NCBI GenBank assembly: GCA_029204225.1
Contig: CM055111.1
Location: 23,930,899 to 23,994,898, forward strand
Direction of reading: 5' to 3'
Length of the DNA: 64,000 nucleotides
DNA from: Diphasiastrum complanatum
Taxonomy: Eukaryota; Streptophyta; Lycopodiopsida; Lycopodiales; Lycopodiaceae
Positions 1 to 64,000 of this stretch are shown here, piece by piece. Each line of letters starts with the position of its first letter. The stretch's first letter is position 1. The notes under the pieces were generated by a model. It did not search any database. It was not told the DNA's origin and saw nothing but the letters and a program-made list of their open reading frames with translations. The position numbers and the translations under genes are program-made.

Positions 1-63
1 AAAAGTTTGTAATGAGGATAACCAAAATAAGAGAATCGAGGAACTACGAACCGATGCTTTCAC

Positions 64-1442
64 TTGCATCTCATAGAAGACTGGAATGCCGATTCCAACT
101 GCAAGCCCTGCCAATCCTACGCCTATTGCCAGCAACTGCAACAAGACATAAGTAATTTATTGTGAAGTAGATACGAAGCGACATGAGTTTATATTACCGT
201 CCAATTAGCATGCCACAATGTGAAACTAGATCAGGTGTCAAATAGTATGATTCCAAAATGAACTAGAGAACATTCACGCAAATATCACTGCCAAGCCCTC
301 TAGTCGAGCCGCTGTAGCGGCGAGAGGAGAGCGTGTGCTGGTAATTTTCATAATATGATCAGGTGTGAAAATGATCTGGCTTGGCTTTCTTTGTGTTCGC
401 GAGAAACGCTTCATCTACAAGAGCTCAGGATTCGAATAGTCCATCCAATGATTCCATCTAAGGGTGCCAGGATGCCCGGGCCTTTCGGAGTCCACACGCG
501 AGAGCTCAGAATTGGGAGGGCATCGAAATTACATCTGAGCTGAATATTCCGATGGATATGGGAGTACCCAACTGCCATCTAAGATTCGAGTTGACGCATG
601 TTAATGTTACCATACAACAAGAATATAGACGTCAAATTCTACAAATCCATAGAGTATCTGAAATTATTCGGGGCCAAACTTAAAAGAACTTCTTTGGTTA
701 AGCTTCCCAAAGCTGACAGATATTGCTCATACTAAAATCTAAGAATAATCCAGCATAACCCCATTAGTGTTCATGTTCAGATTTTACATGTTACCTACAG
801 CTATTCTGTTCCTTTGTCATTATTATGCAATGTTTGTTGTTATAGCACGTTCAAGTGAATGGAATCTATTCTAAAATAGAAACGTGTCAGCATTACGTCT
901 ATGTAATCAAATATGAAGGTACAGAGTGCAATGTTGTATTCAGTACTACGGAATCTATTCTGAATAGAACCATGTCAAAATTCACAATAGAACTGACGCT
1001 ACATTCTTTCGATTCTATTTTGAAAATAGATTCCATGTAATAAAATATGTATGTTATAAAATACAACCGAAAAATTGCACTAACAGATTATAAGATAGTA
1101 ATGAAATAAAACCGACAGAATGCAGCATTTTATTAAGTATTATGGAATCCAATCTGTAAGTATGCTGTTTGCAATTAACATTGGAGAAGTAATGCCAAGT
1201 CCATTAAGATAAGCTCAGATTGTTACCGTGTCTTGGTCGACGTCCAATGCTCTGACACACGGCAAGCGACCTCGCTTTCTTAACCGCCGAACAGTGTTAA
1301 ACGAGGATGTTCTGTGCGGAAAATTGGGCAAAAACGAGGATGAGGGGGTAATTGAAGGTACCACGCGCCTGGTAGTAAGCAAGGAGGCGAGAGAACCTGT
1401 TGCAAACGTAGACGCCATCGCCATCGCCATCGCCATTGCCAT
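64..1442 (-). CDS. Plastid-targeted DnaJ-type zinc-finger (LQY1/BSD2-like) protein, first two exons
   Basis: Two exons on the minus strand join in frame: exon 1 at 1227-1442 (72 codons) and exon 2 at 64-135 (24 codons), with GT and AG at the 1,091 bp intron ends and phase 0. Exon 1 begins with a Met-Ala repeat, is rich in Ser, Arg and Pro and has few acidic residues, as in a chloroplast transit peptide. It ends in VDQDT. Exon 2 encodes a Gly/Val-rich hydrophobic stretch ending GIPVFYEMQ, which I recognise from the plant family of plastid proteins that continue into a CxxC zinc-finger region (Arabidopsis At5g06130-like). That zinc-finger part lies beyond the left edge. Related family members act in disulfide exchange or photosystem assembly; a similar role here is inferred. 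A donor-like GTG at 61-63 follows exon 2. The start is the first Met of the repeat, and the exact Met is uncertain because five alternate with Ala. Confidence 0.6.
136..1226 (-). other. Intron 1 of the plastid zinc-finger gene
   Basis: The intron runs from a GTAAC donor at 1222-1226 to a TTGCAG acceptor next to 135. It holds no convincing coding sequence. Its one distinct structure is a small element with inverted ends at 861-1034. The other short open frames inside it look like chance. Confidence 0.55.
861..1034. repeat. MITE-like element with ~21 bp inverted ends
   Basis: The left end GGAATCTATTCTAAAATAG at 861 is matched in reverse complement by the right end at 1013-1034, with one indel and one or two mismatches. 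A third partial copy of the end motif (GGAATCTATTCTGAATAG) lies in the middle near 950. Size and AT-richness fit a miniature inverted-repeat element inside an intron. No clear target duplication was found, so the class is unknown. Confidence 0.45.
1398..1442 (-). repeat. Hexanucleotide (ATGGCG/ATGGCA)n in the coding start
   Basis: A near-perfect hexamer array encodes the alternating Met-Ala run at the start of the transit peptide. Each unit supplies a potential ATG start, so changes in unit number alter the N-terminus by two residues without shifting the frame. Confidence 0.7.
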
Positions 1443-1499
1443 TGCCGATCGCTAATGCTCGAAAGAGGGATGGATCGTAAAGGGCCTCGGTGAGCTCCA

Positions 1500-2345
1500 C
1501 CTATGACCAAAAAGTATTATGGCCCTCCCATTTCATTTGTAGATAGGCCAAGAGGCATAAATATAAACCAAGAGGCATTTGTAGATAGGATGATTGATGT
1601 AGTATGGAATGGCAAGGGCACATTTTCCCCCCAAAGCTTTTTGGAATTTTTTTAGGGGAGGCCCAGAGGGGCCACCCTAAAAAATTTTGGAAAGCTGAAT
1701 CGGGCAGAATGGCCTGTGCCCGGCCCATTTCATTGCGTAATGGATTTTTTGACTTTTTCACATGCCATTGATAAACCATAATTTGCAATCTGACTTTCTT
1801 TGAACCAGTCAGAAATAGCCATGTGGCAGACTGGCGCAGACTGACGCACTTTATTTTTCAAATTCTTTTTAAAAATCCAGTGACGTTGTCTGCTTTTTAA
1901 AAAGCCAGAAAAAGGGGCATAATCATCACAAAGAATCCATTACGTATTATGAACAAGCAAGGGCAGATCACATTTTCCCTGATAAAGAGTTATAGGCAAG
2001 TCGAGACAATAATTTTTACCGCACAGAATATCGTCTACCCAACTTATTCCATTTGGTAAAAGATAGTGGCTGCTTTTTCATATGACCATTATGCAGTAGA
2101 ATTTGCATTTGAAAAACATAATCGTGGCACTTGAAAAACTGAGCTTTTTTCACAGGACCATTATGAAGTGCCTATTCTGCTTTTTAAGCAGTCTGAAATA
2201 TGGGCAGAAAATGCAAGCAACTATCATTTACGTATACTCAACCTTCCTCTCGTCATGGCAATCTATGCCATCATCCAAAGGTGGACCTCCAACCACTATT
2301 TTTCAAGCATTCAACAAATTTTCTACACCTTTGCATGATGGTGTC
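1500..2345. other. Intergenic, no gene seen
   Basis: AT-rich sequence with short chance frames only. It contains one imperfect hairpin at 1634-1696, with ~30 bp arms around AGGGGAGGCCC, and several short palindromes of the type CTGCTTTTTAAAAAGCCAG near 1890. Confidence 0.5.
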
Positions 2346-2620
2346 TGTTGGGGATATTCCCGACATATTGTAAATAAATAATATCGGCCAATAAAATGTG
2401 TTGCGAGGGCATGGCATCCTGCGCGTATAAGCCCATGGCCCAATGAGCACGCAAGTTGAGATGTAAATAGAATAATAGACTTTGGCCCCTTTGTAATGGC
2501 CTAAAGTCAATTTTAAACTTAGAGTTTACTTTTTTAGAGTTGGGTCCTCTCTATCTCTCTCCCTCTCTCTTCTCTTCTCAATGGAGGAAGAAATTACGAC
2601 TGCTATGGATGTGGTGAAGG
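2346..2620 (+). repeat. 5' LTR of Gypsy element, internally deleted
   Basis: The sequence starting TGTTGGGGATATTCCCGACA matches the LTR at 7018 almost base for base to GAGTTGGGTCC near 2547. It then jumps directly to the pyrimidine tract TCTCTATCTCTCTCC, which in the other LTR lies about 360 bp further on (near 7595). The 5' copy has therefore lost its central part, including the TATA region. Homology ends at CTTCTCAAT near 2580 and coding sequence follows at once, so the primer-binding site is also missing. Confidence 0.65.
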
Positions 2621-4740
2621 CCACAGAATTGCGAAATGTCCTTACAAGGGACAATATACATCCTTCTGCCGAGAATGCAGTTATGGACACTACTACAAGA
2701 ATTGTCCATTGAGACCTAGGACCAGCGCACTTTTGAATTTCCTTGCAATACAACAGGCAGCAATTCCAGTAGGGATGCCACCGGAAGGGCAACAATTCCA
2801 TGCCTCTGTGTTAGCCGTTACGCGAGCACAGAAAAGATAGTAAGTGGCTCCCTCACCACCACCATCGGTCACTGATGACCAACCCTCAACTTCAGCATAT
2901 CCGAATGTGAGGGAAGAAAGGAGACAGTACCAGAAGATACGACACTGGGTATAGAGAGCACAAGCGGAGGAAAAAGAGTAAGAAAGGGACAACCCTACAG
3001 AACCTCCAACTGATGGCGAATAGGAACCACAAACGAGCTCACCATTGTGCACTGATCAAAACGATCGGTTGCATCGTCATGAACCACCTTTTCACATGGT
3101 GGAGCCCGAGGAACCACGCACTGAAAGACTCACAAGCTTACTGGCGAGCCGTGTTAGTTTACCCCCTCGGGGAATTACTACGAATTGTGCACAAGCTAAA
3201 AGCCTTTTGGCTGAATGGGCCAAAGCGGACGCGAAGCCAGTAGCACCTGGGCCCATATATTGTACGGGCTACCAAGAAACAAGTAACGTCCTCCACATCG
3301 AGGCAGCGTGGAAAAGTGAGGAACACAACATCACCCTGCCAATCAAACACAAGAGATTCGAGGATGAGCCAACAATAGTAGATGGAGGATCAAGTGTCAA
3401 TTTGATCTCTACTAGTCCTATATCAAAAGTGAGGTTTACAGGGGTTAAAGCAAACAAGATTTGCCATCAAGCTAGCGGATCAATCCTGTGTAAAACCAAA
3501 GGGTGTGGTTGCCGATATCCTTGTAAAAATAGTAGGCATGCAGTTCGTGATTACCTTTGTAGAAATGGATATACCTTAATCTCCAATTGCATACCGTGTT
3601 TTACTAGGAAGACCATGGTTGAGAACTACACAAGTAGTACACAACTGGGGTACGGAAAAACTGACCTTTGAAAACAGAAAGTGGGCTGTAAAGATCGATC
3701 CAACCACGTGGGCGGTAAAACTTATTACATCCAAGGCTGATGACGGATCAACAGATCACACGATTGATCGCCCAAGGCAAGCCAAGGGTGGTCACTATGA
3801 TTCAAAGACGGATGTCGTGAGATGGACGGATACATTAGCAATGATTGACTGCCAAGCATGTCAATACGAATCAGATCCTGAACCCAGCACATCTTCACCC
3901 CAAGTGTTACACCATGGACACACCAATGACATTTGGAGTGAATATGATAAACATAGCATGGCTGTCAGTGGAACCTATCGAGAACCCAGTGGACGATGAT
4001 TTAGTTCCTTGGCAACATGCTTTGACTTACAATAAGGAGATTGAGCTGACTGATGAGCAGGTCCTACAGCACATGGACCCAGATCGTTACGGAATCAAGA
4101 AAGTACCAGCTCAACCGCCACAAAAATCTGCTAGGGTGAAAGTTTCAAGGATAGATCCACCAAGGGCACCTGCAAACAAGACGAACCAGTTGAAACAACG
4201 CTACAACTAGGTGATCCGATGGAGTGATCTACCCGAAGAGGCTATAGCTACAATGGATGTTGATATTCGCAACCACGAGGCGAATGTCACACCAGTTCCG
4301 AAGAAAGACAACAAGGACGAATCCACCGATATGACGAGAGGAGACAAAAATAAGGTGTTGGATTCCGTAAAGTCAATCAGGATGAACTCAGATACAGTGT
4401 CATCCTCTACTCAGATGAAAGATGACCAGTCAGACTAAGGTCAATATGCTGAAAGAGGAATCTCGATGAACACCAGTTCACGAGATGCTTGAGACTTTCA
4501 AGAATTATACCTTTTGATGATGTGGTAATTATGATGCCGCAAGCCCAACGAGAACCTGATCAAAATCAAGCACCAATGGAACACATCTTCGAAGGACCTG
4601 CGCGAATACAACCAATGAACCTTGCAGAGCCAGATGAAGAAGAAAAGATAGTGCATGTGGGAGAGCAGTTAACGCCCACACAATTCAAAAGGCTACGATC
4701 ATTGTTGGTGGAGTACAAAGACTGTTTTGCCAGTTTCTAT
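2580..4740 (+). mobile_element. Ty3/Gypsy gag-knuckle, protease and RT start, decayed
   Basis: In order, the plus strand encodes: two zinc knuckles near 2597-2710 (CYGCGEGHRIAKC and CRECSYGHYYKNC, both CX2CX3HX4C); a retropepsin near 3360-3670 with active site VDGGSSVNLIS and the C-terminal LLGRPWLR motif; a spacer at 4000-4640; and the start of reverse transcriptase at 4650-4735 (LTPTQFKRLRSLLVEYKDCF). Stops and frameshifts separate the pieces, for example between the two protease halves. The RT catalytic part is absent. The spacer motif DDVV..(M/L)PQ..REP and the following EGPA repeat those of the minus-strand element at 16449-17300, so both belong to one family. Confidence 0.75.
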
Positions 4741-5420
4741 TACCTCTTCCATCACTATCACATCTTCCATTACTCATGTTCCCACTGCTCTCCCTCTCCA
4801 GTTCAACCCTTCCGACTCTTAGTTTTCTCCAAACACTCTGGCATGGATGCAAGTCATCAAATTTTTACCGCCACGCCAGACCACTTCCACTCCATCTTGG
4901 CCTTCTGTACTCCACATCACACTCCAGTTCCCCTCTGTTCCACCCATTATCTCATTTGGACAAACTGTCTCCACCCTTGTTTTCACTTCTATTTCTCCCA
5001 CACCATCCATTTTGCCATCAAAGGTTGTCGAGGGCAACCAACCATTGCCTAATGACGAATTTGTGCAAACAGTTTTATTTCATCACCGGATCGGACAGAT
5101 CTCACCGCTCCAGATGACAGAAGGTCACCAAAAAACCTCATCGAAGACAATGATGACGACGCTATACCGGTCGTCGAGGTCAACACACATAGAAGCGGCT
5201 GCTTTCTTACGCACATATTTGTTCTTTCATGTCGGAATAATCCACCACTCTGTCTGTTTGCTTAGCATTTAATGTATCAGATTCATGCCCCACACATACT
5301 GGGCATGAGTATACTACCACACAAGCCCCTATCAGTGCCAACATATTGGCTGCTCCAAGGGATTTAATGACGACGTACCAAGCCTTGAAAATATACATCT
5401 AGGATGCAGTAGCAGCCAGG
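4741..5420 (+). other. Pyrimidine-rich filler inside the Gypsy element
   Basis: After the RT start the reading frame leaves RT homology at about 4735 and enters a C/T-rich stretch (TTCCATTACTC-like) with no recognisable domain. It may be a deletion or rearrangement junction, because gag-like sequence follows although pol has already begun. Confidence 0.4.
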
Positions 5421-5424
5421 GCCA

Positions 5425-6740
5425 CATTGGACAGTCGGGTACTCCACATTGGACAGCCGGGTACTCCACTTGGCGATGCACAACACCCAGCTACGGGCCG
5501 AAATCACTAAGCTGCAACAAGAGCTCCTTATAGCTCAACAACACGAACAAGACGGGCACCGGGAGATCGCCAAACCACTATATCCAAAGCCTCTCCAAAG
5601 CGCTGATAGATGCCTCCACAAAGGTGCGGGAGCTTCAGACTGAAGCGTCCCAACGACTTGCTCCACTCCAGGCGCAACTACAAATCTATGAAATAGAGAA
5701 TACGTGCTTGGGGGCAGAGGTGCAAGCTCTACAAAGCAAAAAACTTGTCTGGTTAGCTCAACCTGCACCAGACTCAAGGCCGCTCTCTCAAGCAGAGATG
5801 AATCTCTTCAGGCGTTAGGTGCAGGTGTATAGCCAAACCTTGAACAGCTACCAGGCATAGTTTGACAAATACCGAACAAGCGCAACTCACGAGCTCATCC
5901 AAGCCAAACAAGCCCTCAAGGCTTGCCAGCAATTCATGGAGAAGAAGACTCAATCAACCCTAATGGTGATTCCAATGCCACCTGCTTTTGATGCTGCACA
6001 TGCAAGTACTAGCCAGGACCGAGGCCAGCAAGCATCATGGGTGATAAATCAGGATCAGGGATCAGGCGGACAAGACCAAGGACCACTTGATACAGGTGCT
6101 GAGACGTGGGACCAAGGCGAAGACACGGGTCTCAGCCATAGCCATGAGAAAGGCCAAGCTTTCTCATCAAGAGGTTCGTGCACCATATCTGTCAGTCGAG
6201 CCTTCCGACACCCCAAGTCCGTGGAGGAAAAAATCAATGAATTTTTAGCCAAGTATCCCCACGAGTCATCAAGAGGCGGCTGGCAGATCTCATTTTTGGT
6301 GCAAATAATAAAAGACAATGAGCTGCAAGCACTACCAGCCCTCCAACCACAACCTGAGTGGCACCAACAGCTCTTTGAACGGGACCCTACGGCCATCAGG
6401 GTCTATGTGACAAGTCCACAACAGCTACAGATGAACGCACACTTCCTGCCATGCACACGCCGATCCAATGGGCAGAATGCGGCACTCCTCTGGACACCAT
6501 TCAGAACTGCAATTGGCCAAGGATTCATTCAGAGCATGATTGGAATACGGATGTAGATGCCCGAAGGGCTCTCACCCTATTTGCTAATAAATATTTCAAT
6601 TGCCCTGACCCAACAGTCCGTGCGTCAACCACTTACGCCCGAGACTTAGAGCATTTAATGGGAATTGAAACCAAGTGGGACAATTTTCTCCCCCCCCCCC
6701 CCCCCTCATATTCTTTGATCCAAATAAGTCCCTAGCCTCC
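5425..6740 (+). mobile_element. Gag-like coiled-coil and linker ORFs of the Gypsy element
   Basis: Broken plus-strand frames encode a Gln/Glu/Leu-rich coiled coil (5463-5640, ITKLQQELLIAQQ), a Gln/Gly/Asp-rich linker (5936-6170) and a folded-looking region (6200-6560) with FRHPKSVEEKINEFLAKYP. A similar coiled-coil piece occurs in the minus-strand Gypsy at 18117-18362. I infer a gag N-terminal region out of its normal order, since it lies downstream of the protease. A run of 16 C residues at 6690-6705 precedes the element end. Confidence 0.45.
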
Positions 6741-7017
6741 AAAAAAATGGAAGATCAACTGCCAGTCGCTCGAGTCTACTACCAAGTTGCATTCTTTGGC
6801 GATCGCTGGACGCGCAGATTCCAAGCATGGGTCGACCAAAACTGGCTAACATGAGTCCACAACACCCTTCACACGCCCAAGGACTTGAAGAAACTGGACA
6901 AAATAAATTTCATGAAAGATGTCATTGGCTACCTGATCCACCAGAGGCGGGCCAAGAAGACTCTATACTAAACCGGTAGAGTGCCAAGGGACCGGCACTA
7001 CTTTAGGCCGTGGGTCC

Positions 7018-7660
7018 TGTTGAGGGTATTCCCGACATATTGTAAATAAATAATATTGGCCAATAAAATGTGCTGCAAGGGCATGGCATCCTACATGTAT
7101 AAGCCCATGGCCCAATGAGCACACAAGTTGAGATGTAAATAGAATAATAGACTTGGGCCCCTTTGTAATCAAAATAAAACTTGAGGCCCAAAGTCAATTT
7201 TAAACTTAGAGTTTACTTTTTTAGAGTTGGGTCCAATTTTGGACTCACATGAATCTTGTGATTTTTACTGTACTTTTTGTGGACCCTTGGATCAAGTTGG
7301 GTCCAAGATGAATGGATAGGATCAACGTGAATATTAGCCAATAGGATTTTAGGGCAAGGGCCTTTCCCAACTATAAAAAGACACCATTTGTACTCTATTT
7401 GGATGCTTAATGAGAAGGAGGAAACTCTACCAATTTTTGGAGAGAAGCATCCTCAATTGCTATTCGCTACTTGCTAATGTTCTTGTTTGTGTTTTTCATT
7501 GCTTTCCATTTTCATGCTTATTAGTTGCCATAGTTAATGTTTTTCCATTAGCAAGCATAAGGAGCATTTGAGCTAACCTCCACTCTCACTCTCACTCTCT
7601 ATCTCTCTCCCTGTCTCTTCTCTTCTCAATCTCTTCTATTCTTCTCTTCTCTTTCACCAA
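7018..7660 (+). repeat. 3' LTR of the Gypsy element
   Basis: The sequence begins TGTTGAGGGTATTCCCGACA, matching the 5' copy at 2346. It includes the segment that copy has lost (about 7232-7595) and ends in a long C/T tract. The exact 3' end is not fixed; a CA at about 7658 would fit. The sequence just before it is not a clear polypurine tract, in keeping with an old copy. Confidence 0.65.
7370..7380 (+). promoter_or_regulatory. TATA box in LTR U3
   Basis: CTATAAAAAGA lies about 350 bp into the LTR, where the U3 promoter is expected. It is absent from the deleted 5' LTR, so the element as it stands has no promoter upstream of gag. Confidence 0.55.
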
Positions 7661-7859
7661 AAAACATAATGAAGGTAGTTTAGGGAAGTAGAGTTAGGGG
7701 TGTGTAGTGTTAGTGGTGGTAGAGTTAGGAAAAAAGTAGGGAACTAACATAGATGAGACGATTTTTTAGCTTGACATAGACATTACAAAACTAAGGTACA
7801 CTAGATCTATTTAGTTTGACTTATTGTAGTTTGAAGCATTCACGGATTGTAGCTTTCAC

Positions 7860-9357
7860 TAATGGCAATGTTCCATTTGCACGTTGCACTTCCTATGGAA
7901 TGCACTCCAATCATTAAGAAAAATTGAAAGCTGTAGAGAATGTTGCTGCAATAGTTAGAGAATTGAGAATGAATAATCATAAGAATATAGATTTGTGGGT
8001 GGATGGATCAATTTATCCTAATAATCCAGCAACCAATTTGTGTCCAGATTTTAAGTCCGTAACTCATCTTCCCATATTTGCATGTGAAGGAAATAGCGCA
8101 TTACTTGGATATTGTCAAAGGTTGCGTGATATTGGAATGCATAGTGATCTTGTTTTGATCAACAATTACAGTTTGCTAATCAACAATTGCAATGTGCAAA
8201 TCAACAATTGTCTCATTATGTGCAACACACTAGTGTTGAAAACAATGCACTCAGGCATGCTATATCAAAGTTGAATGCTACAATCACTACTCTTCGGGGC
8301 TCAAACCAAGAAATGTTAGAATCCATGGAGAAGTTGTGATCCGACAGTTTAAAATCTGTTGTTGATATACAAGTTATCAAAAAGGCAATGATGAAAGGAA
8401 AGAAAGAGAGTACTGATGAAGAATATTGATGACTTATCAAATGAAAAACGAAATTGCAGAGTTGGATGAAAATGTGATACAAGGTGCATGTGATGTTTCT
8501 GGAATTAGCAGAAATGCTTATTCTACTTTTTTTAGAATAGTTAAAGAAGCCTTTTCTCAAGTGATGGTGAAGAAAACTTAGCTTCCTCATCCATATTGGA
8601 TAAGATTAGCAAGAAATTATTATAATGATGGAATGTTCAAAGTAGTTGGCAAACCACTTCATATAACTGAATTATACAAATCAGAATATGGTGAGCTCAA
8701 TTACAAGGATTGCAATATTTTCTTTGATATTGAAAATGCTCTAAAATACATTAATCAATTCTATAAACTAGATGAACATCAAGTAAATGGAAAGATAATT
8801 ATAGTAATAAAATTGGATGAATCCAAAATCATCAAAGGTCAAAAGTTGAAACGAGTGAGTGTCACTTTGATGAACAAAACTTTCATGGATATTTTCACGG
8901 ACAAATTATGGCAAGATTATAAAGAGACATTTGGAGGGCGAGAAATTTACAATCGAAAACCATGGAAGTTTTCAATTCAATGGCACCTTGCAGGGGATTT
9001 GAAAACATTGAAATGTATGTATAATGTCTCTCATGGGGCAACATCAAAGCATCCATGTCTTTATTGCATGAAGGATTGCTACAATATGAACTTGGAACGA
9101 CCAAACAACACAAGAAGCAGAAGAGTGCTCTGCCAATTCCATTAAAAAATGTTTACATATGCACATTACATGCTGAGGTTCGTATTATTGAAAAACTAAT
9201 TTATCTGCACATTCTCTTTGCATGGAATACAAAACCAAAGTCTGTGGCTAATGCAGCTATTAAGAGGTTGGAAAAAGTTCTTTCAGAGACAAGAATACAT
9301 AAAGGAAATGTCATCATTAAAAAAAGTGATAGAAATAGCGGACAAAATCACAAATGA
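7860..9357 (+). pseudogene. Eroded transposase-like gene, unknown family
   Basis: Conceptual frames on the plus strand, broken by stops and shifts, give: an N-terminal domain (7922-8150, ending YCQRLRDIG); a Gln/Asn coiled coil in another frame (8160-8340, QQLQFANQQLQCANQQL); then a long stretch (8450-9145) with IIIVIKLDESKIIKGQKL, IQWHLAGDLKTLKCMYN and a CLYCMKDC pair; and finally CTLHAEVRIIEKLI at 9159. The LDES and GDLK acidic residues, followed by a CxxC and an LHxxxRI helix, resemble the layout of DDE-type transposases with an inserted zinc motif. I cannot name the family. Base composition is AT-rich like its surroundings, and no inverted ends were found. Confidence 0.4.
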
Positions 9358-10930
9358 GTTATGAAAAAAGAATCTTGGAATCTCAGTGAGTTGGGTGGTG
9401 CCCATATTTATAGCCCTTTCATGTTAATCATAGCCATACATTTGTCAAGATATCAATAGAAGTCTGGGGCCTATATTTGTCGACCAATCAGACAGATACA
9501 ACATTGTACCTTCACTGGAATATAATAAATGGTCTATCGCCTTTTCGAATCATCATTAGAAGATTGAAGCATTAACGGTCGTCGTAATCCGTGCCTCGCA
9601 ATTTTCAATATTCACGAGGGTAATAATTATGGACGCTCGTCCTATTTAAGCACAAACAAGACGGCTTAAAAAATGCTTCTATATTCTTCATAGCCTTGGT
9701 CTGTATTGCCTTTACCTTGGCATATTTGGATTTATTGCGGCAAAAGTTCACTCAGATAATCTTTAAACAAATTCAAACATGCCAAGGTAAAGACAACATA
9801 GACCAAAAATACAACCGATATCAGTTCAACACGCAAGGCTGATTGCATTGAGAGGCACTTCAACAAGGGTGTGTGTTGCACTGATATCACAATTCTACAA
9901 ATCTGACATCGGTTCAGCACGCCCCATATCGGAATGATTATTTCAGATGGCGCACGTCGATTTGATATCGCAGCGAAAAAAATATCTTGAAATCACGACG
10001 ACATTATGAATGTAGAATATCGTAATTTCTTTGATATTTATGGCCTATCCTAGTCAATCTCAGTCATACATTTGTCAAGAAATGAATTGTCGTCTGGGCC
10101 CTTAAATGTCATCTAATCATTGTACATGTTCCATACTTATTCATAATTACTGTCATAATTGTTAAAAATTCACAATTCTAGCTTGACTAATTTTGGTCAT
10201 ATGACTTGTAAATAGTTAGATGGTCATGATGTGGCTTGTCACACGTGCCAAATAGCATAGGATTCCATTCATAAGGATGTTCTCAAGTAGACCTAAGTGT
10301 TAGAACCTTTGGAATGAGTCCAAATTATGCTTAGATACAAGGGAGAAAAAATAGGAGCTATTTTTGGTAATTTTTGCATTGTTGAGGGATCTCCAAGATT
10401 CCAACCCTAACTTGGTAGGGATGAAAGATCCACCAAAATTAGCATTAGGGATAGGTTTAGGGCTACTCATACCTGCCCAAAACCGTGATGGATCATGTAT
10501 ATATAGGTGATGATATCTCACCAAAATCAATCAAGCAATTTCATGTTTTTTCTCTCATAATGGTGCAATTGCTCTCTATGTCTATAATTGTTTGAGTACT
10601 TGTGATTACTAATGATTATAGGATTGAATGTAGGTCTGGTGTACAGTACTCAGACTTTGGGAGGCCGTACTTTCACACGTGTGAAGCCTTCTTCAAGGAT
10701 TTGGGCCATTTAGTGAGGTTCAAGCATAGATTTTTGATGGATTTTGATGGTTCAACTTGTGCTAATCTTATGAAATTATAATCTATTGTTTCCCTCAAAA
10801 TTTCAAGTGTTTTAGGATCCTTATTTGCTGTAATTTTTACAATAATTAGCCTTTTCAATTAATTATTTGTGATGACCCACGAACATTTATTAATGATTTG
10901 ATTTTTGATTTCCAAAACCCACTTTTTATA
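9358..10930. other. Intergenic, no gene; one long hairpin
   Basis: No convincing coding sequence. A foldback with ~33 bp arms sits at 9696-9810: CCTTTACCTTGGCATATTTG on the left matches the reverse complement of the stretch ending near 9805. A diverged direct repeat containing CATACATTTGTCAAGA appears at about 9436 and 10064. Confidence 0.45.
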
Positions 10931-10934
10931 GATG

Positions 10935-11348
10935 TCACATTGCTTCCGCTACAATTCATGGCTGCTTTTGATTTCCCTGATTTTAAAAGCATGCATGCTG
11001 ATATGCTTAAATACGTCAGACTGGGGACTCCAGTGCTTGTGCTCCCATACATAACCAAGTAAGTGTATGCTTTTCAGATTTTATTAAGATAATTTTTTCA
11101 TATAAATTGTGAGTTACATGCATTCTAAAAAAACATATTGGTTTCTGATTGTAGTGCTCACTAGAGCTTTTATGTGCTATCTTTATATGTCAATGATGAA
11201 GGTGTATGCAATCCAATTTGTATAAAGATGAACTCTATTACACACACCCACAAAAAAGCGAGGAGCCATATGAAGAAAGTGCTGGAACTCTTTCCAGTAC
11301 CAGGTGCAACAGCCTATACAAAGCTCAAAATGGTTAATGTAGAGGTAA
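10935..11348 (+). pseudogene. Two-exon gene fragment, unknown product
   Basis: Exon A (10935-11056) follows a TTTTTATAG acceptor and ends at AA|GTAAGTG. It encodes LPLQFMAAFDFPDFKS and RLGTPVLVLPYI. Exon B follows a GATTGTAG acceptor near 11154 and runs to a GTAAAA donor after 11345. It encodes LSLYVNDEGVCNPICIKMNS and KKVLELFPVPGATAYTKLKM. The two exons join in phase but meet one in-frame TAG just after the junction. Intron signals and frame agreement suggest a real gene remnant. The protein is not recognised, and flanking exons were not found. Confidence 0.4.
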
Positions 11349-11854
11349 AATTTATTTAATATTGGTTCAACGCGCGCTTCTAGTCATAGAAAAGAAAGAC
11401 CCTCAGCTTGAACAATGATACTCAAGTTGAGTGGTTCATATATTATCAAACATGATGTATACAAAAAAATGATATGACATAATACAAAATTACATTGTTC
11501 AAGTTCTATGGATCTTCAATTTCGATAGATGTTCATATGTCTTTGTATTTTATATGCTCTTCTTGCCTTGCTCTTGTTGGAGAGAGGGAGAGTAGCGAGA
11601 GTTGAGAAAGGTGTCATATGTTAGAAACGAAAAAGTTAGCTCAGAGGGGTAAGATGAACACGGAGGAGGTGGATGCTTGGAATGGCAGATAAAGGTTAGT
11701 GTGTGGCACTTGGGTGGACAAAAGGGACGGGCATTGGAAACCGTGCACTTTTGTCTCGAGAAGTGCGCAGGCAAAGTTACACAACAAGGGGCCTGCTACG
11801 ATATGTTCACGGTTGTTGGGTTTGATGGAGTTGGTCAGTTCATGAATAAGGAAG
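11349..11854. other. Intergenic, nothing recognised
   Basis: Short overlapping chance frames on both strands and no domain. Composition becomes more GC-rich from about 11640, toward the open frame that follows. Confidence 0.4.
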
Positions 11855-12277
11855 CTATGCCAGTCGTATGGCACAATTGAGGGGCCAGGGAATTTTAGAA
11901 AGGATTCCACTATCTGACTCAGCCTTGCAAAATGTTGAAATAACCAGAAAGTTATTCAACAGATGCGCAGCCGCCTGAATGACGGGTTCCGTGATAGCAT
12001 CTATCAGGTAACCATTGTTAGTCTGGATTGGGATTTTTGGTGCGGTTTGGGTGACGAACGGTTTGATCAGAGTTTTGGCGTGGCAATGGGAGATGGATTG
12101 ACGATCACCAGACATAATGCCAATGGTGACCATCGAGTCTGCGTTAATCCTGACCTTGTACGTAGTACCTTGGTATAGGAAGTGGAAGCGAGTCTTTTCC
12201 TCGTCCCAGATGGCATAAGCATGAAGGGCGAGGCCCACGTTAATCTCATAATGGAAAAGCGCCAGGTAAAAATCCAT
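11855..12277 (-). CDS. Unrecognised 140-residue ORF
   Basis: An uninterrupted minus-strand frame of 140 codons is more GC-rich than its AT-rich surroundings. It reads as globular protein, with ALHAYAIWDEEKTRFHFLYQ and KVRINADSMVTIGIMSGD. Another minus-strand frame upstream (about 12280-12400) encodes MDSSSSEDIGIKQVIQHTDL and could be its original N-terminus, separated by a frameshift and stop. I recognise no family. Domain content and composition suggest a decayed gene or part of a mobile element rather than noise. Confidence 0.35.
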   Translation of the reverse strand: MDFYLALFHYEINVGLALHAYAIWDEEKTRFHFLYQGTTYKVRINADSMVTIGIMSGDRQSISHCHAKTLIKPFVTQTAPKIPIQTNNGYLIDAITEPVIQAAAHLLNNFLVISTFCKAESDSGILSKIPWPLNCAIRLA

Positions 12278-12483
12278 TGCCTCTAGAAGTGGGCCGGCTG
12301 TTTGCAGCCATGGCTGGATCAGAGCGTCAGAGGGTAAGGGCCAAATCTGTATGCTGGATCACCTGTTTGATGCCAATGTCTTCAGAGGATGAGGAGTCCA
12401 TGTTAGCCGTGATGATTAGAGGTCAAAAAAGTAGGAAAAATGGTGGAAAAGATAAAAAGGTGTCGAAACGACAAAAACTATGA

Positions 12484-13274
12484 ATTATGAGTGTTGGAGG
12501 ACAAGTATTGTAGTTCGGGATGCAGATCGGTATTCAATATGAGCCAATGATAGCTGGTAGGAAGTTTGGTCGCAAACGAAGAACTTGGTAATTTCAGTGT
12601 AAATTTCGACAGAGCTTCGCTAGCAAAGGTGACAAATGACTCAAATTCAACCCTTCTATAGCGGAATTTAGAGTGCGTATTAGGTGAAATCCACTTTTCC
12701 TTGTTCGGTTCCACCCAAATTTTGGCAGACACCTTTTTCAAAAAATTCTAAGACCTCAGGGAAGTCTGCGAGAGTTCAGAAGGTGATTTGACTACTATGC
12801 GAAGGTTCTGCCAGAGTTCAGGCTGTCTGCGAGGGTTCAACTCTCACAGGAAGTGATCTCTTGCACAACTTGTTCCTGTGATTGGATTTTCAAGATCAAA
12901 CCATGTAGGCAGGCTAATTTCACTGCTCTGATTTCATTTAGACGATGTAGGAAGACTTTGGCTTGTTTTTCCACATTGTGAATATTGAGATTTTGGTGAT
13001 TTTGGCTCATTCTCTCTCTACTCGAGTTTTTGGTCTTGATTTTCTCTCTCTACCTGAGAGCAGGCTGTTTTTTTCCATATTGAGCACTTAGAATATTTTC
13101 TGATATCCATTTCTCATAGTAAGGAGTTAGTTTTTTCAGTCTGTTGTATGCCATTATGTTGTTGCCTTGAATTTTTCAAGTAATATGTTCATTGATCATT
13201 CTTGTGCAATCACAACACCTCATTAAGATTTTGTAAGGTGTGTGGTGAAGTTCACACGTGCTAAAAACTTCACA
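12484..13274 (+). repeat. Region ending in a Copia 5' LTR
   Basis: The sequence immediately before the primer-binding site ends ...AAAACTTCACA, as an LTR 3' end should (CA). The LTR start could not be fixed; a TG near 12867 is possible. The upstream part (12484-12860) has a short direct repeat (CTGCGAGAGTTCAG / CTGCGAGGGTTCAA) and no gene. No matching 3' LTR was seen in the window. Confidence 0.4.
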
Positions 13275-13286
13275 TGGTATCAGAGC
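13275..13286 (+). other. Copia primer-binding site
   Basis: TGGTATCAGAGC is the standard plant Copia primer-binding sequence, complementary to the 3' end of initiator-methionine tRNA. It directly follows the CA end of the LTR, and a Copia gag begins about 0.7 kb downstream. Confidence 0.8.
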
Positions 13287-13980
13287 TTCATGCTTTGAAG
13301 AGGTGAGGGTGTATACATCAGAAAATAAGTGCTTTTGCTTGTAGGAACTCGGATTTGGGAGAGGAATCCAAACTACAAACAAGCCATCTGTGGATCATAA
13401 GTGGATCAAATCAAGTCTGATCTGCTCCAGCTGAGCCCTGTATAGACAGAGAGCTCACACGCGTGAAATCAGCCCTCTTTGTTTGAGTGCTACTTCTCAA
13501 GGAATGATCCAAATTTGATGTTCTATAGCTTGTTGGATAGGTATTGAAGAGTAGACTGTGTTGCTCAAGTTTCTAATCAATTTGATTTGTTTTTAGAAGA
13601 GTTTTAGGCAATTAAAAAGATAGGGAGAGTACTCATCTCATGTGATATGCCAAAGTGAGCACACATCAGTTCTTTTCACCAATATTCTCAATTTTCATTA
13701 TCAATCAAGTAGAATTGGATAAAGATGAGTTTGACGAGGTCTTAGATATTTCATTTCACACAAGTATTGTATTTGAGTTGAAATCAAGTTCCCAGAGAGT
13801 TTATCAGTTCTTTGAAACTCGTGGGAGAGATAGACTTCATACTTGCATGTGCTTTATTTCTTTTATAGAAGCTAGATCCAAATTCAAGATAGATTGATTT
13901 TTTTTTTTTGTGAGTTTGATCCCACATTAAGTTGCTAGATTTCATAGGTTGGATCAACATTATAAGTGTGAGATCCTAGA

Positions 13981-14988
13981 ATGAGATATCAAGCAACATA
14001 TTCAACTCCATCCTTGTCGTTACTAGAATTTCTCAAAGTGAATATGTCTTCATCTGGTTCACATTTCTTGGAGCATAGTGAGAGATTAACATCTTCCAAT
14101 TATGCAATGTGGAAGATTAGAATGGAATCATTATTGATTCTACAGGATGTAATGGACATTGTAAGTGGAGTTGAAGAAGAACCTGCAACACCTAATGAAG
14201 CTGCAACATTTAATAAAAGAACCAAAAGTGCTCTTCATTTCATTAAAATGAATGTCACAAATAAAGTGTTAAGAGAGATTAGTACATGCACCAATGCCAA
14301 GGAGGCTTGAGACACTTTCAAAATAGTCTATGAAATTAAGAATACTTCTAGATTGCTTACACTTAGAAATCAAATCTTTCTAAGTTATCAGAGAGTAGAT
14401 GAGAGTGTTTCATCTTATGTAATGAGAGTACAGGATCTTCATCAAGAGTTAGCAGGTATTGGTGATGCTCTTAAGAACACTGAACTTCTTCAAGTAGTCC
14501 TTAATGGACTTAGAGATGAGTATGAAAATATTGTGCAGACTTATGCTGTCAGGGACGAGCTTTCATCCTTGGAGACTCTTCAAGGTGTTCTCATTGCTGA
14601 AGAAAGTAGGCAAGAGAACAAGATGTTGAGGATCAACAGAGTTTCATTGAAGGAAGGTGGATATGATAAAGCACTCTTCACCAAGGACAAGTCAAGAGGC
14701 AAGGGCAAAGGTCAACAACACTTCAAGAAGGACAAGCCAAAGAAAGTAGTGAGGATCAATCCTCACAAGTTGCAACATCCAGTGGCAAGAAGAAGTCATC
14801 AAAGATCAAATGTTTCTTTTGTAGCAAGAAGGGCCACTATGCATCGAACTATTTCAAGAAGAAGAATTAATCCAAGCAAGCTAACCTTACTAATGAGGAA
14901 GAGTGTGAAGATATTGAGAGTGAAAGAGAGGATTCTTTAATGATGTCTAGCTTTTTATCTTTTCCTTTCAAGAATGAAGAAAAGAGAA
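13981..14988 (+). mobile_element. Copia gag, interrupted
   Basis: The frame beginning in the 13981-14043 stretch encodes a Copia gag: ERLTSSNYAMWKIRMESLL, then TNAKEA followed by TGA where the family has Trp, then DTFKIVYEIKNTSRL. It continues through the retrotrans-gag region (VDESVSSYVMRVQDLHQELA, LNGLRDEYENI) to a Lys-rich tail. A frameshift near 14760 precedes the zinc knuckle CFFCSKKGHYASNY at about 14810. Everything after gag (protease, integrase, RT) is missing, because the sequence runs directly into the left arm of the large inverted repeat at 14989. Confidence 0.8.
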
Positions 14989-16448
14989 TGTTGACATATT
15001 CACTAATTCTGTGAACACGTTTTTTCTCTTTTTGTTGCTTATCTCTCTTGGATTACCTCTGTTGTTATGGTTCTCTGTGATTATTCTTCTTATTAGAATG
15101 TTTACAGAGCGGAAGCAATATTCAAGGATGCATTATGTATTTCCCAGCCTGTTAGTGGGTAACTCAAATCCGATACTCAGCTACATGCATACACTAGCCA
15201 CGCAACCATCTACAGCTCAAGCAGATCAGCATTTAGCACAGAGAGCGATCCTACTACTAACTACTGAATCAAAGAACAATCAAGAACTAGATTAGCTACT
15301 GAAACTAAAACCTGATTCAAGAAACAAGAAACAAGATTCCTAGCAGCATTTAACAATCTAGAAATCAAGAAACACATATTACTTGATGTCTAAATTATCC
15401 AAGAACATCAAGAACTAGAATGTCAAGACTATGCAGGATTTACACCACATTTCTAGCCTCTATAGTTTACTTGAATGCTGATTTCTACAAGATTCCACAA
15501 GCAAGAATTGAAGCTAATCTACAACTAAGCAAGAACAAGAAACAAGAATCTAGTTAATCCACAAGCAAGGAATCAAGCATGCTCATAGAAATATCACTCA
15601 AGATCATTGCCATGAACAAGGAGCTTAGTGATCTTCAAGAACTCGTGGAGGATCCTCTTTATTAGCTCAAGAGAACTTGAAAATACAATCAAAAAGCTCC
15701 CTCACAAGAGAGGGGGGCCTTAAATAAGCAAGAAGGCTGCCCATGTGGAGCCCATGTAGCATTCCACTAAATTCCACTAGAGGTCACCATCAAAAGGTGG
15801 CTCACTCTTACTATTTTAAGGAGGTCTACATTTATTACAATTATTCAAGGAAATGTTACTAGCTCCTACATGGTCATTCCTTCTTTGGGATACACCGTGT
15901 AGGTTTACATAGTTAATCACTATCTTCCTAGCTAGTATTTCCTCGGCTCTCATGCTCGGCTCGCAGCTTCTTTTGCTCTCTTCCTTCTGAGACCTCCTCG
16001 GTCATGGGTGAGAGATAACTTATGTCTTCAGCTTGGCTTGGCACTAGAGAATCGGCTAATAGAGAAAGATGGCAAAACCAGAGTACTAAAAGTTGATGTA
16101 TGGAAAAAGCTTGATAGTATGATTGCTATTTTAAGAAAAGAGAAATACTCTGATATTGATAAGAAAGCTGTCCAAAGGACTTGTGTCGAGTTTGTTAATG
16201 CAGTATCAAAAGCATGAAATGCTTCAAATTTTCAATATATCTAGATCGAAACATAAGATTAACATTATGATTTTGACATATGCAGCACATACTAAGAGAT
16301 CATACAACATTTTTTGCAAATACATATGGAAGCTTGAGTGTATAGTCATCACAAGGGATGGAGAAGTCACACTGGCAAGCACGAGCAACATTTCATCGAA
16401 ATACACAACATGGAGGAACCAATGAAAAACAAAACTACATTTGTCAAT
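14989..16448 (-). repeat. Left arm of 1.46 kb inverted repeat
   Basis: This arm matches the reverse complement of 24794-26268 along its whole length, with only scattered differences. Outer ends are TGTTGACATATTCAC here and the complement of GTGAATATGTGACA on the right. Inner ends both reach ACTACATTTGTCAAT. The arm contains an LTR in minus orientation (TATTTAAG promoter at 15719-15726). It separates a Copia gag on its left from a Gypsy RT fragment on its right. Confidence 0.85.
16008..16217 (+). CDS. Conserved 69-residue ORF in the inverted repeat (left copy)
   Basis: The frame encodes LENRLIEKDGKTRVLKVDVW and AVQRTCVEFVNAVSKA. The same frame in the right arm (25026-25235, minus strand) differs at only one residue, and the nucleotide changes between the copies are mostly silent. 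The product is charged and helix-rich with no recognised domain. It reads opposite to the LTR orientation. It may be part of a captured gene, and the copies may simply be recent. Confidence 0.3.
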   Translation: MRDNLCLQLGLALENRLIEKDGKTRVLKVDVWKKLDSMIAILRKEKYSDIDKKAVQRTCVEFVNAVSKA

Positions 16449-17300
16449 CCTCTCACGGTAGACTAAGTTACTGCGGTAAGGTTTAGCCCTAACAGGCTTA
16501 GCATTGTCTTCTAGAGAAATCCGATGTACTACTATTTCAGGGGGGATTCCTTTTATCTCAGTATAATTCCATGCAAATACATCCATGTATTTGCGTAATA
16601 AAGTCTCTAGATCAGACAGTTGGGTTGATGACAAATGTGCACCAACATGAACTATTCAATCTATGTCCTCGTCAGGATCTTTAAGGTTTAGTGGAATTGT
16701 CTTAGCGGGTCCTTCAAAGGAATTGGAACTTGGTGTAGGTTCCCGATGTGGCTGCGGTAACTGGATAACAACGTCATCCAGTGTAAAGTCTTTGAACTTC
16801 TATGGAATATCGAAAGGTGGGTCCACAAAATGTTCTGGGACTTTAGGAATCATTTACAGTGATTCTTTATCAGACGTGGAAGCTTTGTCGGAGTGTTTGT
16901 TGTTTGTCCCCTCTGACAAGGGCTTGATTGGATGTTTAAGCTTCGCACGCATCTATTTTTGTTGCTCGGTTAATTTTGTATCAATAATGTTATTTTTTTG
17001 TAACCTAGGTTTTTGTGGTTTTTGAATGGGTGGTGTTGTGGCCTCACTTACCATATCATCGTCGATTGTATTCCATACTTCATCGGGATACACGTCCCAA
17101 GTATATACTTTGGTTTTGGGCCTATATGCTTGTGTGTTTGGTACTTTGGATGTTAGTTGGACATGAGCCAACGGTCCTGGTGACTTGATTTCCTTAGGAA
17201 TGACTTTGGACGGATAACGTTGTGCATCTAGATAAAGGAGTACATGATCATCCATCATTTCGACATCATCCATGGATATAATACCTTCTTCCAAAACATG
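16449..17300 (-). mobile_element. Gypsy RT start and upstream spacer, minus strand
   Basis: Read on the minus strand: LSSTQLSDLETLLRKYMDVF, AWNYTEIKGIPPEIVVHRIS and KPVRAKPYR form the conserved entry to Ty3/Gypsy reverse transcriptase. Upstream is a spacer with DDVVIQLPQPHREP and FEGPAKTIPLNLKDPDEDID, closely parallel to the plus-strand element at 4500-4680. Further upstream (16953-17294) is the acidic region with MMDDHVLLYLDAQRYPSKV. Several in-frame stops occur. RT is cut off where the inverted repeat begins, at about 16448. Confidence 0.75.
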
Positions 17301-18950
17301 GGCAGTAGAGACACTAGGTTCTCCTGGACATCAAGCTAAAGGAATGGGGTCGATTATCATAAGGGGGATGATGGGTGTGTTAATGTCCGTAGAAGATGGA
17401 AGAATATCCACATCTTCTACAGCCATTTCGATACAACATCTGAAAAATTCCACTCCCAGTAGGTGTAAATATTGTACAGTTTTGGGTATGTCATATTTAC
17501 ATTTAACAATAGACCTGCATCGTTGAATTCTTCAATATTCGCATGGCCTTCTGTAAAAATAGCTTGAACTCTGCATGTCGCCTCCAAAATTTTCATTTCC
17601 AATCGCTGTGCTTCAAAAATTGGTACTCCTTTATCCAGATGTACTCTAGCGCATACATGAACGTTGAGCCTATATACAGTTGAATGACAAAACTTTAAAT
17701 TTGCCCTGGATCATGGCCCAACATAGACAACCCTTTTGCTCTATGCTAAATTGTTCCCATAACCAGAGGAAATCTTCTTTTTCCCACTCTGTCTGCTAGT
17801 CCTCGAATGTCATGCCTACTAAGCCTGGTAGCATCAAATAATCGACATGCCACTGTAATTTGATATTAACATGGCAAGGACTCCACTTCCAGAATTGTTC
17901 AGAAAAAACTTGAAAGCATTCTGCACATACCTTCGACTAATTCCTCTTCGGTCGTTTTGCCTTAGGCTGCACTTCTGCAACGTCCTGTCTGTGGATGTCT
18001 GTAGTGAGCTTCTAGTCTTCGAGCTGTTGTTTGAGGTCTGCTATCTCCTTCTGTAGGTCAGAGATTTTGATGCAGGCTTTAGCGTACTCTAGGTGATCTA
18101 CCACCTTTGTACAATTCTACATTGTTTGTAGTTCCTTTGATAGACTCTTTATCTTTTCTAGGGCTTGTATATATTCATCATGCGCATCTGGCCCAGAGCA
18201 GATGGTAGTCTCAGAGGATAATTCATTCAACTCGGCGAGTTCTTCTTCGACTAGCATCTTGTCATTTTTTATCGAAAGAAGAAACTCGACTCGAAAATTC
18301 TCGAGCATTTGGTCCTGAAGAAATTGCAGCTTCAAATCTGGATTGATACAAAACTGTTGCATAACTGCAATGCAGATTTTGCCCTTATTCTCCTCGTAGT
18401 CTCCACTTGAAGAGTGGTCTGCAGAGTAGTCTTTTCTGTCTTGACCTTATTGAGCTTAGAGTTTAAAGAATAAAATTTTTTCTACAATTCTACAAATCTA
18501 GCCTAAAGTGCTTTATTGTTGTCTTGGAAAGACTGGGCTTCCTACGTTGATTGTTGAAGCATGCGGCCCAAAGCGCGATTTTGCTCGGTTAGCAATTTGT
18601 TGTCTACTTCCAAGGATTCAATCTTCTCAGCCAACATTTTAATGTCACTGTCATCTCGTCCATATGATGGAACAACTGCATCATACTATCTTGGATGTGC
18701 AGGTCATAAGCATGGAGTTTACCAACAATTTCCTTGGCACCCAAGGAGAACTAATGGTACCACCTGTATAGGTTTTCTTTGTCGTCCTCATCCGCATCTG
18801 TGGCTTCCTCATCAATCCCTTTGTCTTTTTCTTGCATCTGGGTGTAGGAGATGGTGTCTTCGTCACATTAGAGGAGTTCTCAATATCAAAAAAACCCTTT
18901 GTAAAGATACTTTTATTTTTTTTCTTTAGTTTCAACCGTCACCAGGCCCA
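17301..18950 (-). mobile_element. Gag-like remainder of the minus-strand Gypsy
   Basis: Broken minus-strand frames continue the element upstream. A piece at 17417-17602 lies where a protease is expected, although no DSG motif is legible. A coiled coil at 18117-18362 (QDQMLENFRVEFLLSIKND, VEEELAELNELSS) and a Lys-rich piece at 18681-18935 look gag-derived. No 5' LTR was identified; homology fades near 18950, where the three-gene module begins. Confidence 0.45.
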
Positions 18951-19330
18951 ATCAAAATGCACAGATTTGAAATCTACATAACGTAGTTCAAATTAACTAA
19001 AAATAAAAATGCAATATAGAATACTTTGAAATTTGTGTCCGGGCAGCATGGACGTATCCCATTGGTTTCTTCTTCCTGCCCGACACGTGCTAATCTGCCC
19101 GATGTCAATACCTCAAGTTAAATTTACTTGACTATGCTGGTTAGTATAATGAAATTTTCTAACTATACTAGTTACAGTTATAAAAATATAGTATGTACAG
19201 TTACATAAAATATGGTATATGTAGTAACTGTGACTATGTTGGCATTCACATTAGATTAAATGTGATACGAAAAATTGAAATTAAGTATCATATTAGAGAG
19301 ATTTTTGGTGCCCAAGCTTTGAAAATAGCA

Positions 19331-20015
19331 ATGGCAAGGAGACCCAGATCTACAATCGATTCTGTGATTCTTTACAATGAGAAAGATGAAGATGATAACT
19401 GGAAGCCAACAAAATATACAAAGAACTCATGGGTATTGCTGCATCCATCATCAAAGGGCAATTTTCGACAAAAGAAAAGAGCAAAAATGACTTACAAATC
19501 TTATTGGAAAGCAAAAAAATTGGAGTTTAAGACTACCCGGGGAGGTCAATCGATATCAGAAGTCTTAGTACAACATGTATATATACATTCAGAAATCAAA
19601 GTACATGATATCAATCCTTATAATCATCAAAAATGTAATTGTAAGTATATCAAAACATATGCACTCTACAGCAATCAAAGGTGATTTCCTTTATTGATGC
19701 TCTTCAGATTATGATTTAAATACTTCAACATTGTTTTTTTCTTTCAGATTTATATCCATCATGCATAAGTGAATGGGAGCCCGCACAATCACTTGCAGGA
19801 ATATTAGACGTGATTCACTCTGATGTTGGAAAGCTGCAATACAGAGGAAGAAGTCCAAAAGAACTTGCAGATTGTGGTATCTATGTACGCCACAAATAGA
19901 TGGAGGTTTTGGTAAGCTCGAAGCAATTCCATTGCCTAGTTTTCAAAGTGATGAGTGGCCTACTCCTGACAGCATTGTTTTTGAATCCCCTGAGATGCAA
20001 GCTACTCATTTATAG
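19331..20015 (+). CDS. Two-exon gene of unknown function (module gene A)
   Basis: Exon 1 (19331-19640) starts at ATG and ends at T|GTAAGT. Exon 2 (19748-19899) follows TTTCTTTCAG and joins in frame, giving about 154 residues. The N-terminus is basic (MARRPRSTIDSV). The middle is rich in Lys and Trp (SSKGNFRQKKRAKMTYKSYW), and the end reads SEWEPAQSLAGILDVIHSDV. Just before the stop another frame opens and continues with good coding character to 20015 (GGFGKLEAIPLPSFQSDEWP, FESPEMQATHL), so one frameshift probably separates it from a longer C-terminus. No known domain is recognised. It points toward gene B, ending about 0.7 kb from B's stop. Confidence 0.45.
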
Positions 20016-20717
20016 TAGAAATGCTATGAAGATAAGCACAGGCTCGAAAATTGTTCACCTAAGTTGGTTTATCTCATTGCATATATTTGTTTTCAGATTT
20101 ATCATCAACGGAAGACTCATAAGTACTTTATGTTTATTGCCATTTCAAAATAGAACAAAATAATAGAAAATGTCATCATTTACAATTGCACATTCACTAA
20201 TATTTGCCATATCACAGATGCGAAAAAGACAGGAGCTGATAACATGCTGCAAAGATCTACCTACAACAATCACCATTGTGGGAGAACAATAGTTTCAAAT
20301 AAACTTTAGTAAAAATCTGTGTATACAATCTTTCATTCAATAAATGAAAGCCCAAGTTGGGCATCTGTACATGTATTTTGTGCTCCCAAATTCATAAACT
20401 GGAGCAGCATTTGATATATCAATGTATATTTTTCTATGAAGTCTATACATGTATTTTTGTTCTATGCTATCTATATTTATTCTGATCTTAATTTAGTATA
20501 ACTACATAATCCTTTGCACCATCATCAATAATGGGAGGCTGAAGCCTTGCCCTAGCCAGTATACTCAGGATGATTTCTTGTCTAAATTTGTACACATGGC
20601 TTGATGTGTACTCAAGAAGTGTAAACTGCAAAATAGAACATTCATGTATTACTAATGGCCAAAAACATCACCAGAATAGAAAACTAATCATGATTCCAAA
20701 ATAAGAATAAACAGAGT

Positions 20718-22204
20718 TTATGACCTTAGAATATCAACATCTTGTTGAAGGTTGAAACACTCAAAAAACAACTTGGCATTGTATAATGTGTATCACCCAC
20801 AGCTGAATGAATCATTTTGCTGGGGTGACTGCAAAATGATATAGCACACAAGAAATCAATTATGAAATAGAATGAATTAGAATGAAAATATTATGTTAGA
20901 ATACTGATTTCAAAATGCTATTAAGAAAGACAGAGTTTACCTCCAAACTGACGATCTGCCAGTCCACGGAATGGGGAACGTCTGTAGGAATATATTTACT
21001 TAGATATGCAATACATCCTTATGCGTATTTCTCGTCGCATCTTGACACAAAAAAACTTTAATAATATTATCTACAGATCTCTTAATAGAGATCAGGTTTA
21101 AACTCCAATGGTCACTGCAAAATAAGATTGAAATTTCTTTAGATGCAATTCTGAGAACTATTTCCATTGACAATGCCAATGTTAATGCATAAAATAACAA
21201 GAAGCATTTAATATATCTTACTTCATATGATAAGGTATGAGCAGATACTTTGTTGCTGGTGTGAATCCACTTGTTAGACACTGTGACAATGTGTCATTAT
21301 TCTCCTTGAAGGCCTGAAGCAGAAAGTTACTCAGCACCAGCAACTCATTTGATGAATCTCTTGCAATGTCATATTGCAAGAGTGTAAGCCCGGACTCAAT
21401 CACAGGATCACTGATAGAAGCCCGTCTGTCTTTGAGGTCCAAGCAATCTAGAACTCTAAAATTAATACTAAAATCAAGTTCATCTAGTCTAAAGCAAAAA
21501 GGAGTACCAATTGTATCTATAGCATCGGATATGTCTTTCTCAAATTTAAGATAATCATTCGAATCTATATATGTATAAAAATTTGGAGGAGGAGGAGGTG
21601 GTGGATGTGTAGTATCTACAGCAATTAAAGGGGTATCCAAAACAGATGTAGTTATCTACAATGGATTCCGGGTTAGGCTTCATAGAATCTGTGGTGTCTA
21701 CGATTCTTACTTTCTTAGGAGCACGCTTGGGGGCTGTCTGCTTCCTAGGATGCTTTTTAGGAAGATCAGTCCTATCTAGAGGAGTTGGTCTAGGAGTAGC
21801 AGGCTGAGGTACATGTAACTTACAATACCTATCCCTCATTCTCATCAGGAGCTGAAAATCCTTGGGCATTATGGTAACTCTCTTGGAATGGATTGCAAGC
21901 AAAAGAGAATCCTCAAAAAAAAAAGACTAATGTAATCTTCAGCAGCCTCCTGAAGGCACTGAAGAGCACTGTGTGTGAATCTAACCAGCTGTCCGAGATC
22001 ATTTCTTGTTATGTTCAGGACAACACGGTAGAATGGAGCTCTTGGGATCAACAGAGCTATTGATCTCTGATACTTGCGTATCTCAGAGGGCCACTTGCTG
22101 CGGTTGCGCGTTCTAGGGCTAGCGGGTGGTGTGATGGCAATCGTAGGGGCTAAGGATGAGCCAGGAGAGAAGAAGTCCCTCCTTGTCTGCTTTCTCCTAT
22201 CCAT
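20718..22204 (-). pseudogene. Histone H3-fold + C48 (Ulp1-type) protease fusion gene (module gene B)
   Basis: Exon 1 (21222-22204) starts MDRRKQTRRDFF, then EIRKYQRSIALLIPRAPF, HSALQCLQEAAEDYIS and HSKRVTIMPKDFQLLMRM: unmistakably the H3 tail start and histone fold. A basic Pro/Lys linker follows (KKHPRKQTAPKRAPKKVR), then IDTIGTPFCFRLDELDF, ISDPVIESGLTLLQYDIA and PATKYLLIPYHM. Exon 2 (20941-21114) gives NDHWSLNLISI (catalytic His), CQDATRNTHK (probable Asp) and DWQIVSLE. Exon 3 (20718-20828) gives SPQQNDSFSCG (oxyanion Gln, catalytic Cys). Introns have GT-AG ends and agreeing phases. Faults: a T10 tract shifts the frame inside the H3 fold, single-base shifts fall near 21635 and 21020, and TGA follows the catalytic Cys-Gly. 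Length if intact is about 420 residues. Domain calls are firm, whereas function (SUMO/ubiquitin-like cleavage at chromatin) is inferred. Confidence 0.8.
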
Positions 22205-23036
22205 GGACGTGTGCTATGGGATAGCGGACTTGTGCGTGACAGTTAGGATGAACAGGGAGGGATGATAAAGAACTCGTAGAGGACCGATATGTACGGACAA
22301 CATGTACGATATATCAAACTTTTGCGAGCCGAATATCAGAGAGAACGATTAGTTTTGAAGAAAGACGCACAAGTGCGATACGGGGAGACACGTAGGCAGA
22401 CGTATCGGACCTATGCGCATGGAAGGCGGTAGGAGGAATATCGATTGTGAAGGACGCGCACAAGTGCGATATTGGAGCGAAAAAAAAAATTGAAAAAAAT
22501 TCATCGAAGTTTGTGATTTTATATCATGGTTTGCACGTGCGAAAGAACATCTTGTCACATGTGTGGGAGTTGTACAGACAAATGCGAGAGCGACACATGT
22601 CACCCTGTCACATTACACATGCTGGATTTGTACGAGCAAATGCGAGAGCGACACGTGTTGTTGAGCAAACGAATGAACACGCGACACATGTCCAGGTGTC
22701 ATTTCACACGTGTGCAGGTGTCACCTCACACGTGCCTGCGCTTGTAGTCCAATTGAAAGTAGACACGTGTCCTAGGTCCGTTGACCACACGTGCAAAAAT
22801 TTAGTATAAATGGCACGAAAATCGATTAATTTTTTACCTTTTTCGTTCTCGAAATTCGCAGCATATTGCTCTTCTGCGCGCTCATTGCTGTCCGTTTGCT
22901 TGCAACTATACCTACTCGTGCACAAGTGCAATATTCGGTATCTGCCTACCGTAAATATCCCTCTTGTGCGCCATCTTGATGGTTAGTTTTTGTTCAGTTC
23001 TCCCTCGCGCACAAGTGCGATATTCACGATACTGCC
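22205..23036. promoter_or_regulatory. Bidirectional control region between genes B and C
   Basis: This 0.83 kb gap between two divergent starts holds four copies of GCACAAGTGCGATA (22367, 22458, 22920 with one change, 23009). It also holds a run of CACGTG/CATGTG palindromes between about 22535 and 22795, and a TATAAA at 22805-22810 oriented toward gene C. A 22 bp direct repeat containing AAATGCGAGAGCGACAC occurs at about 22579 and 22637. CpG content is clearly higher than in the flanking AT-rich DNA. Confidence 0.6.
22805..22810 (+). promoter_or_regulatory. TATA box of module gene C
   Basis: TATAAA in the context TTTAGTATAAATGGC lies about 230 bp upstream of the ATG at 23037 and directly downstream of the last CACGTG palindrome. 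This is the normal order of enhancer, TATA and leader. Confidence 0.5.
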
Positions 23037-24549
23037 ATGGCCTCTTCCTCATCATCCTCATGAGATTCAGGCTTGAGTTCATTTCTTAGTGAATTTGGGA
23101 TTACTGAAAACCTAGACTTCTTCCACAGTCTATTCAGGCCATATCTACATGTTTTCAGGACTGCACAACCAAATTTTGATGTATTTTATAAACATTATGT
23201 CAGAGTTAGAGATATACTTAGTAAGCTTGTTTTCTCCATAGGTCCACTCCAGTACATGCATTATACTGATCTTGTTCATTTCTTCCCAGCTTTCAGACAT
23301 AGACTGGATAGAATGTTCACCAAATTGTTTGATCTTTTCAAAAGCAGTTCAATGTGTCCGTATTGCAACAAGAAATGTCGATTGGTTGAATATCAGAGTG
23401 GTTTCATACTTTTCCTGTTAGTTCAGATCCTAGATGATGAAGAAGTTTCTGTTGCTGACCCTCCTTTTGCATCATCCTCTGTATAGTTAGCTATTAAGGA
23501 TATCACTTTCTTATCGACACTCTTGATAAGAAAAGTGACTTTATTGATGTAAATACTGATGTTCTCCGGGATTCTTTGATTGGCCGAAATACATCTGATG
23601 ATGAATCCAAATCTATAGAGGAGTCGAAATGTCTTTTCAATTTGCCTGTATATTATATTAATGACAATGTATATTTTACTACTACTGATTTATGTAAATT
23701 TTTTGACTATCGTGAAGACGAGGTTCTATGTTTATTATCTGGCACAATTTTCGAATTCTCCAACTTTGTAGTTTTTGAAACAGATGACCTTGTTGCTGGT
23801 ATTGATTTTGATGATGAGGAGGGACTTATGACCGGTGGAGAATGCTTGACTAAGACTTTATCAAATATAGTTGAGGATGGGTGAGGCAGACCATCCGATG
23901 AAGAATTCACGGCATTTCAATCTCAGATGGGCTTCTCTCGTCCATCATTAATGCATTTCACTGATGATTCCACTTCAGTACGTGGTCACTATATTGATCA
24001 TCCTGATCTGGTTGTTGTTGCTGATGAAGAATGTGTAAGTGTTTAAACTTCCTTGCATTAGAATGTTTTCAATCACTGAATGTGTTTTTGCTAACATATT
24101 TCCTATTGCAGGATGCTCTCATAATAGATGATTTTGCTGCGAGACGAGGTGGTTTCAAACAACAGGCATCCTCGTTCCAGAGGGACAGTAGACTAGGCCA
24201 CTATCTTAGACATTTCCTGAAGAATGAGATCTGTATTGCTCATTCCAAGCTGAGCTCAGTCGGGGAGAGTCTTGTAATGACAGTTAAAGCTTTATCATTT
24301 TACCTTGGAGGACATAAATTTGTTAAGACAAATAAGATCATTTTTGTCAAAAGATCTTATTTTTTGAACATTTTAGGCTTTACTGATGGGAATGTTCCTT
24401 TAAGGAGCTCCCATTATTCATTGTATTCCACTTATATTGAGCTTAGTGGAAATAAGGATAATGCACAACTATTAGATGCATATGCTAGCAGAGAATTTCT
24501 TCATGACAATACTGCCATAGAATTTGATACAAGATTTGATGATGAATAG
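23037..24549 (+). pseudogene. Two-exon gene of unknown function (module gene C)
   Basis: Exon 1 (23037-24034) starts MASSSSSS, meets an in-frame TGA at codon 9, then reads LSSFLSEFGITENLDFFHSL, FYKHYVRVRDILSKLVFSIG and a single CPYCNKKC pair. It stops at TAG (23484) and shifts to the frame encoding DTLDKKSDFIDVNTDVLRDS, YYINDNVYFTTTDLCKFFDY and, after another TGA at 23882, GRPSDEEFTAFQSQMGF. The donor is TGT|GTAAGTG. Exon 2 (24112-24549) after TATTGCAG encodes ALIIDDFAARRGGFKQQ, VKALSFYLGGHKFVK and SRKEFLHD-like SREFLHDN. Intact length would be about 470 residues. No known family is recognised. It is strongly acidic toward the C-terminus of each part, and all interruptions look like simple point decay. 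Confidence 0.5.
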
Positions 24550-24793
24550 TTGACACTTTGTATTTTGGTATAGTACAATCTATACATTTACATTGAGTAT
24601 TTCTGCTCTCTTGTTCAATGAATTTGCAAAGCAATTCTGAACATGTCATGATTTGATGACAATGATGACCTTCTACTCAACAATCATCTAATTTTCTCTT
24701 CCTGTATGAACTTGCATGCTTTTCTAAACTTGTTGTATTGTGTGGACTTTGTTATATGTCGAATCTGACCTCTGCGGTAGAACCACTAAAAGA
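24550..24793. other. Right flank of the gene module
   Basis: AT-rich sequence after the stop of gene C, containing a possible 3' processing region and no gene. No inverted terminal repeat matching the left flank (18950-19330) could be found by eye, so the ends of the putative element remain undefined. Confidence 0.4.
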
Positions 24794-25025
24794 ATTGACA
24801 AATGTAGTTTTTTTTTTCACTGGTTCCTCCATGTTGTGTATTTCGATGAAATGCTACTCGTGCTTGCTAGTTTGACTTCTCCATCCCTTGTGATGACCAT
24901 ACACACAAGCTTCCATATGTATTTGCAAAAAATGTTGTATGATCTCTTAGTATGTGCTGCATATGTCAAAATCATAATGTTAGTCTTATGTTTCGATCTA
25001 GATATATTGAAAATTTGAAAGCATT

Positions 25026-25235
25026 TCATGCTTTTGATACTGCATTAACAAACTCAACACAAGTCCTTTGGACAGCTTTCTTATCAATATCAGAGTATTT
25101 TTCTTTTCTTAAAATAGCAATCATACTATCAAGCTTTTTCCATACATCAACTTTTAGTACTCTGGTTTTGCCATCTTTCTCTATTAGCCGATTCTCTAGT
25201 GCCGAGCCAAGCTGAAGACATAAGTTATCTCTCAC
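25026..25235 (-). CDS. Conserved 69-residue ORF in the inverted repeat (right copy)
   Basis: Counterpart of the frame at 16008-16217. The only residue difference seen is Ser for Leu in the LQLG(S/L)ALENR segment. It is transcribed toward the inner end of the arm and overlaps the presumed LTR start. No domain is recognised. Confidence 0.3.
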   Translation of the reverse strand: MRDNLCLQLGSALENRLIEKDGKTRVLKVDVWKKLDSMIAILRKEKYSDIDKKAVQRTCVEFVNAVSKA

Positions 25236-25530
25236 CCATGATCGAGGAGGTCTCAGAAGGAAGAGAGCAGAAGAAGCTGAGAGCCGAGAAAATACTAGCT
25301 AGGAAGATATTGATTAACTATGTGAGCCTACATGGTGTATCCCAAAGAAGGAATGACCATGTAGGAGCTAGTAACATTTCCTTGAATAATTGTAATAAAT
25401 GTAGATCCTTCTTAAAATAGTAAGAGTGAGCCACCTTTTGATGGTGACCTCTAGTGGAAGGGCAAATTCCACATGTAATTTCTAATTTAGTGGAATTGCC
25501 ACATGGGCTCACATGGGCAGCCTTCTTGCT

Positions 25531-25600
25531 TATTTAAGGGGCCCCCTCTCTTGTGAGGGAGCTTTTTGATTGTATTTTCAAGTTCTCTTGAGCTAATAAA
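25531..25600 (+). promoter_or_regulatory. LTR promoter and polyadenylation signal
   Basis: TATTTAAG at 25531-25538 and AATAAA at 25595-25600 are spaced as the U3 TATA and R-region signal of an LTR. The related LTR at 27690 has TATTTAAG in the same context at 28023-28030, and the left arm has it in inverse orientation at 15719-15726. Confidence 0.6.
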
Positions 25601-26269
25601 GAGGATCCTCCACGAGTTCTTGAAGATCACTAAGCTCCTTGTTCATGGCAATGATCTTGAGTGATATTTCTATGAGCATGCTTGATTCCTTGCTTGTGGA
25701 TTAACTAGATTCTTGTTTCTTGTTCTTGCTTAGTTGTAGATTAATTTCAATTCTTGCTTGTGGAATCTTGTAGAAATCAGCATTCAAGTAAACTATAGAG
25801 GCTAGAAATGTGGTGTAAATCTTGCATAGTCTTGACATTCTAGTTCTTGATGTTCTTGGATAATTTAGGCATCAAGTAATGTGTGTTTCTTGATTCCTAG
25901 ATTGTTAAATGTTGTTAGGAATCTTGTTTCTTGTTTCTTGAATCAGGTTTTAGTTTCAGTAGCTAATCTAGTTCTTGATTGTTCTTTGATTCAGTAGTTA
26001 GTAGTAGGATCGCTCCCTGTGCTGAATGCTGATCTGCTTGAGCTGTAGATGGTTGTATGGCTAGTGTATGCATGTAGCTGAGTATCAGATTTGAGTTACC
26101 CACTGACAGGTTGGGAAATACATAATGCATCTTTGAATATTGCTTCTACTCTGTAAACATTCTAATAAGAAGAATAATCACAGAGAACCATAACAACAGA
26201 GGTAATTCAAGAGAGATAAGCAACAAAAAGAGGAAAAACATGTTCACAGAATCAGTGAATATGTGACAG

Positions 26270-27650
26270 GATCTAGGAGCATAAAAAAATAGACATCCTC
26301 GAGAGTCTGCACACACACACCTGGTAGAAAACTCCTACGATCAATCACATCATCCTGATACATCAATTCCATCATCTAGCCATCACCAGTATCAAACCGA
26401 CAACTCATGCTCGTGCAAACAAGCTGAGTATTCCTCACCACAAGAAAATCCAACTCAGCTAGCCATCCAAGATGGTTATGCTATCGCCACCGGACCCATG
26501 AGCAACCGCTGATTTATCTATGACGAAATATGACATTTCATGGCTGACTGTAAAGTTAAAAACCAATACCATGCAGAATGTCCCGACTGTGTTCGCAAAC
26601 ATAGCTTCAAAGACTGTCCTAAACAACCTAACAGGATCCTTCTTGCACGTCATATCACATCTGAACCTGTTAGAGTTCTTACTAGAACACAATGCCAACA
26701 ACAAGAACAGCAACAAAACCATGGACAATCAGCTGACCCACATGGAAGCCATTTGACGGCTCCACAGTACCAAAAGATTACCCAGACCCAAAAGTGGAAC
26801 AAAGGCAATACAACAAATTTCGAGATGAATTTTTGCGAGAGAAAAAACATATGGACAGTCCGTTATCAGCTCATATCCCCGAAAAGGAGCAATCACTCCA
26901 AGGACTTGAAGTATTTTCTGACCTCCTACAAGCTCAATTCACAATGCCATTCCATAGTGCTATCAAATCCTTCACCGAACTTCAACGTTATATCCATCGT
27001 AGTTTTCAGCTGCCTCATATTCTTGATGAACAGCGAAAACCAGAAGCAATTCCTAAACTTCCTCAGATTCCTATGAATCTGATGAATATAGGTGTTGCTA
27101 AGGGGAATAGCATCACACTACCCTTGTCCTATAAAGATTATCCCACAGTATCTGCTATCCTCGATAGCGGATTAGGCGTCAATATAATGGATTTGTCATT
27201 GGCAAAGTCATGGGGCTTCAAAACCCTCGATCAACCACGATATAAACTTCTTATGGCTGATCAACGAGTTACCGACCCTGCTGGTCATTTATCAAATATA
27301 AAAGTTTGAATAGCAGGTGTCAAGTTTATCATCGATTGTGTCATCTTAGACCTATCAGAAGATGCCAATACGTATAAACTCCTTCTTGGTACACCCTGGC
27401 TCCAGATGGCAGATGTTGTCCAAGACTGGAAGAACATCAAAATTACCTTTGGCAACCACGACAAATGAGTCACGGTTGACCCAAATGGCCATGTCAAGCC
27501 CGCCAAGGTATATGATGATTGGTCATCTACAACATATGATGAATCAGATTGTGTCCCGATCCAACCAAAAGGCCACTATACACGAACCACGGACATAATC
27601 AATTGGGGTCGTGCACTAGCTATCATGGACTGTGCAGTTATTTTGTAGAA
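26270..27650 (+). mobile_element. Gypsy gag end and protease fragment
   Basis: Plus-strand frames encode a zinc knuckle CPDCVRKHSFKDC (again CX2CX3HX4C) at about 26580-26620. A Gln-rich segment follows, then a retropepsin: TVSAILDSGLGVNIMDLSLA at about 27140-27200 with the DSG active site, and LLLGTPWLQMADVVQDWKN at about 27385-27435. A TGA interrupts the protease at 27307, and another follows at 27466. RT is missing; an LTR-like sequence begins just after. Knuckle spacing and protease flank resemble the Gypsy at 2580, so they are of the same or a sister clade. Confidence 0.75.
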
Positions 27651-27689
27651 ATTGTTGGCTAATTCTGATGAATTCCCAAGATACTCGGA

Positions 27690-28660
27690 TAGAGCTACCC
27701 AAGAGCACCTCTCACCTTAGACCAAGGAGGTCTCTGAGAAGACGAGACTAATGAAGACTAAGAGCCGAGTATGAGAACCGATGAATACTAGTTAGTAATG
27801 ACAAATAAGAACTGTGTAAGCCTCATGGTGAATCCCAAAAGATGGAATGACCATGTAGGAACTTGTATTTCTAGGCAAAGTGATAAATGCAAGTAGACCC
27901 CTCTTAAAGAAAGTAGAGTGAGCCACCTTTTGATGGTGACCTCTAGTGGAGAGCATTATTCCACTTGTAATTTGTGAAATGTGGAAATGCCACTAGGATG
28001 TCACCTAAGGAGCTCTCTTGCTTATTTAAGAGACTCCCTCTTTGAGAAGAGGAGTTTTTTTGTGTATTGTACCTACTCCATGCTAAAATGAGAAGAGCCT
28101 CCACAAGTTTGGTGCATCCATTGAGCTCCTTGATCATGCTTGTTTCTTGAGTGATGCATTCATGATCTTACCCTTCCATCCTTTGTGTGTGGTTGTGGAT
28201 AGTAGAGTGGATTAGTTTTCCTGCTTTCCTAGAGTGGATTAGATTTCATTTCTTGTTTGTGGATTAATGTAAGAATCAGCATTCAATTTAACTAAATAGT
28301 CTGGGTTTGTTGTGTAATTCTTGCATATCCCCTTACAACCTTGTTCTTGATGTTCTTGGGATGTCCAATAATCAAAAGACTGGTTGGTTTCTTGATTCTT
28401 GGACTTCTAAAATGTTGTCTAGTTTAGTTCATTTCTTGTTCTTGTTTTGTGGAATGTATGTGTAGATTAGTTTAATAGTATGTTAAGGATCTGATTCAGT
28501 TCATTTTGCAACATTTAATTAGGATTTCATGGCATTTCAACCACTCTGCACGTTGATTTCTTGGTTGACTGCATGATCTGCATGTTTGGTAGATGAACAT
28601 GTGATTTTAGTTCAAGAGTGATTGCCCTGAGTTGTCCTCTGACAGGCAGGACAAACAAAA
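27690..28660 (+). repeat. LTR, diverged relative of the LTR in the inverted repeats
   Basis: This stretch aligns in patches with 25230-26130: AAGGAGGTCTC, GGAATGACCATGTAGGA, GAGCCACCTTTTGATGGTGA, CTTGCTTATTTAAG, AATCAGCATTCAA and CTCTGACAGG occur in the same order. Identity is clearly lower than between the two inverted arms, so it is an older or different subfamily member. Ends are approximate. Confidence 0.65.
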
Positions 28661-30015
28661 TACAACGATGACTAACAGTCCACTCTGCCTGATTGGGTGA
28701 GCTTGGATCACATCTACCAAGAGATGAATCTTGGAGATCTTAGATTTTTGCAATTTCTTTGGTGTATCTCTTTGCTTATTCTTTTAGGTGTTGGAATTCA
28801 ATTTCAAGTAGGTGGCTTCTCAGATCCTTGGTGTACTTTCAGCCTAAAGATCATTATTATGGATTTGCACCATGAATTTTGATGGAAATCATAGATTTTT
28901 TGATGATTTTAGTGAATTTTTCATCTAGAATTGATAGTTTTTGCATGAAATTGGTCATAGGATCTGGTGTAGTATGTTTTACAAATTGTACTTGCTGTTT
29001 TACAGTCATTAATGACAGGATTTAATGATTGCATGATGTTTGAATAGTCAAAAGGTTGATTAGATAGTGATTTTGGACCAAAAATTAGGGTTTTTGGACC
29101 ATAAATGGGCTATAGAAACCATATTTGACTAGAATCAGAACTTTTAGTGCTTTCATGCAATGGATTTACAGGGATTAGTATAAGATTGCACTTATGGATT
29201 TCCCCCACAAATTTTGGTCAAAATTGGTCAAAAACCAAGGTTTTTTTACGTGTTTTGGACTAATTTTGGGGTAGATCTCAAAATTCTCAGCCAAGACTTG
29301 GGATGAACATTTTTAGAGATGTAATTAAGCTTTATCAGGGCTTTCATGAAGTTTGGTAGGGATTAGACACCATTAGGGGGGCTCAAAACACCAAAAATTA
29401 GTGTATTTTTTATGATTTTTGAGCATGAATACCTCTTAATTGGGGGGCTAAAACTGTTGGTTCTTGTTACAAGCTTAAAGATATGTTGAATTGCCTTTGA
29501 TTTGAGCCATCATGCATTCAATATGGATAGATGTGCATTCGACTCCAACATATTGAAGTTTTGCTTGTTGAAGGAGGCCAAAAATGCATTTTTTGCATGA
29601 TCTGAGCTTATGATTGCTTGATGGACTTGTTAGAAGCTTCTATGCCTCTATAATGAACCTTAGTAGAGTGCTTGTAACCTCTGATCCAAGGCTTATGGGG
29701 CTGGGATGCAATTTTTGATGATTTATCTCTCCAAAAGTGCGCCCTCCTACCTGCTTTTTGTGCATTTATAGCTCGCACGTATGAAGCCTAGGTGGTAGGG
29801 TGACATGTCAAGTGTCTTGTAGACCCATCTTCCTCTCACTGTACTTTAAAGCAACCAATTTGGTGTCTTGTAGAAAATGTTATGGCCGTCTGAAGTTTGG
29901 CAATTTTTGAACTAAAATTTGCAAAATTTTGAGAATGTTCTGATGCATGCATGCTTGTAACTCAGTGTAGTGCAGGTCTGTTGATGGAAATGTATGGATA
30001 GACCTATAGGCATGC
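28661..30015. other. Intergenic, no gene seen
   Basis: AT-rich sequence with frequent TTTTGG and GATTTTT stretches and no recognisable domain. It may be the untranslated or internal part of an old retroelement, since LTR sequence precedes it and Gypsy RT follows. Confidence 0.35.
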
Positions 30016-30033
30016 TTGGATGCATGTTGCATG

Positions 30034-30211
30034 TGTCACCCTATCTCTAGACAACCTTACAGGTTCTCTCAGATTGAAGAGATAGAAATTACTAAGAAAA
30101 TTGAAAATTACCTAAAGATGGGTCATATTCAGCCAAGTAAGTCGTTTTGGGGTGCTCCTGTTCTTCTTAAATTGAAGAAGGATGGAGGCTTCAGGTTGTG
30201 TGTGGACTACA
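30034..30211 (+). mobile_element. Gypsy reverse transcriptase fragment
   Basis: One open frame encodes PISRQPYRFSQIEEIEITKK, KMGHIQPSKSFWGAPVLLKL and KKDGGFRLCVDY, the first third of Ty3/Gypsy RT up to the motif before the first catalytic block. It stops exactly where a copy of the LTR beginning TGTAGCGCAGG starts at 30212, so the fragment was cut by that insertion. Confidence 0.8.
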
Positions 30212-30627
30212 TGTAGCGCAGGCATCCCAAAGGGAGCCGGGAACCACGACTTAGCTTCCTAGCCTTCAACTCTTGCCATCCAAACCCACAAACCTGGCGC
30301 CATGCCAGATCGGGGGTCCCGATGTGGGTGACTTCCCTCCAAGCAAGCCGCCCGACATACATCAAACTTAACCAAAACAAAGCTTCATTACAAACGAGTA
30401 ACATCCATTCCAAGCAAGCGGTCTGACTTACATCAAACTTAACCAACTGAAAGCTTCGTCACGAGCGTTGGAAGCCAACCTGGCGCCACGCCAGACTGGA
30501 CAACCATAAACAGGTAACGTCCACCCAAGCAAGCCATCCAACTCAGCCGACAGGTTAGAGCCCGTTCCCCAAGAGCTTAACCCATTCACGTTCATGCAAG
30601 GAACACTCAGAACCACAAGCCACGACA
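30212..30627 (+). repeat. Truncated copy of the TGTAGCGCAGG LTR
   Basis: It matches the beginning of the 1,225 bp LTR at 30886 through CCACAAGCCACGACA. It lacks about 80 bp near its start and everything after 30627, where SABATH pseudogene sequence takes over directly. It is therefore a 3'-truncated copy. Confidence 0.7.
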
Positions 30628-32228
30628 GTTGAAATCATTGGAGGGAAGATCTGAAAAAAAAGGCTTGAAATCTGGAACTGTTTGTCCCTCTGATTCATAT
30701 CTTTGCTGCAGCTTGCCCACAAGGGCGCTGACAATAGACAATGTGTTGGGCCCCGATGAACATCCAGATCTGCAACATGCACAGGGCCACTCCTGGGGAG
30801 TTCCACTTTCTCTAAGGCTTGCATCAAAAAATGTCCAGTCGACTGGATTACTCCTGCTTGCATCCAAGAGTTTTGAGCATAGCTTTGTAGCGCAGGCATT
30901 CCAAAGGGAGCCGGGAACCACAACTTAGCTTCCCAGCCTTCAACTCTTGCCATCCAAGCCCACTTGACATACAAGCAGCCAACTCGCCAACAACGATCAG
31001 ACTTAACCAACTTGAAGTTCCGAAAACCAACATTGAGATCCAACCTGGCGCCATGCCAGATCGGGGGTCCCGATGTGGGTGACTTCCCTCCAAGCAAGCC
31101 GCTCGACATACATCAAACTTAACCCACTCGAAGCTTCGTTACAAACGAGTAACATCCATTCCAAGCAAGTGGTCTGACTTACATCAGACTTAACCAACTG
31201 AAAGCTTCGTCACGAGCGCTGGAAGCCAACCTAGCGCCACGCCAGACTGGACAGCCATAAACAGGTAACTTCCACCCAAGCAAGCCATCCAACTCAGCCG
31301 ATAGGTTAGAGCCCATTCCCCAAGAGCTTAACCCATTCACGTTCATGCAAAGAACACTCAGAACCACAAGCCGCGACAAATATGTAAACAACCAGTTCCT
31401 GGACCAAATGGTCCCGACAGCATACCGCTAGCGCCACGGACCGAATGGTCCCGACGGCATACCGTTGGTGTCCCGGGATACGACCCTCTGCCATGTGCCA
31501 ACTTAAAAATTTGGAAGCGGCCTTACAACTGGCGCTTTTACCGAACACTGAAACCCAGAAGGTAATCAGAGTCAGTTTGAGAAAAATCCCACTTTATTGG
31601 TAAATCTGAGAAGGTTACATTTCAAGTGTGTGACCGACCCTAGTCTCCGGGGCGCTAGCATGCCAAGGCGAGAGCCATGACAACATTCTAGCAAGGGAGG
31701 TTGAGACTTGGTTGGAGCTCGCCCTGAGTCGCAACCCGCACTCCCCTATAGTATTGGTGTGATTCGGCACCCCCCCTCATACCAAGCACTCTACCCAAGC
31801 TGGTAAAGCACGTTTTTTTCTCTCTAGGATTTTCTCTTTCTAGAAAGTCATTTTCTCTCTCTAGATTTTATTGATCTCCAGGCTTCCTTTAATCATGCCT
31901 AGATCGTGTGAGGTGATTGCACATTGATCTGAGCTCTCTGGACTCCGCTAGAACTGATCAAAGATTTTTAGCCATAGGAACTTGGCGCCGGCTGGATTCT
32001 GGTTACAGTGGCGCCGGGAGCAGCACCGGCGCCAGGAGCAGCAGGGGCGCTGCTGGCGCCGGGCCATAGCTGGCGCCGGAAGTAAAGCTTGTAAAGGTAG
32101 CTTTACAACAAGCTTCCATCACCCACACCCTCTTGCATCCGAAGCTGCCTCTCTAAATCAACGCCATTTCTGCTTGTATAAGGAAATGTGGATGCATTGG
32201 GAATCTGTTCTGCCTGAGATTGTGCCAT
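30628..32228 (-). pseudogene. SABATH methyltransferase pseudogene, split by an LTR
   Basis: Read on the minus strand, 32228-32111 carries the start MAQSQAEQ and following residues, and 30885-30628 continues with SYAQNS, STGHFLMQALEKVELPRSGP and, after a one-base deletion, CSSGPNTLSIVSALVGKLQQ to FFSDLPSNDFN. Both pieces align with exon 1 of the intact gene at 38204. The break is a 1,225 bp LTR insertion. The remaining exons are gone, replaced by a truncated LTR at 30627. The one-base deletion falls in the SAM-binding motif. Its upstream sequence is also shared with the intact gene in inverted orientation. Confidence 0.85.
30886..32110 (+). mobile_element. Solo-LTR-like insertion with 5 bp target duplication
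   Basis: The insertion begins TGTAGCGCAGG and ends TTTACAACA (TG...CA) and is flanked on both sides by AGCTT (30881-30885 and 32111-32115), which is single in the intact gene. No internal copy of the ends is present, so it is one LTR and not a complete element. It carries two near-repeats of GGTCCCGACRGCATACCG near 31410-31465 and ends in a GC-rich tail with several GGCGCC palindromes (31984-32080). Confidence 0.8.
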
Positions 32229-33495
32229 GGGATTGGATTGGCAGCTCTCACTCACAATCCTCTGACCTTAAACAAGCTATGGAAATGGAGACTGGGCCAA
32301 CAAAGAAGCTCCACGCTTGTCAAAACATCAGAGTTGTACAGAGTTGGTCTTGTAGCATTGCTATCAGTCACATCATGAGCATTGATATCATCCACACCGG
32401 TGAGAACATCTGAACTACACCTAATCCGTTTGAAGTTTGCACTATTATTATGATTGACATCTTCCACGCCAGTGAGGAAATCAGAATTATATGTGGTTTT
32501 TGTTGATGTACTCTTGTTGTGATTGAAGGTAGTCGTACATTGCATACGTGTTGAGGAGGAGGAGAGATCCAGTTTGCAAGTCAAAGTGAAAGATTGAGAC
32601 GCACCCCAATAATACTACTAGAGGTAGAGTCAATTTCATATATAGGAAGATTGACCCCCACTCCAATAATATATATTGTGGTCTTGGTGAATAATTCCTT
32701 CCCCAAACCCAGGCATTTATGGGAGGTGCCCATCCAAGGGTGCATGTGAAGTGATAGAATGGTAATGCCAATGTCTCATTTCACATGGTCCCTAAATGCT
32801 TGTGCCCATTCTAGGCATTTGTGTACAGGCAAGGCAGGCCTCGTATGAGCGCCTTTGGTTGGTGTCATGCGCCCAAGGTTGGCAACCATGCCCTTGTTAT
32901 CTTGCATCCATGTATATGGGAACGGCCCATGTCTAAGGGCCTTCCCTATTGTGATGCACATGATATCAAGGGGAAGGCCCATGCAAGGCGCTTTCTTACG
33001 CATAAAGCAATTTAAGCTCCAAAATTGTTGAAAAGAAATTTTTTTATTAAGATTAAACTCAAATTACACCTTCCATAGAATGAAGTTTATATGGTAATTG
33101 TGGCATAAATTTAAAATACACTCATCGTTTTATATAAATATGAAACTCAACTTACACATTTGCAAGGTTCATAGAATGAAGTTCATTATGTAATTGTGCC
33201 ATAAGTCTAAAGTACACTTGTTGTTTTCTATTGATATTAAAGTCAACTTACACATTTGTAGGGTTCATAGAATGAAGTTAATTACGTAATTGTGCCTACA
33301 CTCGTCGTTTTCTATTAATTTTAGACTCAACTTACACATTTGTAAGGTTCATAAAATGAAGTTTATTACATGGTTATGCTATATTGTTTAACAATAGATT
33401 TGTTAGCAATCATGTTTGAGACCACCCAACATTGTGACCCAAAAACATAAATCACTTACACACCAGTTCTTTTTAAAATTTTGATTTTCTGGCTT
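32111..33495. repeat. Left arm of the SABATH inverted duplication
   Basis: This arm matches the reverse complement of about 37225-38320. It includes the gene start, the promoter side and a ~94 bp tandem array at 33060-33370. A segment at about 32310-32540 has no counterpart on the right. That segment is made of repeated units containing CCACRCCGGTGAGAACATC-like sequence, read on the minus strand as repeats of SDVLTGVDDIN. Confidence 0.75.
33060..33370. repeat. ~94 bp tandem repeat, left arm
   Basis: Three and a half units share CTCAACTTACACATTTG, GGTTCATAGAATGAAG and TTGTTTTCTATTAATATTA-like segments. The same array in reverse orientation occupies 37320-37690 with about four units. The array therefore predates the inverted duplication, and copy number has since changed. 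Confidence 0.75.
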
Positions 33496-34900
33496 TGACT
33501 TGCAAAGGCAATACTATGTGTTGAGGTTGGCCAATGAAGTTTAGAAAAAAGTGAGCGTTAAAGAATAAAAGGTGAAGGTGGTCTCAAAATTTTTAGGCTT
33601 TGACCTTAAGTAAAGGCCCAACTAACCCACATGTAAGTCATCATACATGCATGAAAAATAACAAACTACATTTGTTGCTTGGAAAAGTGTTTTTAGTATA
33701 CATGTCAATAGACATGATGCCTTTGTGGAAAACCAAAACCAGGCTTAGCATTTGCACGACAATGCACATCAAAGGCTAGTTTGCCTTTCAAAGAAAGGCA
33801 ACATTTTTAAAAGCATGTCATTTGAATGGCAAACTTAAAAAATGCCCTTCCATTTGAAATGCAGCTTTAGAAAGTCAAATGTCATGCTAGTTTAAAGTTT
33901 AAAATTTTTTATTGTAAAATATGACAAAATCATATGTATTATTGCTAAAATTACATGAAATTTGTGAATATGGATCATGAATATTGATCGTGAATACTGA
34001 AATACTTTAGAAACTAGTCGTAATTATTGTGAACACTCTCAAATACAAATTATGGATGTTAAAATGAAATTATTTAGAAATAAAATTGTGTTTGTTAATT
34101 TTGATTACTTGTGCTAAAATTGTTTTGTAGCTTTGAATAGAGACAATGTTAATTTTGATTACTTTTGCACTTATTTCAAAATCAAAATATAAATCCATTG
34201 CAAAGAATATTTTTTCACACATTTTTAATTTTTATTCTCATATCATGTCACAACTGCCTTTCCACAATGCTAAACTTGTAGGATTTTCATAAAGTAAAAG
34301 TACAACATTATGACATGGCAAGGCCTCTGTGATATAATACCAAATCATTCTTGTTTAAAAAATTGCCAATATATAAAATGGTTGATAAACATATATTGGT
34401 GCGTTATGCTATGCTCTGATACCATGTCGTAAAAACCGTGGGCATGAGCAGCAGCAGAAGCTCAAGGCTTAGAGCGTAGGCGTGTGTAGGAACGGAAACA
34501 CAACAATTAGTAGTAGAAATATTCAAGTAGAAGAATTCATACAGATTGCGCAAATGAAGGATGTAGTAGTGAGACAAAAATTGCACTCTGATAAATATCA
34601 ACAGCGAGTACAATGGCTTGAAGTAATAACTTCAGCTTGCTGAGCGTGATAACGTTGGCTATAGATAACTCTGATTGAAAGAGAATTTCAATTAACACTT
34701 ACATAGCTTGATTCAGCTAGTATATATATTTACAAGTGTCGAGAGACATATATCTTACAAGCTTTTAATGCTATTTACGCAAATCTTTGCATATGTACAA
34801 AGTTGGTAACCGCAAACCGCCTTTGGGATATTTGGTTGTCCAGCTGTTTTGGGATTGCTGATAAGTTGGCGACGTCGGTCTGCCAATGTAGCAAAAATGT
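33496..34900. other. Spacer of the inverted duplication, first part
   Basis: AT-rich, with no gene recognised on either strand. Poly-T and TTTGAT-rich tracts dominate, and the few open frames are short and without domain character. Confidence 0.4.
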
Positions 34901-34904
34901 GAAA

Positions 34905-35310
34905 AACCCGAAAAACCCGAAGGTGCCCTTAGATTGAAGGTATGCAACTCCTGAAGGTGCCCCTTAGACTAAAGGTATGTAGATCCCAAAGGCGCCCTTA
35001 GATTTAAGGCAGCAAAGAAGATGAAAAAAGGCGAAAAAGGCAAAAAGTGTCTTAGACTAAAGGCATCGAAGAAGGCGAAGGTCCTTTAGACTGATGGCTA
35101 CGAAAAACAAAAGGTGCCTTAGTTTTAAGACAGTGAAAAAAGTTGAAGGTGCCTTTAAATGGTTTCTAAGGCATTCTGGACACTTTGTCGCATTTTTCTC
35201 GAAGGGGCGAGAAAGGCGAAGGTGTCTTAAGAATGGTTTCTAAGGCACTCTGGCCACTTGGCCAGTGTGTCGCATTTTTTGCTAAGGTGCAAAAAAAAGG
35301 CGAAGGTGCC
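34905..35310. repeat. Degenerate minisatellite
   Basis: Variants of GAAGGTGCCCTTAGATTGAAGG recur about ten times with AAGGCGAAAAAGGC fillers. Units vary in length and sequence, so this is an old array with no coding potential. Confidence 0.6.
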
Positions 35311-36038
35311 TAAAAATGTTTAAGGCAAAAAGAATCTTTAAAAAGGAAAAAATGTGAAGGTCCCAAAACATGTAGTCGGCCTCCGTTTTTCAGGATGCTC
35401 ATTACTTGAACGATTTTTTTAAGGCTGAGTATAAGAAATCTAACAGTTATTTGAATGCAAATTGTTGTGATTGTGTTTAATATCTGATTTCAAGTTTATT
35501 TGATTGTAAATTTGAGTAATTCAGTACTATCTATGTGACAACAAATTTGTGTGCTTAGTTTTTTTTTCATGAAGACTTCCCATACGTGTGAGTACTTTGG
35601 TGATAATGTATGCATGTAGATTTGTGTCTTTGACTTAGAATTTGACATAGATCTTGGATTTCAATCTATAGTTGATCTAAAGTGCAAGAACAAAGCTTAG
35701 GAGATCAACACATTAGGGCATTCCCACATGTGTGAATTTTCATAGGTCTCAGACAATGTGCTCTAACAATTATTCAGTGTGATTTCGGATGCCGTCAAAC
35801 TCAGGCTTGCGAAGTAAATTTTTTTGAGAATAATTAGATCCATTTATTGGCTGTATATAATTACTTGTATAATTGCACAATCTTCAGAAATACAAAAGAA
35901 TCTTCAATAATTAAGATTCTATCAGATGACGACTATCAACAACTAAACATAGTGCCTTAATCCATCTTGTAAATGCATCAGGTAAGTCTTTTTTTAAATT
36001 ATATGGCAACTCTACGAATTAATACAAAACAAAGTGCT

Positions 36039-37224
<1,186 letters not shown>

Positions 37225-38203
37225 GCAATTTAAAAAGAAAATCAAAATTCTAAGTGATTTATGTTTTTGGGTCATAATGTTGGGTGGTCTCAAACATGAT
37301 TGATGACAAATCTCGTCTTGAACGCTTATATGTAATAAACTTCATTCTATGAACTTTACAAATGTGTAAGTTGAGTCTAATATTAATAGAAAACAACGAG
37401 TGTACTTTAAACTTATGGCACAACAACGTAATAAACTTCATTCTATGAACCTTACAAATGTGTAAGTTAAGTTTAATATTAATATAAACATATGGCACAC
37501 TTACCTAATAGACTTTATCCTATGAACCTTACAAATGTGTAATTTGAGTTTAATATTAATAGAAAATAAGAGTGTACTTTAAACTTATGGCACAATTAGG
37601 TAATAAACTTCCTTCTAAGAACATTACACATGTGTAAGTTGAGTTTAATATGAATAGAAACAACAAGAGTACCTTATGCATTTGTAATATATCTATTATA
37701 AATAATAAGCAATTATCACTCAAACTTTATTGAAGGTAATAAATTATTTTTTTTTAACAATTTTGTAGCATTGCTTTATGCGTAAGAAAGAGCCTTGCCC
37801 GGGCCTTCCCCCTTGCTCTCAGGTGCATCACAATACAAAGGCCCTTCCCATATACATGAGTGCAAGATAACATGGGCATGGTTATGAACCTTGGGCTCAT
37901 GACATCAAGGAAAGGCGCTCAAAAAAGGCCTCCCCCTATACACAAATGCCTAGAATGGGCACATGCATTTAATGTGAAGGTGTGCATCCAAGGGTCCATG
38001 TGAAATGAGACATGTTACTGGGGTGGGGGTCAATCTTCCTGTATGTGAAATTGACTCTACCTCTAGTGCGTCTCAATCTTTCACTTGCCAACTGGCTCTC
38101 TCCTCCTCCTCACGCTTTTCTTGTTTCTTTGTTGGCCCAGTCTCCGTTTCCATAGCTTGTTCAAGATCAGAGGATTGTGAGTGAGAGGTGCCAATCCAAT
38201 CCC
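37225..38203. repeat. Right arm of the SABATH inverted duplication (upstream of intact gene)
   Basis: Inverted partner of 32228-33495. It contains the ~94 bp tandem array (37320-37690) and the presumed promoter and leader of the intact methyltransferase. No clear TATA box was seen within 150 bp of the ATG. Confidence 0.75.
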
Positions 38204-39954
38204 ATGGCACAATCTCAGGCAGAACAGATGCCCAATGGATCCACATTTCCTTATACAAGCAGAAATGGCGTTGATTTAGAGAGGCGGCTTCGGATGCAAG
38301 AGGGTGTGGGTGACGAAAGCTATGCTCAAAACTCTTCGTTTCAAGCAGGAATAATCGAGTCGACTCAATATCTTTTGATGCAAGCCTTAGAGAAAGTGCA
38401 ACTCCCCAGGAATGGCCCTGTGCGTGTTGCAGATCTTGGATGTTCATCGGGGCCCAACACGTTGTCTGTTGTCAGCGACATTGTGGACAAGCTGCAGCAT
38501 AGATACGAATCAGAGGGACAAACAGTTCCAGAGTTTCAAGCCTTTCTTTCGGATCTTCCCTCCAATGATTTCAACACCTTGTTCAGCCTTTTACCACCTT
38601 ACCTTGTCAGCTCACAAGCTACCACTGCCAACGATCTCAATAAGAGATGCTACTTTGCAGCAGGAGTTCCAGGGAGCTTCTACAGAAGGTTGTTTCCAAG
38701 CGCTTCCTTGCACACAGTATTAACGACTCATTCCTTACACTGGTTGTCAAAGGTGTGTGCTTCCTGTTAGTAGTATCATCAGTTGTTATTGTAAATCTTC
38801 AAAACACATTTTAGATGGCAAACACTAGTCACTTCCTGGTGTGTAGAAACAACTTGATCCTGCTGAAGATCTTTTTAGCCAGCTTTGTCGTGTATCACTA
38901 GATGTGAGTACTAAAAAGATAAACAGATGGTTTTTTTTTATGAATTTACTAGAATGGAATCTGATATGCATTTTAATAATTTGTCTCTTGAATTCATACA
39001 TAGTACAAATAAGTTTGTAGGGCCTTTTGATTGGTCTACGTAGCTGGTGGATCTGCAATCAATCCAACAATGCTAGCAATAACTCCATCTTGCCAGAGTT
39101 AGCAGTATATGTGTCTTTTTATTTTCGTTAAGAGCTAATGATTTGATGCATTTATATGAAAGCCGTAGTAGTTTTTCTAAGTATTGCTCTACTCCAGGTT
39201 CCAGAAGCAGTCCAAAATAAGTATTCGCCAGCATGGAATCCAGGGCGTACATGGATAAGCCCCTCCAACAAGCTAGCAGCAGAAGAATATTCCAAACAAG
39301 CGAAGGAAGATCTAAGTACCTTTCTTGAGTATCGTGCACAAGAAATGGCTTCGGGGAGCGTTCTCTTTGTGTTGATGACTGGCCGAGACTCGGCAGGTCC
39401 AGAACAGCAATTCTCGTTTCTCGATACCGACAACGAGGACTTTTTTTACGAGTGGTTAGCGGAAATTGACAGTTGCTGGAATGATCTTATCAAAGAGGTA
39501 ATTTCCATCCCAGAAGCACTAATCAGTATGTATGACTTGGATTCTGCTGAATGCTGAAATGGTTGCATGTTTGATCATGAACATGCAGGGAGTGATCGAG
39601 CAAGAAGTAGGAGATTCATTTAACCTGCCTATGTACCTGCGGAATGTAGAGGAGTTCAAGGAGGCGGTGAGAGAGTCATCAAAATTCTCAGTCCACTTTG
39701 TGAAGCTGTTGAAAACAACGTTATTTGACATCACAGAAATGGAAGCAGGAGACGCCGAGGCAGAAAAGGAGAAGGTGAAGAACCGCTCGTTCTCGACTCA
39801 TAGAAGTCTTTTTGGGCCACTGGTGGAAGAACATGCTGGCTCCTCCGTCGCCCAACTGTTTTTCCAACAACTAAAAGCAAGAGCTGACAAGAACGTGAAG
39901 CTGGGTAAGGCTTCCAGTTGTGCATTCCTAGCTGCCTCTATCACTCGGAACTGA
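38204..39954 (+). CDS. SABATH-family carboxyl methyltransferase, intact
   Basis: Three exons with GT-AG introns and phase 0 throughout: 38204-38752, 39198-39497 and 39589-39954, giving 404 residues, the usual family length. SABATH enzymes are cytosolic and transfer methyl from S-adenosylmethionine to carboxyl groups of salicylate, benzoate, jasmonate, auxin or related acids (a few methylate nitrogen). Visible landmarks: SYAQNSSFQ (SAM/substrate motif near residue 45), VADLGCSSGPNTL (SAM-binding loop near 78), FLSDLPSNDFN, PGSFYRRLFPS, THSLHWLSK at the exon 1/2 joint, and DSFNLPMY in exon 3. The ATG at 38204 is used because the frame opens only with non-ATG codons upstream and the pseudogene copy begins at the same Met. 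The substrate cannot be told from sequence. A broken paralogue lies head-to-head 6 kb away. Confidence 0.92.
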
Positions 39955-41640
39955 TGATACACTGCTCCCCCCAATGCATGCTAATAAATTTGAGTACTCA
40001 ATAATAAGTGGTTGGTTAGAACTTCCTGCACTTTACTTGAGTTCTTGAGCTCATGAGTTGGATTCCTTGAGCTCATGAGTTGGATTCCTGCACTTGGGCT
40101 CGCGAGTTGGATTCCTATTCAACCCACAAATGAGAGCATAATGAACAAACCATATTAAATTTATAAGAGTTCCCTTAGTATCAAAGCTGGAGGAGCTATG
40201 CCCTCCAAATAGCTCCAAGCTCAATTTATCTCTTTTCTTTTCTTATTGCCTTGGACTTACTAAATATGCACATTAATTTTATTTTTTGTTGTGCAATACA
40301 AAATTATGTGTTGTTGGTCAAAGAAGTTTTTGAAGAATTTAATAGTAAAGAAACCTAGAAATGGAGACTCAAGTCTTACATTATTGAATGGTTGGAGCTT
40401 TTAGATTTTGGTCCTTAACAACCAGTGCTAGCAAAAAACTAAATTTTTAACCTAGTTCCTTTAAAATTTGTAGGTTTGTTTCAAAGCTGGGCTAAAATAA
40501 CCTACTAGTCCTAGTTTTAACACTTAAATAACAATGTTTCAACGGCCATGGGAGAGAGAGAGGAGAGGAGAGGAGAGAGTCTGAAGGCCGAAGCGGCCGT
40601 TGAAGGTTGAAGGCTGAAGGCTGCATTGAAGCCCATGTTTAGTTGTAGCTTGTAGTCCTACTAATGCCCTTCTTCAGCAAATTAAAAATTACAAGTTTTT
40701 TTTACAAAAAAATATTAGCCCTTTAGATTAGTAGGCTTTAAGAACCTACAAGTATAAATTTAGTAGGTGAATATATAGTTTTAAAAATGAGCTTGTAAGG
40801 CTTTCTAGGTTTTTCGCGAGCACTATTAACAACCCACTTTTTTTGCATTCAAGGTTTTTCATTCACACTTGTGGGTGAGTAATTGGAAGCTCTAAGGGCT
40901 AGTAGCACTACCTGATGCATGAAGGCCATGCAACAACATCACATGCACTCATGCATGATAATACAATTCACTTTTTGTAGCAACATCATCAAGAGAGTAG
41001 ACATTTTGAGAGTAACTTAATTGCGAGTTATGCGAGACTATAATCACACAAATTTCAATGTCATGAGAATAACTATTTATGGATACTGACATCAACAAGT
41101 TGAAAATAACTCCGTATGAATATTGGCAACAAATATAAATTGAGAATAATGTCAGATCTACCATCATTTTTTTTAGTTCACGTAGAAGGTAGATATGTGA
41201 ACTTAAAATATAGAAACGAAGTTCAAAATAAAAGAACACCAATTTATGACACATTTATTGATACAAAATCCAACATTTTAGATTTATATGCAATTGTGCA
41301 GGTCCCAATAGAATTATAATGAAACAATCATGTGCAACATGCATATACAGAAATTGTATTATTTGAAATTCATTATGCATAAATTAACTAATCAAGAAGA
41401 GTTTAATGTCACATACCTTGTCGATAAATGGATGCAATTTTTTATTCAAATGTATCTCAACATGATTTACTATTTTGAGTGTCGACCATTTCACGTGCCA
41501 TTGGCTCAACATAACATAACAAGCCACTATGCATATATCAAACGTTCTTGATAATAATTTAAAAGAATTGAAATCATTCAAACAAAACAATATCGTAGTT
41601 CGAGCACATACGGTTACTAGTCCACTTCTGTTGCCTCAGA
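39955..41640. other. Intergenic
   Basis: No gene. A short tandem repeat of about 27 bp (TTGAGCTCATGAGTTGGATTCC, three units) lies at 40035-40115, and a purine-rich GAGAGGAGAGG tract lies at about 40553-40580. The rest is AT-rich. Confidence 0.45.
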
Positions 41641-42290
41641 TCAAGACAGTAGTTGGCTCTTTAAAGCCTTAGATAAATCTGGTAAAATTTCCTACTGTTC
41701 TGTCTACGCAATTTCCAAAGAGTCGAACTTTACTTTCTCCTGGTTCAATTCCAAATTGAATCTGTCTGATCTCCCATGTCTCTGGAAAGCTAGATTTAGA
41801 CGTACCCACAAAATTAGAATTGGCAAGCTCAAAATCTTCTCTCTTAGGATTCTTCAACTCTCTCTTCCTGTCCGTGCTCATTATAAAGGGGATGTAACGC
41901 ATGTTTGTTCTAAATGCAAAATGTTAGATGAGGATGTGGTTCACCCTTTTTTCTACTGCTATGCTTATCTCTGGAAATCAGTGGCTGATTTATTTACTGC
42001 TCGCTTTCATACCAGATACAGAAGATTCAACCATATAGATCTACTGCTGAATGACATCACTTTTGACGATGTGAAGGCCAATACCTTTTGGCAATGCATT
42101 AGAATAATTACTCTTTGGAATATTTGGCTTGAAAGGAACAACAAGGAATTTGGGAATGGTGATTTTGTCATCTCTCCCCTACTACTTTTCAAGGAGGCCA
42201 AAAAACTCTTGCTTCTCTGAGCTTTTTTATGTATTTCTATAAAAAGGCTATAATCTATGTTAGTTTTCTTCGAGAGAAAAAAAAAACTTG
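41641..42290 (+). mobile_element. LINE 3' end with RT zinc-binding domain
   Basis: The plus-strand frame encodes the C-terminal zf-RVT-type domain of plant L1-like LINEs: SWFNSKLNLSDLPCLWKARF, ILQLSLPVRAHYKGDVTHVC, CSKCKMLDEDVVHPFFYC and WQCIRIITLWNIWLERNN. A stop follows at about 42220, then a short 3' region ending in an A10 tract at about 42276. The 5' part is missing, as in the usual 5'-truncated insertion. The frame is open over more than 150 codons, so it is not very old. Confidence 0.75.
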
Positions 42291-42840
42291 AAAATCATCC
42301 AAATTCTAATTTGAGGCCTCCTCTTTGTCAGAGTCAACATCCACTGGTGGGAAATTGTGTTTTTCTTGCTTACAAACACATGAAGTTTCACTAATGTCAA
42401 TGTAAAAGCAATGCAACACTCATTACTGTTGCTTGTATGTTTTGTTAATTTCTTTAGTTGATTTTTTCTTTTCATCAATCAATTATAAGGCATACATTTG
42501 TTGCCCATTTCTGTAACTATTACATGAGTAGAATAGTTTCATCAATCTTTGCTTCAATTTTGGTAAAACTTACAAGTGCATATATGGCGTGTGACCTATC
42601 GTGTGTGGTTCCGTACATTCTCAAGATGTGTATAATCTACATTGATAGCAAAGTCGTTTTCGGTACATTTGTTGGTTATAAACATTTATCATCCTAAAAC
42701 ATTGAATGTTTTTCTCAAAACATGAAAAATCATACAAGTCTCACAAGACACCCAATATCATTATTTGTAAAACACCAAATCCCCATCATCACAGACATGA
42801 TAATACTAAGTTGGTCTTTGAATTTTTTTTTGGTATATGC

Positions 42841-42841
<1 letters not shown>
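42291..42841. other. Intergenic, nothing recognised
   Basis: AT-rich sequence between the LINE end and the TA microsatellite. Short frames show no domain. Confidence 0.4.

Positions 42842-42928
<87 letters not shown>
42842..42928. repeat. (TA)n microsatellite
   Basis: About 43 uninterrupted TA units. Immediately downstream, 42990-43180 is a loose TG-rich stretch (TGTGTGTATTCATG, GCATGTGTACATGTATG), probably an old TG/TA array. Confidence 0.97.
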
Positions 42929-43180
42929 TAGTAAAGAGTGCCTGTCGTTGATGGGCAATGGAGGTCGATCTAGGTGGTGGCCGATCTCGCATCTATGTAT
43001 GTGTGTGTATTCATGATAGTGCATATATCTATGCATGAGTGTATGTACGAGTGAGAGTGTGCACGTGTGTGTGCATGTGTACATGTATGTGTCTGTACAT
43101 GCATGTGCATGTGCAATGTGTACTTGTATGTGTATGTGTGAGAATGTGTGTACATATGTGTATGTGTGAGAATGTACGTA

Positions 43181-44200
43181 CATTTCAGAAGACCATGCCC
43201 TGAATTTCAAAATTTTAATATGTGGTTTATAATCACATGCAATGCAAACTTCAAAAGATTAGCCACTTTGAGCTATTTATGCATACAAACATGTAAAGCC
43301 ATTCTATGTGTAGAATACATGTAAAACCACATATTCACTATGAAAAAAGTGTGAAATATGCATTAGTATGGGTACAACATTGAGTTAAGTGCAAATCAAT
43401 CAAGAAAGGAAGACATTCCACATACATAAAATTAAAAAAAATGAATCTATCATATTTTTATTTGAAAACTCAATAATTCTCCAAAAATTCTTCCCACAAA
43501 TCACATCCAAAGCCTTATGAGCACACCACACAGCAGTAATATTTACAACCAATATTGCTCTATAAATGTATGTTAGATTTTGTACTAACAAATCCACATC
43601 TAATAACATATGGTGTTGTCATGGAATCAAATATCCGAAGTCTTGTAAATCTTTTAAAAGCTCCACGTATAGCTGCAACAACCAAATAGTTGTGCAGATG
43701 TGTTCGCCATCGCGCAAAACAAACCGCTCCATAAAGTCCCGCACGAATGTTCGTCGTCGATTCACAATGACCTTCACCATCTGCAAAAACATACACACTC
43801 GTTACTTTAATGCAATTACCTAAAACATAGTCAATAGCAAGTTGGAATGAAGATACTTGCTCATTCCAACAGCCTACTCGACGAAATCTACAAAAAAGAA
43901 ACACAATGTCAGTATAAGCCTTATGTCAAATCAAATATTGAACTCAAAATCCTGACTATATCCAAGAACCTCCTTCTACACAACCTTCTCCGTGTACAAA
44001 ATTTGATAGATTTTTCTTCCAAATCTAACCGTAGCTCTAACTCTAACTATAACTCTAACTCTAACCTACATCCCAAATGCTAAGTCTAACTCCAATTCTA
44101 ACTCTAACTATACCTTGCATCTCGAAACCATAAACCATAAACATCACTTCAAACTTACTACTACAACACTTCTAAATACACAATGTTCTGAGTGTACGTT
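43181..44200. other. Intergenic, with a degenerate CTAACT array
   Basis: No gene recognised. At about 44028-44110 short CTCTAACTCTAACTATAA-type units repeat about ten times. This is not the plant telomere unit (CCCTAAA), so a telomeric origin is not supported. Confidence 0.4.
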
Positions 44201-44214
44201 GCCACTCCATCCAC

Positions 44215-45420
44215 ATCCGTAAATCAATTGTCATTGTCAGTAATCAGCACACGAAGACTTGCTACATTTTGCACTCTCGAAAGTGCAACATACAGCTGCC
44301 TATGACTAAACATAGGCCGAGGCAAATACAATCCAATCGTGTCCATAGTTTGCCCTTGTGCTTTGTTTATTGTCATGGCAAATGCTGCTCTGATAGGAAA
44401 CTGGACCCTCTACAATTCAAACGGTATGTTCAAATCGCTTGGCACCATAGGGATACATGGAATAAGAACTCTACTCCCTATATTCTTCCTGGTCACTATC
44501 TTCGCCTCTATGACTTGTCTACCCAATCTGAGGATGATCAATCTTGTGCCATTGCACAATCACTTGTGTGACGCTATCAATCGTAACAACATCACAATCA
44601 TCCCAATCTTCAGCACCAACTTATGTGGAGGACACCCACTCGGTTGCAGGCTGTTCAAATACTCTATAGGGTGGACATTAGAGCCCTCACACTCAACAAC
44701 ATTGTCGACACTATAAAAGGTCGAAACATCACTCGGAAGCTGCTCAACAACCCTCACATTGATCTCGTCCACATCTTTGTTCAATGGGATCAATATTGCA
44801 CGACTCCTCAAAAACTCAACATCCTTAAAACATCATGCAACATCAAGAAATGAAATCAATTTGCCCACATCATGCGTCCTTAGACACATGCCCTTTGGCA
44901 GGAAAATCAGGTCCAAATCTGATGCACGAATGTGGGCTCACGACCATCTCCCACACTCAACAAATAATCTGCAAACCTCAACTGCTCATCCTTATCGCCA
45001 CCCTCCATTCCCATGACGTGCATGTTCTTTGTCAATTTGTGCACCTCCACGTGTTTCCACAAACGTGAACACTTCAATGAAGCGTTGGCAATCAACGCCC
45101 AATTACCACGCAGTACCACTGGTAGAATCTGTCCAAAATGACCCTCGAAAACAATTGGAACTCTTCCAAATGGAGCGTCGATACTCAATATATCTCGCAG
45201 AGATCGATCTACACACTCTATAGCATACTTAGGTACCATGGGAGCCTCATCCCAAATGATCGGTCAACATGCCATCAAAAACGTACCTAACGCAGATTGC
45301 TTAGAAATGTTGCATGTCGAGCTCTCATTCAATTCCGTCGGAGGAATTTTAAATCAAGAGTGTGTAGTCTTACCACCTTTCATCAATAGTTCAACAATCC
45401 TACACGATGCAACTGTTAGT
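44215..45420 (-). pseudogene. Helitron-type PIF1 helicase, C-terminal part
   Basis: Minus-strand frames in three segments reproduce the PIF1-like helicase end of plant Helitron Rep/Hel proteins: LMKGGKTTHS, IIWDEAPMVPKYAIECVDRS (Walker B), GRVPIVFEGHFGQILPVV (the family has GDFRQ), HKLTKNMHVM, AILIPLNKDVDEINVRVVEQ, HPIEYLNSLQPSGCPPHKLV, GMIVMLLRLIASHK, AFAMTINKAQGQTMDTIGLY and LYVALSRVQNVASLRVLITD. Walker A and the Rep domain upstream are missing. Stops and frameshifts occur, and the FRQ arginine motif is changed to FGQ, so the enzyme is dead. The Helitron ends (TC and a CTRR hairpin) were not found. Confidence 0.8.
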
Positions 45421-45521
45421 GCTATCCACCCTTATGGACAAACGTACAACAACATGACACTATTCATCATCACCATTATTGTGATGAGGATACAGCTTAC
45501 TTCACGTCATTGTGCACCTCA

Positions 45522-46207
45522 GTACTTGCACAATTTGCCTCTAATGTCAGAAATGGCCCTATCACCTACTCACACATGGATAGATGTCTATAAAACTTTA
45601 AGTAACACGATTAAGATGATTTTTCCTATTTTCCACACATGGGAACATGCTCCACACGTGTGAGATTTTCTCATATACAAGAATTGTAATATAACCAAGC
45701 TAGATTTTGCCAAATTTTCACACTCCTCAAAAACTAGCTTGGTAAGATACTAGATCAAACAAGAGGCTTGTGAAACTTGTTGAGTGGATCCTTTGGTATG
45801 CATGTCATGTGAAAACCAGCCAAGGGATCCTCCATAACATCAACTTCACCATATTCATGATATGACTTCTTTGGTAGAAATCACTTGCCAACTCCTTTGA
45901 AGAGCATTCCACCACCCAACCTCAACTTGAAAAATGTAAGTAGCCTAACTTGAGCTACATGACTTTCTACTTTTGGCCAAATCAAACTCTTACATGTGTA
46001 CTTGCACAATTTGCCTCTAATGTTAGAAATGGCCCTATCACCTACTCACACATGGATAGATGTCTATAAAACTTTAAGTACCCCCAACTCAACATGACTA
46101 AGATGATTCTGCCTATTTTCCATACGTGAGAACATGCTCCACCCATGTGAGATTTTCTCATATACAAGAATTGCAAAATAACCAAGCTAGCTTTTGCCAA
46201 TTTTTCA
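45522..46207. repeat. Direct repeat pair, ~200 bp units, 476 bp apart
   Basis: 45522-45720 and 45998-46207 share GTACTTGCACAATTTGCCTC, GAAATGGCCCTATCACCTAC, ATGGATAGATGTCTATAAAA and GAGATTTTCTCATATACAAG with a few differences. The internal 277 bp includes an AGCTTGG-rich stretch. It could be a small terminal-repeat element or a local duplication; neither TG...CA ends nor target duplications were confirmed. Confidence 0.7.
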
Positions 46208-46369
46208 TAGGAATTAGAGTCCCTTAAAAATTTGAATCCTCTGAATGCTCGTAATAAAAATTTAAGACCGTAAAATAAATTCTAAATATTACATAGTAGT
46301 TTAAGAAATAAAATAAATTAAAGAATTTTTTGGGCCCCTAGCTACTGGCATGCAAAAACAGCCGCAGGC

Positions 46370-48697
<2,328 letters not shown>

Positions 48698-49122
48698 TAG
48701 TATAGTCTGTGGCTGAAAAAAATCATAACTTTTGAACGACAACTCGGATTAAGACGATTACGATGCCTTTCAATGACACCCAAGATGACCCAGTTCCGAA
48801 CTACGGTGAAGAAGTTATGGCCAGTCAAAGTTTTGGTCAGTCAACACTTGGTCAACCCAATATCTCTTTTAAGCGCAGTTGACCAGTTTGACCCGGTGAA
48901 ACTGGTCAACTGCACTTGAAAGAGATATCGGGTTGACCAAGTGGTGACCGACCAAAACTTTAATTGGCCATAACCTCTCCATCGTAGCTCGGAACTGGGT
49001 CATGTTGGGTGTCGTTGAAAATCTCTCGTCAAGGGCTTTCTAATGGCATCGTAATCGTCTCAATCCGACTTGTCATTCAAAAATTACACTATTTTTTTTT
49101 TGTTGTGTTACATACTATACTA
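48698..49122. repeat. Foldback element, ~190 bp arms, 15 bp loop
   Basis: The left arm 48698-48886 ends GCGCAGTTGACCAG. The loop is TTTGACCCGGTGAAA (887-901). The right arm 48902-49122 begins CTGGTCAACTGCAC. Arms match over TTGACCAAGTG, GGCCATAAC, CGGAACTGGGTCAT and GACGATTACGATG, with scattered mismatches and small indels. No protein is encoded; the frames across it are chance. Confidence 0.85.
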
Positions 49123-51710
49123 CAAATAAAATGGCTTATTTACGGACTGCCCCCGACGCAAAATTACAATTCTTTTAAAAAGAAAAGAAAATCAATTTGA
49201 AGGAGCTACGTTACGTAGATTTCAAATTTGAGTGTTTTGATTGAACATGTGAAAGAAACTTTTGAGAAAAAAAATAAAAAGTATATTTTTGAAAGGCCCC
49301 TTTTGTGCTCAAATTTTATCTAATGCTTGTTCAGCCCTCCCACCACCCAAAATGCACTTTTTTCCAACAAGTTCTCAAAATTTGGGACAATGTATGGGAC
49401 CCCTGAAAAATGTAAAAGGGAAATTTCGCTTTATGGCTTGCATAAAGACACCTCAGACAAAGGCTTGCACTTTGCATTTAACCTAGTTGCTTTAAGACGA
49501 AAGGAAAAGGTCGAAGAGAGGATAGACTCCAGCAACCAAATATGGATAATGGGTCTCTACTAAACGTTTGATTGGCATCTAACAAGCATCTCATAAGCAC
49601 CCAATACTTGAAGGCTCCTAAGCACCCAATACTTGAAGGCTCCTATTTGAAAAGCGAGGGCAAGCTCAAGGTTGCCAAAAGGGAAAAAGGGTTGATGCTC
49701 CAAAAGGAAAAGGATTGCGTGGGTGGCCTACTTCTCAAGGGGGTTAGGGCTCTATGTTTTCACCACAAGACTGGAGCAGGCAAAAACAAAGAATTTGTGC
49801 TTTGGATACTCGGGATAACATTCTCTTCAATTCATGAATGCTTTTGTGGTGCTGAAGGTGGACACGGTTCCTCTAGTGACATTGTCAAGAGCAGGTACCA
49901 AAAGTTCTGAGAAACAACATAGCTTGCTGTCCAGCGATCCTGTTTTCTGAGAAAGAGCATTTCTAATCAAAATCATGATTGTTTCCAGCTCGAGTAATTT
50001 GTAGCAGACCCCAGCAATATTCCGACCTACTTCAGGTGAGATTCCGGCCATTTTCAAGCCATTTTCAGGCAGAAATACTTTCTCGCAGCGTTCTAGGTCA
50101 GTTTTTGAGGGGTCAAAAAGAAACTGTTTCCCAACAAAAGCTGTTTTGGGAAATGTGTTTCCCTGACCGTTTGGTCGTTTCCTGGGGGGCTTTTCCCAGG
50201 TTTAGGGAAACGAGATATGATGCTGGGAAACACGTTTCCCAGCCAAAAAGGGCCAGGAAACGCATTTCCCCAATACTATGGATCCTACACAGATTAAATG
50301 AGATGAAATTTTACAAAACTACTCAAATACTTTGGCGTCCAGCATTTGCAATTTTATCATTACCAAATACAACAAGTGAGCATTTACATCATTGCCTAAA
50401 ATGTGTTTCTTTTTCAAGACCATGGTTTCACACCATGAGTATCCTTTCTTTGAAAGTCATGGGTAAAAGTCCTATGATGCCTCACTGCCACTTTGTGCAA
50501 TAATAGTCTTTTTAACTTCTGTGGTAATCGTGCTGTGTGTAGCTTTGTCCCTCATTGAAGCATTTGTTCATAGCTTATGCTTGTGGAATATCTTAACCCA
50601 CTGACAACTAGCTCTGTTCATAGTAAAAATAGTAAAAAGGTACATATGCACCAACCCTCGTAATGTACAGAGGTTTGAAATTCTCCTTGTGTAATATGAA
50701 TAATCAAGATACTGCAGAATGTCTTTTCAACTCAGAGAATCAGTCTGCAAGATGTATCAGCAAATAAATTTAAAACACAACATACTGCATGGATATATAG
50801 ACACGTGAATGAGACTTATTTTCCATGGAGGTATCAGAGGAATAACTTAATCAAAGAGGTCAAAGAATTCAAAGAGACGATCAATTGAATAGCTTCTGAT
50901 TGGAGAAACCGATCTCCGATGACCTTTTTTATTTCTTGTAGCTTTTAAAGTTGCATACCCATGCAACAAATGCTTTAAAATACAGAATATTAATTATGCT
51001 ACAACTAAGTAATGAATAATCAATCGTGTTGCTCCACAGATTGATGGTTATGAGCCAGATGTGCATACATGCTTAGTTTTGAGCTGCTATAAGAAAACAT
51101 GAGAAGCTGCACAGTAACCGTGCTAAATCTGGGGCTTTCCTTAGCCTGTACTAGCATTTTTTATCGCAATTCTAGAACTTAGTTATGGTTGTCCAATAGG
51201 AGGACTACCTTTTATCCATTTTGCTTCCACATCTATGAAACAGTCAGTACTGAATGCTGATTTTTGTTTGCTGCTGACACATGGTGACTGGTTCCTTGTT
51301 AGCTGTGGTCTGTCATTCTATTGTACAGTGTTTGAATTTGATCCTAAATCATCAAGGTGAATCCATTGCTTGCACAAACCCTTTCTAGCACCCAGCCTAG
51401 ACTTGAGGTTGGAATTGTTGTTATCCCCAAAGCACACACCAACCTTACTACGACCTTGGATGGCGGTTGGCCTGCGCATGCATGGCAGGTAGGTGCATGC
51501 ACGTATACACTATTGGCTAATAGTTGATGCCTTTCATATTTCTAGCATGGCCACATGGAAAAAGTCTCTCTTGGTAGTCCAATATGGGCAAAATCTCCAC
51601 CTTGTCGGTGCCAATTATAAAAATTATTCAAATTTCTCAGCAGTGCAAAGATATGGTTTGTCGCACATCTACGGACTAGTATCTACAGATACAAATAGGC
51701 TGAAACATTT
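49123..51710. other. Intergenic and 3' flank of the KAC gene
   Basis: No gene recognised. It includes a 26 bp tandem duplication (TAAGCACCCAATACTTGAAG at about 49589 and 49619) and a cluster of GGGAAA...TTTCCC palindromes at 50110-50270. The last few hundred bases probably include the 3' untranslated region of the minus-strand kinesin-like gene. Confidence 0.4.
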
Positions 51711-52286
51711 TCAGTGAGATAATGTACTTATTGTAATGTCTACATCTGAACTTTGCCTTGCATGTTTTTGTCTTTTCAAAGGTGCAACTACATTCCCACC
51801 ATCTTTCAACTTGTCCTTGTCGATATCATGTATTGAGCTTCGTAAGGCTGGTACTCTAATTGCAAGAGTCCTATATAACCTTGCATACCGAGCACATGTA
51901 CCCTCTGCAGTTCGAGCCAATGCCAGCTGACAAAATGCTTCTGGTAAATGTGACAGTAGTCTTCTTATTTCCTCCAAGGAAAGCCCATCCAATGCTGCTG
52001 GAGAGGGAACTACTGAAACGAGCTCCTTACCAGTTTTGTCGTCAACTCTTGCTTGTGCTTTAATCAGTAGTTCCAAAGATGATGTAGCACCGCATTTAAT
52101 TATGAATGGTGTACCTGCTCCAGTATTGAACTGCAAGACACTCCAATGGATCACATCATCATCTGCATGGAATGAAAATGTATCTACCAAATCACCTGAA
52201 GATGATGCTGGTTCACTGGAAATTAAAATCTCATCAGACATCCAAGATCTAGAATGCTGCGGGCCTTCAGACTGTTGAGGTATTGA
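51711..52286 (-). CDS. KAC: KAC last exon
   Basis: This is 191 codons plus TGA, entered from a TTTTGCAG acceptor and joined to LIE of the previous exon to give LIESIPQQ. It holds the conserved C-terminal globular domain (WSVLQFNTG to LYRTLAIRVPALRSSIHDID) and a variable basic tail (KRQKHARQSS). Confidence 0.92.
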   Translation of the reverse strand, partial: SIPQQSEGPQHSRSWMSDEILISSEPASSSGDLVDTFSFHADDDVIHWSVLQFNTGAGTPFIIKCGATSSLELLIKAQARVDDKTGKELVSVVPSPAALDGLSLEEIRRLLSHLPEAFCQLALARTAEGTCARYARLYRTLAIRVPALRSSIHDIDKDKLKDGGNVVAPLKRQKHARQSSDVDITISTLSH

Positions 52287-55200
52287 CTGCAAAAGAATAC
52301 ATGATGTCATAAGCCCCACCTCCCATAACATCACATTTCAGGTTTTCATGCAATATAAGAGAAGAAGTGTACAAGAAAGCAATTGATCTTTAAGTCACCA
52401 GATTTTTTCAAGGACAATCTACTTCAAAATAGGGGGACATAAAAGGACAGCATCAAGCAAATATAGGACAAGCATCAGCAATTCAAGAGCAAATTGTTGG
52501 ATTGTGTTAAGATGGAAATTGAAATGCAACCTTAGTTCCAACGACTCGTGATAAAAACGATTCTGAATAGATTCACAATTCGTATTGAGAAGTTCCTTCG
52601 CTTTTCTTTTCAGAAATTTTGAGGCTGTTTTGGAAACCACAATGAAACTTTGAACTCTTCTTACAATTTTTTTAAATTGTCTAGTAGTCTAATGATTTGA
52701 ATACCAATTTTTTTTGTTATTGATTCAAATTGAGCAGATTCATATTGACTAGGAACTATGCACAGAGCAGCTCTAGTTTCAAGATCTTCTGGGCAATTGC
52801 AATGCTATGATACACAGCAGTGTAGTAGAGAAGCTAGCTGGAAAATATTGAGCTCTAGTTTCACGTTCTTCTGGGCAATTGCCATGCTATGATACACAGC
52901 AGTGTAGTAGAGAAGCTAGCTGGAAAATACCGAGCTCAGCCTGTCCTTTCAAAAGAAAATAAAATCTGGACAAGATTCTTGGAAACAGTTGCAGTACAAT
53001 TTGCCAAGGAATATTTATAGTTTCAGTTGGGGATTGGGAACAAGGACATGTATCAAGAAAACCTTTAGACTGTAAACAGTTATGCAGATTGACCTGAGGC
53101 CATAGTTACCAGATACGAACATGTTTCCAACACGTACTTCAAAAATTCAATTGCCTCCAGCAATCTTGAATATGTATACAGATGAATATGCCACATCATC
53201 ATGCTCCATCTCCATAAACATAATCAAAAATTTCAAATCTCTTGATATAGAGATGTCCGAGAAATTTTGATAGCAGATTTTGGAGTTTCCATTTGCATAC
53301 TAGATAATGTTTTCAAGAATGAGTGTTGGTTGAAACTTGAAAGGAGGGTCAATTGTAGAACAGAGAACGTAATTATGGCTTCAAATAGGGCCTCTAAACA
53401 TATGACAGCTGTAGCATGTCTTTTTTAGGCCCCTAGCCCCTTAAATACGTTCCAACACTGCAGTCAATAAAACACGGCATGTCTCGGTAGCTCTGCCAAA
53501 GGCCTGTAGGTTGTGCCTATGTAGAAACTTACATAGCTGCTTCGTCAAAATGAAAGAGCCAACATATGCATTTAGTTGGACTTGTAGCTGGACTATAAAA
53601 TCGAATGATTTCTTCTCATTGCAACACCGCAGTCAATAAACACAGCATGTCTCGGTAGCTCTGCCAAAGGCCTGTAGGCTGTGCCTAAGTAGAAACTTAC
53701 ATAGCGCTTCTTCAAAATGAAAGAGCCAACATATACATTTAGTTGGACTATAAAACCAAAAAATTTATTCTCGTATGCAAGATTTCAATATAGCCACTAC
53801 ATCATTTCTCTTATATAGGCTGTGTGATTTTTCTCTAAGCAGATAGATATGAAGTGTAAAGTTTACTAGATTTCTCAATTCTATACTAGTATCAGTTGCA
53901 TCAGTTTCTTCAAACTCAAGAAAATTAAAGATATGATCAAGAACAATGAATGTAAGTGGATGGCTGCATAGAAAAGAACCACCACATGTTATGTATATCT
54001 ATCTGAAAGCTGAAAAGTACTGATCCATTACTGAAACCCACGTACCTCAATTAGCTTCCTTGCTTTCATAACAAACTTTTGTGCACAAGGATGATCAATG
54101 AATAGTAGTGATGACATTCTCTCAGATAGTGCCTTCAAGCGTCCCAACAGAGATTTTTGCTTCAAAGGGAACATAGCATATTGTAAAGCTTCCTTTTGAA
54201 TTTCCTGTGAGTGGAAAAACTCATTCACGTTATTATCCTAAGAATTGAAAATTCTTCTTTGATATGACAAGAGCTTGTCTGAGCTTAGATTTTGCACAAA
54301 GATCATGATAAAGCCACTAGCAGCTGCCTGTACAAAAGCATACTTTGCACAGAATATGGCAAAGCAAATACATGGACAAATATTGACAAATACATTGGAA
54401 ACCAGGCAAATGGAGAAATCATTGCAAATATCGTACAGGCCAGAGAAACCAAGGTTCTCTGGCCTATGGTCCATAATACAGATGATCCTAATCCAATTAA
54501 GCAAGCTATGTAGATAAGGGAAATGCTGCTGTGAAGTATTATATAGACTGCTTTGTCCTTTGGCTGAAAATTTTAAGTTTCTTCACAAATGTTTCTGGTA
54601 GATAAACCATACTACCTCAGCTTGTTTTGCGATGTCCTCAAGAGATATCAATGATGCAACCCGAGCGTCTTCACTGGCGGTTGATGGAGTTCGGAAAGGT
54701 GAACCACCTTCTTCTTTTGCCAGAAGGGCCACCTCCGTGCGCATTTGCTGCATAACCTGAAATTCAGATTGTTTCAGAATTGGGTTAGGAGTACATTACA
54801 CTAACGCTTCATGAGCAAACTACACAGCAGGAGGCGTCACGACATCCCTAAGATACCAGGTATTTCAGAATGGCCGAGAAAAAAAGAGATCCATTGCCCT
54901 CATTGAAACATTATTTTTGAGTTTGCTACCTCTTCTGAAAAGCTAATTGATGCGAGGCTAGAAAGCATTTACTTTTGGCTTCAATTGTTGGTAAGGTACA
55001 GCCAGTTTCTTTTGTAATGAACTATGTACCTTTCGACGTTTTTTCTCTATGGATTCCAGACCAGATCTTAGGTTTACAACTTGTTCCAGTGTCTCAGCCT
55101 CTTCAGTTGCAAGAGTGGAAGCGAGATCCTGCAAGAGTAACAATGATTGCACATTCAGAAAACAGTAAGTGCAGTACTCGTCCCAAAAAATTTCACACTT

Positions 55201-58200
55201 TCATGAGATGCTCACAACAACAAATTCAATTAAAGAATGTTAACTAAGAAGATAGACCTATGAAGAATACTGATAAGTGATAACATTTAATACTGAACTA
55301 CGTTGGTGGGTCATTGCATTCTAAGATGAAGTATAAGAATGAGAGACCCCCTTTACGATTGATAATGCCTCAAAGCTTGATATGTGATTGATTACATAAC
55401 AGAAGGTTCTTTTACAATTCCTAGAAGACTATAAATAGGGATTCAAGACACTCATGATGTAGCTTTTAGTTATTGAGATGCTTGGGCTCTTTGCAAGACA
55501 ATTTCAATTAAGTTTGCAGTAATTTATGTCATTGAGCTTGTGAAAGCCACATGAACCATAGTTTACACTTTTGAACCCTGTTCTGACCCAAACGACTCGG
55601 AACGTACGGTACGTTCCATACGGTACATTCCGGAACGTACTGGGTGGGAACGTGGTACTTAGTAAAAATAGAAATAAAAACACTTTTTTTCCTTTGTTAA
55701 ATACTTACAAATTTTTCTGATTTTTTTTTTGGCCACGTTCCGGAACGGGCAAGTATGGTTTACGCGGACCTATATCATTATATTTTTCTGTTCCTCCTGA
55801 TTTTAGCCCTTGGGGCTTGCAATTTGTTTCGTTCTTTTTCTGTATACATTAGTATGAATAATTACTTTGTAACTTGATTTTATGTGTGCATGGGGTGTGT
55901 TTCCCTTACCATAGCTTGTCTGCATGAAAGCCAACATGAATATGCTGAACATGTTGCTAAAAACTGCAGCATGCTTTGAACCTTCATATCCTTCATGTCT
56001 GGCACAAAAACCTTTCCATTTCTCAATAACATACCATCCTTCACGGTGTATGTTAGATATGTACTGGTGTGTGCCTCTACGGAAGCGACAGCCTCGACTG
56101 ACTCTTCCGCTTGGTCAACTAACTTGCCGCGCATCAGGCCACACACAGTGACAATGTGCATCGCTCTGATGAGCTCTCTTGATCTCCTCCATGAAATCAT
56201 TGTCAACTATAATAAAGCTCACTGATGCAGTATCCGAGATAGTGCATCAGCGACCACATTTTCCTTCTCTCTTTGAAAGCAAATTTCCAAATGAGAGGAA
56301 ACGAATATCCTGATGAAATTCTTGCATCAGCTCGGCCCACCGAGCCTGGTAGCCCTTCGAATCTGGCTAAGTGCAGAAGTACATCAAAGTACGATAGTCA
56401 GTATACACATAAAATTCGACGCCATACAGATGATTCGCCACACCTTGAGCGCATGTATGATCTCCATGTACAGGTGGCCTCTCCCCCTGCAGGACATGAG
56501 ACAAACCCTCATGCATAAAAACATACTCATGCGAAAGGAAATCTATAGTGGGCTGCTTACTCGCATGCCACCATTTTCCTAGTACAACATCGCTAACTTG
56601 GTGATCTCGAAGTCTAACTTCTCGAAATAAGTATGAATAGTTAGCAGCGCCTAAGAGACTCGTTGATCCCACACCTCTGTGCCCTTACCATCTGACATCT
56701 CAACTGTATACTGGTAATCAGAAGGCACAGTAGCCAAGTTAAGCTTCTTCACCACATGAGAGTTGATAATATTATGTGAGGAGCTGATGTCGAATAATAC
56801 AAGAACATCTCGACCTTCCAGCTTCCCCCTCATCCGTATCAACTCACTATCTGAAAACTGATACCCACCTCGTGCCCTGGTGGCAAGGAAACAAACTGGT
56901 GCATCTGGAATAATCTTTTGCACCGAAACAGTCATGACATGCTTTGTGTCCTCATCATTGCTACCCAGTAAATCATCCAACATATCGTCATCCTTGCCCC
57001 CTTTCTGTCGCGGCTGTAAAGTATGGAGCTTTTTGCCTGTGCGCCAAGGACAATCTTTGAACAGGTGTTTGCCAAGGCAGAAAAACCACAATCCTTCTTT
57101 CTTGACCTTTTCTTTTTGTTCCGCTGTGAGGGGAGATTTATTGTAGGAGCGTTTTGGCAAAGAAAGTGCTGGCTTGCATTTCAGAACCTGTTGCATCAGG
57201 ATAGGGTGTCGCTGCGGGAGATTTTTGTGGCCCTGCTGGCCACGACCCCCTCTTCTTGTGCATAAAAGGCACTCCAGAATCAAGCTTGCTTCTGGTAGTG
57301 CCTTCATAGTTGAGAGTCGTAACAACTGCCTCTTCCAAGGTCTTACCTCAACTCCTCTCAAAGACCAAACAAAAACTTGTGTACCACAAGCCGCTCTGCA
57401 ATTTCTTTTGGAATCTTGATAAGTACTTCCTTGTACCTATCGGCATATTCCTGCACACTGTAGTGTTTTTGATGGTAAATGTGCAACCATTCTAACTCTG
57501 TTTTAGTTGGTTTGAACTTCATGAAGCTGTGTTTGAAAAGCATATTTTTCATGGTGGCATCAATACAAAAAAATTTATTTTTTGTGCCCTTCAATTCCGA
57601 CGTCATCTGGATAGAGAACTAGCCTTGTATACTAGTTAACTATTGTTTTTTTTATGGGTTTCTGATTTCTAGTAGCGAATTTTCTGCTACAAAATAAGTA
57701 GAAACTATAGAAGGTTTTTTGTCTGTCAGTTTAGGCACACAAAACCATCACAAAATTTATATTTTCTGGTTGTGTTTCAAAACAGTTCAATATTGACTAT
57801 TTGATGCCTATTTTTTGTTTGACTGTTACTTCACCTTATATCCATAAGGCATAAGAAGTACAAACAATTGTGTACATGTTTTTTGTACTTTGCAAAGCAT
57901 ATGATAAGACTCCGTTTCGTCCTTTTTGAGAAAATTCGTTTTAGTGTTTCTAGACAATATTTTGATCCATATGTAGTAGAACACTAAAAGAGCACATAAA
58001 GCATCTTTGTATTGTCTATTAAGATGAGAGAAGCTTTTCGTTAAAGAATCTAAGTGTGAATTCTTTGAAAAGGAATTTTATCGTCAAGATCACCACTCGG
58101 CGGATCAAGATGAGTGCACAAGCCTCACATGTATCTGAAGAAGACTTAATGCTAGGAAGATCTGTTACCATATTGTACTTGTTCAAAACTTGTAAAGTTT

Positions 58201-61200
58201 GATAGCTCAAATGACCATACCTCTCATGCCAAAGCTTGTCCTGACTAGAATCCTTTGCTAACAAGGCCTCTTGGCTAGGAATGGTTGTGTAAAGCTTGTA
58301 AAGACCCCCTTCTTGCATTCCCTTGGCTACCACCTTGAAGCTTTGATCTTTGTATTTTACCAAACAAGTAGATTCGTCAAACTCCACCAGCATGTTTTGT
58401 TTGGTATTGGCACCAACAGATAGCAAGTTCTAGTCAACCCTGGTACATGCAAAACACTCTTGATTACCTTCACCTGTCCTAATGACAGTTGCACTAGAAC
58501 TGTGCCTTCGCCCCTCACCTCATGTGTAGAGTTATCTCCAAGGCATACTTGCAGACCATCTCATGTCTTCTCATAGGTATTGGACCAATGTCTATGAGGT
58601 GTCATGTGCTTTGAGGCTCCAGAATCAATGTACCATCCACCAAACGTGGATTCAGATGATAGGGCTGTGGTGAATAGATCAAGCCAACCAGATTGCCTTC
58701 TCCTACAACTTTATCAACAAAGTGACCCTGCTAGTTCTTTTCCTTCTTCTGATCACTTTGCTTCTTCAAAAGCGAAATGCCCATACTTGCCACAATAGTT
58801 GCAGTTGCCCTTCCTCTTGGGTGTAGATGAGGAATTGGTGCTTGACTCCTCTCCAAGCTTTGCTTTAAGTTCTTTCCCTTTGCCTTTCCCTTTCTTTTGA
58901 AAATTCTGCTTCTTCTTAGAAGCAAATGCATGTTCTAGATTATCTTCCCTTTCAGAAAGATTCTTCCTTCTCATCTCCTCCTGTAAAAGAAGACCACATA
59001 GCTCCCCAAAGGTTGGGAGTTTCTCCCTAGCAGAAAGGGACATCACATGGTCTTGATAGTTGAAAGACAAACTATTCAAGACTAGGGGAACAATACGTCA
59101 CTTACTGTCTCTCCCACAGAAGCAAGCTGGTCCATAAGGTCCTTGACCTTTGTGATGTGATCACCCATTGTTACACCTGCTTCCATCTTGAGAGTATGTA
59201 ACCTGTTCTGCAAGAAACAAGCCTAGCTGAATCCACTGTTTCAAACATGGACTTCAGAACAGTCCAAGCTTCCACTACATCCTTTGCATTGCAAATGTGA
59301 GGAATAATGTTGTCTTTGACAGAAAGATTGATCATCCTATGAGCCTTCTGTCTCCTGCTTATGTAGTCCTTCAATCCAAGTTCAGATGTTGGTACAGGCT
59401 CTCTACCTGCCATTAACTCCCAGCAATTCCTGTCCATCAAGTAATGGAGATGAGTGGTGGACCCTGGTAGGAGGAGAGGGGAATGGGCGTGGGCGTAGAT
59501 TACTAGAGAGAGTGGTGGGATCTAGGCTAAAGGAGGGTAGGACAACGTGGAGGAAACGAACGTGGAGAACGGCAGCAATGAAGGTGGAGGGATGGAGGGA
59601 TAGTGTAGCTAGGAAAGTGATTTGATACCATGTTATGAACACAATCACATGTATCAAAAGAAAAACAATGGCTGAAGCCCTACAAGCAGTGGCTAAGCAT
59701 AGACAAGAGATCTCCCAGAGCCCAAGCAATACTTGCTAGAAGAGAAGGAATATAATAATCTACCTAATGACTGAACGATAGCCCTATATATACTATCTAG
59801 AGGCCCTTGGTGGAACCTTTTGGTGATTAGGGCAAAATTAGGGTACTTGGGTCCCATAAGGACATGCCCTTAATGGTATCTAGACTAGTACCTGAAGTAT
59901 GCTAATTAGAGCAACCAATAATTAGGGTTGGGAAGGACAAGTCCATAACAGCGATTGACATATATGTTGGATTTATTCCTCTACTCTCCTAAATCCCATG
60001 TTAACCTAGTTCCATTCATATTGCTGCAGTTTTACACGCATTGTCGCACAATCTGCAAAAATGCTCTATTATCGAAGACAGGCATCTGAATGATCAGCCT
60101 AAAGATGCTATTTTGCCTGATAACGTATAGTTCTTTCCTTTTTGCCTATTGTTATATTACAGGTTCAGCTATAGCATATGGTCTCTAGTCGAACTCTCGC
60201 TGCCTCTCACTGCTGCTTGAAGCGATCTGGATTATCTTTATATTCTTTCTTTGCATACTTCCAATCCTCTTTCTCCATGTAGGAGGGCCTACTTCTATTA
60301 GATCTCACTGCATCTCGGATCTCCGATTGGCGGTGGCTCATTGCGGATCCCATGCGGCTCCTCATCCATTTCCGTGCAAACTCCATTTCCTCGGATGGGA
60401 CTGGGAACTCACTACGCAGCTGATCAGCGACTCTTGCGGTCATCGCTGACATCGCGCCAGTCATGAAATATGTCTCGAGGAAAGTATATATACATGAGCT
60501 CCCTCATGCGCGTGATGACCCTCTTACCATGGGCATTCTCAATGATGTGACCATTCCTATATATGTCATACAACGGCAGGATGGCAGCTCGTGGAGATGT
60601 GGCCCTGTGTTCAGATTTTGGTAGAGTGGGACAATCATCCTATTGACGAGGCTATTTAGGAGTCTATTGATATATTTGATCATACTCCTTTACTTGCTCA
60701 TCAGGTGCATGCTCTTGCTACTACTATCTTTTCTCAGGGTGCTCCTGATTATATTCTAATTCCTCCAACTGATGTACCTCCTTGATGCTGCTTCACCTAT
60801 GGTGCTATTTTTCCTTCGTTGCCCACAACAACGACAATGTTTTTCAGTGGGGGAGCATAATGGACTATTGGTTCCATAGACGACATATATTACAAGGCCT
60901 AAACTCATCTATATTCATTAGTTGGCCACAAGTCTTTTTCATTCATGTACATGCTAAAAGTCTTTACTGTGTGTTTATTTTGAAACCGGCTGACAGCCCA
61001 ACTATTACTATTTAAGTCCTAATGCGGGGGTCCTATTGGCACCCATGACCCTAGTTTGGATAATATAAGTTCAATGCCTAGAAGCTAAAATTTTGAGGTT
61101 CCTATTGGATACAAATAGGCTCTATGTATATTCATTTTTCAGCTTATGATTTGAGAGTACTTGAGCTCTTCGTGGGTAAACCCTTGCCTTTGCTATTGCC

Positions 61201-63716
61201 TATAGATATTGGAGTACATTTTGTAGAATATGACTACCATTAGTAGCTAGAGGTCTCAACCAGATTCCAGGAGTCGACTAGTAAAGAGACATTCAGTTCT
61301 ACAGTTAAATTGGCTTCAATCAGAAACTTATTAGCAATTGCAGTTGCAGAAGATTTAGTAATACATCAAATGGATGTACAAATTGCTTTCCTCAATGACT
61401 ACCTCAAGGAGGAAGTATTCATGAGACAACCAGAAGGTTGTACAGAGAAAGACAAACAACATGAAGTATGCAAGCTACAAAATCAATATATGGTTTCAAA
61501 ACGTCACGAAGATCATGGTTTCAAAGAATAAATACAATCTTTCTTGAGACGACATTCGGCACATAACTGAAAAATACCAAACGACACAAGTTGGGGAAAA
61601 TGCTGAAAGGCATAAATAGGGAAAATGCCAATCAACATAAATCCTAAAAATGCCGATTGGTGGAAATGCTTACTCAATGAAATGCTGACTCAATATAAAT
61701 TGCCCATTCAATGGAAGTGCCGACTTCGACCATTCAACGAAAATGTCGACTATAAAAATGCTGATCGGCATTTTGGTGGCACTCAAAATGTAGCTCTTCC
61801 TCTGCGCAGTTTAAATCTTTTAAGGGCTGCCCTTAAGAAATTCAACGCATTGGCAATACTCACATATGATCCAAAACAACTATGTTGAATATCTATTGCT
61901 GCTTGTATAACGTACGATAAGTCGGAGTTAGTACTTGGTATATCAAACTACCATCTTTAGTATCAACTATTAATCCTGGAAACAATCAAAATCTCTAAGT
62001 ACTTGTCAAACAAATAATGCTCTCAATTTATACATGCATAGAATCAGAGCAAGACTATCACGTTTGAATTTAATGATCAATACATGAGAATAAAGATACA
62101 TGCAATCAAAATCATCAGACAAGTAAAGACATTGCAAACAACGTCGAGTGTCTACGCAATAGTTTGGGTCGTCTCAGACTCTCAGTATTGTATTATCAGT
62201 CTCCGAACTGAGAAGTCCGCGCGCAACACTTGAATGCTTTCAATTAGTGTGATATTGTAGTTTCGTTAATGAATGGACTACCTTTCAAGGATCATTCCAA
62301 ACATCTTAATGCATGAGTGTCGCTTACTAGCTTTCTCTTCTTAGTGCATGGATTAGTTTTCCTAATTATTCAAGACGTGGGCCTAGGGTATATATACATA
62401 GGTCTCAATGTCAATGGTTCAATGTAAACAAATTAACTCTTAGAGAAACCCATATCAAATAGCTTAGATCCTACTTCGATACAATGGCATACTCTTCATT
62501 GATCTATCATTGATTTACGTAAGTGTAGATAAATTGATCTACATATTTACAATCTCTTTTACAGATTGATCTCCCACACTTACATGTGCATATGCATTCA
62601 ATAAGTTGCCTATGGGTGTTATTCTTTATATGCAAACCTAAAATGATAAAAAATGAAACATGTATACTTGACATCAATCATATTGTAAAACTAATTTTTA
62701 GACATTCTTGGACCTATTCAGAAAGGGCCTCTTGTTGAAGTGTCTGCTTTTGGAAGTTCATATCAATTATTCCTTTGTCGTGCTCCATGTCAGATATATC
62801 AGATAGGTAATGGTATTTTTATATTATTGATTTCTTATTTTTAGGATTGCGATGCTCCTGATTACTAAAGTTGCTACAAAGAATAGTTAATTTGAATGAT
62901 TATTTCTTTCAAACTCACACCTAACATTTTCTTATTTTCGCTAGCACTTGTATCTGCGAATTCCTCACATTTTGTGGCTGCCACCACTTTTTTTCATAAT
63001 TATTGAAATTCTAAAATCCTAATCCTAAGGGCATTCAAAAAGGTTTATTAGGTTGAATCGGTCTATATAGAATTGTGCTTTAAAGCTCTGCATATACACA
63101 CGGTTTACAGTTCAGGGTTTAATTCCACCCGTGTCTTATCTTTAATAATATCTATAATGTCTGCATTCTTGAATCTGATTTTGATAACTCTACAGTGCAT
63201 TGAAATTTCATTCACGCAATGTCCTCTCTATCATGCAAGCCAGATTTCAGCAATGCAATTTTAATATTTTTGATATAATTTAAATAATAAATTACAAATT
63301 TCTTTCAACTTAAAACTAGCCGTGCAATCAGATAAAAATTTTGAGCATTCAAAGGTGAGGCAGACCTTCAATCGTTGTAGTTGGGACATGTAGACACGCT
63401 TGGTGTAGTCAGACAATAATTGACCCAAGGCATCGGTACTTCCCCGGCTCGGCACACCAAGACCTGCCATCCACCCATCCATGATTGCTGTAGAAAGCAG
63501 CTCAAACTGACCAGCAACCCCGCGGACGCTATCTTCACCAGCTAGCGACAAAAATTCAAAGCTTTCAGCAACCCATGCTCTTATCTGTCGCTGAATCTCT
63601 CCAGCTGGTGTATGGACAAAAAGGGCTGCTAATTTCTTGTTACCAATTGCAAACTTGCGTGCTTCTTCGTTTGTCTCTTTGAGCTTTGTGCCTTCCAGGT
63701 GCTGGTTATAAGTCTC
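51711..63716 (-). CDS. KAC: KAC/KCA kinesin-like protein (KIN-14 group), C-terminal half
   Basis: Five minus-strand exons join in phase 0 with GT-AG introns: 63366-63716, 55030-55128, 54616-54756, 54046-54204 and 51711-52286, together 441 residues plus stop. Hallmarks: KLKETNEEARKFAIGNKKLA, ALFVHTPAGEIQRQIRAWVA, STAIMDGWMAGLG, TDALGQLLSDYTKRVY, STLATEEAET, PFRTPSTASEDARVASLISL, DHPCAQK, WSVLQFNTG, PFIIKCG, SLEEIRRLLSHLPEAF and LALARTAEGTCARYARLYRT. These are diagnostic of the plant KAC1/KAC2 (KCA1/2) family, which acts in actin-based chloroplast movement and anchoring and has a poorly conserved motor. The motor domain and earlier coiled coil lie beyond the right edge. No frameshift or stop was seen in any exon, so the gene appears functional despite an 8.2 kb transposon-filled intron. 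Confidence 0.93.
52287..54045 (-). other. KAC intron with two local tandem duplications
   Basis: The donor GTACGT lies after 54046 and the acceptor before 52286. A ~78 bp unit is repeated at 52771-52850 and 52851-52927 (GGGCAATTGC, ATGCTATGATACACAGCAGT). A ~170 bp unit is repeated at 53452-53623 and 53624-53775 (TCGGTAGCTCTGCCAAAGGC). No gene is present inside. Confidence 0.75.
55599..55617. repeat. 19 bp palindrome in an ACGTAC-rich patch
   Basis: GGAACGTACGGTACGTTCC reads the same on both strands except at its central base. Within 160 bp there are further pieces (CCGGAACGTAC at 55632, CACGTTCCGGAACG at 55735). Confidence 0.8.
55880..57606 (-). mobile_element. Ty3/Gypsy fragment in the KAC intron
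   Basis: Read on the minus strand in order: gag (57358-57606, FMKFKPTKTELEWLHIYHQK); a knuckle missing one Cys (WFFCLGKHLFKDC, near 57080); a retropepsin with FDISSSHNIINSHVVKKLNL (56740-56800), whose DIS replaces the catalytic DSG/DTG; a jump to RNase H (YVYTDYRTLMYFC, RWAELMQEFHQDIRF, 56300-56420); and an integrase zinc region (MEEIKRAHQSDAH, near 56180). RT is deleted. Several frameshifts and stops are present. It has the same transcription sense as the host gene. Confidence 0.75.
57990..59630 (-). mobile_element. Copia gag-protease-pre-integrase fragment in the KAC intron
   Basis: On the minus strand: gag (59171-59440, KAHRMINLSVKDNIIPHICN; 58753-59079, DHVMSLSAREKLPTFGEL), the knuckle CNYCGKYGHFAFEEAK with the last Cys replaced, protease WYIDSGASKHMTPH near 58610-58650, and the pre-integrase motif LWHERYGHLSYQTLQVLNKY near 58180-58240. 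Integrase core, RT and the 3' LTR are missing. Frames are mostly open, so decay is moderate. Confidence 0.85.
59620..59630 (-). other. Copia primer-binding site (minus)
   Basis: Read on the minus strand, TGGTATCAAATC follows directly after the LTR end CATAACA. It matches the initiator-tRNA primer site in its first eight bases, which places the gag on the correct side of the LTR. Confidence 0.65.
59631..59950 (-). repeat. 5' LTR of the intronic Copia element (320 bp)
   Basis: On the minus strand it starts TGTTATGGAC and ends GTTCATAACA, a 10 bp imperfect inverted terminus of TG...CA type. A TATATATAGG promoter-like sequence lies near 59783-59795. No second LTR was seen downstream. Confidence 0.8.
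60207..60464 (-). CDS. Unrecognised 85-residue basic ORF
   Basis: The minus-strand frame encodes ARVADQLRSEFPVPSEEMEF, ARKWMRSRMGSAM and RPSYMEKEDWKYAKKEYKD, ending FKQQ. The alternation of Arg/Lys/Trp resembles the C-terminal accessory proteins of some plant DNA transposons, but I cannot confirm a family. It lies inside the KAC intron, upstream of the Copia LTR, and is probably a transposon remnant. Confidence 0.3.
   Translation of the reverse strand: MTGAMSAMTARVADQLRSEFPVPSEEMEFARKWMRSRMGSAMSHRQSEIRDAVRSNRSRPSYMEKEDWKYAKKEYKDNPDRFKQQ
60609..60785 (+). mobile_element. Gypsy chromodomain-like scrap
   Basis: The plus-strand frame VQILVEWDNHPIDEAI, followed by TAG where the family has Trp and then ESIDIF, matches the end of Ty3/Gypsy integrase (ILVxW...DAxWE). 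Nothing else of the element is recognisable. It is opposite in sense to the host gene. Confidence 0.5.
61295..61495 (+). mobile_element. Copia reverse transcriptase fragment
   Basis: Open frame with KLASIRNLLAIAVAEDLVIH, QMDVQIAFLNDYLKEEVFMR, QPEGCTEKD and HEVCKLQ, the well-known start of Copia RT, whose usual form is HQMDVKTAFLNG. It lies on the plus strand, so it cannot belong to the minus-strand Copia nearby. Confidence 0.85.
61560..63365. other. Rest of KAC intron, no gene
   Basis: A loose repeat of AAATGCCGATTGG / AAAATGCTGAT units fills 61590-61770. The remainder is AT-rich and featureless. Confidence 0.45.
63366..63716 (-). CDS. KAC: KAC exon at the right edge
   Basis: 117 codons between a TTAAACAG acceptor (63717-63724) and a GTCTGC donor. 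It encodes the most conserved part of the family, from ETYNQHLEGTKLKETNEEAR to KRVYMSQLQRLK. It joins directly to DLASTLATEE of the next exon. Confidence 0.92.
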
Positions 63717-64000
63717 CTGTTTAATCAGTAAACACCTTCAGTTACAATCCATTAGCAGAACTCTATTTTCTGTGTGAAACTCGGATAGCAATATTGTTGG
63801 ATCCTGGATGCACCTTTTTGTGCTTGTTTTTTTAATAGGAATGAGGTGCACTGTTAAAAAAAGAACCACATTTGGATATCAACGTTATAGTCTTAGGAGA
63901 CAGTGGACAATGCTTAACAAAACAAATTGACAAATCAGTGCATACTACTACCTCAACCTAGACCCTAAACTCAAGCTTACTCTATGGAGATGATCGTATA
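63717..64000 (-). other. KAC intron at window edge
   Basis: Non-coding sequence upstream of the last visible acceptor. The exons for the kinesin motor and the earlier coiled coil are expected beyond 64000. Confidence 0.6.

Follow-up and report, generated by a model that had tools for sequence, protein, structure and literature searches.

On the minus strand of the 64-kb window (the whole stretch of Diphasiastrum complanatum DNA that was analysed, 64,000 nucleotides long), a domain resembling histone H3 is followed by a basic linker and then by a protease of the Ulp1/C48 type, in what was probably one ancestral gene, this being the better reading of the data. The present copy is dead and cannot make the protein. 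The gene was probably part of a multi-gene mobile element, and its product may have acted through an anti-silencing mechanism; to this explanation, taken as a whole, we give a little less than an even chance. It is from the sequence that we infer the single gene, its mobile carrier and its function. The pairing of H3 with a SUMO protease is unusual and may point to mobile DNA evading silencing. A histone fold on a protease would suggest that chromatin was its site of action, and would make the anti-silencing idea directly testable; intact copies, if they exist, would represent a natural histone-tethered deSUMOylase.

Reading on the minus strand begins with the ATG at 22204 and passes through the H3 fold, the Lys/Pro linker, HW and QQNDSFSCG, and the order of these parts given in the original prediction can thus be read directly from the DNA. 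The start codon and the N-terminal MDRRKQTRR (22178..22204, minus strand) resemble the beginning of the H3 tail, MARTKQTAR. The frame proceeds as MDRRKQTRRDFF...EIRKYQRS...LQEAAEDYIS to a run of ten T (21915..21924, minus strand), where the sequence undergoes its first frame change, and then as FFEDSLLLAIHSKRVTIMPKDFQLL; beyond the run, the histone part reads FFEDS...HSKRVTIMPKDFQLL in the second frame of the same strand. The H3 fold (21834..22084, minus strand) is therefore divided between two frames, and Pfam PF00125 matches each piece as well as the read-through. A stop or end of transcripts between 21,915 and 21,640 had been named in the original prediction as evidence against a single gene, and a stop of this kind is found in the DNA of this copy, because the uncorrected frame from the ATG ends at 21871-21869, within the histone fold.

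The fold is followed on the same strand by a Lys/Pro/Ala-rich linker (...KKHPRKQTAPKRAPKKVRI..., 21660..21833), locally similar to an H3 tail, and by a second frame change at the linker/protease boundary (21637..21668). The Ulp1-like region begins with a part (SISDPVIESGLTLL ... YLLIPYHM, 21222..21655) that is recognised by a weak alignment with SENP2 and occupies one exon-like stretch together with the histone, before putative intron 1 (GTAAGATA...TTTTGCAG, 21115..21221). Both this intron and putative intron 2 (GTAAACTC...TTTTGCAG, 20829..20940) have the GT...AG ends expected of the two introns proposed earlier, as judged by sequence alone. Between them lies the exon with the catalytic His (NDHWSL, 20941..21114), which contains a TAA at 21002-21000 and a frame change near 21005. 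The exon with SPQQNDSFSCG (20725..20828), the Cys half of the protease, has a TGA at 20795-20793 directly after CG. The gene extends to about 20488; its putative last exon (...YKFRQEIILSILARARLQ..., 20488..20625) runs to the TAA at 20490-20488 in a frame discontinuous with that of the preceding exon, and the third exon junction is of uncertain form.

The identity of the histone is clear from profile searches. Pfam Histone matched the first open reading frame (ORF) piece at profile positions 29-93 (E 1.3e-13) and the second at 94-122 (E 5.3e-7), exceeding the Pfam cut-off in each of the two frames; since the two matches are contiguous, the H3 fold is complete across the T-run. When the gene was read through with X at the breaks, both domains for which an HMM check had been suggested exceeded their curated cut-offs, namely Histone (91.7 bits against a cut-off of 26.4, E 5.2e-26) and Peptidase_C48 (PF02902, 34.7 bits against 20.7, E 2.1e-8). 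The best 60 of 178 PDB matches of the histone part are H3-type by name, with one annotated only as 'Histone domain-containing protein', and the best of them reaches 78 bits. Identity to plant H3 amounts to 45 of 82 residues. In the numbering that we take to be that of H3, residues R69, R83, H113, K115, R116, T118, P121, K122 and D123 are kept in the H3 alignments.

A complete H3 N-terminal tail with K4, K9 and K27 was not found. K4 is kept in MDRRKQTRR, the K9 position is occupied by D, and beyond the first residues the tail is missing from the N-terminus. The anchored comparison of MDRRKQTRR with MARTKQTAR gives 5 matching residues out of 9, equalled in 49 of 100000 shuffles, and the unanchored local alignment with the H3 tail has no significance, since 24.8% of 5000 shuffles do equally well. 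Local alignment of the linker with the H3 tail was matched by 0.8% of 5000 shuffles in a test that was chosen after the likeness had been noticed.

The H3 part probably diverged while it was still making protein, under selection, before the gene broke. Against Pfam it scored 89.6 bits, while all 9 of the neutrally decayed H3s of like divergence that were scored, out of 1000 simulations, remained at 29.1-58.0 bits; because it outscores every one of them, it was probably protein-coding during its divergence. With a profile of 123 matches, which is biased towards the query since the query selected the sequences from which it was built, none of 1000 simulations reached the real H3 part (112.4 against a maximum of 89.3). 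Family profiles probe position-specific constraint and thus favour a protein selected before breakage. Other measures do not discriminate: with a single-sequence H3 profile, 289 of 1000 neutral simulations scored as high as the real H3 part, the mean BLOSUM values (-0.57 real, -0.51 neutral) do not differ clearly, and 11% of neutral simulations remained free of stops, so the absence of stops does not separate the H3 part from decay. The idea that the histone arose from a canonical H3 by neutral decay is accordingly disfavoured by the family-profile scores, though not by these other tests.

The same results bear on the idea that an H3 fragment was captured by a DNA transposon carrying Ulp1 and amplified as a passenger, the fusion never having been functional. 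Capture of H3 by a hAT transposon is documented in fungi (PMC6710886, available excerpt), MULE and CACTA elements are reported to have captured Ulp1 frequently (PMC2528002, accessible portion), and neither the substitution score nor the stop count sets the H3 part apart from neutral decay. However, at an identity of only 45/82 the family-typical residues are still kept, which passive decay in the simulations did not yield, and we regard a passenger origin as quite improbable.

The original prediction had proposed a check of the histone with Histone/CENP-A profiles. The H3 fold stands, and, as far as alignments and a tree allow this part to be classified, it cannot clearly be counted among the centromeric histones. 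Relative to H3, loop 1 has one additional residue, and, in the numbering that we presume, T85 and D98 match the CENH3-like rows and F84 matches H3. In 18 diagnostic columns the query agrees with H3 twice, with CENH3 in 3 cases and with neither in 13. In a tree of 124 rows, the query has a long branch (1.87) and falls outside an 11-row group (97/94) containing seven CENH3-like rows, so labelled by an RWT-type motif, with its own placement weak (66/90). Compared with H3 and CENH3, the query thus shares the complete fold and shows the CENH3-like features of a longer loop 1, T85 and D98, but it is strongly diverged, long-branched and mostly tail-less and bears a C-terminal extension.

In the protease part, the Cys half alone, with X at the stop, gave 22.5 bits for PF02902 (cut-off 20.7), and no Pfam match was obtained for the HW (His) half alone or for the start of the Ulp1-like region (21222..21655) alone. 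The protease part has its best PDB matches in 6dg4, an Ulp1-like SUMO protease (1.1e-4), and in 1euv, yeast Ulp1 (1.5e-4); a weak alignment with SENP2 (E 0.33) sets in at SISDPVI, within the first exon-like stretch, and extends to the SCG motif. Like Ulp1/SENP enzymes, this part contains HW, the Q-x5-C-G spacing and, weakly, a SENP2-like domain start. Unlike them, it belongs to a broken gene, the open frame of a Ulp1 being interrupted in this copy by frame changes and by the TGA after SCG, and it has no Asp aligned at the catalytic position. An acidic residue between HW and QQND had been counted earlier as part of the C48 signature. The HMMER alignment places no Asp opposite the position that we take to be that of the catalytic Asp of yeast Ulp1, and the D of FLCQDA, 23 residues past the His, is a candidate only; the catalytic Asp is thus not confirmed.

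As to the joining of H3 and C48 in one gene, the claim holds probably for the ancestral gene and fails for this copy, which is broken. The two parts lie on one strand, and the two frames used are free of stops. In the frame of C48, there is no ATG between the last upstream stop (21658) and 21226, so the protease could not have started alone there, and this lack of an ATG after the H3 part favours one gene. These observations weigh against chance neighbours, that is, an H3-like pseudogene and a transposon-derived Ulp1 fragment standing head to tail and separated by a non-coding linker; so do the position of both parts in one exon-like stretch and the basic, H3-tail-like character of the linker. 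On the other hand, the reading has to pass three or more frame changes as well as two stops, no relative of the fusion was found in the protein searches, several broken retroelement pieces are scattered within the window, and the joining stretch is no longer than chance permits. When the local 4.2 kb was simulated 200 times with a Markov model, the longest stop-free stretch had a mean of 103 aa, a 95th percentile of 138 and a maximum of 244; since similar lengths arise by chance, the length of the open stretches of the fusion gene is not significant by itself. Chance neighbourhood is, in our opinion, unlikely, though it has to be taken seriously, and a single ancestral gene remains the preferred reading.

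The statement that no family with this fusion had been described agrees with our searches, in which the protein databases gave no relative with both domains. The full query found 7 proteins, all with the Histone domain, covering 18-27% of the query and none having both domains; residues 200-466 matched none of 753 candidates at E up to 10; and residues 1-185 gave 128 matches, all 120 listed carrying the Histone domain and no both-domain relative among them. Target lengths covered were about 256-815 aa for the full query and residues 200-466 and about 135-428 aa for residues 1-185, and owing to these limits a much longer fusion would go undetected. A scan of bacterial and archaeal genomes for the fusion gave none, tblastn found no second copy of the unit within the 64-kb window, no published account of an H3-C48 fusion was found in the accessible text of open-licence papers, and a review of viral histones contains neither 'protease' nor 'peptidase'.

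In two unnamed metagenome proteins, P0001 and P0007, an H3 fold stands at the C-terminus, behind a long N-terminal part of unrelated sequence. In P0007, protease-like motifs can be noticed by eye in the N-terminal part, without Pfam support. This protein was considered as a protease-H3 fusion and rejected: it has no Pfam protease, its best 60 of 186 PDB matches are histones only, and it has no viral locus. Its single-sequence fold was too poor to judge (mean pLDDT 37).

The searches also concern the suggestion that a non-mobile chromatin gene of the host, coding for an H3 variant extended by a SUMO protease, has become a pseudogene. Such an origin would fit the putative introns, the failure to find terminal inverted repeats (TIRs) and the lack of a repeat copy in the window, and for centromeric chromatin, control by SUMO is of importance (PMC10172491, in the portion available). 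Nevertheless, no orthologue was present in the protein collections, which include plant proteins (Ceratopteris, Diphasiastrum), and both neighbouring gene-like stretches lack known families, the divergent one being broken. A host gene seems very unlikely to us.

The DNA around the fusion may come from a mobile unit. Upstream of its ATG, a 0.83-kb gap (22205..23036) separates it from a divergent gene-like stretch on the plus strand (MASSSSSS*...CPYCNKKC..., 23037..24549). The gap contains six copies of the near-palindrome CGCACAAGTGCGATA with 2 or fewer mismatches (22222-23022; 0.06 expected in the window), and none was found outside the gap within 64 kb. Clustered there too is ACAYGTGT, which matches the window 17 times where 4.07 would be expected, palindromic sites being counted on both strands; 9 of the 17 belong to 6 sites at 22557-22770. 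The divergent stretch is broken by TGA at 23061-23063, a frame change at about 23490 and TGA at 23882-23884. Nothing above cut-off was found for it in Pfam (three ORF pieces) or NCBIfam, PHROGs gave one match with E 0.11, and the predicted fold of a piece was useless (mean pLDDT 33). A third gene-like stretch of no recognised family (MARRPRSTIDSVIL..., 19331..19684, plus strand) stands tail to tail with the fusion and presumably belongs to the same unit. The broken divergent gene together with the gap bearing six motif copies suggests a dead multi-gene mobile element.

Pfam revealed no transposase among seven ORF pieces of the unit. Comparison of the left (16441-20480) and right (24550-26600) flanks did not disclose TIRs with a target duplication, 3 weak matches being found where 20 shuffles gave 0-4. 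An inverted repeat of 1.49 kb flanks the unit (14994-16451 and 26264-24791, 94% identity). It was considered as the ends of the element, and this is doubted because of a further copy at 27709-28418 (about 70% identity) and adjoining stretches of gypsy-like appearance; the repeat is probably a dispersed one or represents solo LTRs. In the gypsy-like stretches, a match to Asp_protease_2 below its cut-off was noted at 26737-27309.

The alternating directions of the gene-like stretches could also be expected in a large DNA virus that integrated and of which a remnant survives, and such viruses carry fused histones. Yet putative introns are present here, and scans of IMG/VR with each of the three genes (the fusion, its divergent neighbour and the tail-to-tail one) gave, at the sensitivity used, no relatives apart from one chance-like match of 18 residues. 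A viral origin appears highly improbable.

Other parts of the window contain diverse remains. Pieces of copia-type gag were observed, and three ORFs at 38156-39954 carry parts of a carboxyl methyltransferase of the SABATH type (PF03492; 1.9e-45, 1.1e-14 and 3.3e-16); both kinds of remains are in keeping with plant DNA. A fragment of a PIF1-like helicase lies on the minus strand at 44907-45263 (PF05970, 8.1e-28) and is, at a guess, Helitron-derived. Plus-strand ORFs at 8582-9357 contain Cys and His and have a transposase-like look, that at 8582-9145 being without a Pfam match above cut-off.

For the dead mobile element that we prefer, the following mode of action may be proposed. The H3 domain would pair with H4 and so place or tether the protein on chromatin, where the protease would remove SUMO, or a similar modifier, from silencing proteins. 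Removal of SUMO would counteract silencing of the element. Such action could resemble that of the VANC/KIU proteins of Arabidopsis VANDAL elements, at short motifs that recur in the non-coding DNA of the elements themselves, and an anti-silencing role of this type is our best guess, made by analogy. Relief of SUMO-dependent silencing had been put forward in the original prediction as a speculative function, next to a role at centromeres. The more far-reaching proposal, that the protein represents an undescribed family encoded by mobile elements, whose H3 mimic sets a SUMO protease into or onto the nucleosomes of the element so that SUMO-dependent silencing is stripped from them, is rather unlikely in our estimation.

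The known systems on which this analogy is based are several. According to the available part of PMC2528002, Ulp1 domains turn up repeatedly in plant elements of the MULE and CACTA types, their capture is frequent, and in KI-MULEs Ulp1 lies in reverse orientation to mudrA. Genes of the KIU-type VANC group with an Ulp1 domain are reported to bring about hypomethylation by acting on motifs that lie in non-coding parts of related elements; what exactly the Ulp1 domain contributes is stated in the accessible text to be unknown (PMC13317346). In the excerpts available of PMC5735166 and PMC10398659, VANC proteins are described as binding short motifs repeated in the non-coding parts of their own elements, with a loss of silent marks as the result. 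In fungi, histone H3 was captured by a hAT transposon and is represented by hundreds of decayed copies (PMC6710886, portion available). It is in view of Ulp1 in MULE, CACTA and KIU, the action of VANC and the fungal capture of H3 that we regard a chromatin-tethered anti-silencing deSUMOylase as the likeliest function of the intact ancestor.

Similar to Kaonashi (KI-MULE and KIU) with VANC, the present unit has a Ulp1-type protease in an apparent element gene on the strand opposite to its neighbour, and, as in VANC/VANDAL, short motifs are repeated in its non-coding part, CGCACAAGTGCGATA being a candidate target only. It differs in that its motif cluster occupies one gap only, in that mudrA was not found and Pfam gave no match to DUF1985, DUF287 or the MULE transposase in the ORF pieces and the fusion read-through, and in its histone domain, which is not mentioned for KIU/VANC proteins in the available parts of the sources. 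With the Ulp1-bearing CACTA elements of grapevine and rice, it shares a C48 domain, there carried by a DNA transposon, but it has no match to Tnp2 or another transposase. As in the Dothideomycete fungi with hAT-captured H3, an H3 coding sequence is located in or near what is here a probable mobile element. However, the fungal sequence, as far as the available excerpt describes it, is a RIP-inactivated passenger copy of a host gene, whereas here the H3 is diverged and is followed downstream by a protease.
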